From Armillaria gallica (Eukaryota; Basidiomycota; Agaricomycetes; Agaricales; Physalacriaceae): a stretch of 64,000 nt of DNA. The notes beneath the pieces are model-generated. The model had not been told where the DNA came from. It saw nothing but the letters and a program-made list of their open reading frames with translations, and made no database searches. A program made the translations under genes and the position numbers. Below, in pieces: positions 1 to 64,000 of the stretch (its first letter is position 1; each line of letters begins with the position of its first letter). The DNA lies in contig JBANDB010000003.1 in assembly GCA_037576215.1 (NCBI GenBank), forward strand, positions 248,001 to 312,000, written 5' to 3'.

Positions 1-1890
1 CCAGTGCAAGAACCAAGGTCCGGTATTGTCTGTCGTGAACCGGATTGTGGTTTTCTTACCTTGGACTACACCGGTTACATCTCGACGAACCTACAGGACG
101 GCGGACACACCCATCAGCACCGGCAATCAATCAGTGAGCCTATCGTACGAACTGGATCAACAAAATTGTACACATCGCTGTCGGCGCTCTTCACCACATC
201 AAAAGTATGCTGATACGTTTGTCAACACAGGTCAACAAATGCCTAAGGGAACATGCTCACTCCGTGAAGATGGAAGGGATGCTGTATGAGAATGAGCATC
301 CATTGGTAAGTCAAACACGAGAAGTACTCACCGGATCTCCCAGTGCGTTGTGCCCAAAGAAATTGATTTCAATGACCTTTCCCAGCGGCAACCCGAAGAC
401 GCTTCCCTGTGGGAGTAGATCCTGTGCGCGCTGAGCGCCGCTAAGGATTTGGAGCAGCACAGGAACGCTCGGAGGAATGAACCGCACGCCGTTCATGAAG
501 AAGAGCCCACCATCAAATCCGAGGGTGAAGTTAAGCACGACATCCGCGCCCAGAGGAACGGGCAATCCAGGCGCGCCAGGAGATTCTAGTGGGTGCAGAT
601 CGACTTCGCGAAGGGGGATGCAGTCGTGTTGCTTGCTAGTCGTGGGCTCCGCGTCTGGAGCGCCTTCATAACGAAGGATGGCCGAGTTAATACCGCCATG
701 GAATCCTTGGGGTCCGGCTTCGTTGGGCAAGGAACGGATCCAGTAGTTGTCTACCGGCTGTTTTGTCTCCAAGATGACAGAATACCTCTGTCCGGCCAGT
801 ATCTGAATTGAGTTTACTGTCAGCGGCTGTGTATTGACTCCGTCAACCTCGATAATAGTGAGGTTATGTCCGTCAACTGAAAAGGTAAAGCTGGGGTCAC
901 AAGAGACGGAGATGACTCGGAATCGGTAGCGCTTGTTAGGAGCGACGGTGATCACGGCAAGTGGGGAAGTGGGCTGTGAGCATAGCTTGTCAGCGAGTTC
1001 GGAAAATTCAAAATAGGCAGCTGCACTGACATCCTCAAAGAATCGACCCATTCCATTGATCAGAGTAGAATTCGCTAAGGGAGGAAGCAAAGTATCGGCT
1101 ACCTGCCTAGCGGTGTTATGGTACCTGAACGGGCCTGAACAAAGACTAAGAGAATGACATGGGAAAACTCACCAATCTGCCAGAGTAATTATAGTTGTTT
1201 CTGAAACTGTGTCAATACCAAAATTATCGTCGGAGGACAATGAACTTACCGTCATCCACGTCATATAAAGCACGGTGTGGATCATTTACACCATTTGGAC
1301 CGTCATAGACGACCAACGGCCCCCTGAGGCCTTCACAGTACTGCACTCCGATATGTGAATGATACCAGAACGTTCCAGCTTGCTGCGGAACGCTGAAGTC
1401 GTATGTGAATGAATGGCCGGGTGAGATGGGACATTGCGTCACGGAACTAGTGCCGTCCTCGTAGTTCGTTCCATGCTGAAATATTCCGTGCCAGTGCTGC
1501 AACGAATGAGATAAATATACTCTCGATAACGTTAGTGCTTACGATGCTGGTGCTGACAACCATAGTTGGATCGATCAAATCGTTGATTACATTGATATGA
1601 AACTGATCTCCCTGCCGATGACGTCAAAGCCTATTCCGATGGATCAGGAGAACCCTACCTTATTCCCGCTGATCAGGGGACCTGGAAATACCCCACCGGC
1701 AAGTACAGTTCTGGAACGAGCTTGAATGAGAACGATGTCAACGAAAGAAGCGAGTGTTTTCTCACGAGCGCGTGACACCGTCGGGCGCAATGTCTTTGTT
1801 AACGACATGAAGGTCGCCAGAGGATCCAAAGACTTCAAGTGACCAAACTGAGTGGAACGACAGAACGAGGCCCAAGAGAAAAATGTACAT
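1..1890 (-). CDS. Laccase (multicopper oxidase), C-terminal part beyond window
   Basis: Secreted blue-copper phenol oxidase (family knowledge: oxidises phenolics while reducing O2 to water). I read ten exons: 1890-1766, 1710-1659, 1611-1543, 1496-1250, 1200-1173, 1124-1031, 973-332, 281-261, 209-153 and 90-1. The start at 1890 gives a signal peptide ([17 protein letters not shown]). Copper motifs are visible in order: [10 protein letters not shown] (exons 3-4), [12 protein letters not shown] (exon 4) and HPFHLHGHTFDV (exons 8-9 junction area). The fourth motif (HCHIDWH type) lies at the left edge. The 57-bp stretch 1030-974 is open in frame but has GTCAGT...CACAG borders, and removing it restores the usual GRFFEDPTSPLAV spacing, so I treat it as an intron. 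No internal stop was seen. The family call is secure; the last codons are not visible. Confidence 0.93.
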
Positions 1891-1974
1891 TAGTAAAGAG
1901 AAAGAGAAGGCAAGGCAAATGGAAAGGAAAGTGGGTCGTGAGGTGGGTTTTCGAAAGGTGTAACCTGGCATGCA

Positions 1975-1981
1975 TTTTATA
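1975..1981 (-). promoter_or_regulatory. TATA box of the laccase gene
   Basis: TATAAAA on the minus strand about 85 bp upstream of the laccase ATG at 1890, a normal distance for a TATA-type fungal promoter with a short leader. Confidence 0.6.
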
Positions 1982-2249
1982 CTCTAGCGCGCTACTTTGC
2001 TTGGTGTTTGGGATAGCGCGATACTTGCGGAGGCTAAAAACAACCGTTAAACATGTCTTCATGCGTCTAGTACTGCCTTCGAGAAGCAGAAGGCACAGGA
2101 TGGATAAGGCTATTGATGCGGTAGAGGGTCTGCATTCAGTTCGTGCCGGTTTCTGGATTTTTGAGTGGGAAAGTACGGGTACCACATATGATGCGTTGAT
2201 GCGCTGGCACAAATGCGTAACAGCTTTACGAAACGGGTGGAATGAAACA

Positions 2250-3046
2250 TTATAACCTGTAAACAAACTCACCGGATATGATAAAGACAGCTTTCTGAGC
2301 GAGGATGCACAAGTCGCTCATAGCGTTCTGTCCCAGGATGGCACGTTTGGTGCCGATAACGAGGCACGGCAACTGGTGCAATGAGTCAGGCTGAGCGGTT
2401 GTGATGGGGTGCTGGTAGCGCGCTGTTGGACAGATGTTCCCGTATTCCAAAAGAGATATTCTTATCGTCCTTGCGTAATAACCGGAATACCTGCTATTCA
2501 TTGATGTCACCGGAAGACTGACAAATAAACGTAATCCTTCTGCGAAAGTACTTGGTATGAGAGCTTATTCAAATTTAACATGCACGGTTGATTGAGGATG
2601 CGCTGACGTCAGTAGTAAGTACTGTTACTTTACTTACTACTGACCTGACAACTTAGTAATAAGTATACTACTATAACAGGTGTTCTCAACATAAAAACAA
2701 AAAATAGGAACACCACTGCGAGTTTCTCTTCTCCTTTCGCCTTGGCATTTACTCCATCAGGATACATGTAATTAATGAGCCGTCTCGATAGTCATCAAGC
2801 CCTAGCCGACTTTGAAGGCTACTGAAGGTCACGTTAGATGAGTTCATCCATCGATGGTAAGCAGACACACCAGACACGCCAAACTTCAGCCGTCTTCTGA
2901 CGAAAGTCCTCCAAGAATGTCTCTTCATGGTCACCACTCACAATGCCGCGAGCATGTCGATTTTAAAGTGTAGCCGGTGTTCGAGCTGTGCGCAGGATGG
3001 CGACGTCCTATCTGCACCAAGTCACAAAAGGAGTAAGATTCAGAGA
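2250..3046 (-). pseudogene. Possible degenerate Argonaute 5' fragment (linker-2 region)
   Basis: On the minus strand, 2510-2270 encodes a segment with QLPCLVIGTKRA followed by a DLC...AVF pattern. This resembles the linker after the PAZ domain of Argonautes, where a proline, a V/I-G-T-K motif and a following LC...Q.F motif occur. It ends at a good donor (GTGAGT) at about 2270. Upstream (2950-2750) a second minus-strand segment, EETFLEDFRQKTAEVW, is coding-like but unassigned. The promoter and exon repeat at 3047-3280 lies directly upstream in the same orientation and also heads the Argonaute remnant at 56.6 kb. I infer a decayed N-terminal half of an Argonaute-like gene. The similarity is short, so this is a hypothesis. 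Confidence 0.3.
2608..2644. repeat. Perfect 14-bp inverted repeat (hairpin)
   Basis: Arms GTCAGTAGTAAGTA (2608-2621) and its exact reverse complement (2631-2644) around a 9-nt loop, in an AT-rich intergenic stretch. Function unknown. Confidence 0.6.
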
Positions 3047-3280
3047 AGGAAAGTTCACCTCAGTCGGCTGGTCAGTGTGATAGATTATTACATTCATGAT
3101 GAGAGGATGATAGTGGTTGAGGATGAAAATGGTGGGAGCTGCAGGAATCAATAAATGGCAACAAGTCGGGAGATGGGCCGCGGGCCGTAATTGCAGCAAT
3201 CACCGTCACTTTTATAGATCCATAACTTCCTCCATCCTCTGAGGCCCGTCTCACTTACAGATTGATCCTCTCTTATCCTA
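3047..3280 (-). promoter_or_regulatory. Promoter, leader and first exon, copy 1 (uninterrupted)
   Basis: Read on the minus strand this holds a TATA box (TATAAAAG, about 3215-3208), a leader, an ATG at about 3097 and a short first exon MNVIIYHTDQPTE ending at a GTGAAC donor. The same unit occurs at 56590-56651 plus 62602-62790, where a transposon splits it in two (first exon there MSAVINRTDQQTK). This copy therefore shows the unsplit arrangement. Confidence 0.6.
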
Positions 3281-4078
3281 TTTGACAGAAATATCTATGC
3301 GCCGCACCGCGAGATTTAGCAAGCTTCATGGAAGGATATTTTTGGGCGGCAGAAAACTATGAACTTGATGACACAGTACACCAGTGACTACGCGTGGCAT
3401 CACGTATTTGATCCTACGTTTAGGTGTATTTCTTTCATCAGATTGTTTCGATTGTGCTCATAGAATGTTTATCCTGTCTTTGAAGTGTCCTGACGTGACA
3501 ACCCTCGAAGTTTGAACTTAACAAGCTCAGGGAGAAGGACATAGTCTGACGTCCTTGGGCATAGGATGTGTCACCAATGGACAGCAAAGTAAAAGAGAGG
3601 CCTGTGTATTATTCATAGCTTGACTTCACAAAGGAAGGATAACTGTAAATAACACCGAAATTGGATTCTGCCAAGATCTGGCTGGTTGGTTTGGATGTCT
3701 TCACTTCACATGGATGGCTGAACGCCGCTGTAAGATCCAGGATTGTTGTTAGATTACGTTACCTCAGGCGAGTTGGTACGTTGTACTGCACATTTTTCCC
3801 GCCCAGGCAGAGCTAATCTCGGTTGCGCAGGGGCCTTGACTCCCATAAGATACTTGTCCTAAAGATGGCCTCCACTCACGTCAACACGGTTATCGTTCGG
3901 TTGGAATCCCCGCCCATCTTCAACACGTTTCGAAGGCACAGGCGGAAATTGCTGGTGAAGAACAGCACACTTTCACTCCAACCTTCAGCTTCCGCCTTCT
4001 TTTTATCTCTACCGTTGATATAAGGTACGCGATTGGTGCTCTTTTTGACTGTAATTTAAAAATATATTCTATTTCCCC
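3281..4078. other. Intergenic, nothing recognised
   Basis: No open frame with a recognisable product, no RNA gene and no clear repeat was found here. The homology to the 32.9-kb duplicate starts only at about 4079. Confidence 0.5.
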
Positions 4079-5325
4079 AGATCACTGATGAGGAACTCTG
4101 CTTCGAGCATGTCGTAACTACAGCATTTCGGAATTCCGTACTCAAATTCGGCTCTTGATTGGCCTCGGAAGGGGAACGAGCGTGGCAGAAGGTATGATGC
4201 ACATTTCTTCTCGCTCCCTCTTGTCTCCAATGACTAACATCTCTAGTAGGTTACGTACCCTCGGTAGTCCGATCGCTGTAGATCTGCAGGTATTCGCCAG
4301 AATTCTTCTCACTTGTCATTGCTATACTAGGCGCAATTCGTACCTGAGAAGCAGGATGCTGTTCGTCAATTATTGGAACCGACTGCGGAAATGAAATCGA
4401 CCGACAGATGTTTCAGTGCCGAGTTGAAGAGACACTCTCTGGTTAGTCGACGATCTATTCATGTGAACACCGAGCTGATTAATTGATAGATGTTATACAT
4501 ATGTAGTGTCTAAAGGTCCTTTCTCGACCTCTAGCAATGATCAGACACTTTGCTGTCCATCGGTTAGCAAGATTAATTGATCGTGCCTTCATATTATACT
4601 GCTCGGCTGTCTGCATTTGAGACTGCGTAAAATCGCGCCACGAACAATCCGCCAACGACCAGTCAGGATTCACACATTAGTCATCGACAGACACGTCGAT
4701 TAGGCCTCCAGAATGGGCCTATCAGAATGCCTAGGTGAAGATGTCACCGGTAAAGATGGATAGCTACAAGTGTAGAAGTAGTCACCTGGAACCCAAGCTC
4801 GTCTAATTGTCCACGAAGAGACTCAGCAAGATATCCGAAGCTGGTTTAGAATGGCGTAAAGTTGGAGGCGGATGGGCTTCTTTACAAAGTTCCCTCCAGA
4901 TCCCGACGTTATCAGACATTCAAATCAAGAGCAATGGCTGGATACGGAGGCAGAGCGTTTTGAAGGGTAGGCTTGGCGTTTTCTCTATTCCACCTGTGCT
5001 CACCGTCATCCACGGTTCGAAAGCAACGTTCCGTGTTCCTTATTCAGGGGAAGACAAGAAGACTCGGCGAAACCTTTTCTTCCGCATAGGTTCCATGATT
5101 GTATCAACGGCGATGGAACATCTACGTCTGGAGATCAACTATCCGGAGGTACAGAAAATAGCTCGAGAGGTATGGATGGAATACAGGAGACTTTCGACGT
5201 TGGGTAGAGGGACAAAAGCTACTCGTTTGCGAGCTTACCTGTGTAAGTCATCCTGTTCACCGATTGATCCTGTTCTGACGGCCTTTCTATAGGCTCATAT
5301 AGTCGCTTGGACGTGTTTTTGTATG
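4079..5325 (+). pseudogene. Degenerate unknown gene family, copy 1
   Basis: This block is closely repeated at 32877-34106 and more distantly at about 24990-25490, all on the plus strand. Shared exon-like pieces include FFTKFPPDPDVIRHSN plus QEQWLDTEAERFEG (4870-4972, ending at a GT donor) and STAMEHLRLEI...PEVQ with LSTLGRGT (5101-5235, followed by a GTGTAAGT donor). These frames are conserved between copies, suggesting a once-coding multi-exon gene, but I could not build a complete reading frame. The family is not recognised. Copy 3 carries a TGA inside the first exon. In two cases the block lies 1.6-1.9 kb upstream of a HET gene, so it may have been duplicated together with HET. Confidence 0.4.
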
Positions 5326-5503
5326 GACCAAGACTAATCCTCCAACGGTCGTAGGATTTAGTAACCTTGGAAAGAAATCTCTCCGATACCTGTTCGCGGG
5401 ATCGAATAACAACACACTGGTCTTCGTGCTATACTCTACCAGAGATCGACAGTGTCTTATAGCCCAAGAATGCGCGGTGACGACAACAGCATTTCATTTC
5501 AGT

Positions 5504-5728
5504 TAAGATAGGCCTCAATCGGAACCACGGAGATCACGTGAACAAGTAAAAGGGAGTTTACTCCTCCATTTGGGGCCTTTCCGCCAAAAAGGGCTCCGTT
5601 ACGGCCTTCGAAAAACAATTCTGCAGGCCTTAACGGAGCCGTTTTTGGCGATTTTGGACGTCTTGGGGGGCAAAACTCCACTTCGGGTTATCATGTGATC
5701 TCCCTGGTTCCGCTTGAGGCCTATCTTA
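5504..5728. mobile_element. Foldback MITE with about 38-bp terminal inverted repeats
   Basis: The first 38 bases (starting TAAGATAGGCCTCAA) match the reverse complement of the last 38 with a few mismatches. The inversion continues inward (CCGTTACGGCC near 5596 pairs with GGCCTTAACGG near 5625), so almost the whole 225 bp can fold into one hairpin. There is no coding capacity. The flanking bases allow a TA target duplication (TTA|AGATAGG ... CCTATCT|TA), as in Tc1/mariner-type MITEs, but other target lengths are possible. Confidence 0.75.
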
Positions 5729-6560
5729 GTAACGATGATGTCTATCAGTGAATACCGGATAAGCGTACCTTTTTACCCTCTGTTTCTTACCCTTTTCTTA
5801 ATACAATCAACAGATAAGCAACTGCAGAAACTCGCTACTCATTCCGTAGTTACTTTTTATGACCCGACATTCTTTCACATAGGACAACTAGCGCTGAAGT
5901 AGCCGAGGGAGAACGGTGGCTATACTGGCAATTCTACATGCGTGGGTCCTGATTACAGTTCCATTTTGAGTAGACACTGGAGGCGGTGCATGATGGGAGC
6001 TCTGACCGTTTTGGGGTCAATTCTGACTGCGAGTTATCCTCGTCATGATCGATGGTAAGGTCAATCACGTCCCTTTTTTTCTCTTCTTATTTCTCTACTC
6101 AGGCTCTGTTATACCACCCACGGCGCCACCGATTGAGTTCGACAACAAGAGGGTAAGCGCCGGCCCATTCACCGTCCCTGTCTTTAATTTTAGCTAATGA
6201 GTAGTTTTTGCAGATTATATTATTCTATGGAGGTGACCCGTTCCTCCGGTACTCCCCTTTCTTTAACTGACCTTCTTTTCTGTAGTCGGGCTTGGTTCTT
6301 CGATAGGACGTATACGGCGGCGTATGGATATCGGCGATCGCTTCAGGTACGTATGCTATGCATTTATTTCCTCTTACATGCTGTCAGCTGCTTTGCTAAC
6401 AAATTATTTATTTAGCCTGCTCGATGGTCACAGAACAGTAGATGAAATACATCATGAATGGCGAGTTGTGTCATATCAATATTTTCTATCTCAGGCTTTT
6501 AAATAGAAAACCGTATGTTTTTTGTGCCGAGTAACACAATTGACATGGTGCGCACTTAAA
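5729..6560. other. Intergenic, nothing recognised
   Basis: Pyrimidine-rich AT-rich DNA between the MITE and the HET1-associated duplicated leader. Short frames here have no recognisable product. Confidence 0.45.
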
Positions 6561-6946
6561 TTGAATGCCTTTGCATTGATGGAGCCGTGGTCTGTAAGAA
6601 TGATGGATATATACACCGAATAATGATGTTGACATCAGAGATATCATTTACTTATCCCCTGCAAAACTACTATCACTTGTGAGTCTCCACGGAAATCTAA
6701 GCGTCTCTCTCATATGAGGTAGGCTCACTGGCATCCAGATATATACATCGCCGCTTTACAAAATACTTCCCATTGGCGCTTATTTAGGCGCCTGGCACCT
6801 ATCTGTCAAGAGCGTGCTGATGACAACACGTTTTGATGGACCGAGCGCTAGTCCATATTGTTTGCTTCTGACCACGAGGACGACACAAATCTGCACAACG
6901 GAAATCTCTCGGTGCAATCGCAGGTTACTACAGCACTACGTCAACA

Positions 6947-9004
6947 ATGGACCATGGTACGTGTTGTTGCCTCTTTTCGCCGATTTTTACATTCCGCACG
7001 ATTAGAGGAAATACTCGTTGACTGTTGGAAGCGATGGGGGGTGTGGAAGGATGAGTCTAGATCAGAATGGTGGGCAAGGCGGAAAATGTTGGGCGCTTTG
7101 ACGCGGTCCGGTTCATCCGTGATCATGTGCACATTCAGGCAGGACTTCCGCCTTGTTCGTAGCTAGCACCGCAACTATCACTAGCATTCCCCATTCTCTC
7201 TCTTGGACGTAGTGAGACGGTCCCGATGTCTCTATCTGAATCCTATGACCCATATCGAGTGTATTTTCCCTCTTGCGAAGGTGATATTCTTGTCTGTAAT
7301 AACGGGAAGTAGCTAAATAAAGTAGGAATCAAATGTCCGCCAATCCCATCTTCCAATCTGCCCTATCTTCCCAAGATCACACTCTCCGCCCTCGCCGAGA
7401 CTGGCCAGGCGGAATCGACCATTCCGGTGTTGAAACAACGGTCCTACACTGGTATCCAAAGACCAGTGATATCATCCACTCTTGCCGACACTCCCTGCGC
7501 TGACCTCGGTATTGATGCAGTTTTGGAAAAGCTCAATGCGACACTTGGCACGTATTATACACTGGGATCCACAATTCTTCATCTTTTAGGGATAACGACA
7601 CTTCGCTCGATTCTCAAACCGTACGTTGAACGAAATGACGACTTTGGGACGGTCTACGCATATTTGCGGCCCTATTGGTATCGCTATGACGTCGCCGCCA
7701 TCAAACATGAACTACGCACTCGGGAAGAGAAGGACAGGGAGATGCGGAGAGATGTGCTCGACCATGACAGGATTACCATGCGGCATGTGCGCCCTCGGCG
7801 CGTGTGGGATCTGTATGCAAATCGGGTGGTGCCATACTGGGTTGCGGGTAAATTACCGAGGGGGATATCACATGCGTGGGTCGACGAGAAGGACCGCGTG
7901 AATGTGATGACACCCATCAATGGATATGAGTGGCCCGTGCCCATGCCGAAGGACGCCAATCTTGATCTCATCCGCATCGAGATGTTGAACCTCGGAGCAA
8001 AGTACGCATGGCTGGATGTTCTTTGTTTGCGGCAGGAGGGCGGGAAGAACGAGCATCTGCGCGTGGAGGAGTGGAAGCTGGATGTGCCCACGATCGGATC
8101 GGTGTATTGTGCCCGAAAAATGGTGTGCTATTTCAATGGGCTGGGTCGGCCGCTGCATTTGACACCGGACTATATCGAGAGTGATCGGTGTTGGTTCCGA
8201 CGCGCATGGACGCTGCAGGAGATCACCGATGACGCCATCATTGGCGGGGAGACCGAGGATGACGCCATTGAGGAGGTTCGGAAGACGTTTATTGAAAAAC
8301 TGACGCGCCTGCGGGAGATACGAGAGCGGAACCGGTCCCTTGAACACGTGTTAGAGATGCAAACCAGGGTGTCGACAAAGCCTTTGGATAAAGTCGCAGG
8401 CTTAGTATACCCTCTTCTCCCAGAATCCATCCCAATATATGATGCACAGAAGTCTGCCTGCGATGCATGGGAAGTGCTCATGGACGCTATGATCTCTGTG
8501 CGTCGAGCGGAGTTCTTCTTCCTTTTCCCTGAACCTGGGAAGGGAAGGAAATGTTGGCGACCATCATGGCAACAAATAATGATGCTCAAACATTCCGTGT
8601 CTTATTCACTACCGTGGCCAGTCGGAGACGTTGGTCGGACAGAGGATACAGATGCAGACTGGTATGATGGTTTCTGTATTGATTCAGCCGATGTGCGAGG
8701 CTTGGCTGAGAGACAGGAGGAAGAGAAGCCTCGACAGGGGGAGATGGTTTTCAAGGACACTGCTGGGTCACCCCGTACTTTTAAAATTTTGGCGGACCAC
8801 GTGCACCCAATACCTGATGGCTCATATGCGCCTTTAGGCTCCGGCAGTTCATATTTGATGGTCATCAATCTCTGTCTCTGGGTAGTCGGCCGGCTAAGAG
8901 AGGATGGGAAGTTTGAGAAGTTGTCAGTTTTTCGTTGTGCAGATGATGAACTAGGGAATCTTATGAAACTTGAACTTGAAAAGATTAAAATTGTTCTTTG
9001 TTGA
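6947..9004 (+). CDS. HET-domain protein 1 (heterokaryon incompatibility family)
   Basis: The last exon, 7313-9004, is an uninterrupted frame with the HET hallmarks in order: GISHAWVDEKDR, YAWLDVLCLRQ, DVPTIGSVY, then WFRRAWTLQE. HET domains act in non-self recognition and regulated cell death in fungi (family knowledge); the role of this copy is not known. Comparison with HET2 and HET3 places a tiny first exon (ATG at 6947, donor at 6957), a second exon from 7006, and a third intron ending at 7312. Between 7080 and 7210 HET1 carries roughly 110 bp more than its paralogs, with an in-frame TAG at 7164. So an extra intron or a lesion exists there and the 5' structure is uncertain. N-terminal and C-terminal regions are conserved between the three paralogs but unrecognised. 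Confidence 0.8.
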
Positions 9005-10959
9005 ATTACAGAAGCGGGTTCATAGCTTAAATGATTTAAATAATATGTGAGAAGACATCCTTGAGTGCAATTCGGCATGCTCAGACCCCAAGTGGTGAAA
9101 AGAGTTTAGGCGGCTGCCACAGCAACCAGGGGAATGCTACTTATGAAAATCATAATCAAAGCATTGCAGGTATATCTTATCAGCGATGATGAGTCCAAGG
9201 GAAGACCTCAAGTCCAGAAAAACTGAATTCATGAAGGAAAGGGATAGCACATCTGTTAGCTTCGGATTACTCCATCATGGTATAATTCTATTCCAACGGC
9301 ACTCCTACATACTGAAAAGAGAAGAAGGGACTTGCGAGAGGAGGACATCTGCTATTGTATAGAACTATCAACCATTGAGATTATAATCCCAATTTTACCA
9401 GATAAAGAAAGTAATGTGGAGTCCAATTATCTGTCTTCCGATGCAAGTCTTGATTAATGACCACGTACAGCGCAAATGGAAGAGTCGAGAATTTTTGTAT
9501 TGTAATATGCAGAAATACAGTCTAAACTGTCGCACAGAGTCAGAAAAGCTGTCGTCGAGCTAAAGGGTATCAACGTGCACTAGAGTGCGTGGAAAGCAAA
9601 GACACGGTGAATTCGTCGCATGTCAAGGTCATACGAGCGCCAATCATAGAACTATGCATGACGCCATCAAAAGTAGATGTACGCACAAGAGCGTCGTCGT
9701 CGAAGGATCAAGTACTCTGGCCTGGCCAATTGAATTTGACCAATCTGAAAAACGAGATCTTCTGCAGCGGCACATGAGGATGACAGAGCGTCGAGAAAGA
9801 CTAGGACTCACCACCTGCATTACTTACCGGAAATTGCACTTCATTCTTAACTGACGCAAATATTGGCCTCAATCGTACGGGGCTCTAGGCGACGACGAGC
9901 TTGAAAGTGGATTTACCAGAAGACAAGGGACATATAAATAGACAGCATGTAAGACTGAGGTTTGCTGGACTCGCCTATCAGAACTCCTCAGCAATCCCCG
10001 TTGACGAAAAATTAGTTGATCCTCTGGTGGTCGATTGCGGAACGAAGCGTCGTGAAAGGAGCCTATGGTCATTCACTCCGTCACTGATATCCTGACAATA
10101 CAGCTCTCCATCAATATTGTTCATCCAGGCGTAACTTCGGAATCAATGACACGCATTATTTTCAAACGTATCACAACGACTGTGAGCAAATAGCATCAGT
10201 GAAAGAGAAAGGCGCCTAGTGAGAATTTCATTCTGCTCCAGTATCGAGCAAGGCACGGTCCTCTGCTAAGGCATGATAACCTTTGTCCCCCAGGAGGTCT
10301 CGGCTCTCCTACCGTCCTTGCTGGTGTGTTCCATGAGTGGCGGCGAACACAGATATGCAAAGACAAGAAAAGAATCAAAGACACGTACTCGAATAAGGGA
10401 TAAACCGTTCTGACAGAGGATTTTGGACACGATCTTAGCACGTACCGACTCCTTGGTTCTGAAAGTATCAACAACTAAGTGAAGGCTATATATATGTGAG
10501 CGAGACGAGAAATGGTCAGGCGAGATGGCTTACAATTCCGTTCTAATGCATAATGGATTTACTCAACTTGAATATAAGTAAGGATGCAATTGGAGACCGC
10601 TGTACCGTATTATAACCCTTGCAAAGTATCTATCTTGAATGGACAGCGCATCTGTATAACACGTTTTAGTAAAGCATGGTCATTTCGAGCCCGTAGTTTA
10701 TGTACCTCGCTTAGACACGGTCCTGCACATCATGGAGTCAGACGAGGATGAGATAACAAGCTCATTGACGGCTGCCGCTGTGGTATGACCTGCATGCAGC
10801 ATGAGGGTCTGAAGTCGGTCGAAGAAATATTTCTTGATGCGGTAACCACGTCTAGTTGGCAGTATTTCTTCAGCCACGTTCTGGACACATGAAATGGGTT
10901 GCCGCGGAGAAAATACCGAACGAGGATGTCAGAACGAGGGTGGTGGGACTCGCCGGGAG
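9005..10959. other. Intergenic, nothing recognised
   Basis: Almost 2 kb without a convincing gene. Frames at 9585-9854 and 10474-10196 are short, lack neighbours with consistent splice sites and show no familiar motif. Confidence 0.45.
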
Positions 10960-10979
10960 GCAGGAGTTAGGGCTTCGCG

Positions 10980-11135
10980 CCGTCCCGTTTACGGTATACG
11001 GCCGTATAACTACGGGCACAAGACGGTGACGGTGCAACCGTACCCCGTACCGTATAGCACTACCCTCAAGACTGGACGGTACGGGACGGGTGCATAGACG
11101 GCCGTGACGGCCGTTGGTACGGCCGTTCTGGTACT
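10980..11135. repeat. Left subterminal repeat array of the hAT element
   Basis: Dense short repeats of ACGG/CCGT, including the palindrome ACGGCCGT several times. A matching array lies at the other end (15070-15235). Such subterminal clusters are commonly transposase binding sites in hAT elements (inference). Confidence 0.6.
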
Positions 11136-11166
11136 GTGAATTCTTGTTTACAATGTACAGGTGTAT

Positions 11167-14100
11167 CTACACAGTAGTAGAGCTACGCAACAACTCATCA
11201 ACAGCAGTGCGAGCCAAATGCAAGCGATGCTTTACCAACATCAACATTCGAATCGTGTCTGCCTTCAAACTAGCGCGCCGAATTGACAATGTGTCACGTC
11301 CACCTGAAAAAATACGTTCCACCGCTACAGCAGACCCTAGAGATAGATGTCAGTGAGAAATGATCATAAACAATTGAAGGCCACTCACCGGGAATCGTCA
11401 GTAGGTCTCGAGCTAGCCAAAATAGATTTGGGAACTGCGCACGTCGGCCCATCCACCATTTAACAGGATCACAGGCATCGTAATCCTCAGGGTCTAGTTT
11501 GAAGTACTCGTCGAGCTCATCCACAATACGCTTGGGCTTCTTATTACGGCGAGACGTGAAGTTCATCTTCTGAGGTGACCCACGGCTAGGCAACCGTCCA
11601 ACACGAGGTGCTGCAGCTACCGACGAAGCCGACTGTGCCTTCTCACCAGACTTGTGCGCATAATGAAGACGAAAGTGAAGATGAAGAGACGTTTTCGCAC
11701 TCTCCAGATATTCGAGAAGTGTCTCATCATCGGCATAGTCGTCCAGCATTCCTTCATAAGAGACGCGTGGATCAAGAACTAAGTTGCTATCATCAAATAA
11801 CAACCACAGAATGAAACGGTAAAGGCTTACGAGCTGCCCATGTATACAGAGGTGACTCATCATACTTGTAATAGTAATCACTTAGCTTGCGATGAGCATC
11901 AATCAAGCCAGTCTTGATCTGCGGTGCGATGTCGTCCGGAAGCTCGCGAAGAACATCACGAAGATGTGACTGAAGCCCACGGAAAACAGTATGCGTTGTT
12001 GATAGCATGGGACGCCGAGTTGTTGACATTTCCGTCGTTGCAACACGAAAAGCTTTGAGCCAACCTGTAACCAGTTCTATTGCATTCCAGTCCTCCAACG
12101 TTAGGAGTTCCTCGTCACGGAAATCACGAATGGAACAGACAAATTCATCCACAATGTCACGGTAGTCCAATGCACGCCCTACACGAATATGCATGAGTAT
12201 TGAAAAAAAAGCCAGAGTGATTACTTACGCATCATTTGGTGGGTTGACGACCAGCGAGTACAGACATCGAGAATAAGCATTAATGCTCGCTCATTCCCAG
12301 CGATCATTTCGACTTGTTCAGCCTGAGCCCGGCTCTCGTCAGTCGCTTTGCGAATAGCCTCCCGACGCTGGGTCTCAAGGGTCTCCTTCACGGTCTTGAG
12401 CCAGGTCTGCTTGCGCTGTGGACTGGATCTCACAGCGCGCACAATTTTACGAAGCTAGGAATGAATTGGCATAAGAAGACAGGTAGTTCTATGTGGATAC
12501 TTTCCCTACCTTCTCGACGCCAGAGAAAATGCTTGAGGACAGTTCGGCATTGAAATCTAGTTCATCTTCATCATCCTCAGCTTCATCCTGCATAGCGGCT
12601 TCATCGTCGTAGTCCCTATGGACAGGTGCAGTTGCGGAGTCTTGATAATTCGAGCTCTTCGATGAGGCTTTCTTCACCTGCTTCTTGTTAATAGCACCGA
12701 TACCTTCGAGAAGCTGTCGATATTGAAGCACATGAGTATCAAGATGGGGCTACATTAAGGAGAACATGCCTTGAGTGCAGCTAAATGGACAGTATGGGGC
12801 ATACATCGAAGACGCGCCATCTTCGCATCAAAAGGAATCCCCTCACGTCGACAGCGCCGCGAGATCCCATCAACCAGTGTATCATTGTTGGTGGCATTAT
12901 CCATCATAAAGGCAATTATCTTTTTAACAATTGAGAAACTATCATAGAAAGCAGAAATCACGTACCTTGTCTCGGATTCCATACATAGTCAACGTCTCCC
13001 AGACAGCCTCAGCCATATTCTCACCTGTATGTGCACCTTCGAGTTCTCAAAAATCAATGAGAAGCTCCTCTATCCATACAAACGTGATCAGCACAGAGCA
13101 GCTAACACTGTGTAGTACGTACCTAATTGTCCATCATTTGTCACATAGTGTACCACAATGGCGAGAAACGCGATAAGATTTGGGGAAGTCCAGGCATCAA
13201 GAGAAAGGCTAACTTTCCCTTCAAGCTCCTAAACTGAGGTAAGACCATGCAGAACAGCAAGAAAACAAAGACGTACCACAAACATTTGTTTTGTCCCTTC
13301 AACTGTATCTTCACCCATTTTCATGATACGCCTGCGGATGGCGTCCTTATGCGGAATGTGTAGAGTCGATGAGGGATGGTGTGTATATGTCAGCAGGTCA
13401 CGAAATTCCTTTCGCTCAACCTCCTCAAATGGTTGATCACATGCCACCATCCACTCCGCAAGAAGGCGTTCAAACTTTTCTTGATCCCAGTCGCCCTATC
13501 AGATGTCATTAGATGTGCTTAGACAGAAATAACTACAATACTTACCGCAGCTTGGGCTGCCTGCTTCTCAAATGCACGAACAATGTTCTCAGCGGCGGAC
13601 TCTAGCTTCTTAATGTACTCCGTTGCCTTCCCGGGGTCCAGGATCTTTCTTCCTGCGGCAAGGTCCAACTCCTCATCAGAAATCACTGCATGCGGATCTG
13701 TATCAAGCCGGGCCTTCAGGATGAGGTAAAGGCGGTACATCGGTGGTGAACATGACTTCAAGTTGCCGATAAGCCCTTGAGTGAAGGGTTAGCCATCGTA
13801 AAATGTAAGAATAGAAGTGACATACCGTTCAAGTTGCTCTTCATCTTCTGGGTGATAGCCATGATACGCCTGTTGCCGTGATAACACCTCCAGAAGACCG
13901 CATCATCACGTTTCTTGCCGTCAGCACCATATACAACCTTTTCATAGAAGAAATAGATTGGATTGGTACGCTTGCCACCAGACTGTGGCAAATATAAGAG
14001 TCAGTAAGCGAACATAGCAGAGATAGAGATATACCTTTTTCTTGCTCTGAGCACTTGAACTGGTGCTAGGTTTGGGGGTAGGCTCAGCTTGATCAGAGTT

Positions 14101-14758
14101 CGAGTCATCACCGGTGTCTTCAACGATATATCGGTGAGCCTTCTTCGATCGTGCTGACACTCGCTCTGGACTGTCCTCGTCCTCGACCTCTTCGATGGTT
14201 ACGTTGCTAGCACGTCGTTCTGGTCGCTTACGCTTCAACTTTGCAGCCGTTTGTGGGAAGGTTTTAGATGGTAGTATACTGGCAAGCTTGAAAAAGTTGG
14301 CGGTTGAGGAATGGACTTACAGTAAGAGAGAGAAATACGCACCTCTGCATTTGGTACCAGCTCGGATGCCTCCGAAGAATCATCAGAATCCCCGTCTTCC
14401 TCTGTATCCTCAAAATCACCGTCATCCTTGTCCTCGTCATCACCATCAGCCTTCTTTCCCTTACGCCCTTTTCTCCTTCGACGTCTCGTTGGTTTGGGCT
14501 TTGTACCTTCAGTCTCGCTGAGCTTCTCAACCTCCAGCGCTGCATCCATACGCGAAGATTTACGACTGCGTTTCCCACGACCAAGACCTGAGTTTATTGG
14601 TCAATAGCCTAACATGAGACAGAAGCAGAGCACGTACCTGGTGCATCCGGGCCTTCAGCTGGAGCTTCGTCACTAGCATCGTGGTAGAAGTTGATCTTTG
14701 AGGGTGATTTGAGGTTCCCATCCTTGTCAAGTGCGCACTGATCAGAAGGGTTTGCCAT
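11167..14758 (-). pseudogene. hAT transposase with one premature stop
   Basis: About thirteen exons read from ATG at 14758 (MANPSDQCALDKDG) to TAG at 11167. In order: a basic and acidic low-complexity N-terminus (TRRRRRKGRKGKK); a BED-like zinc-binding region (VFWRCYHGNRR); the first catalytic segment SLSLDAWTSPN (about 13205); the second, IAFMMDNATNNDT (about 12900); CTRWSST; and the C-terminal dimerisation block WWMGRRAQFPNLFWLARDLL then SAVAVERIFSGGRDT, holding the catalytic Glu. Exon 8 carries an in-frame TGA (13049-13047) in LLIDF*ELEGAHTGEN, where an Arg is expected; CGA to TGA would explain it. All other exons appear open with normal splice sites, so the gene was inactivated recently. 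Confidence 0.88.
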
Positions 14759-15069
14759 AGCTGAGGGTGGGGGATTTTTTCAATTAAAAAAGCGCACCTA
14801 TTTCTACTCCTTACAGCTCTCCTATCCTCACAGCCAACCGGCTGAACATTGACACGATTTTCGAGTGTGCACAGACCATTTCTAGATAAGAAAGCCAGCT
14901 TTGTCGCGACATTGACAGGTAGGAGTGTATCAGAGCGGATGTTGCCAGCGGAAGGGAGCCCGAAACAGACCACGTCGCTGAAGCTCAAGTCAAGGTGGAC
15001 CCGGGTGACATCACACGTGTGAGAATTGCGCCATTGCGTTATTTATATTGGCACATCTCTTACAATTTA

Positions 15070-15235
15070 CACGGCCGTACAGTACCGTCAGACGGCCGTG
15101 TCATGACGGGTTTCCAACGGTGACGGTCTATCCGTATACCGTCCGTACTAAAGTAGTCAAACTTCTCTGACGGTACGGAGACGGCACCCGTACAACGGCA
15201 CCCGTACAACCGTCCTATACGGTATCGGTGCGAAG
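15070..15235. repeat. Right subterminal repeat array of the hAT element
   Basis: Repeats of ACGGCCGT, CCGTAC and ACGGCACCCGTACA (twice in tandem at about 15181-15209), mirroring the array at the left end. Confidence 0.6.
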
Positions 15236-15248
15236 CCCTAGCAGGAGT

Positions 15249-16476
15249 GCGTCTTTGTTTGCTTCAATTTGTTCGGCAGTCCGGGCCGACTCCAACCCGG
15301 ATCAAACAGCAGACCGCAATTCTTTCTCTGTTTCGCTCCTAAACTGCCTTGACAACGCGTCGCTCTCAGCCATACGAGTATCAGTATCAAAATTGATCCA
15401 CTCATAGCCAATGCCATTAGGTAACGTTTTCTTTCTTCGCCGAACTGACTCCATGACTAGAACCCGTGTATCGTGTCCGCACCATTTTGCGAACTGAGGT
15501 TGATTATCATGCGTGAAGATACTACCAAGACTCCACGAGCAAGGACCAGAGCCGTATGGACGTTGTTCATTTTCTTCCAGTTAACTGTGAATTTTCCTGA
15601 ATCACTTTTGCAGTACACACCCGGCCGTCAGAGGCAGTCGCGGGACAGGAACTTGGCGACTTTTGGCTTCAATTGTTGTAATCAATGGCGACTTCAATCT
15701 CGTCCCTCTTCCTTCTATTCTTATTCCACAGCGCAATTCGGCAGGTCTGATGGCGAGAAGGTAGGCGTCCCTGCCTATGATTCTGGTCAAGGAATAATTG
15801 TTGCAGCTATTGTACGGCGGTGAGTCATTGCCACCGTAATCCCTTGCTTCGATTGACGTTCTCTTAGGTAGTCGGGCTGTAGGCTTTGAGAGGATTTATC
15901 CACGCTTAGCTTATGGTGTTCGGGGGCTAGGCTATTTGAAGTAAGTACACTGCCGTTTTACCACGCTCTCGGACGCCTCGGTAACCAATTCTATATTTAG
16001 GACACACACCACAGAACATTGGTTTTTTTTGTGAGATAAGTGGTGTGCTTGCGGTGGGTTCCTCTTGACCCATTAAGAGTTTCGAAGAATTTCCATCTCA
16101 CAGTTTAAAATATAAACCAGGACATTTTTCGGGCGACTTTGGTCCGGTGAACTCTCGGAACTTGGGCGCTGCCGCATTGATGGGGTGTGGCCTGTAAGAG
16201 TGACGCATATATGCGTCGAGAAGCCATGCGCTTATGGGCTACATGGCTACATGTTTTACCCCATGCGAAACCCGCACAACTTGTAAGTCTTCACAGAACT
16301 CTAACAGTCCATCTCCTGTATGAACTGGGCTCACTCAGATATACATCGCCGCACTAAATGATACCTCCCTTATTTGTATACGTCCTCTTCTAATTGGGGC
16401 TCGAATTTGGGCGCTGGTGCCTATCCTTTAATAGCAAAGCCGATGGCGACCGGCTTTGAAATTTGATTGTCTGAGC
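15249..16476 (+). repeat. Orphan duplicate of the HET3 upstream region
   Basis: Collinear and highly similar to 48380-49545, which leads into HET3; shorter parts also match 6560-6850 and 26930-27280 upstream of HET1 and HET2. Shared landmarks include the block GACATTTTTCGGGCGAC and GACGCATATATGCGTCGA. Similarity stops at about 16476, just before the point where a HET first exon would follow, so the HET body is missing. Inside, a short frame MATSISSLFLLFLFHSAIRQ (15686-15745) is conserved with 48735-48794. Confidence 0.75.
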
Positions 16477-17199
16477 ATATACAGAAACGCTTGCCATGTT
16501 CTCGCCTTCAACGAGCTTTGTCTATGGTCCTTGGTTCTCGTGCTTAGTCGCCTGAAAGCAGGACATCTACTCGCACTTACACTTCAAAACCTCGCGGTCG
16601 TCTTCATGTACCAATACTCAGGACCGATGATACTGTCTTCCTGCGCTTCCACGTAGCTACTTTCTCGACGAATACCCAGGGGCACAAGAATAAATCCCTA
16701 CTACGCAAAACCTGAAAATTAAACATCACAGCTATATCATTGCCATCCTAGTATCTACACCGACTTCTTATCTTTGACAAAGACAAAAACCTCTGTCGCC
16801 ATTCCCAGCTTTGTGTCTTCTTCCTGACATTTTCACAGAAGCGCTTGTCCAATTATCGTCTTGAACGTGATTCCCCCTTGGTTCTCTTGCCTTGCCGCTT
16901 GAAAAAAAGTGACATGGCACCGAGAGGCTGCATTTCTGGATGATCAAAGTGACGCCAAAGACAATTATCAAACGGCTGGTTTCCAACAGTTACTGCTTAT
17001 TAATCTTTTCTTTTGTATTAGGAGGTTGAATGAATTCCAGGCAAGAGAAAGGATGCGCCACAAATCCGACTTAATCTCTTGCCGGTTCTGCATCCGGTAC
17101 TTCAACGGACAATGTCCGTTGGCTCTGTTTTGGTCACGGAGCTTGTTTCGTCTCTCAAAATTCGGGCGCGTAGTTTTGTCTTGTCTTGTATCGCCCACT
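16477..17199. other. Intergenic, no recognised feature
   Basis: Sequence between the breakpoint of the HET-upstream duplicate and the start of the next gene. Nothing recognisable on either strand. Confidence 0.4.
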
Positions 17200-17969
17200 A
17201 TGTCTCTGGAAGATCTTGTGTCTGCTCTCCTTTACTCCGGGTATGAGCCATGCCCCACGGATCCAACGCGTCCCGGGAATGATCTTCCTTGGACCACATA
17301 TCCAGAACTATCTCACTGTTTGTACGTCTGACTACGGCTCACTCCTCTCACGTAGAACTGACCTGCTCTCTCACAAGCGACAACGCCTCCCCTCTTTCCT
17401 CAACCTCCTCAAACTCCGATGATTCTCTGCAAAGCCAATTCGCAAGTCCTCCAAATGTTCAGTCCACGGATGTCGCTTTTGCACTACCCGACGCGTCAAG
17501 GTACAGGCGAGGTGTCATTTATTTGCCTGTTGGATTTACGCGTTTCTAGCTTCTGCGACCTCGATATCAGATCGACTGGCGTATTTTTTGATGGCATCAA
17601 CATGGAAATTAGCGATTGTCGTGGCCCGGCTCCAAGCCCTAAGCCGAGCCGAGCCGTGCCGAGCCCCAAAAAGCCGGGCCCTCCTGGCGGCTTGCAAAAG
17701 GCTCGGGCTCAGGCTTTAATTTCTGAAAGCCCAAGCCTTAGGCTTGAGCCCGGGCTTTCTGCCATTTATTACGGTCAAATTAAAAGGAAGACAAGGCACA
17801 ACCAGGCGCATAGATTACGTTGACATGCCCAGTCTAAATTGGTAAGTTGATTGGGACAGTTGGTGGCTTACAACTGTACAGTTTTGCGAATCCCGAAGCC
17901 TTCAAACTGCCCAATAATAGCATACCTTCGTACATTCTTGCCTACTACACACTGTCAACTCCTACTGTT

Positions 17970-20900
17970 ATGCCTGAACACGATTTACCTGATCCCGCAA
18001 ATATCGTTGAAGGACATCGTACACGGCGCCCAACACGGCCCTTTGATGCTGATGATGAAGCCCCGAGTACCTCCTCTCGTAAACGCACCGCCACTGATAA
18101 TCCGGAAGCGACGACACACCCACCTAAAAAACGGATTACGAATTTAATGATACAAAGCCCTTCGAGATCAGACGATGCAGATGAGATTCTAGAACATCGT
18201 GAAAAGGCAGTTCACTCGACGCAAGGTCAGTATCTAGGACAATCACGTTAGCGTTTACTCAATGCTTTCATCAGAACCAGAACCAGTCACCGAGAAGTTT
18301 GACCTCCCAGATCCCAATGCCGTTGATGAGGATGGATTCTACAAGGATGTCGAAAAATCGGTCTTGCCCCCCAAAGAGCGCAAGAAAGGACCCGATGCAG
18401 TGGCCGATGTGAAGCATTTCTTTACAGAGCTAAAAGACCAGAAACCAAAAAAACGCCGCTGCCATTTATGCAAGTGAGTTGACAGCATGAATATTTATAT
18501 CTATTGGCTCACCACTTCAAAATAGAAAATGCTTAGTAACTGACGTGACTACATGTCGGCGGCACCTTGCAGCAGTTCATAAGGTCAGTTAAGGCTATTA
18601 AAATGATCAGCATGCTGATGAATTACGGGTTAAAAGGTGAACTATTATCAGTGGTGCAGCAGCCATGATTTTGAATCAAAACTGCCGAAGGATGTCAAAC
18701 GGAAGAAAGGTGTGGATAGCCTCAAGCAAACATCTTTGGAAGTGCATGCTGTGGATCGGTCCAGCCTTCAAAAAGCGACTCGTTACTCGAAGGATGGTTT
18801 TAAACGGCTGTGCCTAGAATGGGGGGCTGCTACAGACCAAGTGAGTGCCATTTTGATCACAACACCTTCATAATAAATCAACGTACTTCTAGTCTATCGG
18901 TGTTTTTCAAAATGAGCGATTTATTGCGATGATTAAGATGGCAGCCGCCGCTCCGGATGCAGACGCAATATATCTACCGAACCGAGTTGCAACCAGGGCT
19001 GGCTACATTGAGCGTGCAGGCGAATACATTTTAGGCCTGAAAAAGCTTTTCGCAGTCAGTTCGTCATGTTAAAAAATTTGCCAGATACTTACTCTGATGT
19101 AGTCGGATGCCGTGAAGGGTCGGGTATCGCTAACGTGTGATGCTTGGGAGGCAGGGAACCACAGCAGCTACTTCGCCGTAACAGGTCACTACATTGAGGA
19201 GAAGGGGCCTAAAATGTGGGTGATGAGGACTTCGTTATTGGGTAGGTAGGTAGGTAGGTAGGTAGGTAGTATTACACGGCAGTGTCCACACAGTGAACGC
19301 CGGTTCCGGGCATTACGTACACTGTGGTGGCGATCGGTACTACGAGTACACACTACGATATACACGACCACCATCACCTGCACGACACCCAGGCCTAACG
19401 TCCCGCACCTGGGCCAAGCACACTCACGCTACCGTCGAGCAGAAGCACCCAGGAACAGTAAGCTAGGCGAAGAGGATAACGGAAGATTTCCGCTCGCTTG
19501 ACGAATCATCAGTACTCTGGCCATCAACGCCACGGGAATTCAATCAAATTGATTGTGAGTGTTCTTATGGGATCGCCATATTTCTCGTCTTCACGAGACG
19601 ACGAATCGTTTCTGAATCGGCGGTTCCCGAGGGACCTGTACAGTTCCAACACAGCCACCAACAATTTTTGTTGTGGGGGAAGTCTGATGATCAGAGAGGA
19701 TGGGACTCGTCGCGACTATCCTCACGGGACTCGTCCAACTATCCGTACAATTCTCGAGACACAGGAGCGTTGTGGGCAACTTCGCTGCGATTTTGCAAGC
19801 GGGCCTCATGCGCGGAACTCGTTTAAATAATTTGGAGACAATTTTGGGTTTTATCTGTTCCCCCAGGCGTCTATCCAGAGCTAGTAGATAGATAGAGCCG
19901 TTGTAGTGTGAGCAGGATCCCAGTAGGGCCCTAGAAGTGTAGAATCATAGAGGCGAGCAATTCGTGATGGTTCTTAAGAGAAGACATCAAATGATCGGTC
20001 CCTCTAACAGAACGGAATGCGCGATGAGTCGGTAGGGAGCCCTCACCAATCAAATACAAGGGCACTATTTCATGCCCTGGAACACAATACAGGCGACCTG
20101 ATCATCTGAACAGAGCGAAGGTATATCAGACTAGGAACCTCCCACGTTTGGTTGGTGCGCATACTGGTAAGCGCTTGGGACAGGTGCTATTCAATAACCT
20201 GGGTGAACGTCTCAATGCCCCAGAATATGCCCATTTCGCCGATGCCATCCAGGCTAGCCTTACGACTCTCGAAAATCATTACTCTCGCACTGAAAACTCA
20301 GATGCCTATATTATTTGTTCAGGTCAGGTTCATGCTCTATGCTAATTCGTCTTGTATTCTTATGTTCGTTCATCTCAGTTCTTGATCCATCTCAAAAGAT
20401 GTCTTGGTTCGACAACGAGTGGGACGAGACTACACGCGCACAAGCTTGGAATCTTGTTCATAAGAAGGTACGTGTCCGAGCACAGTTGGATTTTTCATCA
20501 ATACTGACATGGCATAGTTCAAGGCTCGCTATGATGCTATCTACGGTGCTGCTGGTGCTCCATCAAAGACACCTCGGACATCCAAGAAGAGCTCAAAGGC
20601 TAAACGCCTTCTCTCAGATGCCTATGATGAGTCCCAAGTACCGGCACCTTCCTCTCAAACTACAACGCCTACGTGGGAACAGCATTTTGACGAGTATATG
20701 ACTGCAAAGGATGAGTTGTATGAGGATCAGTCTATTGTGACGTGGTGGGGTGTAAGTACTTTTCTCGTTTGCACCCATTTCATGCATTGAGGGCTTCTCT
20801 AGTTGAACTCTAAGCGTCTTCCGGTATGGGCAGCGATAGCCCTCGATTATTTACCAATTATGGCGTCGTCTGTTGCAAGCGAGCGGGTATTCTCAGCTGG

Positions 20901-21159
20901 GGGTATCACCATCAATAAGCTCCGTAACCGCTTATGAGGAGATGTTGTCGAGGCGCTCCAGCTTCTCAAGTTTGCCCTTCGCAACGGTGATGATAGCGTC
21001 TGGGAGCAACACACGCTGGCTACTGAGGAGTCCCTTGAAGAAGATCAGGCCCATGAAGACGACACTATGAAGGGTATTGGTAATACGGCATCGGACTGGC
21101 TTTTGGACGCTGATTGTTTCGTTGATGGAGATGATGTCCTTGATGATACCTTCAAGTAA
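17970..21159 (+). pseudogene. hAT transposase remnant lacking the second catalytic segment
   Basis: Starts at 17970 (MPEHDLPDPANIVEG). A BED-type zinc finger is spliced together at 18463-18585 (CHLCKKCLV...HLAAVH). The first catalytic Asp lies in VSLTCDAWEAGNHSSYF (about 19125-19175). The frame then runs into a (GGTA)n tract and about 900 bp of foreign sequence. It resumes at 20150 with VGAHTGKRLGQVLFNNLGERLN, jumps directly to C-terminal sequence (HFADAIQASL...NHYSR), and ends with the dimerisation block IMASSVASERVFSAGG (about 20850). The second Asp region is absent. A TGA at 20935-20937 interrupts NRL*GDVVEALQLL, where Arg (CGA) is expected. Confidence 0.85.
19241..19268. repeat. (GGTA)7 microsatellite
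   Basis: Seven perfect GGTA units within the hAT remnant, exactly where the transposase frame is lost. It marks the left side of the foreign segment at about 19240-20130. Confidence 0.9.
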
Positions 21160-21389
21160 TACTAGTTAATGTATGTTCGGGCTTGACAATCTACTGTGAC
21201 TTGATCTGCTACGTATTGTGAATTTAATGCATAAAGCCCCGGCCTGAGCCTGAGCCGAGCCTGAGCCTGAGCGGGCTTGGGCTCATGATTTTACAAGCCT
21301 GAGCCTCCTCAAGCCGAGCCCAAGCCTCCAAAGCCGGGCCGAGCCTGGCCCTGACAATCGCTAATGGAAATGCATGCGACAAACACATT

Positions 21390-21840
21390 GGTGGCGCGCG
21401 CTTGCTCATACACTCCCGTGCAAAGCCAATTGTCAAATCCTCCCAACTTCGAGCCCGCCGGTATCGCTTTCGCGCTACCTGACGCGTCAAGGAGGTACGC
21501 CCCGGGGCCATCTCAATCCTCTCACGTTGAATTGACATGCTCTCCCACAAACCATAGCGACTCTCCTCTTTCTTCGACGCCATCCTGAAGCTCAGAGACT
21601 TCCCTGCAAAGCCTATCCTCAAGTCCTCCGATCTTCCAGTCCACCGATACTGATGTTTCTTTCACGCTACCCGATACGTCGACGAGGTACAGACGCTGTG
21701 TTATCTCTTTGGTTGTTCAATTTACGCGTTTCTAGTTTCGACACCCTTCATTTCTGGTCTACTGACGCGTGTTCCGATGTGATCAATAGGAGAATGGACG
21801 CGACAAACGCATTGGTGCCATGCGCTTTTTTGTTACTGAA
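21390..21840 (+). repeat. Two diverged tandem units of about 190-200 bp
   Basis: Units beginning at about 21416 and 21604 share GCAAAGCC...TCCTCC and a CTACC(T/C)GA(C/T)(G/A)CGTC block with each other and with 17417-17500. GACGCGACAAACGCATTGGTG at 21795 repeats GCGACAAACACATTGGTGG at 21375. These are the repeated exons of the split gene. Confidence 0.6.
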
Positions 21841-23440
21841 CTGATGCGTGTTGTTTAGCTACCAGGATCACACAGTCAATGACTTCGGGTTCCTACATCC
21901 ACCTCAGGTGGAGGGTGACACTACCGAGGATGTCTGGGATCATCGCGTTGCTTGTGGAATCGTAGGTGGGGAGCACGATGGCATGGGGTTTGGGTGCGCT
22001 TCCCTTCGTCCATATTCACACGTCTCTTCTCACCTTCTTTCTTCAGCACAACAGCTGGGTCTGTTTCCCCTGACGCAAATTCCCGTGCTTCCGCGCAGGG
22101 TTCTCCTTTCGACGAGTAAGGATTTTCTCTTTCGCTCCGCCGGGATCCACTCACAGAAATGGCAGGGTTTATCCTCTCTCGTCTATTCGAGGTGGCGATG
22201 ATTTCGGATTTCATTCACAACAGAACGGCGCGTATGGTCTTGATATGAGTCTCCAAAGTTGTACGACACATGCAGGCGTGGATCATCAACAGATAGTAGA
22301 CCACGCTGGACTGAGAACTTGGTCAGTTTTATCGTTCTTTACTTTGTGTTGTGGTATGGAATCATCCACAGCAATGCATATCTCGAACCACCGCAGATAG
22401 CACCGCCATGTAGTAGCCAAGTCTACATTCCGCGCCAAGAAAGCGAGGACATGCGAGACTCAGTGCCAAACCACCTCGCTGGAGAAAGTCACCTTTACTT
22501 TGAGTACGTGTCTTCTGTTTCTGTCAATCATTCGCTAAAATATAAAGAGCAGGAGCACCATCATTACGCCGCATCTGAATTCTAGTACGTTCAATGGATC
22601 TTCCTACACTGAGATGGACGCAGATTCACTCATTTCCCGACCTTCCACTGAAAACTTGACTTCCGCCTCATCCCTTCCTGCCCAAGAGTCATCCCACGGT
22701 CGTCCACCCTCTACCACATCCGTCTATAGGCTATTCTTGGATGCCTACGCAGTAGCGTCGTCCTCGAAGACGATCCTCAATCAAGCCTTTGAGCAGGACC
22801 AAGCTTCGGAGCCGGCTGTTGCCATCACTGATGCAAAATTCAATAGCTTTAGGCGTATCGGGCGGTACATCTACATCATCAGTGCATTTGCTAATAATCT
22901 GACAAGTTCCCTGGTCTCTAAGTGTGAATCAAAGAAAACGAAGTACGTGTTTTGTCACCCAGAAATCTTGTACCGTACTCACATATTCTTGCAGACGCAA
23001 ACCCTATCAAAAATCTACCCTTGGTCCAAAAAAGTCTAGCCAGGAAATGTGCATGATCGTTCACCTCTTTTACAGATACCGTGAAGGCAAGCACCTCCCT
23101 CAGAGAGTCATCGTTTGTGAGCCTACTCATTCACTCTCGAAAATTATTCTAATTCATGACCCCGAGATACAGCACCGATGGAAGACACAAATATGAACAG
23201 CTGACAGACCTGGAAATTAACAAGCTCCTGGGAATCTACAACGTCCCTGCAGACCAAGTCCCAAGCGTTTTCTACGGCCTTCGGCGTCCGCATACACTGG
23301 ACATCCTCTACACATGCCCGATGGATAAAACTCAGCTCACCCTCGCTCAATTCGAAGCGCACTGCATAGAACATCACAGCACGGTATTCTGCGATCCTGC
23401 TTGCCCGAACCGGGGGAACAAAGTATCCAAAACCACATGA

Positions 23441-24989
23441 ATTTCTGCCAGTGGTCTGTTACTTGCCACGCTCACGCCTCCTACAAGTCTGTCAATTCCG
23501 CTTCAGTAGCTGTAAGACGCTTTGAAAACCCGCATCTGTGTCGTCATTGTACATAAAGGTGTTCGGACGTTGTTCAGGCACATGGTGGATGGGCGAGGAT
23601 GTATAAATATGACGGAATGGAGGCGTCGTCAATAATTCCATTGAGACGCGGGTTTTCACTCATGTAGCATACGTATACCTTCTTGTATCGAATATTATGG
23701 GGTCACTTGATTAATTTTACATTGGCATATTTAGAATATATGGCCGTAAGTGTAAGAATGCCGAACTCATCGTTACCTCTTCGTATTCCTGGCAAAGTAG
23801 GAACTTTGCTTCTAGTCATGTCTCATTTTCTTGAGAGGTAACTCCAATCCTCGACAAGAGAAGTGGATGTCCTCGCAGTTGGTTATCAAGAATGAAGGGG
23901 TAATGATACGAAAGCTAAACTAACAAATTTTCCTATTACACTTGTGGCTTACTGCTGTCGCTGGAAGGATGTAAGCGCAACCTTCGTGAATATATACGGG
24001 CTAATAGCGTCCTCATCAACACCAGCTCAGACCGGTTCATATTGAGGTGGCTCAGTATCAGGGACCGGGTTTCGTCGCGATGGATAGCATGCTAGCGCGG
24101 ACAAATACAAAGGGAGCCGGTTGACCCTCAGACACTTGGAGTGTTTTGTTTCTAGAAAGGTGCGAGCTTCGAGGCACGTCGTAACTTTATGACGCTCTAT
24201 ATAGGCCTGATCGTGATGGAAGACGAAGAGCAGACGAAGCGGATGATGCTTTCTTTCTTGCCATGGATACCAGGCGCTGTTCGTGAGTTTTGACAAGGAC
24301 GGGCGTCGGATATGAAAGAAGAGTGCAAGGAGAGTGACCAAGAGAGTTGCCGGACCGGAGCTGCGCACGTGGAAGACGCGTCGGTGACCGTGACAGTAAC
24401 ACTCCGACTTTGCTTTTCCACTTGCCATGATGGCGCTCATAGCCGTGCTGTCGAGAGGTACCCATTCAACGGATGAGCACCCGTCCTTCAACTAATTCTC
24501 TGGCCAAATGGACCGGGTCATCCAGCATTATCGGCGTTGCTTCTTAGTCTAAGGTACGCGCCATTGCACTTCTGCCTTTTTCGCGACTTATGCGTCTCCG
24601 ATTCGTGTAGGGAGCTGGAATAACCTGTATAAGTATCGATCCGTGGGCACTGCTATCATCTTTGATTGCCTTCTGGAGGGAAACATAAGGCTCAGGCGCG
24701 TAGCTTATCACTTTTATAAGCTCCTTCGTAACCCTAAGCGGGCGCCATTGCTCTACATTCGAAACCATCTTCTTATCTGCCGAAACCGCAACACATACAA
24801 TCTGCCAATCATCACAGCCCAGGATCAACGGATCATCGCTCACAGACGCAACACTTGGGCAGCCGGAATGGTGTTTACGGAAGGACGAGGTGAAGATGTT
24901 GCTAGTAGAGATCGATAGATGCGAGCAGAGAGACAGTCAACCACTCTGGTGTCAAGAGCTGCAATCACCTAGGAAGATACCACGAAGGA
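23441..24989. other. Intergenic, nothing convincing
   Basis: The longest frame (24491-24027, minus, 154 codons) shows no known motif and no supporting introns. TATA-like sequence exists near 23602 (TATAAATA) but no gene is recognisable downstream. Confidence 0.4.
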
Positions 24990-25490
24990 TAAAGGGCACT
25001 GATCTGGAACGGCGGATGTGATCTTTGCAAAGTTCCCGCCAGATCTCGACCTGTCGCATATTCAAATCAAATCAAGGGCAACGACTGGGTACAGAGGCAG
25101 AACATTACGACGGGTAGGCTTACTGTTTTCTCTATTTGACCTGCGCTGACTGTCATCGAAGGTTCGAAAGCAACATTTGAGGTTCGTGAATCAGCACAGC
25201 TGTACGCACGATCGCCCGGCGAAATTTTTTGTTCTGCCTAAGTTCCTCGGTCCCATCGACAGGAAAGAGAGATGGAGACGGAGCGTCTCTATCTGGAGGT
25301 CGAGCGCTGAGCCTCGGACAGTACAGACAAGATCTCAAGATGTACGGATTGAATACGGGGAACGAGGATTTTTTCGACGTTTCGCAGAAGGACTGAAGGT
25401 GCTCTTCCACAAGCTTACAAGGTAAGTCGTCCTCGTCTACGATCGGTCCTGTTCTGATGGCCTTTCTATAGGAACAGGCCTATATCGAGC
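24990..25490 (+). pseudogene. Degenerate unknown gene family, copy 2
   Basis: Diverged copy of the 4079-5325 block. It retains KFPPDLDLSHIQIK (25028-25070), a GGGTAGGCTTAC donor region, AAGGTTCGAAAGCAAC, and a final exon before GTAAGTCGTCC (25421). Frameshifts separate the pieces. It lies about 1.9 kb upstream of HET2, as copy 1 does relative to HET1. Confidence 0.4.
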
Positions 25491-26800
25491 CGAACTTCGG
25501 AGGACTGAACTCGAACTATCAGGCCCGCGTTTGAAACCCTTTCGTCTGGTAAATATTCAATGTCATCTTGATGCTAGCTTCAACTCAGCTTTCAGGCGGA
25601 CATAGTCGCATTGGGACATGATTCCGTGGCTTATAGGAGCCGCAACGTTTTTAGTCACGAAGCCCCCTGGTCGGTAAACTATATGCCAATACACATTCGG
25701 AACGCGCGCAGGTGAGCTCTGTTCCCTGCACTATTCCGTGGATCTAACGTTTTACTGCCGGGCTCGACCCTTGTTGGAACGTTTGCTAGGGTATCGACCC
25801 TCGCCTGTACAATTGACGGAAATCTACTTGTATTGACGGAGTTTCTTCTCGGATCTCGCGACTCTCTGTAACAAGACACGTTGCAATCTGGACGTGTGAG
25901 CTGGGACACTGCTCGCCAGTGGCGGGAAGGATTCGCGGAAATGAAGCTGATAGGCAGATATTGGGTAAATGAGCGGAGCCGAGTTGAGAAAGACGCTCCC
26001 TGGTAGGTCGGCGACTTATTCATGCACAATAAGCTGACTAATTGAAACAATTTCGATGCTCAGAATTCTCTTCTCATACTCCAGTAATGCTTCGACATTT
26101 TGCTGTCTTTCGTTTACCGAGAATAAATGCTTATGATCATGTCTTCTTTTGCTTGGCTGAACAAGACAGAGATCGCGCGGGCTGTGTTTCCTTCGTGTTC
26201 ATTCACCGTCTATCTCTGACCCCCACCGAATCCATCAACAATCGGTGACTTGGAAGCCCTGAGTCTCGTTTATCGAATATGGTACGTATCTCATAACTCC
26301 TCCATTCTTCCGATAAAGGAGATGCGCTCTTCGCCCACCCTGACGAGTGTTGATTTTGGACTAGCCAAATACGACGCCTTCCTCAAGAGGTTCAGGGAAA
26401 CACTTTGTTGTGTTTCAAGGGATGGGCACAGTATCAAAGGATTGACTAGCTCGAGGTCGACTCCGAGCTTACCCACCCGCCCCTCTAGCCTTGGAGAGTG
26501 GAACTTGGACTCTCAAGCCCGAGTTCAAATCGACCTCGATCGTCATCAATGTTGAGCTTCCAGTATTGCTAACATGGACTGGAACCGATTAACAATCATA
26601 TACAGCGCCAATCATTCTTCGCTCTAGGCGCCAAGTTTGCTGATCCCATTGCTTGGCTAGCTCTGGTGCATGAGCAGCGAGGAGATAGACTCTGATAAAC
26701 AAAAAGGATATCATCGGGCCCTCGTTCTTTGAGTTACTGTATGGATCGTTTATTTTTTAATCCGCGCGTCGCTAACGAATTCTATACTTAGCCCACGCCA
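25491..26800. other. Intergenic, nothing recognised
   Basis: No recognisable gene. The minus frame 26050-25679 overlaps sequence resembling 34600-34680 (ACTCGACCC/CCAC CTTGTTGGAAC type), so part of it is repetitive. Confidence 0.35.
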
Positions 26801-27365
26801 TGATCGCAGAACGTTACATTAAGTACGTGACTCTGAACAATGGGTTTCTCTTCCTATCAAGATGTTTGATCTCGCAGTTCTGAATAGAACACTGGATATT
26901 TTTCGATCAGGGCGAGGTTGGAGTGCTGGACACTCGGAAGTTGGGCGCCGCCGCATTGATAGACCCGTGGCCTGTAACATCGACGGACATGCGTCGAATA
27001 ATGATGTGGTGATGGGCACATGGTTGATCCTGTGTGAAACTGGTATACCATACTAAAATATATGCTAGTAAGTCCTCACGAAACTCTAAGCGTCGTATCT
27101 TGTATGAATTCGATAGCGCTCTTTCAGATGTATATTGCGGCATTATGTAAATGAATCCTCCAATAATCTTTGTATACGGCATCTTGGGAAATAGCGCTCG
27201 AATCTTTGGGCGGCTATCTTTTAACAGCGTGGCTGATGGCAACCTGCTTTGACGGTCAGAGCGTTAGTCCACATTCTTTCCTTCTGACCGCGAGGACGGC
27301 GTGATTCTGCACGACAGAAACTTCCTCGTGCACCCACAATTACTACCTGCAGTACTACGTCGACG

Positions 27366-29291
27366 ATGGAACATGGTACGTTTCGTTGCCTTTCTTTCGG
27401 TGATTCTACATTCATTATGCCATGATTAGAGGAAACGGTCAGTGAGCGTTGGAAGCGATGGTGGGCGCGGAAGAAATGTTCTGTGTCAAAATGGTGGGCG
27501 CGGCAGAAGGTGGCCCTATCCGAATTCTACAAGCCATACCGAGTATATTGGCCCTTGTGCGAAGGTGATACTCCTATCTGCAATCACGAGAAGTAGCTAA
27601 ATAAAGTAGGAACAAAAAGTCCTCCCATGTTTGGCGATTCGTGGGATTGGTGGGATTGTCCCAAATATCCCAATATCACACTCTCCGCCTTCACCGAGAC
27701 TGGCCACGCGGAATCGACCATTCCTGTATTGAAACAACGGTCCTACACTGGAAATAAACCAGTGATATCATCTGCTCTCGCCGACACTCGCTGTGCTGAC
27801 CTTGGTATTGACGGGGTTTTGGAAAAGCTTAACGCGACACTAGGCACGTCGTATATTCTGGGATCCAGAATCCTTCGTCTCTTAAGGATAACGACGCTAC
27901 ACTCGATTCTCAAACCGTATGTTGAACGAAACGACGACTTCGGGACGGTCTACGCTCATTTGCGGTGCTTTTGGTATCACTATGATGTTGCCGCCATCCA
28001 ACGTGTATTGCGCACCCGGGAGGAGAAGGACCAGAAGATGCGGAGGGAGGTGCTTGTCCATGACAGGATTACCCGACGGGATGTCTCCTCTCGGCGCGTG
28101 TGGGATATGTGCGCCAATCGGGTGGTGCCATATTGGGTTGCGAACGAATATCCATGGGGTATTTCACATGCGTGGGTGGATGAGAAGGACCGCGTGGATG
28201 TGATGACGCCCATCAACGGATACGATTGGCCCGTGCCCATGCCGAAGGACGCCAACCTTGATCTCATCCGCATCGAGATGCTGAGCCTCGGAGCAGAGTA
28301 TGCATGGCTGGACATTCTGTGTTTGCGGCAGGAGGCTGGGAAGAATGAGCATCTGCGCTTGGAGGAGTGGAAGCTGGACGTGCCCACGATCGGGTGGGTG
28401 TATCGCTTGACTGACCAAGTGGTGTGCTACTTCAACGGATTGGGTCGGCCACTGGATTTGACACCGGACTACTTCGAGAGTGATCAGTGTTGGTTCCGAC
28501 GTGCATGGACGCTGCAGGAGGTCACCGATCACGCCATCATTGGTGGGGAGACTGGGGATGACATCATGGAAAAGGAGGTTTGGAAGATGTTTGATAAAAA
28601 ACTGGCGCGCCTGCGGAAGATACGAAAACGGAGCATGGCCCTTGAACTCGTGTCCGAGATGCAGATTCGAGTATCGACAAAGCCTTTGGATAAAGTCGCA
28701 GGCCTAGTATACCCTCTGATCTCAACATCTATCCCAATATACGATGCAGAGAAGTCTGACGTGGACGCATGGGAAGTTCTCATGGACGCTATGTGGCCTC
28801 TGTGTCGTGCGGAGTTCTTCTTCTATTTCCCTGAACCCGGGATGGGAAGGAAATATTGGCGACCATCATGGCAACAAACAATGATGCTCAAATATTTTCT
28901 GCCTCATTCATTCCTGTGGCTAGGAGACGTTGTTCGGTCAGAGGATACAGATGAAGACTGGTATGACGGTTACTGTGTTTATTCAGCAGATGTGCGGGGC
29001 TTGGCTGAGGGACTGACAGAAGAGAAGCCTCGACAGGGAGAGGTGGTCTTCAAGGATGTTGCTGGGTCGTCTCACACATTGAAAATTGTGGCCAACCACA
29101 CATACCCAATACCTGATGGTTCATATGCACTCATAGGCTGCGACTTGTATGATTCTAACGATCTCTGGGTAGTCGGTTGGCGAAGAGAGGATGGGAAGTT
29201 TCAGAAATTGTCCGTGTTCTGTTCAGCGGACAATGAAACAGTGAAGCTTGTGCAACTCGGACTCAGACAAGTTAGAATATTTCTTTGTTGA
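27366..29291 (+). CDS. HET-domain protein 2
   Basis: Three-exon model: 27366-27375 (ATG GAA CAT G), 27430-27542 and 27597-29291, all in frame, about 605 residues. The phase-1 and phase-0 introns use GTACGT...TTAG and GTATAT...GTAG. HET motifs are GISHAWVDEKDR (about residue 230), YAWLDILCLRQ, DVPTIGWVY and WFRRAWTLQE. The C-terminal part contains KPLDKVAGLVYPL and DAWEVLMDAM, conserved in all three paralogs. The first 180 residues before the HET domain are also shared but unassigned. Direct orientation relative to HET1 and HET3. Confidence 0.85.
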
Positions 29292-32200
29292 TTTAAACCA
29301 ATACCTTATCAGTATCACCCTGACATGTTTCGCTTCTTTCACACACCACTACGAGCGAAAACCACGCCGACGGCGGCTGTTTTATTTTATTTTATTTGTC
29401 CGAATATATGACGCCTACGACTAACGGACAAGAGACGCTTCAGCCATAAGCAAGAACAGGCGTAAATTCACTGCGTGGTGGTACTTGTATATTATTCAAC
29501 TTCAAGTAGTGAAATGAGTAGAACATATTTTTGCAAGCCAGATGTACAGAATATCGGTACATAGCACAGGCAGATAGATTTCCCCTGCAGCCTCTTTTCC
29601 AAGTGCTCGCTTGAAACCCAGAAAGCGCACAGTGAGTTTGACTGAAGTCACATTTGGAGTAGACATTTGATGACAAAGGGTTCACACTGACGATGGACGG
29701 GTTACGCACAAAATGAAAGCTAGCCATGTAAACAGAGCCGTCTCATATCTGTGTTTTCCAGGCGTAATTTAGAATGCCAGCCAACATGAAAGAGAACTAG
29801 TGATTGCGCCATATCTCCGACCATGGTCACAGCTGAGACGATCATTCTCAAATACGCGAAGCTCCCCATCATGAACCAGGGGCTTTTGCTTTTTAGTTCC
29901 TTGGGAACGGCTTCAGTGTACGTAGACATCTGTGAGGAGCCTCGATATTGATACAGCGAAGAGAATAGAAGCACGTTGGATACCGCGCATGCCTGGAGGA
30001 CAGAGCGCCGCATCAATTAAGCATCCACACCATAAAGGTTTCGTACTGGTAGTTGTAGGTAATCTGCGGGTTGATATGCTAGATATCATACCTTGATGAG
30101 AAGCTATCGAAACAGCCTGCATCATCGTAAGAAAGGAATTTGAAATGATGGAGATTGCACGTACCCAGTCGGTCTTGCCATGCAGTACAGCAATAACCAG
30201 CGACAAGGACAATAGCACATCTTTCACCAGTGGTGGTAAATGTGGCTCCTGTTGCATATAGATATCTAACATACTGACGGGGACAACGGTCCTCAGAGCC
30301 TCACACTCAACTTGCACGGCATGGACATCTGTAATATGTATTGTGAGGCTTATACAACACGACTCATGTTGAACTGCACCGAAAAAATGAGGGATATGAA
30401 AAGATCAGAAGCCAGTATTTATCCGGAGTATGTGGCAAGCACACCTTTTAATAGTGGGATGAGAAACAGGCCAACGCGACATCGAATTACAGATATTTCG
30501 GTGTAGTGGATCTCAGGTAGAATACACACAGACGGTTTGAGAACGTTTTGAATTACAACCCGCATGAATACAATTTAAACTATGGCGCCGTGAGTAAGAG
30601 AAATCTTCATCAAACGAAAGGAATGACACACAACGTAGCACACAGATCCGTCGTCGTGCATTACTCTGTGTACCAGCCGTGAGATAGAGAGCATTACAAA
30701 TAGAACAGAGAACCGACCTTAAAAGAGGCTATCTGTCTCATCAAAATCATTTGGGACGAACGGAACATGGCAAGGTTGACGCAGGCGGCATTCATGGGTC
30801 TCCGCGTGGCTCTGTGCTCTGCTCCAGCCCATTTTGATCATCAAATCCGAGGAGAAGGCCTGGAGATAGACGGGACTCCCACGATAACGACGTACACAGG
30901 TATACAAGCCTTGCAAAGACGATCACTAGAATGAAAGAGTTCAATCAATAAATGGTTGGCGAGGCCAAGGCTTCTGAGACTCGCCTGGAGTAGCAACCGT
31001 GAATCCTAGCCATCCCACCTAGCAGCTCTCTGATACTTACCATTGGAAGATGAAGGATCGCATCCAAATCCACGGCCGACTTTCAATTGAAGGAACCACA
31101 CGAATGAGAGTCGGTCAGTTCGGTCAGAGAGATTGACGAGTGAAGCACAGTGAAGATGACGGAAGCTCGATCACGGCGGCAGTACCCGGTGTGCAGGGAC
31201 CCGGGTGCTCGGCACATCGATCCAAAGTACTTTCTGAGTATTTGCCAACATCGTCAGACTCTTCTTCACTCTTACCACAGCATAGGTAAGTCTTTTCAAG
31301 CTCCCTTTTGTGTTCCTTCAAACTCACCGTTTTCCCTAGATAGACTGTATTTGAATTCAAACTCTTCCGTGCCTGTTTTTTATGCGAACCGAACCCAAAC
31401 CGAAGTGAAACCCATGCGGCCCACACCTATCAAGCCACCGGCTGAGTACCCAGTGTATACCACCACTGCTACTTGCTCCCGACTTATGGATATGGACCAC
31501 AAATGGCCCTTCTTCCAAGCTTTCCTTCTGCGACCACAATAATCGCACGAAAATGACATTACTTGTTTTTCGGTAAAACCGCTCTACCGCTGGGCGAGTC
31601 GAGCACGAGCTCTCGGACTAGCCAGGGCACTGTAATATGTGAGGTGCGTAGCTTATATATCGTAGGGCCGTCTCTAACGATCAACGTCAACAGGCAGCAC
31701 TACTCCACACTTGAAGCCGCCTACTTGACAACAAATTGTCTTCTGGTTGCTAAAATTCGAGATTAACTGCCACAAATTTTGTTGCCCTTCCGACAGGTAC
31801 ATTTCCAAAACAAATGGTTCGGGACGGGGAAGCAATGTACGGTAGCCGACGCTTGGTGGAGGAGGGGACAAGCAGAGCGATGTAAGTCATCCCTGTCCAC
31901 GTAAAATCACTTTCTGAACGTCTGTCTTATAGACGCACGACTATATCTGTCAGGAAAAGCCCAGGAAAACCAGTCGTTATCGGAGTAAACACCGAGTTCC
32001 AATGTCGCCTTTCCTGCTATGTTCAATAACGCAGGGAGTGGAAGTGATGCTCGCTCTCGACCCATTCTTCGGCCTCGCTTAACTTGAAAATGACTATCTC
32101 AAGCGCGTTGCAACGGGGGTGCCACTCCAAACTAAGCTCATGCTCCTTCCGTTTGATTGCCTCGACAGGATGCCGAGATCGATGAATAACACGCGATATT

Positions 32201-32876
32201 CGGCAAGGAAAATCGGACATGAGGCTGAATGCACTCTATGAGCCTTTATTGATGTAATAGGGAGAGGGACGGCTATTTGGGGATTCGGCGCAAGCGATCC
32301 TGCAAAAGTAGGTCATCGTTCAACTACGATTTATCACCTTTTGACCATCTTTCATAGACAAATATTCCTATGTCGAACACAACTGCAGAGGGATAAACGT
32401 TGATCCGAATATCTAGCTCATCTCATCGTCTTTGGACCCTCCAGAATGTCGAGGACTAACCAAAGTTGCCTCGCTGATGGGAGACGTCTTTCTGGGACCC
32501 TTAGCATGCTTCTCCACTTCCCAGAGCACAATGTGGCGCAACAGGAAGCTGGTTGCTTAACTATGGGCTGAACTCAATGCTGTACACAGGCGTTACTGTG
32601 AGGATATCGTGGTACAACATTCAATGACATACACGATGTTAGGCTTACCACGCGTGCTGGGGATATTTTTGGGGATGCCAACATAGACCTTGTTACGGAT
32701 CCAAGCGCGTGATGGATGAGCACGATGTCATTCCCCCTCCTAGGTAAGCTGTTCCTTCTTCACCAAGCTGAGGCTCATTTTTGTTTAGCTTCTTTCATAT
32801 GCGACGAGCAAGAACAAGAAGTTTACGGCTGCTATTTATTTCCTTCTGATTATATGCAGCCTAAGACTAACCGACC
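29292..32876. other. Gene-poor stretch with possible membrane-protein fragments
   Basis: Minus-strand frames at 30317-29913 and 30016-29720 contain hydrophobic stretches (LSLSLVIAVLHG; YLRMIVSAVTMVGDMAQSLVLFHVG), and acceptor-like sites lie between them, so a small membrane protein gene could have existed. I found no family. (TTTTA)n occurs near 29382-29398. Nothing convincing lies between 31.1 and 32.8 kb. Confidence 0.25.
30896..30985 (+). repeat. Dispersed TATA-containing repeat, copy A
   Basis: Shares GGTATA(C/T)AAGCCT, ACTAGAATGAAAG and GGCTTC(T/G)GAGAC in the same order and spacing with 48015-48107. It looks like a duplicated promoter or leader fragment; no attached gene was identified at either site. 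Confidence 0.5.
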
Positions 32877-34106
32877 CAGATCACCACTGAGAAACTCGGC
32901 TTCGACCATGTCGTAACTGCAGTATTTCGGAATTCCATACGCAAGTTTGATCTTTGATTCGCCTCAGAAGGGAAAAGAGCGTGGGAGAAGGTACGATGCG
33001 CATTTTCTCTTGCTCCCTCTTGTCTCCAATGGGTAAGATCTCTAGTAGGTTACGGACCTTTGATCTGAACATATTCGCCATAATTCTTCTCGTTTATCAT
33101 GGCTATACTCGGTGTAATTCGCACGTAAAAAATGCGATACTGTTCGCCGATTATTGGACCAGGCCACCGAAATGAAATCGACGATGAATGTTTTGGTGCT
33201 GGGTTGAAGAGACACTCCCAGGTTAGTCGACGATCTATTCATGTGGAACGAGCTGATTGATAGATAGATATTATACGTATTTGGTGCTTAAAGGTCCCTT
33301 CTCGACCTCTAGTAATGTTCAGACACTTTGCTGTCCGTCGTTTAGCTAGATTAATTGATCGTGCCTTCATCTTTTACTGCTCGGCCATCTGCATTTGAGA
33401 CCGAGTAAAATAGCGCCATAAACAATCCGCCAACGACCAGTCAGGATTCACACATTCATCGTCGTCGACAGACATGTCGATTAGGCCTCCAGAGAATGTG
33501 CCTATCAGAATGCCTCGGTGAAGATGTCACCGGTAAAGATGGATACGAGTGCAGAAGTAGTCACCTGGAGCCCAAGCTCGTCTAATCGTCTAGGAAGAGA
33601 CTCAGCAAGATATCCGAAGCTGGTTTAGAATGGCATAACGTTGGAGGTGGATGGGCTTCTTTACAAAGTTCCCTCCAGATCCCAACATCATCAGACGTTC
33701 AAATCAGGAACAATGACTGGATACGGAGGCAGAGCGTTTTGAAGGGTGGGTGTAGTATTTTCTCTATTCCGCCTGTGCTTACCGTCATTCAAGGTTCAGA
33801 AGCAGTGTTCAATGTTCGTTAATTAGCTGAAGACGAGGTGATTCTGCGAATGCTTTTCTTCTGCATAAGATCCTCAGTCGTATCTACGGCGATGGAACAT
33901 CTACATCTGGAGATCGAGCATCCGGAGGTACAGACAAGAGCCCGAGATGTACAGATGGAATGCAGGAGACTTTCGACGTTCGGTAGAAGGACTGAAGGTA
34001 CTGGTTTACGAGCTTACCTATGTAAGTCCTCCTGTTCACTGATTGCTCCTGTTCAGATGGCCTTTCTATAGGCTCATATAGTCGCTTGGACATGTTTTTG
34101 TGTCTG
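32877..34106 (+). pseudogene. Degenerate unknown gene family, copy 3
   Basis: Collinear with 4079-5325 at high similarity, including AGACTCAGCAAGATATCCGA (33596) and GATGGAACATCTACATCTGG (33890). The FFTKFPPDPNIIRRSNQEQ exon is broken by TGA at about 33716. Unlike copies 1 and 2 no HET gene follows. Confidence 0.45.
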
Positions 34107-35500
34107 TTCAGAGCCGCATCGTCGCCACACTCCAAGTGCCCTCCTTGGTAAGCTCCCAACACATATTTGGCGCATGCCCAGGTAGTGTTACGATTTATTT
34201 GTTTTTTGCCTTATCTTATCTTATCTTATCACGGGAAACCGGACCGACCGGGCCGCTGATCACAGGAGTAACAAGGGCTACAAGATGACATTCCCATGTT
34301 ATTGCTTCGCTATTGCGTGCCCATACATTCTCGCTCCAACGATGCATGTTCACAAACTTTATCTTTCCTACACAGTCTATTATTAGAACCCTCACTTCGA
34401 GTACTTAAGTAGTAGCTCTCACTGTATGTACCCCAGCTTCAAGCTAACTTTAATCTATACCAAAACTATCACTTAATTCGCTGCGGACAGCTAAGGACTT
34501 GGCTTTAACGCCTATTGTTTAAGGGACTCATCAGTGACTGCCTGAATGCGAGACAGCCGTTGTTTACCCTTGATAGGAGTTTGGGTTTAATAGGTAGGCT
34601 CTGTTACCTACACTATTCAACTTTGACACCAGGCTCCACCCTTGTTGGGACAGTCACGGCTTGCTCCAATCTCGCCAGTACTGGGCAATGGGCAATATCA
34701 TCAATGCACTGCATCTTTGCTAGTTCTTGACCATCGATCAGCGACCCAGATGACGACAAATCGATCGTGTCGCTCAAATTCCTTTTTCCGTTCTCTGCAT
34801 GATCTTTGGCAACCTGCACTATTCCATGAGATCAGCCTTGCTTCAAAGAAACAGGCATGAGAAGGTTTACTTAGCGGGAAAGGTATGTCGTCAAAATGCG
34901 GTGTTGTACCTAAGAAAAAGAGGTGAGCTGCAGGATGTATACAAGTCTATACAGACCTCACACTGCTTGGAATACTCAAGTCGTGTTCATTCTGCTTACA
35001 CTGTAAACCCTGCCTTGTTAAGACAGGATCAATAGATTTTATGCCAACATTTCCGAAATATGACATACTGAGATTTTCACCTATCAATGTGAAAGATCAT
35101 GAACATGCCCTGGCAACCAGGTTTACACCGGCCACTTACTGCAGGCATGTCTGCAGAGCACACAATAAGCCAGTTCCTCCGATTTTATCAAAGCCACAGA
35201 CACACTTCATATGCCGCCATCTTGGTGGCAGACTAGGGCCAGGAAAAGAGTTATTGATTTGATAAGGCGGTTCAAAAAGCATTGAGGACAAGGATTACGA
35301 ATGCCCGAATACCTGTACATTGTTGGAACTTCCATGAGCATCTCACCTGCAACACATGCACCAATAGAATTGGCTGAGCCAAGTAGTATCAGGGCTGTCG
35401 TAACACCAGCAATTCCGAGTCCTGTATGTATATATAGGTATTCGGTCATTATGTGGGATTTGACCATGGGAATGATTCTATTCGGTGATTGCCGAGCTTG
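34107..35500. other. Intergenic with simple repeat
   Basis: Contains (TTATC)4 at 34211-34230. Around 34500-34700, GGCTC(C/G)ACCC and CTTGTTGG resemble 25760-25790. No gene recognised. Confidence 0.35.
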
Positions 35501-36914
35501 CATAGCCTCTCTGTATGAGAAATGACTGTGGGAATAAAATGCATCGTTCATCAAAATCCTGGGAATTATTCACTACTTGCATTCGCTGGCTGCTTATTCA
35601 TGCCTTCCACTATTACTCCTGCAGTCCTTGCTCTCTCTCTTGTTCTTTCTCTAAGTTTGCCCTTTTTCCTGACTTTATGGTATGTTTGATTTCTCTTCTA
35701 CATAATTGCATTTGTTTCCAGTCTTTTCAGCGTATCTGGAGGCCCCAAGAGCCCCAGATAACAGCCATATTATCATCCCCACTCATGCATAAGCCCTCAC
35801 ATGGCAGCATTCTGTACGATGGCCACACAATGCCTCCTCACCGATGGCCATGGATTAGGCTGACGACAATGACGCTCTGCCAGCCATTTCCTCCCTCAAG
35901 CAGTGCCATCCCCTACCTAGCATCCCCCGGAGCAACATCAGGGCCAATCGCCTGCGCCTGGTGGATCCGCACACCTCAACAACCATGGATACCATCAAGA
36001 ATCCACTATCAGATACCATCAGCAAGTACAGGGCTGGGCAGGAGTGAGTGTTGAGCAATGGGGGTGATGATAACGACAAATAGGTCGACGACAACGACAA
36101 CAGGAAACACAGGGACAGTCCTAGGATGGTGGAGGTGTAGGGTAGAGGGTGGGCCAAGGTTGTGGCACAGGGAGGAGGAAGGTGGGATGTGCAATAGGAG
36201 GGAAGTGCATGAGCAGGTCTGGGTGAAGATTGCAGCACCGATGTCCAATGGTCGGAGTGATACTAACACCTCTTTGGACCTCAAATACCCTCATGTGGAT
36301 ACGTCGAACGACACTAAGACAATAGCTATGTGAGCACCGACTGCCCCACTGCTGCCACCTGCACCCAAATCTAACATTGGCCTCTACCGCATCCTTCAGC
36401 CCTAAAATGACCCTTCCTTGGTGCATTCCCCATTATCAACATCACAGCTGACAATGATGACGATGCCCAATTTCCTTTCTGACCTCATTCTGCACCCTCC
36501 ACCGACAGTATGGCCACTATCAGACTCATACCCCCAATTTTGATAGTGGGGAATCAATGATGGTCTCTGTTTCCCCTCCCGAGTTCGCCATGACGGTCTA
36601 AGGTGCCGCTGGTCCCTACATCACTCCATACCTTATCCCTAGCCCATGGTACCACTGCCAATTTGTGGTGGGCTGCATCCAGTGTAGGGTAGCCCACTGC
36701 ATGCCTGGTCTATGCCGCTGATCATCCTCCCTGCCGTTGATGCCCTAATACCCAAATTTTCTGTTCTTCATGGCATTGCGTGGCCCACACATGCTGTATT
36801 TTAGCCATCATGCACATGTGTCGTGGAAGACTCATTATCACCATCCATGCATTGTAGAATGCCTGTCAGCACACGCACGCTAGCCCCCACCTGCAATCCT
36901 GCCTCTATAACCAT

Positions 36915-36981
36915 ATATATATATATATGTATTAAATAAATATTTATATAACACCTGAATTTTTTTTTTTTTTTTTTTTTT
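36915..36981. repeat. (AT)n tract and 22-base poly-T
   Basis: ATATATATATATAT near 36917-36930, AT-rich spacer, then 22 consecutive T at 36960-36981. Confidence 0.9.
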
Positions 36982-37096
36982 CCAGCTGTCTCCCTTCAGG
37001 GCATGTAATACCGTCGTCGACACTTGAGCACTATGAGGGCAATTCTCTCGAGGATGACGATGATCCAGAGCATGAAGACGACCAAATCAATGCTAC

Positions 37097-37462
37097 TACT
37101 GTACTATTTCGTTCAATTCAAACCTTGGTGTGATGCATGACATGTTTGGACCAATTTGAATGCTTGAACAGGGCATTGAGGATGTGTGACAGACAAAAAA
37201 ATTTGAACCTCAAAATTCGGAGTCAGCTTCAGTGGTACAGCTTCACGATGAAAATTTGGAACATTTTGCACCAATGATTGAAAAACTAAGCATTTCCAGC
37301 GAAATGTTCAAATTTTAGTTCAGTTAGGGTGAATTTTTGGTTTCAGACTTGTGATGGGGTGCAAAATCAATTCAAACAAGCCTCCCATGATGCGTGACCA
37401 ACAGTAGTTTTTTGTACTCAAACGGGGCATATGACATTCGATTTGAACAAAATAGTACAGTA
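37097..37462. mobile_element. MITE with TACTGTACTATTT termini (about 366 bp)
   Basis: Left end TACTGTACTATTTCGTTCAA and the reverse complement of the right end TACTGTACTATTTTGTTCAA form inverted repeats, with similarity continuing inward. The same outer 13 bases bound another element at 63208-63724. No coding capacity. I could not see a clear target duplication. Confidence 0.6.
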
Positions 37463-39000
37463 TTCGAGATGAGGAAGATACTCAGTCTATATGTGCCTAT
37501 CATATCCCTTCATGTTGTGGCTGAAATCTCAACACTCTATCAAAATGATGACAACACCATTGTAGAGGAAAAGATGACTGGCTAAGCTACACTTCATCGC
37601 AGCCAACACAATCATTGCAACACAAGATCAAGTTGAAGCACCCTACTGTACTAAGCTAAATGTCCAACACGGTGACTCCAGCACCAGAAGAATACCAGTG
37701 TCCACTCAAGAAATCTTCTGCTCTCACAAGGAGGATAGTATTAGGCATGCTGGATCGTTTTTCCCACTTAACCACAGTGCCTAATTGTATACAGATTCCT
37801 ATCTTGAAAGTTTAGAAGATGACGATAATAACAATGACTGAAGATGGGAGGTCTATGTCATCGGGATCAGGGTCAACACTTCAAGCCAGTCCCTCAAAAA
37901 AGCACCTCATGTCGAGGCAGGCCATTCTAGCCAACACAGTTGACTCTTCACATGTTTCTTTGGGTGCGTAGCATGTTTTCTGTTTCGCATTATTTATAAG
38001 TCACTTGCAAGTTGCAGATGGTGACAATGCATTATCTGTGGGCAAGGGTAGGGAAAAGGCAACTCAACAAAACTGTGTTAGCCTTGCATCACAAGGAGAC
38101 AGCCAGGAAAAGGAAGAATCTTTCTGAGAATAGGCTAGAGGGTGAAAAGGTGCATCCCGCCAGCACTGTAATTTATTGTCTCATGCCATTCGTGAAGGTT
38201 GAAACTAACAACTGACTGCTCAAAAAACAAACATGACCACAGGGTGGTAAATGCAACGGTACTACTACTAGCACAGGCACTCCTTCCAGAGTCAAGGCCC
38301 AGAACGACAGCGATGAGAAGAGGCCATTGAGGTGGAGGGAAGTACAGAGGAGCATCTACCTGTGTCTATAATACCTGTCATGTTCTGATGGATATCTTCA
38401 TCATGGCCTCCCAGTCAATCCTAGTCCTGGAGCCGATCCCACAACTTCTTCACAGATTATTCAAGACTGTGTTCCCCAATAGCTGGTTGGGTACCGAACA
38501 CCAGCTGCATCATCCTCTGTATCTCAAAGGCCATCCATTCTTAATATCTGTTCTGTTGCCACCAATGTCATGAAGACAAGTTTTCTTTAGCAAATGGTCT
38601 GGAGGGTCTATGCTGATGGTACCACGGCCTATTATCCCTGAAGGTCCCATTGATGAACTCATAATATCAGGCATGGTGGGCTCTCTAACCTCGTCTTCTC
38701 ACTGTTGCCCAAACATATACTGTGAGTCTCAATTCACTTCTCATGTCGTTTATTCACCTTTCATTAAGGGTGTTATTGGTTTCTTTGGTTTTAAGCATGA
38801 CCACAAGTTTGCTCTGCAAGCACTTGCAGTCTCTGCTGCTAAAATTGATGTACATTCTGTTTTTACTGCCGTCATACTGCTGACATACCACGGTGTCATT
38901 CTCCTTCTTTCCGGTTACCAGGCCGATGAGGCACATATTCTCAAGCAATACGGTGCAATGATAGCAGTGCCAGAGCATGCTAGCTGATATTGACCCAGGT

Positions 39001-40732
39001 ATGTGTGTTTGATCTCAGAAGTCTGTACTTTTTCCTGATGTGTTAATAAGGCAAAGATCAAGCCAATGTTGTATGACCTAGGGGCTATCGCAGAACTGAG
39101 AGATAGGGCTGAAGTTCAATAGGGCGATTTCGTTTTAGCAGGCCAATTACTACAGGACATGATTGGCAAGCAGGGGGATATCCGTGTCAGTACATGGATC
39201 TGTGGGCTGTGGCATGGTTATGTTCGAGTTGGCTGTCATCAACCTGAGCAGAGGCGGTCTGGTGACACAGGTGCTTCCAACATGCAGCCTGTTGGTCCCC
39301 AGGGGTGAATAACATAGGGTGAGTGGGATATTCCATGGTCCTGCTATCATCTATGACATTTGGGCAAAATGCGAGCTGGTGGCAAAGCCACCGAGCGAGC
39401 TTTTTTCTGTAGATCCTGATTCAGCTTTGATAGGTGCAAAAAAAGTGTATAGGACTCGGCTCTGCCACACGCATGTGGTGGCCCTCAAACTCTAGTAGAG
39501 AGAGGGTATGCATTGTCATGAGTATTCAGACCATCCAAGCTTCTAAGCCATGGCTGTGTGGTTCCCTTGAGAGAGCTGCCATCCATGACTGAAGCACCCT
39601 CAATTTCAGGCAATGCGTAATCACCCAAGTGAGAATGGAGGTCCATGAGGCCTGGGGTGATCCAATTGCACTGCGTGCATGGACTACTTCAAGACTGATA
39701 CCATACATCTCGAGCTGGCTGTACACAAGCTTGAGGCCATCAAGAAGCCTTGTGACGGTCGTTGCACTCTGTGCAGGCTCCTGTGGGAAGATGTTGTTGG
39801 AGTATTATAGCAGTGTGGTGAAGTAGAAGATGGTGTAGAATAGGTGGGCAAAGCATTGGAAGAGTGTCATCTTTCCGTCATCATCGAGGTTCGAATAAGA
39901 CCGCTGCGTAGTCTAAGACAACCGAGTACGTGTCCATCACAGATTGAAAGGAAAAATGGCCACAAAGTAATCTGCGCATAGCATGGCAACAAGGGAGCAT
40001 CAGCACATTTGAAAACAGGCCTTCAGTAGACGAATTCCTCAAACAGGAAGTTGTTGGTAACGAAACTAGCAAGAGGAAGCTATGGATCAAAATAGTAGAT
40101 GCACCTGCCTTATCGGTGAAAAGTGTCAGCGTTATCTCTGGTAAGGATATTGTGGGTGGTAAACCGATAAACTAGTAAGATCCGACACAGGAGCGACTGA
40201 AACGTCGGTTCCGTATAATTTCAGCCTTTCACGAGCGCTTAGATATGTATCACCTTGAGTTTGGGTGTTTCCAAAATAGTTGAGTCAAGAATTGCGAAAT
40301 GTGTGTCAAAAGAAAAACATTTTGTAAAGCACTGAAATTATCATCAGGGTCCTTTTCGAGCAATTATTCAAGTACGCACCGCAAAACTAAAACCTTACTC
40401 TGAATTTCTGTAAAGACGGGGGACTATTCCTAGTTCTTGAAGTGGGTACTACCTCTTTCACAGCGAACAGCTGCAACGTTGCTGTCGTGTTGCAAAACCT
40501 AGATGCATATAACTTGAGCTTTCCCGTTTGGGGTCCGAAAACATGAAGCAAACGTGACGATGAGGATGCGTTGAATACTTTACGCGCAACCGAAGGATTT
40601 GTTCAGTGTTACCGTTTAGGTTTAAAACGTGGCCATCGTGGGAATTAACCCAAACGCCAATGATGTCGATCATGATCTCGTACCTCTGCCTTTCCCTTAA
40701 AGACGATGATTCCCTTCCACTGGCTCACCTAG
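39001..40732. other. Intergenic, nothing recognised
   Basis: No gene with recognisable motifs or consistent exon structure on either strand. Confidence 0.4.
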
Positions 40733-41017
40733 CTATTCTCTTCCTTTTACTACTTCATCTTGCTGCCCCCACCTGACAATAACGAAATGTGTATTTTCAC
40801 TCATGAGCCTCAGGGCGCAACCAGCGCAACGCTCCTTCTCAATTCGCTTAAGAATTGTAACGACTTTCTCCTCCGGAGCCTTGGGGATATCTTTGCCGAA
40901 CCGGGTACCGTAAACTAGTCCGTTGGAGTATGAGTACACCGTCGTGACCGTGAAGGAATCCTCGGGAGCTGAGCGGAGAGGGTACCTATTGGTAGCCAGA
41001 CTGAATGACGACCTCAT
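40733..41017 (-). CDS. Small hypothetical protein (94 aa)
   Basis: Single-exon frame from ATG at 41017 with ordinary amino-acid composition (begins MRSSFSLATNRYPLRS; contains two Cys in ERCAGCALRL). No family recognised and no clear promoter. It may be an exon of a larger gene or chance. Confidence 0.25.
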   Translation of the reverse strand: MRSSFSLATNRYPLRSAPEDSFTVTTVYSYSNGLVYGTRFGKDIPKAPEEKVVTILKRIEKERCAGCALRLMSENTHFVIVRWGQQDEVVKGRE

Positions 41018-41508
41018 CAGCGGATGTCGCTCTAGTCAGCTCCCAGTCGGATGCAGCCGGCACATAGGACACTGACTCGCCATCACCTCAAGCCTCATCC
41101 ACACTCGGGCCGACACCTGCACCCGACGATCAGTGGGAAACCAACAATCGTCTTCATCGCGCCGGTGCCAAACTCAAGAGATTCTACAAATGGGATCCCA
41201 CCGACGCTCTCGACAGAGTCGTCATCATGCGCAGGATATCGTGTGCAGGCTCACTGCCCTCATCACGTTCTTATGACCATGAACTTTCACCAGGTCTAAC
41301 GGCGAGTCACTCTCGAAGACTTCCTTCTCCTCGTCCAGACTACCTCCAGGAACACCACGCAGTACCACGTCATATCTTCCCAGTGCTATTGGGTCGCCTA
41401 CACCATTTGGACCGTTCACGGGAGCCCATGTGGTGAAGATCATATATGTTGTACTCGATTGGGATTTTCTATATCTAAATCCATCCGACTTGTACTAAAG
41501 TGATTGCT

Positions 41509-41890
41509 AGTTCCATATGGATCAGAAATACCCTTCATCTACAGAACATTGAATTCCTCCACTGATCCCGAGTCTTCGATCTTGTTGGGTGAAATGATGG
41601 CTGACTATTGTGTTTCATTTAATACAAGCTTGGATGCCAACGATGGATTAGGAACTCGTGAGTTATTCTTCTGTTGTTGGTCGAACACTTGTTAAAAATT
41701 GCCAGGTCCCTTCTGGCCACAGTACACACCTGAGAATGAGATATGTTAAGGCATTTATCGAAGTGGGGAATGATTATGGCCCCAAGTACTCTTGCAATTA
41801 CATGGCGACAACACGACCGTCATCCCGGATGACTATCGGAAGGAACAGATTGACTTCATCAGAGATAACGCTGAAGTTTTAGCCGGTGAT
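41509..41890 (+). pseudogene. Type-B carboxylesterase/lipase C-terminal remnant
   Basis: Three short exons read GSEIPFIYRTLNSSTDPES...MMADYCVSFNTSLDANDGL, then PFWPQYTPENE, then LQLHGDNTTVIPDDYRKEQI, joined by introns at 41659-41702 and about 41745-41788. These match the conserved C-terminal end of fungal type-B carboxylesterases, including the region after the catalytic His. The catalytic Ser and Glu domains are absent upstream, so it is a fragment. Confidence 0.75.
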
Positions 41891-42205
41891 GCATGCAGCC
41901 TATGTCCTCGTTCAGTTCTAATACATATGACTTCTCATCTTGATGTTGACTGAGAAAAGGGATTGTCGGACGATGTGGCATGAACGCCCTATCGAACGTC
42001 TCCTGAAGACACGCAGAACGAGTACTTTTTATAAGTATATAAGTAAACACATCAACGTTGCTCACGATTCAAATAGGATTCTTCCTGGAGTCAAAGTGTC
42101 TAACGCCACGCCATCGCACTGGAAGCAGGGAGGGCGTTACTCCGGAGCTGTCCTCAGTCAACGTATGGGATCACCCGTTCATGCGTCAGCAAGTGAGGAC
42201 ATTTG

Positions 42206-42664
42206 TGTTATGAATACGTGAGGTAGCGTAGTAGCTAATGTACGTAGCTAGTATTCGTAATATAGTTGAGTTCTTTACCAAGAAGGGATCCGAGAAGGGA
42301 AGTGGGTCGACGAGCGCTAAGCGTAGTCGAGGGGATGACTGATCAGTCCAGAAAGCGCTAAGCGTAACTGGTAAGGATCAGAGGCAGCGAGCGCTAAGCG
42401 TAGCTGTCTCGGATTCTCAAATTCACACAAGGTAAATGATAAGTCAAAGAGTAGATACTGATTCGTAGCTAGCGTACATGTTTATATACTGGGTAGCGTT
42501 GCGAAGAATATTCTAGTAGTACAACCTTTGAGAAGGTTCTATGGGTTTCTGGTATTTTCGTAAGTAAATAGTAAGTATAGAATCTTGGAGAAGTTGGAAG
42601 AAAAGTCTATGTCTTTGTTAGGCGTCGGAAGACTAGTAAGCGAAGGTAAGGGATATCCATAACA
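42206..42664. mobile_element. Solo LTR of a retrotransposon (459 bp)
   Basis: Begins TGTTATG and ends CATAACA (canonical TG...CA with a 7-bp inverted end). It is flanked by the exact 5-bp direct repeat ATTTG (42201-42205, 42665-42669). It contains a TATA-like TTTATATAC (42480) and three copies of AGCGCTAAGCGTA (42313, 42354, 42390). No internal retroelement genes lie next to it, consistent with LTR-LTR recombination. Confidence 0.88.
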
Positions 42665-42669
42665 ATTTG

Positions 42670-45110
42670 CAATGACACGAATCGTATTGGGTAGAGTCAT
42701 ATGCGGACTAGCTACCACTTGGGTCACCAGGCCAAAGATAGGTGGCTACTTTGTATCTTCGGCGTGCTTCGCTTTGGATATCACCGCCAAGAACTGGGAT
42801 AGCACCCTGGAATTCGCGACATGGAGTGATGTTGACTCCAGGCATCAATCAAACTTGGATAAAGAAGTGATCATATTGTCTCTTTTTGATGAGGAAGACG
42901 CCTGTAGCGTACGTACCGTCCCAGTACCAGCTAGTACCTTGGCGTATCCTTCAGATGGCTAGAAGCAGCAGGCAATAAGTTGATGCCGCCGACACACGGA
43001 CACGAGGGTCGTGTTGATCGCAAACTTATACCGGCACACACCAACACCAAACGCGTCAAGCCTTTCACAGATGTTACGCCATCCGGTATGTTGTGTCATT
43101 ATTAGATCTTTATCTTTCATAAATTGTTCAGTGATAGAACAAACCTTTCATGTAGCATGAGTGATCAGTTATCTACTATTCCCGATCCCAGATCTCACGG
43201 TGCCGAGCTCCGAAGTCGAAGATTCCGGGAACGTGGCTGTGTTAGGGCGAGTAAGGTAAAGGATGGTAGCAGCATCCAGCGGAACTCAGAAGAGTGGGAG
43301 TCGGCAGCATGCTGGACAACAGCCGCAGGAAAAGAAGATAAAGTAAGTAAGATTGAACAATGGTGAGGACTGATAATGCTGAATCTCTGCATGATGCTAA
43401 TGGAGGCCTCCGAGGCGACGCGAGCGGTAGGATGACATTGGCGTCGACCATCTTCGGAGTAGACTATGAGTTAGCTGTGAAACGAAGATGAAAATATCGA
43501 GACACACCCTTTAATTCCCACAACCAACATAATCTTTCAACGAGATGCAAAACGTTTGTTACTTCTGGCACCGTGCACACAAGGAGCAAGATTCTATTAC
43601 CTTTAATCAGATGATACATTGGGTGTCTTGGCATCCAGAATTAATAGGATTGTCAGATTATAAGTCACTGTTTGGAGGTGGGCAGTTCCGCATTCGGAAC
43701 CGTGCTGCTTAGCCGGCGATTTGATGGATAAGAGTGACCCATTCAGTCATTGTCTTTCCCCTTTCCCTCGACGTCCCTGTGACTGTTTTCTTATCGACAG
43801 ACAAAGGACTGCGAGGTTGTTTGGTATTCGAGCTCACATTGTCACCAAGCGAAGGTGCTGATCATTAAATGTCGAGGTGCTTGTCTTTCCAGTCGCCGCT
43901 TTTTAACATCTTTTTATCGTTCTCTTGTTAATGGTATGTATTCGTTGCTTATACCTGCGGCTTTTAGTTAGAATCGTCGTATAAAAGGACTGTACTTGTG
44001 TAGGATACGCTATCTCGTTTGCAACTGATATACAATACCCTTTCCTCTCGCTCATTTCGTGGTCCCGAGCCTCGCGGCTTCAATAGAGGTATGTCACAGC
44101 ATAAGGTTTTCCGACCATTACACTGGGTGTTTTCACCCGAATTTGGAAGAAAAAAGAAGGAGAAAAGAAAATTCCAGAAGGCTCTCGCCCCTTCATCAGT
44201 GTATGCTAAAGCTATCACTATTTCGTACATGTAACCGTTCCGTGTTATTTTTCCGCACTTCGCGCGCCTGAGATTGTATCAATTTCTCACGATCTTAGGG
44301 GCTCGAAACAAGTGTCGAGCATGCAAGTTATACCAAATTGCTGAAAATACAGCACCAGTAAGTCGTGTTCCGATGTATACATATGACGCAAGTAGCTTGT
44401 GCGCTCGAAAAGAGTATCAGGAAACACAAGAAAGGAAAACCAAAAAAGAGAGAAAAGTAGGTGCCAAATATTCATTGTACATGCTCGAAAACAAGTCGAG
44501 AAATTGTGAATTCTGCAGTATATATGTATGATGTATCAGAAAATAGTTGTAGGAGCAAATGAGCTGTGAGGAATCGACGCAAAGACAAAAACAAAGGGGT
44601 GGCAGGTAAGTCCGCTGACAAAGCATGGATAGATAACATTGTTTCCTTCATAACTCGAGAGTGGCATATCCTTCAAATTTTTGGTGAGTTCAGTACAGCT
44701 CATAGCACTCAAATACAAAGCTGCAGAGAGTAAGAGACTTCTGCTACTTGAGGCGAAGCCAAAAGAAAGAAAAAAACGCTATCAATCCCGAAACGGTAAG
44801 TGCACAGCATGGCAGGTAAGTTAGCGTGGGAACCCAGCGTATCAATCGGCATAACCAGCCTGAGCATAACCCCCGGCAGGCAGATCTATACTTGGCGACA
44901 GTCCCGATTTGCGAATTTGAAGATCAGAGTTCAGGTTCGGGAACATCCGAACACTGACAGATCACCTAAGACTCACGTAGCATAGAGGAAGGGAATCAGT
45001 CTACTGGCACACTATGTTCTCTTCAGAACGGATCGGGAAAACTGCTACAAATCAAAATGACAAACCCCGGACGGAGGATCTCGCTGCTTTATCTCCATTC
45101 TCATGGTGCG
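42670..45110. other. Intergenic, no recognised gene
   Basis: Several 60-95 codon frames (42672, 43124, 44019, 44274) lack recognisable domains or splice support. AG-rich and pyrimidine-rich tracts occur near 44150 and 44440. Confidence 0.4.
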
Positions 45111-45118
45111 TATTTAAA
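45111..45118 (+). promoter_or_regulatory. TATA box of the P450 gene
   Basis: TATTTAAA 46 bp before the chosen ATG at 45157. Its position argues against using the upstream ATG at 45118, which overlaps it. Confidence 0.45.
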
Positions 45119-45156
45119 TGCTAACATCCCTGTTTTATGTTTCCCATATTCATAAA

Positions 45157-47266
45157 ATGCCCCTCGAAGAATACGTCCATCTCGCCCGACAAGTCGACAA
45201 AACCTTAGTGTTACGCAGTCTTGGCTTAGCCATCGTATTTCTGCTGGCGCTTCAACTTCGAAAGGCCTTAATCACTAGACAAAAGGTAATTGTTACTCCA
45301 AACTTCGTCTCGGTAAATGCTGATATCATCTCAGTTGAAATCAATTCCTACGGCTGGGACATCCGGTATCATCGGGTCATGGATAGACGCTTTCAAATTC
45401 ATTTTTCACGCAAAGGAAATCATCGAAGAAGGTCAGAGAATGGTGTGTATCGGTCTGTCTCACGATCTATGAATTGACTCGTTGTGAATAGTATGGATCG
45501 ATATTCAAAGTGCCCTTGCTCGACAGATGGACAGTTGTGGTTAGCGGAGCAGAGAGAATTAATGACATACGAAATGCTTCAGTAGAAGAACTGGCTCCCT
45601 TTGCCAAGATTCCTGAAGACGTGAGTGCTATGTGTCGTGCACGAATTATTGCGCTTATGACAACTAGGTGGACTATACTTTTGGTCGCGACGCCAGGCTA
45701 GACCCTTACCATGCAGAGGTGGTACGAGGCACCTTGACCCGCAATATCGCCTCTTGCTTTGCGGATGTTCAGGATGAGATCAAAGCGGCTTTCAGGGACA
45801 ACATACCGATGACTGAAGGTGCTAAGACTAACGATGTGTTTGAGTAACTCAGGCTAACGTTACTGCAGATTGGATTGAGATACCTGCATACGAAACTATT
45901 TTGCAAATTGTATGCAGAGCAAGCAACCGGATGTTTGTAGGGCTTCCTCTCTGTGAGTAACCTCTCCCTCTTGACGCCATATTGATATAAACTCAATATA
46001 AACTCGTTCTTGAGGCCGCAACCCTGAATATATCAAACTCAATATCAACTCCGCCATCCATATTTTCGCTTTTGCCCGTATTATCAATATGTTCCCTACG
46101 GTCCTGAAAGTGCAAGTCATTCCCACTCAATACTGTTCATACTGACACTATAACTTCATACAATTAGTATTCTAAGTCCTATCTTTACGCCCCGCAGGCA
46201 AGCTATAGCCAAAACAGAGAAATTCCTTGGCGATACCATTCGGGAACGAATGCACCAGCAGGATGTCTATGGGAAAGATTGGCCGGGAAAACCAGTGAGG
46301 AAGTTTTGACTTCATTCACTTTTTGTCTGACACGACGGTAGAATGACCTCGTCTCGTGGCTGCTTGACGCAACTTATGGCGATGACAAGAGACGGTCAGT
46401 AAAGGATCATTGTAAAAAGGTGCTCTTGTTGAATCTGGGAGCTATCCATTCGACATCTATGGTATGTCGGATTACGCATCGCAGAGCTACAGCTGATTGC
46501 GTGCCTACAGACATTCACTACTGCCTTGTACGCATTGGCTACACACCCTGAGTATGCTGAAATTCTTCGTGACGAAGTGGAATCTATCATCAACGAAGAA
46601 GGTTGTACGAAATCTGCAATGGGAAAGATGAACAGGCTCGACAGCTTTGTGAAGGAATCGTATAGATTGTATGGTAACCTTAGTGTCTGTGAGTCGATTT
46701 GTTCATTACATCAATACCTTCTGACGATTGGGTACAGTCGGAATGCCGCGTAAAACCTGTAAGGACTTTGTATTTTCAGACGGGACGGTAGTTCCCGCTG
46801 GAGTTCACATCGTTGTGGCCTCTCTGTCCACGCATACAGATGAAGTACATACGAGTTTTTTACCCTGACGGTCCCTCTCATCATTTTCCTATGCAGGACA
46901 ACTACGAGGACCCATTAGAATTCAAGCCATGGAGGTTCTCTGAAAAGACAAAACAAGAAGGTGAAGGCATTCGCCAGCACTACATGGCCACACTGAGTCT
47001 GGATTTCATCCTCTTTGGCAACGGGCGGGCACAGTGGTGCGTATAGGTCGAACTCTCTGAAAACTTCTCAGGTTGACATATTTGTGTGCAGTCCGGGACG
47101 ATTCTTCGCTGTCAACGAGTTGAAAGCTCTCATGTCCTACGTTCTCCTGAACTTTGACGTGAAGCTTGACAAGTTCCCTACGCCAGTGTGGCTTTACGAG
47201 AATCAGATGCCAAATCCGATCAGCAAGGTTTTGTTCAGGAAGCGCGTACGTACTCCGCGAAAGTGA
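45157..47266 (+). CDS. Cytochrome P450 monooxygenase (514 aa, complete)
   Basis: Twelve exons: 45157-45285, 45335-45442, 45492-45620, 45668-45818, 45869-45952, 46015-46111, 46168-46294, 46342-46461, 46511-46688, 46738-46844, 46897-47036 and 47092-47266. They give one open frame. An N-terminal membrane anchor (SLGLAIVFLLALQL) suggests ER location. Family marks: I-helix region GAIHSTSMTFTTAL, K-helix ESYR, PERF-type FKPWRFSE, and heme-binding FGNGRAQCPGRFF with the axial Cys codon split by the last intron. Style resembles fungal CYP families that hydroxylate hydrophobic secondary metabolites (family knowledge). The substrate is unknown and no biosynthetic partners flank it. Intron 6 (46112-46167) appears to be a GC-AG intron. 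Confidence 0.93.
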
Positions 47267-48014
47267 CGATCAATGCAATTGAGCGTTGAAGAATTAAGAA
47301 ACAGTGGCTATGTCGTTCCAGTACCAGGATGAATGCATGATGTATCCTGTGCGTAGGAATTAATGTGTATCTATCGGTCGCGATTATGTTATGGACCATT
47401 CATTCCGACCAGGCATGCTAAAACACGAACATTCGATGAAGTGGTGGGCCACCGCGAGGCGTGGCAGGTCCAAGTCCTGTGTGACCAAGGGATGGGACAT
47501 CCTAAAAGAACACATCTAGTCTCACGACTTCACTGGACCGTGCTGCCATATGCTTATCGAAAAACGGGTGATCCTTACACATGAAGGGAGCATACACTGT
47601 GAGGACACTTAGCACACCAAGCATCAAATTGATATGCTTAATCTCTGTTATCCAGGAATCGAACCTGGCATGCTGCCAGCCATTTTCTTCTAAAGTTTTC
47701 TTGCTTGCAACGACTAGGGTGGTTAGACAGACGGTTACCAGTCTAACCAAAATATACCCATTGAAATGTTGGTGGTATGATGGAACACCGTTGGCACCCA
47801 GGTTTGACGGTCCAGTGACTATCCCCCCCGTGCCCGGGTGATTTTGTTTGAAGGGTGTACTTGAGGAGGGTGTCGAAAGGCAAGTCAAGACTATGCTCGG
47901 AAGTGTGCTTTCCGATGACTGCGTGGCGACATCAAAATGAGATACGGTCCGGCCCATCTTGGTTGTCAACTCGGAGAAAGAAGGCTTTCGACGGAATCAG
48001 GCAAGAATGGCATC
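47267..48014. other. Intergenic, contains tRNA-like sequence
   Basis: No protein gene seen; a tRNA-like/SINE-like segment is listed separately. Confidence 0.4.
47654..47749 (-). repeat. tRNA-like segment with Pol III A and B boxes (possible SINE head)
   Basis: On the minus strand CCAGG-TTCGATT-CCTGG forms a perfect T-arm with a consensus B box. Some 75 bases upstream TGGTTAGACTGG resembles an A box, with GGTT...AACC able to form a D-stem. No matching acceptor stem or anticodon arm could be found, so it is not a functional tRNA. A tRNA-derived SINE or decayed tRNA fits better. Confidence 0.35.
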
Positions 48015-48107
48015 CATAGGTATATAAGCCTAACAATGACAATGACTAGAATGAAAGTAGTAGTAGTAAGCGTCACATCGATCGAAGCTCAGGCTAGGGC
48101 TTCGGAG
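48015..48107 (+). repeat. Dispersed TATA-containing repeat, copy B
   Basis: Partner of 30896-30985. Contains GGTATATAAGCCT and (GTA)n (48057-48068). Confidence 0.5.
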
Positions 48108-48365
48108 ACTTTTAATTTATAATCATAACCAGATATAAAAAAAACAGTAGTACAAACATTAGAGACGATGCCAGAAACACGGAAAATAGAAAAGACCACG
48201 AAGAACACATGGATAAAGGAAAACGACGGTCCAAGAGCATCGATGCTCACATACCGGAAAATGCCGAGGACATGCCGAGAGAATTTCGGAAGTAATGTTA
48301 ATACACAGCCACTCAAACTTTCAGGACCGCATAAGACCGAGACCTGTATACACAGGACTCGGAAC

Positions 48366-49643
48366 AGGAGCACGTCCGATTTATTTGCTTCAATTTGTTC
48401 GGTTATTCAGGCCGACTCAAACCCAGATCAAACAGCCGCAGACCGCAGTTCTTTCTCTGTTCCACTCCTATATTGCTTCGACAACGCGTCGCTCTCCTCT
48501 CAGCTCTATGAGTATCAGTATTAAAACTGATCCACTCATAGCCAATACCGCAATGATTATCATGCATGAAGATACCATGACGAGCAAGGACAAGAAGCTT
48601 CCTGCTGCTGTTCCCTTTCATAGTTTACTGTGATTTTGGCTGGAAGGACTTTTGGAGTAGACGCCCGACCATCAGGGGCAGTCGCGGGACGGGAACTTTG
48701 CGTGTTTTGACATCGACATCGTGAATCGTGATCAATGGCGACCTCAATCTCTTCCCTCTTTCTTCTATTCCTATTCCGCAGCGCAATTCGGCAAGTATGA
48801 TGGCGAGAAGCTAGTAAGTACTCATTACCTTCCCCTGCCTTTGATTTCGGTTAATTTCCGCGGATTAAGCTATTGTACGGCGGTGAGCAATTGCCACCGT
48901 ACTCCCCTTGCTTCGATTGACGTTCTCTTGGGTAATTGGCTCTAGGCCTGGAGAGTATCTATCTACGGTTAGCTTATGGTGGTCGAGGGCTAGGCTGTTT
49001 GAGGTAAGTACATTGCCGTTCTACTACGTGCTCTCGGATGCCTCGGTAACCAATTCTTTATTTAAGTCACACACCACAGAACTTTGTTTTTGTTTTTGTT
49101 CTTTTCGTGAGATGAGCCGATGTGCTTACGGTGGGTTCCTCTTAACTTACAAGGAGTTTCGAAGAATTTTCTCCTCATAGTTTAAAATATGAAGCAGGAC
49201 ATTTTTCGGGCGACTTTGATCCGGTGCACCCTCGGAACTTGGGCGCTGCCTCATTGATGGAGATGTAACCTGTAAAAGTGACGCATATATGCGTCGAACA
49301 GCGATGCGCTTATGGGATACTCGTCTTATCCCGTGCAAAACTCGTACAACTTGTGAGTCTTCACAGAACCCTAACAGTCTTTCTCCTGTATGAACTAGGC
49401 TCACTCAGATGTACATCGCCGCATTACATAAATCATACCTCCCATATTCGTATACGTGCTCTTCTAATTGGGGCTCGAATTTAGGCGCTGGTGCCTATCC
49501 TTTAATAGCATAGCCAATGGCGATACGCTTTGATCGTCTGAGCGCTAGTCCGCATTGTTTGCCTTTGACCACGACGACGACACGAGTTTGCACAATACAA
49601 ATCTCTCGGCGCAACAACATTTCGGTACTGTACTGGGTGGGCC
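48366..49643 (+). repeat. HET3 upstream duplicated region (with empty hAT site)
   Basis: Collinear with 15249-16476 and, in its last part, with the regions preceding HET1 and HET2. Near 48360-48380 it shows the empty site corresponding to the hAT insertion at 10968-15240. Contains the conserved short frame MATSISSLFLLFLFRSAIRQ (48735-48794). Confidence 0.75.
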
Positions 49644-51580
49644 ATGAACCATGGTCTCTTTGGTATGTATTTTGTCTTCCTTTCGATGAATTGACAGTCA
49701 TATTGCAATGACTAGATGAAACATTCATCCAGCGGTTGATGCGATGGCAGCGGACGAAGAGATTGGTTGTTACGGAATGGTGGGATGAATGGTTAAAGCT
49801 TTCATTTGTATCTTGGTGCTATGATAACGGTAAGGCCTTCTGTATGTCATATTTTCAGAGGAAGCTAAATAAATCAGTGCGAAAAAGTCCACCGATATAT
49901 CACAAACGTCCCGATCTTCCCGAGATTACACTCTCTGCCTTCGCTGAGACGGGCCGTGTGGGATTGTCCATTCCAGTGCTGAATCAACGATCCTACACTG
50001 GGAGTAGACCAGTTATATCATCTTCTCTTGCCGACACTCGCTGCGCTGACCTCGGTATCGATGAACTTTTAGAAAAGCTTAATGCGACCCTTGGCACATC
50101 TTATTCTCTGGGATCTAAAATCCTTCGTTTCTTCGGGATAGCACAATCAAACAGTCTACATTCGATTCTTGAACCGTTCATTGAACGAAACGACGACTTT
50201 GGAACAGCCTATGCACATTTGCGGCCCTACTGGTATGACTATGACGTCGCCACTATCAAACAGAAATTGCGCGCCGGCGAAGAGGAAGACGCGACGATGC
50301 GACGAAAGGTGCTTGTCGACGGCAGGATCACCGAGCGGGATGTGCCCCCTCGTCGTGTTTGGGACCTGTATGCCAATCGAGTGGTTCCATATTGGGTTGC
50401 GCGCCGATATTCATGGGCGATATCACATGCGTGGGTCGCCGAGAAGGAACGCGTGGATGTGATGACACCCATTAACGGATATGAGTGGCCAGTGCCTATG
50501 CCGAACGACGGCAACCTTGATCTCATCCGCATTGAGATGTTGAACGCAAGGCATAGATCTGCACCGGACTTTCAAGCAGAATATGCCTGGCTCGATATTC
50601 TGTGTTTGCGGCAGCAAGGTGGGAGGGGCGAGCATCTGCGCCTGGAAGAGTGGAAACTCGACGTCCCCACCATCGGATCCGTTTATCAACAATGGTCGGT
50701 GGTGTGCTACTTCAACGGGCTGGGTCGTCCACTGCGTTTGGCACTTGGCGACTTGGAGAGTGATCGGAGTTGGTTTCGACGTGCGTGGACGCTACAGGAG
50801 ATCACTGGAGACGCAATCATTGGGGGGGAGACTGGCAATGATGCCATGGAAAGCGAGGTGCAAAGAAGGTTCGATGAACAGCTGTTGTCGTTGCGGGAGA
50901 TACGACAGCGGGACATGACTCTGGAAATTGTGGCGCAGATGCAGCATCGCGTGTCAACAAAACCTCTGGATAAAGTCGCAGGGTTGGTATACCTTCTCAG
51001 GACGCATTCTATTCCAATATACGACGCTGAACAGTCGGGTGTGGATGCATGGGAAGTTCTTATGGATGCCATGGTACCTTGGAATCGCGCAGAGTCGTTC
51101 TTCTATTATCCTGAGCCTGGGAATGGAAAGAAGCGTTGGCGACCGTCATGGCAGCAAGTAATGGCGAACAAGATTGTCGTTCCTGATTCGCATCCTTGGC
51201 CGGGAAAAGTCGGTCAAACGGAGGATACAGGCACCGACTGGTATGAAGCTTACTGTATTCAGTCAGCAGATGTGCGGGGTTTAAGTCAAGTCCCAACGGA
51301 AGAGAACCCTCGTCAAGGACAACTGATCTTCAAGGATCCCGCCGGATCCCCTCACACTTTGCAAATTGTGGCTGACCACGCGTACCCCATACCTGATAGT
51401 TCATATACACTCATAGGCTGCAGCGGCATGTTATCTCCAAATTTATATCACTGGGCAGTCGGGCAGCTAAGAGAGGATGGGAAGTTTGAGAAATTGTCGG
51501 TTTTCAGCTCGGCGGATGATGAACAAGTGAGACCTAGCGAACTCGGACTTGAAAATAAAGTTAAAATGATTCTTTGTTGA
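49644..51580 (+). CDS. HET-domain protein 3
   Basis: Three-exon model: 49644-49662, 49716-49807 and 49859-51580, about 610 residues, in frame throughout. HET motifs are AISHAWVAEKER, YAWLDILCLRQ, DVPTIGSVY and WFRRAWTLQE. Compared with HET1 and HET2 it has an insertion of about ten residues before YAWLD (ARHRSAPDFQ). C-terminal conserved segments KPLDKVAGLVYLL and DAWEVLMDAM are present. Proposed role in non-self recognition or cell death is family knowledge, not shown here. Confidence 0.86.
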
Positions 51581-52903
51581 ATTACGGGCTCGGGTTCATA
51601 ACTTCTACATAATCAATAATGCATGAGGAGCGATGAGGAGTGCTGGTTGACCGCGATTCTTAGGGAAGCAATCAAGCTAAGCGGTGATATGAAATGACAC
51701 AACGATGAGAGAATACTAAACGATTCATGGTCGAAACAGCAGATGCATCCCGTCTTGAATAACACCGGTTGTTCACCCGTAGCTAACGCGACAGTCCACT
51801 AAGGACTTGGCCCTCCAAATAACAGGAATCGGATTTCCCTGCTTCATACTCGAAAGACCAAGCGAAGTTGCAAAAACTCTGAGGCTTTCAACAGGAAGCA
51901 TAATGATATGCCAAGGCCGTTTCGCACGTAGTCAGTGGAAGGAGACTTGATATGACCGATTCAGACCGAACCCAGTAAGTTAAAAGTCGAACCCATCCAC
52001 AACGGAATCTGTTTTTGCTCAGTCATGACTGGGACCCGAATTTGAACACATATTTAGAAAGAATTCAGTGGTATACAGCAATGTCAGTATTAGACGATCT
52101 TTGCTTTCCCGTAAATATGCGAATGGTATGGCAGAATGATGAATCGCCACGAGACACAGACCAACGCAGCGTCGTCAGTGAAATCATTTCAACTATTCTA
52201 TGGCAAGAGCAACGGGAACGGCAAGCATCAAGGCAAAGGCGACGCAAGCTAGCAATATTTCCTTTGCACCAGCCTTAGGTGCCTCGAATTCTGGCATGGC
52301 TTTGATATCTTCCGATCCATGTCAGCCGACGTCCACATAAGTCAGCGCCTACGCACAAAATTCGTTAAATTGACTCTCTTCGACACCCGGGCTGATGATC
52401 TCATCGACTTCTTTATGGGTGAGCCATCTTTAATGAAGTGAGCATAAGTGTGAGGTGGATTCTCACCTGGTTGCATGATAGCGAGGAATGAAAGAAAGTT
52501 GGGGCACTGTTTTGATCGCATTGACAGCGGTTCATTATTCCAGGTAGATTGACACGTACTCGGGGTCCGGTGCTGGCTTCATGAACACCCTGACCAGGGT
52601 GATGGAAAGAAAACAAAGGAAACGACGGTTACTTAGCATGATCTCTCGAAGGTGAGAAAAGCACGTTCAGTATAATAGAGAGAGAACCTATCGGGATCGA
52701 AGTAACGCTTTGATTTCAAGGATGCCGCCGTCGAGAACCCAATCGACAGCTCCCGCGGCCCAAAACACCTACCTCGTTCCCGGAAATTTGTGCCGGACGT
52801 ATCACGCCACGGAGAAAACACATGTTAAAAGAATACTGATTCCAGGTAAACAATAATGCCAGCGAATAACGTGCTAATCATCAATACGGAAAAGAATGAG
52901 TCA
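51581..52903. other. Intergenic between HET3 and Argonaute remnant
   Basis: A plus-strand frame at 52015-52278 (contains WDPNLNTYLERIQWY and SVVSEIISTILWQEQ) is coding-like but unassigned. Nothing else recognised. Confidence 0.35.
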
Positions 52904-55900
52904 CTATTGCGACCTCATCAGTATGGTACAAATAAGAAGATCGACGAATACACCCACCTGGAAGTACATCCGCTTCCTCTGCTCCCCGTGCACTGGCTTG
53001 AAGAACTTGCGATACTTTTCAAGTATCTCCGCTGGTGTTCCCGAACCTGCGTCCGAAGAAGCGCTCCAATCCTCCTCTGTTCCAAGGTGCGAGTCGGAAG
53101 AGAAGTGGTTGTTTGCCCTGGAGCAGACCGCGTCCGCGTCTGGGCATATCCAGAATTAAGCAGGACGATAGGATGATAGCAAAGAAACTGACAATAAACC
53201 GGTGCCGGAATGGAGACCACCCGGGTCGACCTAGCATATACGTAGCACAGAGCGTTGGTGAGGCTTTGAAGGTCATCCGGACTATAAGGGAGGGGATATT
53301 AAGTCAGTCGGACCCTAGAGGACTTCCGAAGACGCACATAATTTTATTCTCCTGATATATGCGGAAAATGGTCAGCAATAAACAACCATGAACAACATGA
53401 GGTACTTACTTCATGAAGAACTTTAAAACTGAAGTCACTGCAAATATATGAGATACCAGAAGAAACGATTGAGACTTACCGAGTAATGAGTGGGCCGACT
53501 AGTTCCTAACAACCCTCCATGACTTTGGAGATAGAAGTCGAATTCAGTAGGATGACCGACACCTCGGTCTACGACGGTGCCTGCGAGACAGTTCTCAGAT
53601 CTGTCTGCAGGGCCGGACTCCATCGAAATTTGCTGGCTGAGCTGTAAATACAGGTCTCACAATGATGTAGACGAGATAGCATCGCGAGAACTTGGAAGGG
53701 GAGGCGAGGTCGAATACAGATTTGGACACGTTCTACCCTGCACAAAATGTAGCCCGTGACGACGCTCGAATGGTGAAGCAGGACCTAAAATTCGGCAATC
53801 GCGTGAAGAGATGGTACATTCGCCGAGGCCTGATTTTGACATAATTGAAGTAGCGAATGAATCAATCCTTCCAACGAGAGGAGAGGATACATCTATTAAT
53901 GACGGATAGGAACAGTTCCCGAGACCCCCAGTCATGCGAGTTCTGAATGAATACAGTCATCCCCGAAACGGAATGATACCGCACATATCACCGACCCCAA
54001 TTTCGCATCGAAAAAGACTCTTTGTTCATCAATATGCTACCAACAAAGCATCCCGGGAGAGATAGCCTTAAGCCTGGAGCTAATATGCCTGCTTGAGAGA
54101 CTCTGTGATGTCTGGACCTTTTGATTCGAGTTGTTGTGCTTCCGTAAGAGTATTGACTGAGGGAGTTACCTGACCAGGATGCTGTACGTTCACTTACCGT
54201 CAGAAGATGTACGGTATGACCACATCCCAGAGTGTAAGAGGTCAGGATGTAGATTCAGATCTTACATGCTCTCGTATCCAAATACTTCGTCAATAACTCT
54301 GCTAAAGCGGCGGAGAAAGGTTCCGTGATAATGGCCAACTCGGGTGAGAAAGCCAGGGAAACTCCTACGCTTTCCCTCCAAGCCCGGAAAGCATCCCAGC
54401 TGAATAACATTCCCGAACGTACCGAAGAGGTGCACGAAACTAGATTCGTGGTTTACCCTCAGGCGGTGAAACGGGATCAGGACATTTAGGGTCCGAATTT
54501 CGTGTTGTTAGCATCTGCTTCTGTGAGACAGCTCAAGAAGAAAGGCACAGGTGTCAGTACTACCTCCTGAACGAGTTAACGCGCATGTTATCGTGCCTCG
54601 CCTCGAGATCTTCGAACCTGACCCGCTGGGATGCGATAGGGACTTTTCCTGCCTTGGCGCGAATTCCTAGTAAAATTTACAAAATTGGAGGAAATGATGA
54701 GGGGTATATGGGACACCCTGCCCGAGTCAAGCTCACGATGGGCGGCAGCGTTAAACACGGGGATCTAAAGAAGCATCAACTACAATCGATGCAATGCTGT
54801 GGCCTCTTTTGATAGAAATAAAGCGAATACGGGAAAAACCTGATCATACAAGGTATCAATAAAGGTAAAATAAAATAAAAGCCATTCCTACCGGATTTGA
54901 TGACGTTTTCCAACGATAATGAATGTTATCTTGGCGTCGACTGCAAGTGCTTTCCATGCAGCTATTCGTAAAGGACGCAATGAGAGGCGCTTCAGGATAC
55001 TACCACGTGCTGCATACCTTTCAGTGCAGCGAGTTCTATTGATAAGAATATGATTAATAGATCACGACAACGTCGCACGGGGTTTGAATACCAGTACCGA
55101 GAACCTCCTTGAACTGTCCCTCGGAAACACCGTCTAAATGATTCAGTGGACATGACAAACATCCGAGCAAAACTCTCTTACCGCGGTAAACAATTATGCA
55201 CTCGGGCTTGACCTGCGCCGTTCTCTCTACGTTCTTGTGGTAGTCAGAATAATCCTGGATCAACTCCTAAACATCTTGCGGCTCAATGTACCATGGACAA
55301 AAAAACCGGCCGAACTGACCTTGCACATAGACTGGAAATCCTCAATGATCTCCTGTCGTCCTTTCTGAACTTGCATCTCTAGCAAAAACAAACGTCAACA
55401 AGATATAGCCAACTAGAAGTCTCGGGCGTACTGGCGTAGTATTTTGATGTATGAGAATCAACACTACCGACTGCAGCCGTAAACGACGGACGATCGTTCG
55501 CCCGAGGAAGGGGATACATAACATTCGCACCTGATGGAAGATAAGCAGTGTCGACAGTCCTGGAAAAGAACTTACCGATGATCATTGTTGGTTGCAGTAC
55601 ATCCGTCAGAGCAGGCACAGATTCTGGCGATGGGATGACGTCAATCCCTCCGAGCTTGACGTTCAGCCTACAAAATGTTGAGCATAAGAGTCTACACAGT
55701 CATTCTGCTTACTTCAGGCAAACGTTCGCAAAGTATTGAGGTTTGGCGGAGAAGCATTTGCCCGCAAGCATACATTGCGTAGGAATACCCACCTAGAGGA
55801 CAGCATCAGACTGAGATTGATGGAAGTTTGATAGAAAGATCTTACAACACAATCACAGAAACTGAGTAACAAAGTTAGGTGTCTTAGAGATGAAGGGAAG

Positions 55901-56639
55901 CAAGGGACTTACTGTTTTAACCTGTTGTACACATGAGTCGCATTCACCGGCAGGATGGCGACAATCAGAGTAGGCTTGTCTCTGGCTGCATCGACAAGAG
56001 CGTCCTCGATCGCACCCTGGCTATTGAACCACGTCGTTCGGGGCTTATCATTAATCTGGATACCTATAGTGCAATGACAATGAGAGAGTAAGTTTTCGAA
56101 AAAATATTGTACGTACCAAGTTTACGACACGCATCAGTAAAGGCCTTCGTCGTTTGGAGGCACTGCGCCTCATTAAATCTCATCTTCTGCTCGAAAATGA
56201 ACAACGACCACTTTAGGATAGCTTTGGATTCATAAAAAAGCATGTCAATCCTGTAGTCGGGTTAGTTCCAAAGAAGTTGGAAAGGCCGAGCCGGGGTTAC
56301 ATATTCCATGTCCCATTGTTAGGTGTCTGTAAACCAAAAAATAGCGGTCAGGATCGTCGACAGCAATTTAAACGCGTAGCGTACGATTGTCTTTTGACGA
56401 CTCTTTCTACCATATACCAAAACGGGCGGAGCCAAGAAGGGGTTCCGTCGAGGTTACAGTCATTCCAAAATGGCGAACATAGTCTGATTGGCCATACGCC
56501 AGAACATATGATGGGTCCCGGTCACCAGTCAAGCACTGCGCTCATGGATATCCAGTTAGAGCAGCAAACGTATGATAACAGCCGAAGAAAGAAAACTCAC
56601 CTTAGTCTGCTGGTCAGTGCGATTGATTACTGCGCTCAT
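52904..56639 (-). pseudogene. Argonaute remnant (MID-PIWI, no N/PAZ), altered catalytic site
   Basis: RNA-silencing effector family. First exon MSAVINRTDQQTK (ATG 56639) is followed by VRHFGMTVTSTEP (about 56490), TPNNGTWNM (56320), MID/PIWI pieces AILKWSLFIFEQKMRF, GIPTQC, NVKLGGIDVIPSPESV, GANVMYP...NDRPSFTAAVGSVDSH (55500), ECIIVYR+DGVSEGQF, KITFIIVGKRHQIRFFP (54930-54838), [19 protein letters not shown] (53590), [46 protein letters not shown] and FKPVHGEQRKRMYFQ, stop at 52904. N and PAZ domains are missing. The first catalytic Asp (usual GADVSHP) reads Asn. A frame break lies near 56420, one junction near 53450 is unresolved, and 1.1 kb of other sequence separates RFFP from the next exon. 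The later Asp residues (DGVSEG, YYADAV) remain. Confidence 0.82.
53640..54790 (-). other. Unassigned coding-like exons inside the Argonaute remnant
   Basis: Minus-strand pieces SWDAFRAWRESVGVSLAFSP then ELAIITEPFSAALAELLTKY (54400-54265), KQMLTTRNSDPKCPDPV (54535-54480) and EAQQLESKGPDITESLKQAY (54150-54088) have coding character and nearby splice-like sites. They do not belong to Argonaute. They may be an inserted gene fragment; no termini or target duplication were found. Confidence 0.3.
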
Positions 56640-56684
56640 GACGAAATGATGGGTTTACCGCCGGTTTCACTGGGTTCCCACGGC

Positions 56685-56925
56685 AGTTATCTGCCAGTTA
56701 TCTGCCATGCCCATACTGGGCAGGTGGGCCCCACGACTTCAACAATTTATTTTGAGGTCGTTTCTTCTTTGGTCCTCATAAATCTTGTATATATAAATTG
56801 AATATATTCATATAAACCTTGGAGTAAAATTTTGTGGCTCAAAACGCGATGAGGATGACGCTATTCACTCAAGACGCAATTCCCCGCCAAAGTTATCTGC
56901 CATCAGCCCCTATAGTTATCTGCCA
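56685..56925 (+). repeat. Four AGTTATCTGCCA subterminal repeats
   Basis: Exact 12-mers at 56685-56696, 56696-56707, 56891-56902 and 56914-56925, all in the same orientation near the left end. Candidate transposase-binding or promoter elements (inference). Confidence 0.75.
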
Positions 56926-57136
56926 TGAGGCCGAGTTTCGCCCGCACGACCGTTCTTTCTTTACTCCCGTCGCGTATTCTGTCCCTATAGTCGTGTTGCT
57001 TAGCTGCTACTATTGTAGTAACATCTGTGTCAGTCTGGTATGTTATTTTTGTGATATAATGTGGTGCACATGCTGAAAGAACTTCTTTTTATAAATAGCT
57101 CGCATTTTTTTAATTTGAAGCTCTATTTCCTGCAGT

Positions 57137-60100
57137 ATGGCACGTCCAAGCGGTGTGAAGGATGGCCCAAGACCGGAAAATGCTCCAAGGCGAGGACGGC
57201 CACCAAAACCACGAGATATTCCATCCCAGGAGGAAAATGGTCAGTATGTCTCATTCTGGAGTTTAAATATTCTACTCACTGTATGCGACATCTGTAGACT
57301 CGGATGCTGACGACGAATACGAATTTGATGATGAGGAGTACTCAGAGGAGTTTTTGAGGCGTCTGGATAAGGCTGAAAGCGATGCTATAGCCAGTAAGTT
57401 GATTCTCCTTTCAATTTCGGAGTTTTTCATGATTTTCTGGCTGCCTCTTAATGCAGAGCTCAAGCGATTGGAAGCAGAAGCAGACGCCCGCAAGAAACGT
57501 CTTGCAGACCTACAGAAGGCCGCAAATCATCCGCTTAGCTGTACGGACTATTTTTTTTCCGTTGCAACATAGGATACTCATATTCTCCTATAGAACCGTT
57601 CTTTAATCCACTTGCAGGACCCCTCTCTGATGCGGCAAGTGATGAGGATGAGGACCTGGACTCCGAAAACGAAGCCGAGACCCCACGCATCAGTCGCAAT
57701 ACTGGGAATGAGCCAGGGGCACAAAGCCATAACATAAATGACAAACCTGGAGGTATGTCGCACCTTCAAAGTTTCCTTGTTAAAAAATTGACACGTTTTT
57801 CACTAGCGTGGTTCACTAAGCCGAAATATATGCAAGATTGGCTGTACCGGTACTTTGCTACGGTTATACACCCGCTTATCCACAATAAAAATGGCGGCAA
57901 GATCCTGCTTGCACCGCCAACATTCACAGAGTCTGAACCTTATGCCCCGCCAACACTCTGGATCCGTTCTCCGGAACCAGTCATGTCTCTGTCTGTGCAT
58001 CGGTTTGAGCCCACCCTTCTCTTCCGCCCACATGTCTTGCTTTGGCTTGTACATTTCTTTGTCGACATATTATCCTGTCCCAAATGCGGAAAACCACTTG
58101 AAAAGAATGGCGCGCTGCCACCTCGTCGTGTTGTAGACCTTGAAGATTCATTCTACATTGTCGCATGGGCATATTATTGCTGGCAGGGCTGCCAAGCACA
58201 TTTTCATGGGTGGAGCCAGCGTCTTCTAAACTCATTACCCACCTATGTGCGTTTGGCTTTTCCTGCTGTGCTCTCGCACAAAATAGGCTTGTCATGCAAT
58301 GTTGTCAGTACTCTCCATGTTGGCAATCAGCATAAGATGGGACCATCTGGTGTTCGCTCACTACTATTCGAAATGCACACCCGTCGATTCAATGTAATAC
58401 AGCTCCAGTATTTAGAGTCAATCTTTGAGCGGCTTCAGACTAGAGAATCAGCCAATGCTGATTTGCGCAATTACTTTGACGCCTCTATGAAAGTCCCTTC
58501 AATTGGGAATTTCAGCGATGTAGATGGCTATGGTGGCTTCATTCCGGGTGAACGCTATCTTGCCGCCATGCTAAATAAAGCTATTGAACGGGATGAAGCT
58601 GATGCCAACCAGCATACATCTTTACTTGAACCAGACCAGCTGGCTATTGACGACTCACACAAGGTCTGTACTTGGTATATTAGTATCTCTATATTTATCT
58701 AAACCATTTTGTTGCAGGTCAACAAGCATATTGCTAAAGTTGAAGGTGTTAATGTCTTTGGCGCAATGTGGACATGCATGACCTCTCGCTATATCCGGTC
58801 ACAAGCATTGACTCTGACTAAGGCTCATGAAGAACATATTGGTCCACTGACAGGAATCTCACAATCCACAAAGCAATATGGGCACAATAACCCATGTATC
58901 ATTTTTTCAGATGATCCTATAAAGGTAAACTTCTATGATCAACCTTGTATCTTTCTAATGCTGCTGTTAGGACAAGCATCTCATAAATTCTGCATTTCCC
59001 ATGTTATCAAAGAATCTCACACCCATTGCTGAGGCTCATGGTTTGATTCCATTTGAGCTGCCATCAACACTGAGTCCAGTTGTTCTTACTACTGCTATGC
59101 TCATCGAGAGTACTCTGTCATCATTAATGGCTCCACTTGATATTGACAAAGATGCTTCTTTGTGCATTAGCTTTGATGCTGAATGGAATGTGTCAAGGAC
59201 TCTTGGAGTCTCTATCATTCAACTCACACCCCACCAGGACCCACCAGAGATTTTTCTGATACCAGTATGATATTTTTCACAAATGCAACTGCTTTGAATT
59301 TTAATCTTTTATGTTTTTAGATTTATCGCTTTGATAAAAAACTTCTCCCACCATCTCTTCTTCGCTTAATGCTATCCAATCGTGTATTCAAGATAGGCTC
59401 AGGCATCAAGGGAGATATGACACGGCTTAAAAAGCAGTTCTCACAGCTCTCAGGAAAGCCAATCATGACCGTTGATCTTAAAGACTATGCCATCCAGCGA
59501 GGTGTCATTCACCGAAAGGATAGTGGGAGTCTTGATGCATTGGTTGAAAAGACATTAGAGAAATATCTCCCAAAGGAGGATGTGGTTCAGAAGAGTGAGT
59601 GCTGGGAAGATGGCAAGCTCAGCTCTGATCTGATTCAGTATGCTGCAACTGATGTTTTTGCATCCCGCTGCATTTTCGAGAAATTATCAGAGTCACCACT
59701 GCTCAACAATGTCACTATTGATACGCCTGCAGGATCTCGCATAGCTCTTCTTATTCAAGAAGGAGGTGAAATCATCGCATATGGGAAAATTTCTGCAGAC
59801 CAATCTTCACCATTCAAGGGTGTTCGTGTCAAGGTCCCAAATCAAAATCGTGTTGTCATTGACATTGACACCCTTCTCAAACCATCTGCTGTGGCTGTAC
59901 TTCACATTGACTATTCAATAACCAATAGCACAGCATCAAAGAATGGCAGGACCAAGCTAGGTGCATTTACTCTTGGGCAGTTGCAAGAGGCATCAATGTC
60001 ATCAAGCTTTTCGATGGTTACACCAACATCTCTCCTAATATTTGACAATCGTAATGTGGTGCGTTATAGTGACATTATTTTCTTTTTATCTTTGCTCAGT

Positions 60101-62413
60101 GAACATCAGCGTGACATTGAAGCCTTGGAATCTTCTGTCAATACACAGGAACCCATGCCATTTATGGAACCTGGACTAGAATCTGACAGCGAGGAATCAG
60201 ACAATCAATCATATCCTCAACAGCTTCAGGAGGACTTCACAGGCGAGTCAAGTACTTTGGCAGCACAGATGTTGCAAGCCAATTATGAAGCATCAGCTGT
60301 ACCTAGAGGTATGGTTTTTACTTCTGTATATTGAACCATATTCTGATATTAATCATTATTCTCAGGCCAAAAACGTACCCATAATTCAAGCATGCGTTTC
60401 TTGAAGAATACAGATGACTCAGGCTTATCCAAACTTCCTGGTCTTGAATTATTCCACCAAATAATCCAGTCTCCACCTGATTCACAATCAACATATCAAA
60501 CTATTAAAAAGGATATCTTTCATGCATTCCAGATGATTCCGACTCCACGTCACCATGGTGCTTGACCAGAATATCTTCATGAGATGCATGATCATCTACT
60601 TCGATGGGATCCTCTCATCCATGAGAAGGTTGATTGTGTCTGTCAAAAATTCTTCAATCTCACCTTTGACGAAATGCTTGCTCAGAATCCCCGGTTTATT
60701 GAAGAGCGAACACCATGCCATGTTCCACCACCTAGTGTTTTAGTCCCATCTCTGCTGCATGTGTTTCAGACTTTCGGAAAGGCTATTGATGCTAAAACTG
60801 GAGCACCACTATTTTCGAAAAAATCATGGGCAAAGGCATATGCCATACTAGACCTGGCTCATGAGGGATATCTCTCTGATAAGAATTGTACTGTATGAGA
60901 AGGCTGGAATTGATCAATATGGGCTGCAGAAGTGGAGATGTACTCGAGGAACAAATAAGGTTGAAGGTGGTCCACACGGTGATATATACAGGAAATTTGG
61001 TGCTCTCCATGGTATGTGATATGAATCATAGGATAAATTTTCTTCAAATCTGACCACATTATACTACAAAGCTGGTCCCCGTCTCACAGTCAACTGTCTA
61101 ACTGATCACCGAACATGGTACAATCTTCAGGTGAAATTAAATAATGTGCAATGTCTTCTGTAACTAAATTCTTATTGCAGGCTTATGCGCAGCATACATG
61201 CAGCATTGACTGGAACTATCATCATGATCTTGGCCTGATCAATTGAACATCATTTCTTCTGAACTATCTCTCTGATACGGTTAAAGGTGCATTGTCCTAT
61301 TCCGATTGGATCAACGGAGACCTTTATGAGAGAACAGCAGAGCAATTCAGGGTATGCTTGTTTCCAGGTATTACTTGGATTCTTTAAGTCTAAGGATGTG
61401 TGTCTAATATTTCTCACTTGTTAGAGTCATTGCGAACTCGCTTTGGTATGGCATCATACAATGATGAAGCTTCCAAGGCATATAAACTCAATGCAAGTAA
61501 CAACTGGCTGTGACAGTGACAGGGCTTAGCTCTGCCTGTTCTTCCTCCAACCACTCAAGAAGCTCGCCGCTACTTCTTTGCTCAGATACGTATCTTCTCT
61601 GTGAAGGCAAGTGCTGATGGCAAAGGCAGAGTTGATTATGAAGCATTTGCTCAGGAATGGAACCGGACGGCAGATGGAACTGAGCGTGTTTATGTCTCTC
61701 CAGAGGTCCTGGCTGCATATTCAAAATCATGGGAGAAAGCAAACAATATCCAAGCAATGATGGACTTGATGTCTGATGGGCTTGAAGAAGTACATCCCAG
61801 CGGTGAAGTATTTGCAGCTGCAGATCTTCCATTCCCAGATTATTTGACTGGAGATGCGTCGTTCACTCATCCAAGTCAAGGGGTTGTTGAAATAGATTCA
61901 GAACAGTCACTCCCTCTGAATTTGTCAATTTCGACGGCTCCTGCTACTTCACATTCTTCCTGGTTTACTGATACACTAATATCTGCCCACCCCACAAGCA
62001 GTGGCCCACCTCAATCCCCTCGATCCCCTGCACCTATCCCTGCTATATTTGATGAGCTTCCTACAAGCCCTCCTCCTCCAATGCCTGCGTCGCATACTGA
62101 ACCGGCCCAAAACCAGCCACTAGGCAAGCCTCAATTGGATTCCCTGTCCATAGTTGTTAGAAATGGCACTTCCAGCAGCCATCAGCACATGGACATGGAA
62201 AGAGAGAGCAAGAAAAGATGTACCGTACCCACAGAGGAGAGGAAACACTGTAAAATCCGTAGTTGTCGATGCTGTCGCAATCAGACTTGCCCTGGAGGTA
62301 ATGACATTTTGCGGTGTCAGATTGCATGCACTGTACCATGCCGATGGTGCGGGAGACTGGATGAATGTCGGGGCGTTGATGGAGGGAAAAAATGCACAGC
62401 ACCCCGGGCTTAA
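57137..62413 (+). pseudogene. Transposase-like protein with inserted DEDDy 3'-5' exonuclease domain (decayed)
   Basis: Exons 57137-57239, 57298-57393, 57457-57540, about 57594-57752, 57807-58663, 58718-58924, 58971-59264, 59321-60307 and further ones. N-terminus has an AT-hook (RRGRPPKP), then acidic and coiled-coil parts. Then a zinc-ribbon domain with CPKCGKPLEKNG and CWQGCQAHFHGW (like DUF6729). Next come LAIDDSHK (about 58650) and IIFSDDP (58905), which fit first and second DDE acidic residues. An RNase D/WRN-type exonuclease follows: FDAEW, GSGIKGDM and YAATD supply D-E-D-D-Y. After it GTNKVEGG (60945) could supply the DDE Glu. A Cys-rich tail ends at 62413. Lesions: TGA at 60563, frameshift near 60880, TGA at 61244, 61511 and 61517, and a doubtful junction near 57594. 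Confidence 0.8.
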
Positions 62414-62601
62414 ATTAGTGTATGTCAAAGCAGAGATTGAATGACGAGTCAAGCAAATGTGTAGTGATCGAGATCGGCATTTAAATATAATACAAACAAA
62501 CAAACATCGGTAGTTGCCCGATTTGGCACGTGAAATCTTTCTTTTTTTATTCTTTTTCTCCTTTTGGGGCCTCTGATACCCAGTGAAATGGATGGAAAAC
62601 C

Positions 62602-62790
62602 AAATGATGATGGTAGATAAGGATGAAAATAGCCGGAGCTTCGGTAATCAACAAATGGCAGCCAGCAAGCCGGGAGACGGGCCAGGGGCCAGGATGTCAG
62701 CAATTACCATCACCTTCGGATCCATGCCAGCTTCCTCTGTCTGCCAAGGCACTGTCTAACTGATAGGTTGCATCTCTTGTATCAGTTTCA
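62602..62790 (-). promoter_or_regulatory. Promoter half separated from the Argonaute remnant
   Basis: Matches 3280-3105 (for example GGATGAAAAT, AATCAA(C/T)AAATGGCA, GGGAGA(C/T)GGGCC). Its continuation is at 56651-56590 on the other side of the transposon. The TATA box seen in the 3.2-kb copy is not preserved here. Confidence 0.65.
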
Positions 62791-63207
62791 ACGACATACT
62801 GTATTGGAGAGACTGACATGAGACTGGGCAGGCCCCACAAAATCTGTAGAACAGCACAAACCTAAGAACTTGAGAAATCATAAAAACACACATGGCGTCA
62901 CGTTCTGGATGCTACGACTAAGTGTCTTTATGTCTTCATATATCGGATGTTAGGTGCGTGAACTTGCAACCAATTGATTCAATGGTCTTAACAACTGGTT
63001 TATCCAGCATACTGGGCATCATTAAGCCATGAGATGGTCCTCGAGGTTGGCAAATTTGAGCTCTTGAGCACTACAAAACTACAATAAGTCCAGCAAGGAG
63101 CGTCTGATGACCAGTATAGAATCTGTTGAAAAATGATAGAAATAACGAGGCCAGGTCATCATTGCTCGTCTGTACTTGGGCTTTCTGAGGATGGGAAGAA
63201 ATATAGC
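62791..63207. other. Intergenic, nothing recognised
   Basis: No gene or repeat recognised between the promoter half and the MITE. Confidence 0.4.
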
Positions 63208-63724
63208 TACTGTACTATTTCAACCTTATCTTCATGGCTTGTGACATGTTATGCCACATCTTCAGCTGGGAAGATCTTCACAGATCACTGTAGTCTGTGA
63301 CATATTATGTATATCTTCACATTGTAAATTTATTCAGTTGCTGTAGTAGTCTTGTGGCTCAATGCTGTGACTGAGCAGCTAGGTCTCCAGTTCAACTCTT
63401 CTTGAGAGTGACTTTTTGCCATCCATGATGTCATGAAAGGCTGGATTTGCTGAATGGGCCACAGAATCCACCTTTAAGCTGCCAGAACGGAGTCGCCATT
63501 GCTGCATCATCAAACCAAATCACTGGTATGACAGAAATGTCTGGGAACACATGTAGACACTCAAGGAAGGAGTTTTTTGTTATTCTTACAAGAAAAAGAC
63601 ACTATTTTGGAACTTTTTTGTGTCTCTTCACTGAGGCCTGTGACATGTTATCAGATATGCATATCTTCATTTCACAAGCTGCTGTGACCTGTGACATGAA
63701 GATAAGGTCAAAATAGTACAGTAC
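63208..63724. mobile_element. MITE with TACTGTACTATTT termini (about 517 bp)
   Basis: Left end TACTGTACTATTTCAACCTT and the reverse complement of the right end TACTGTACTATTTTGACCTT form inverted repeats that continue through ATCTTCATG. Internal copies of GTGACAT(G/A)TTAT...ATCTTCA occur at 63240, 63296 and 63640. No coding capacity. Shares outer 13 bases with 37097-37462. Confidence 0.65.
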
Positions 63725-64000
63725 AAGCAAAGACATGTTGTTCTTTCCAACCATCACTGGACACTCTGTCGTATCTTTGTTTACCTTCTCTGTAACACTA
63801 CTATATTGCTGAAATAACGAAACAACACATTCGATAACTCGACAAGGCCATTAACAGAAGAAATCTTCATCCCACCCATGGCCCACATGGCACCCGAGAT
63901 TGAGTGTTGCTGAAAGATATTGTAAGTGGCATTTCTTTACTTTTCATTGCATACTGAATATGAAGGAGTCACAGCAGAACTGTCTAGCACCTAGACAGTG
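63725..64000. other. Right edge, nothing recognised
   Basis: Short remaining sequence without recognisable features. Confidence 0.4.

Follow-up and report, generated by a model that had tools for sequence, protein, structure and literature searches.

We analysed a 64,000-nucleotide stretch of the Armillaria gallica genome (contig JBANDB010000003.1; hereafter the window), which carries near its right end a transposon with terminal inverted repeats (TIRs), a target-site duplication (TSD) and a predicted transposase gene. Its features, in window coordinates, are as follows.

56652..62601, + strand: whole element, 5950 bp, with TIRs and an exact 8-bp TSD
56644..56651, no strand: left TSD, AAATGATG, an exact 8-bp match to the right copy
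62602..62609, no strand: right TSD, AAATGATG, an exact 8-bp match to the left copy
56652..56675, + strand: left TIR, 24 nt, 19/24 paired with the right arm
62578..62601, - strand: right TIR, 24 nt, 79% complementary to the left arm
56686, 56697, 56892 and 56915 (span 56686..56924), + strand: four exact copies of GTTATCTGCC, candidate transposase binding sites
57137..62413, + strand: predicted transposase gene with several introns, broken in this copy
57953..58462, + strand: DUF6729 (PF20499; Pfam E 1.4e-16), CPKC...YYCWQGC, likely a zinc ribbon
58649..58651, + strand: D1 of the DDE triad (IDDSHK)
58910..58912, + strand: D2 of the DDE triad (FSDDP)
59175..59183, + strand: exonuclease motif I, D-x-E (FDAEW)
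59414..59416, + strand: exonuclease motif II, D (GIKGD)
59639..59653, + strand: exonuclease motif III, Y...D (YAATD)
60512..60523, + strand: DxxH motif (DIFH; D at 60512-60514, H at 60521-60523), as defined in PMC3706591
60563..60565, + strand: in-frame TGA stop of the window copy
60963..60965, + strand: E of GTNKVEGG, third of the catalytic residues; the frame is broken near 60882 and E is read in a different one
62249..62395, + strand: C-terminal cysteine cluster, read from the sequence

When TSD lengths of 5-10 were scanned together with the TIR match, the borders 56652/62601 ranked first. As a control for the TSD, 650 mismatched left and right flanks were paired, and the longest flush repeat obtained was 5 bp. 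These results confirmed the element with its borders and motifs as an earlier, sequence-only reading had described it, including the 24-bp imperfect TIR and the exact 8-bp duplication. The start of the predicted transposase, MARPSG...RRGRPPKP, is presumably AT-hook-like. The PF20499 match agrees with the DUF6729-like zinc ribbon proposed by that reading, and a match of the exonuclease domain to PF01612 (Pfam, E 2.8e-08) with its complete DEDDy signature. Two features went unmentioned there: the DxxH motif between the exonuclease and E, and the damage to this copy. The window copy is broken twice, at the TGA and at the frame break upstream of GTNKVEGG.

Further copies with the same ends and 8-bp duplications, which the sequence-only reading had suggested searching for, were found in this genome. 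A second full-length copy was 97% identical to the window element and carried its own, different exact TSD; it was open at both sites where the window copy is broken and was itself broken elsewhere. Over 36 copies, 26 had an exact 8-bp TSD and 1 an exact 7-bp TSD, and the flanks did not match in 4; truncated ends are under-sampled in these counts because the copies were collected by end matching. TIRs of about 24 nt, with 19-20 of 24 positions paired, were present in three families of this genome. Short relatives had about 72 bp (left) and about 70 bp (right) of end sequence in common with the full element and, being short, are non-autonomous.

Public annotations of such proteins read 3'-5' exonuclease, Werner Syndrome-like exonuclease or hypothetical, as might be expected of a domesticated or host DUF6729-exonuclease gene lying between TIRs by chance. 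The sequence-only reading had named copies of the gene outside any element as a finding that would refute it, and this refutation failed: 6 of the 8 DUF6729 loci in the genome lay within their own TIR and TSD borders (both TIRs, with TSDs matching at 7-8 of 8 positions). At locus L013 the left TIR was kept, and the sole right-end candidate was 19 kb off, with flanks matching at 5 of 8 positions; no element ends were found at locus L016. The host-gene explanation is thus already refuted for this genome unless the borders are false, and we consider it extremely improbable. DUF6729 is likely to be part of a transposase, and at least some of the fungal annotations as '3'-5' exonuclease' or 'Werner Syndrome-like exonuclease' probably denote transposases.

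The conservation of catalytic residues was assessed in a set of 60 related proteins, with the proteins covering each site as the denominator. The DDE triad was kept at D1 (47/49), D2 (47/52) and E (38/38), which agrees with the proposed roles of IDDSHK and FSDDP as D1 and D2 and of GTNKVEGG as holder of the final Glu. For DxxH the counts were 41/43 (D) and 42/43 (H); those for the five exonuclease residues were 46/49, 48/49, 49/50, 56/56 and 56/56. The exonuclease lies between the second D and DxxH with all its catalytic residues kept, and it shows the fold and the D, E, D, Y and D residues of the WRN type; identity to the WRN exonuclease domain (PDB 2e6l / 2fbt) is 23-28%. In WRN the domain is part of a helicase protein; here it is an insert in a transposase. 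A profile search for exonuclease-free relatives, reaching relatives that share words with the query, returned 14 proteins and none without the exonuclease: a Pfam exonuclease was listed in only 2, and the residues were present in 14/14. One protein, P0099, carries an insertion within exonuclease motif I, with the residues still present. The dN/dS of the exonuclease between the window copy and L013 was low, a rough value from one pair because dS is near saturation.

Another explanation is that a host exonuclease gene was picked up as a passenger by an element of hAT-, P- or KDZ-like type. TSDs of 8 bp are usual in hAT and Zisupton, according to PMC12730594. However, no KDZ, Zisupton or hAT family appeared in the Pfam lists from our profile scans, and the exonuclease and the core share a single protein, both in homologs from Mucoromycota and in each of three distinct families present here. 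We therefore regard such an element with a captured passenger as very unlikely.

The core itself was examined in AlphaFold models. In P0061, D1 lies within a strand, D2 straight after a strand and E within a helix, and the strand order fits a b-b-b-a-b RNase H core (block pLDDT 76-94). In the P0039 model, E falls in a stretch of pLDDT <50 with no helix. Pfam gave only a weak MULE match on the core, in 2/30 members (best E 0.059). The PDB sequence profile returned only exonucleases and polymerases at E <0.2, and the named matches in a viral fold library were mostly of the same kinds. The VIA-align structure search lists were filled by exonuclease chains, so their lack of a DDE transposase is uninformative on the core. 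An RNase-H-like DDE core in the predicted transposase is likely, and the results support an architecture in which a complete WRN-like exonuclease sits within a set of DDE-type motifs, after D2 and before E. The interpretation given by the sequence-only reading is thus supported in part: the layout holds, but novelty of the design is not supported, as PMC3706591 (Kojima & Jurka, 2013) already describes it for the Dada transposases Dada-1_LB and Dada-2_LB (Laccaria bicolor) and Dada-1_ES (Ectocarpus).

These Laccaria and Ectocarpus proteins have in common with ours the DDE triad, DxxH, the N-terminal CCCC zinc finger, introns and a DEDDy exonuclease between the second D and DxxH, there with all four residues conserved (PMC3706591). 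D1-D2 spacing was 69-70 in the fungal rows versus 68 in Dada-U6_DR. The fungal CCCC finger (CPKC...YYCWQGC) likewise precedes D1, its spacing slightly unlike C389/C394/C429/C432 of Dada-U6_DR, and the C-terminal cluster has Cys where the same source lists His in the Dada CCHC finger. The likeness to animal Dada transposases is one of spacing and of motifs, with DxxH placed downstream of the second D of the DDE triad. KolobokD (DEDDh exonuclease) and KolobokE (lambda-exonuclease-like) are likewise DDE transposons with C/DxxH and an exonuclease, but of other exonuclease classes, with a TTAA-specific 4-bp TSD and within the Kolobok superfamily (PMC9587614).

This shared layout would suit an ordinary Dada superfamily member, with TSDs of 6-7 bp and small RNA genes as its targets. 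An 8-bp TSD for Dada-U1 was left open by the 2013 authors, and targeting by fish Dada is not always strict. However, Dada elements with defined termini are described in PMC3706591 as lacking TIRs, with assigned 6-7 bp TSDs and positions in small RNA genes, whereas the fungal elements have TIRs, 8-bp TSDs and no RNA gene found. Small RNA gene insertions numbered 0/21: ARAGORN detected no intronless tRNA gene at 21 joined empty sites, and Rfam scans of the window and loci, run with the insertions in place, matched no family there. At L057, a tRNA sits some 105 bp away from the insertion. We judge an ordinary Dada element very improbable, and the sites suggest that targeting of RNA genes is not a requirement for Dada-type enzymes. 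A search of the open-licence literature yielded no termini for the exonuclease-transposase lineage. The enzyme layout has been known since 2013; TIRs and mostly exact 8-bp TSDs set these copies apart from described relatives.

Our main reading, held at a probability of about 0.83, is a TIR transposon of Dada-type lineage with 8-bp TSDs, whose predicted transposase carries a complete Werner-type 3'-5' exonuclease, placed after the second and before the third catalytic residue of what is likely an RNase-H-like DDE core. More tentatively, and somewhat short of even odds, these untargeted elements with TIRs and 8-bp TSDs could form a fungal superfamily of their own alongside Dada, in which an obligate WRN-type exonuclease module chews the broken donor site after excision and steers its repair but leaves the ends of the element exact. 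The element supplies clean borders, a TSD length and short non-autonomous copies for the exonuclease-transposase lineage, and therefore makes the role of the exonuclease inside the transposase directly testable.

Under the main reading, the enzyme would bind the element ends through the zinc ribbon, the AT hook and the subterminal repeats, excise the element and join the 3' ends of the excised DNA to the two target strands at positions 8 bp apart. With <=1 mismatch allowed, the GTTATCTGCC repeat occurred at the left end in L012, L013 and three loci with short copies; L015 and L017 lacked it there. Resection by the exonuclease would most likely act on 3' ends at the broken donor site, or on those of opened flank intermediates, and so steer repair; it would not trim the ends of the element, which stay base-exact. 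Trimming of the element's own ends has been suggested in PMC3706591, end trimming was also raised by the sequence-only reading, and the 3'-5' polarity fits. However, ragged trimming would vary both the ends and TSD flushness (a fixed, defined trim would not), and it is disfavoured because the ends are base-exact; we consider end trimming rather unlikely. Among 33 copies of the window family, found by these ends, the left end started with GG in 30 and the right end finished with CC in 31, and most TSDs were flush.

The window element encodes a predicted DDE transposase, with the triad D1, D2 and E, in which a WRN-like DEDDy exonuclease lies between D2 and a DxxH motif. A scan of the surrounding sequence with target-site duplication (TSD) lengths of 5 to 10 and scoring of the terminal inverted repeats (TIRs) returned exactly 56652-62601 as its top-ranked borders, bearing out the 24-bp imperfect TIR and exact 8-bp duplication of the sequence-only reading. 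The spliced frame from 57620 to 60562 yielded 892 residues, in which Pfam detected DUF6729 (E 1.4e-16) and DNA_pol_A_exo1 (E 2.8e-08), confirming that a single large gene carries both domains; the acidic and exonuclease motifs follow one another in the order first proposed. The features are as follows.

56652-62601: transposon with 24-nt TIR arms (79% complementarity)
Either flank of the element: TSD, exact repeat AAATGATG
Window protein, residues 135, 325 and 393: motifs CPKCG, IDDSHK and FSDDP
Window protein, residues 467, 525 and 604: exonuclease motifs FDAEW, GIKGD and YAATD

Upstream of GTNKVEGG the window copy is disrupted twice: a TGA occupies 60563-60565, and the frame breaks near 60882. 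On the minus strand at 44105-44128, an isolated right-TIR match with 3 mismatches was also found, for which the window contains no convincing partner end; it is perhaps a remnant of another copy.

Searching with the window protein recovered 60 proteins, the closest from Armillaria nabsnona (89% identity across 83% of the query length). Mushroom-forming fungi are the named source of 51 of the 60, and the remainder comprise 2 Mucorales and 7 without an organism name. A second search added mainly Mucoromycota plus one aphelid, and a third added metagenome proteins, for a total of 102; exonuclease-free relatives are under-sampled in this set because the queries included the exonuclease. Among those of the first 60 covering a given site, the DDE residues were strongly retained (D1 47/49, D2 47/52, final E 38/38), as were those of the exonuclease (D 46/49, E 48/49, D 49/50, Y 56/56, D 56/56) and DxxH (D 41/43, H 42/43). 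At most 13 proteins depart from this pattern, through 9 gaps and 6 replacements: E and G at D2, E and P at the first exonuclease D, G at the second, and N at the D of DxxH. The same residues were present in a wider set of 23 proteins (19 outside the 60), bringing those checked to 79 of 102, many of them related, except in P0088 (no believable D1 or D2), P0099 (an insertion inside exonuclease motif I), P0101 (no E region) and P0102 (neither DxxH nor E). P0088, from Amoeboaphelidium protococcarum, brings aphelids into the family; its gene model fuses a P-type ATPase with the exonuclease-transposase half and is likely mis-joined. Between the window copy and the copy at locus L013 of the same genome, dN/dS was about 0.10 for the exonuclease (161 codons) and 0.06 for the 353 codons from DUF6729 to D2; dS approached saturation. 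Distances of exonuclease and core were correlated across 32 proteins (r 0.90, 0/999 permutations).

This protein layout is that of the exonuclease-bearing Dada type. As described for Dada of Laccaria bicolor and Ectocarpus, a DEDDy exonuclease with all four residues conserved lies between the second D and DxxH (Kojima & Jurka 2013, PMC3706591), and the spacings given there for Dada-U6_DR are 68 (D1-D2) and 176 (D2-E). In our alignment, D1-D2 spacing was 69-70 in rows from named fungi, P0061 and P0080 and 65-67 in P0087 and P0090-P0102, and DxxH-E spacing was 152-160 in rows holding both motifs. The extra length is located between D2 and DxxH, as an insertion predicts. KolobokD and KolobokE are described as carrying exonucleases of other classes (PMC9587614).

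The 86-Mb genome (28 contigs) was searched for further copies. Eight DUF6729 loci were listed; at every one the exonuclease begins 1.3-1.8 kb after the start of DUF6729. A second full-length copy with window-type ends was found at L012, which is 97% identical to the window element, has the exact TSD CTTCTTAC and carries its own breaks. The C18 copy (L011) keeps both ends, flanked by TATAATAG and CATAATAG. L014, L015 and L017, only 28-29% identical to the window element in the exonuclease segment, carry TIRs of another sequence, which start with GGC, together with exact 8-bp TSDs (GGTTGGAG, GGAGGAGC and TCGAGTCG, respectively); at L017 an overlapping 10-bp reading scored slightly above the 8-bp one. 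The gene's placement within bordered elements was therefore upheld at these two-ended loci and the window, while L013 keeps its left TIR and no element end was found at L016. The C18 copy contains an insert of ~1.8 kb (L011 about 1005-2833), and its right end lies ~8 kb past the final matching stretch; a reading frame labelled Copia-like by eye separates the two. At C6:1877613-1878152, the weakest row of the genome exonuclease search has no DUF6729 match nearby and may be a WRN-like exonuclease gene belonging to the host itself.

End searches with ~130 bp of the left and of the right end gave at least 40 matches per end; among the 80 matches listed, both ends could be paired for 33 window-family copies. 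Of these, 28 are non-autonomous, since they measure only 0.8-2.3 kb. With the three distant copies, 36 two-ended copies were available, of which 26 had exact 8-bp TSDs, 1 an exact 7-bp repeat and 5 a match at 7/8; the other four flank pairs, including the 19-kb L013-locus pair, agreed at 5, 5, 3 and 2 of 8 positions. Among 650 mismatched flank pairs from the first 26 copies, flush repeats reached 5 bp at most. GG opened 30/33 left ends and CC closed 31/33 right ends, in copies recruited via those same ends. TIRs, 8-bp TSDs, conserved catalytic residues and short relatives are observed directly. The DDE core would drive cut-and-paste movement, and in our preferred reading (probability roughly 0.4 when taken alone) the exonuclease would resect donor-site 3' ends. 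Ragged trimming of the element's own ends is disfavoured, as base-exact ends oppose it; the exonuclease may instead make a defined trim or act on another substrate. For the Dada exonuclease, likely processing of cleaved 3' ends was proposed (Kojima & Jurka 2013, PMC3706591).

Position-by-position comparison of 23 exact TSDs revealed no strict target motif, and G three bases before (14/23) and C three bases after (13/23) may reflect a mild symmetric preference. Rfam at gathering thresholds found no RNA gene at the insertion sites (21 of the 36 two-ended sites scanned), its sole hit being a tRNA at L057:402-487, ~105 bp from the insertion (element from 592). ARAGORN, run for tRNAs without introns, found none in 21 joined empty sites, a joined-site search limited to tRNA. 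Dada elements with defined termini, as described, have assigned TSDs of 6-7 bp, lack TIRs in the described families and insert in RNA genes (PMC3706591; Kojima 2022, PMC8869645), although an 8-bp TSD for Dada-U1 could not be excluded by its authors (PMC3706591) and targeting by fish Dada is, per the authors, not always strict. Because it differs in TSD length, presence of TIRs and, at the sites scanned, insertion target, we do not file the window family as a plain Dada member despite its Dada-type protein layout.

Four copies of GTTATCTGCC lie close to the left end of the window copy, as they do in L012. L013 and the three short-copy loci that were examined contain it with at most one mismatch, and it is absent from the left ends of L015 and L017. 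The L015 left end has 30 matches in the genome, many sharing only about 67-77 bp of it. A 78-bp stretch (L013 1083-1160), 88% identical to that end, lies ~300 bp upstream of the L013 copy's left end, so that ends of two families are close together.
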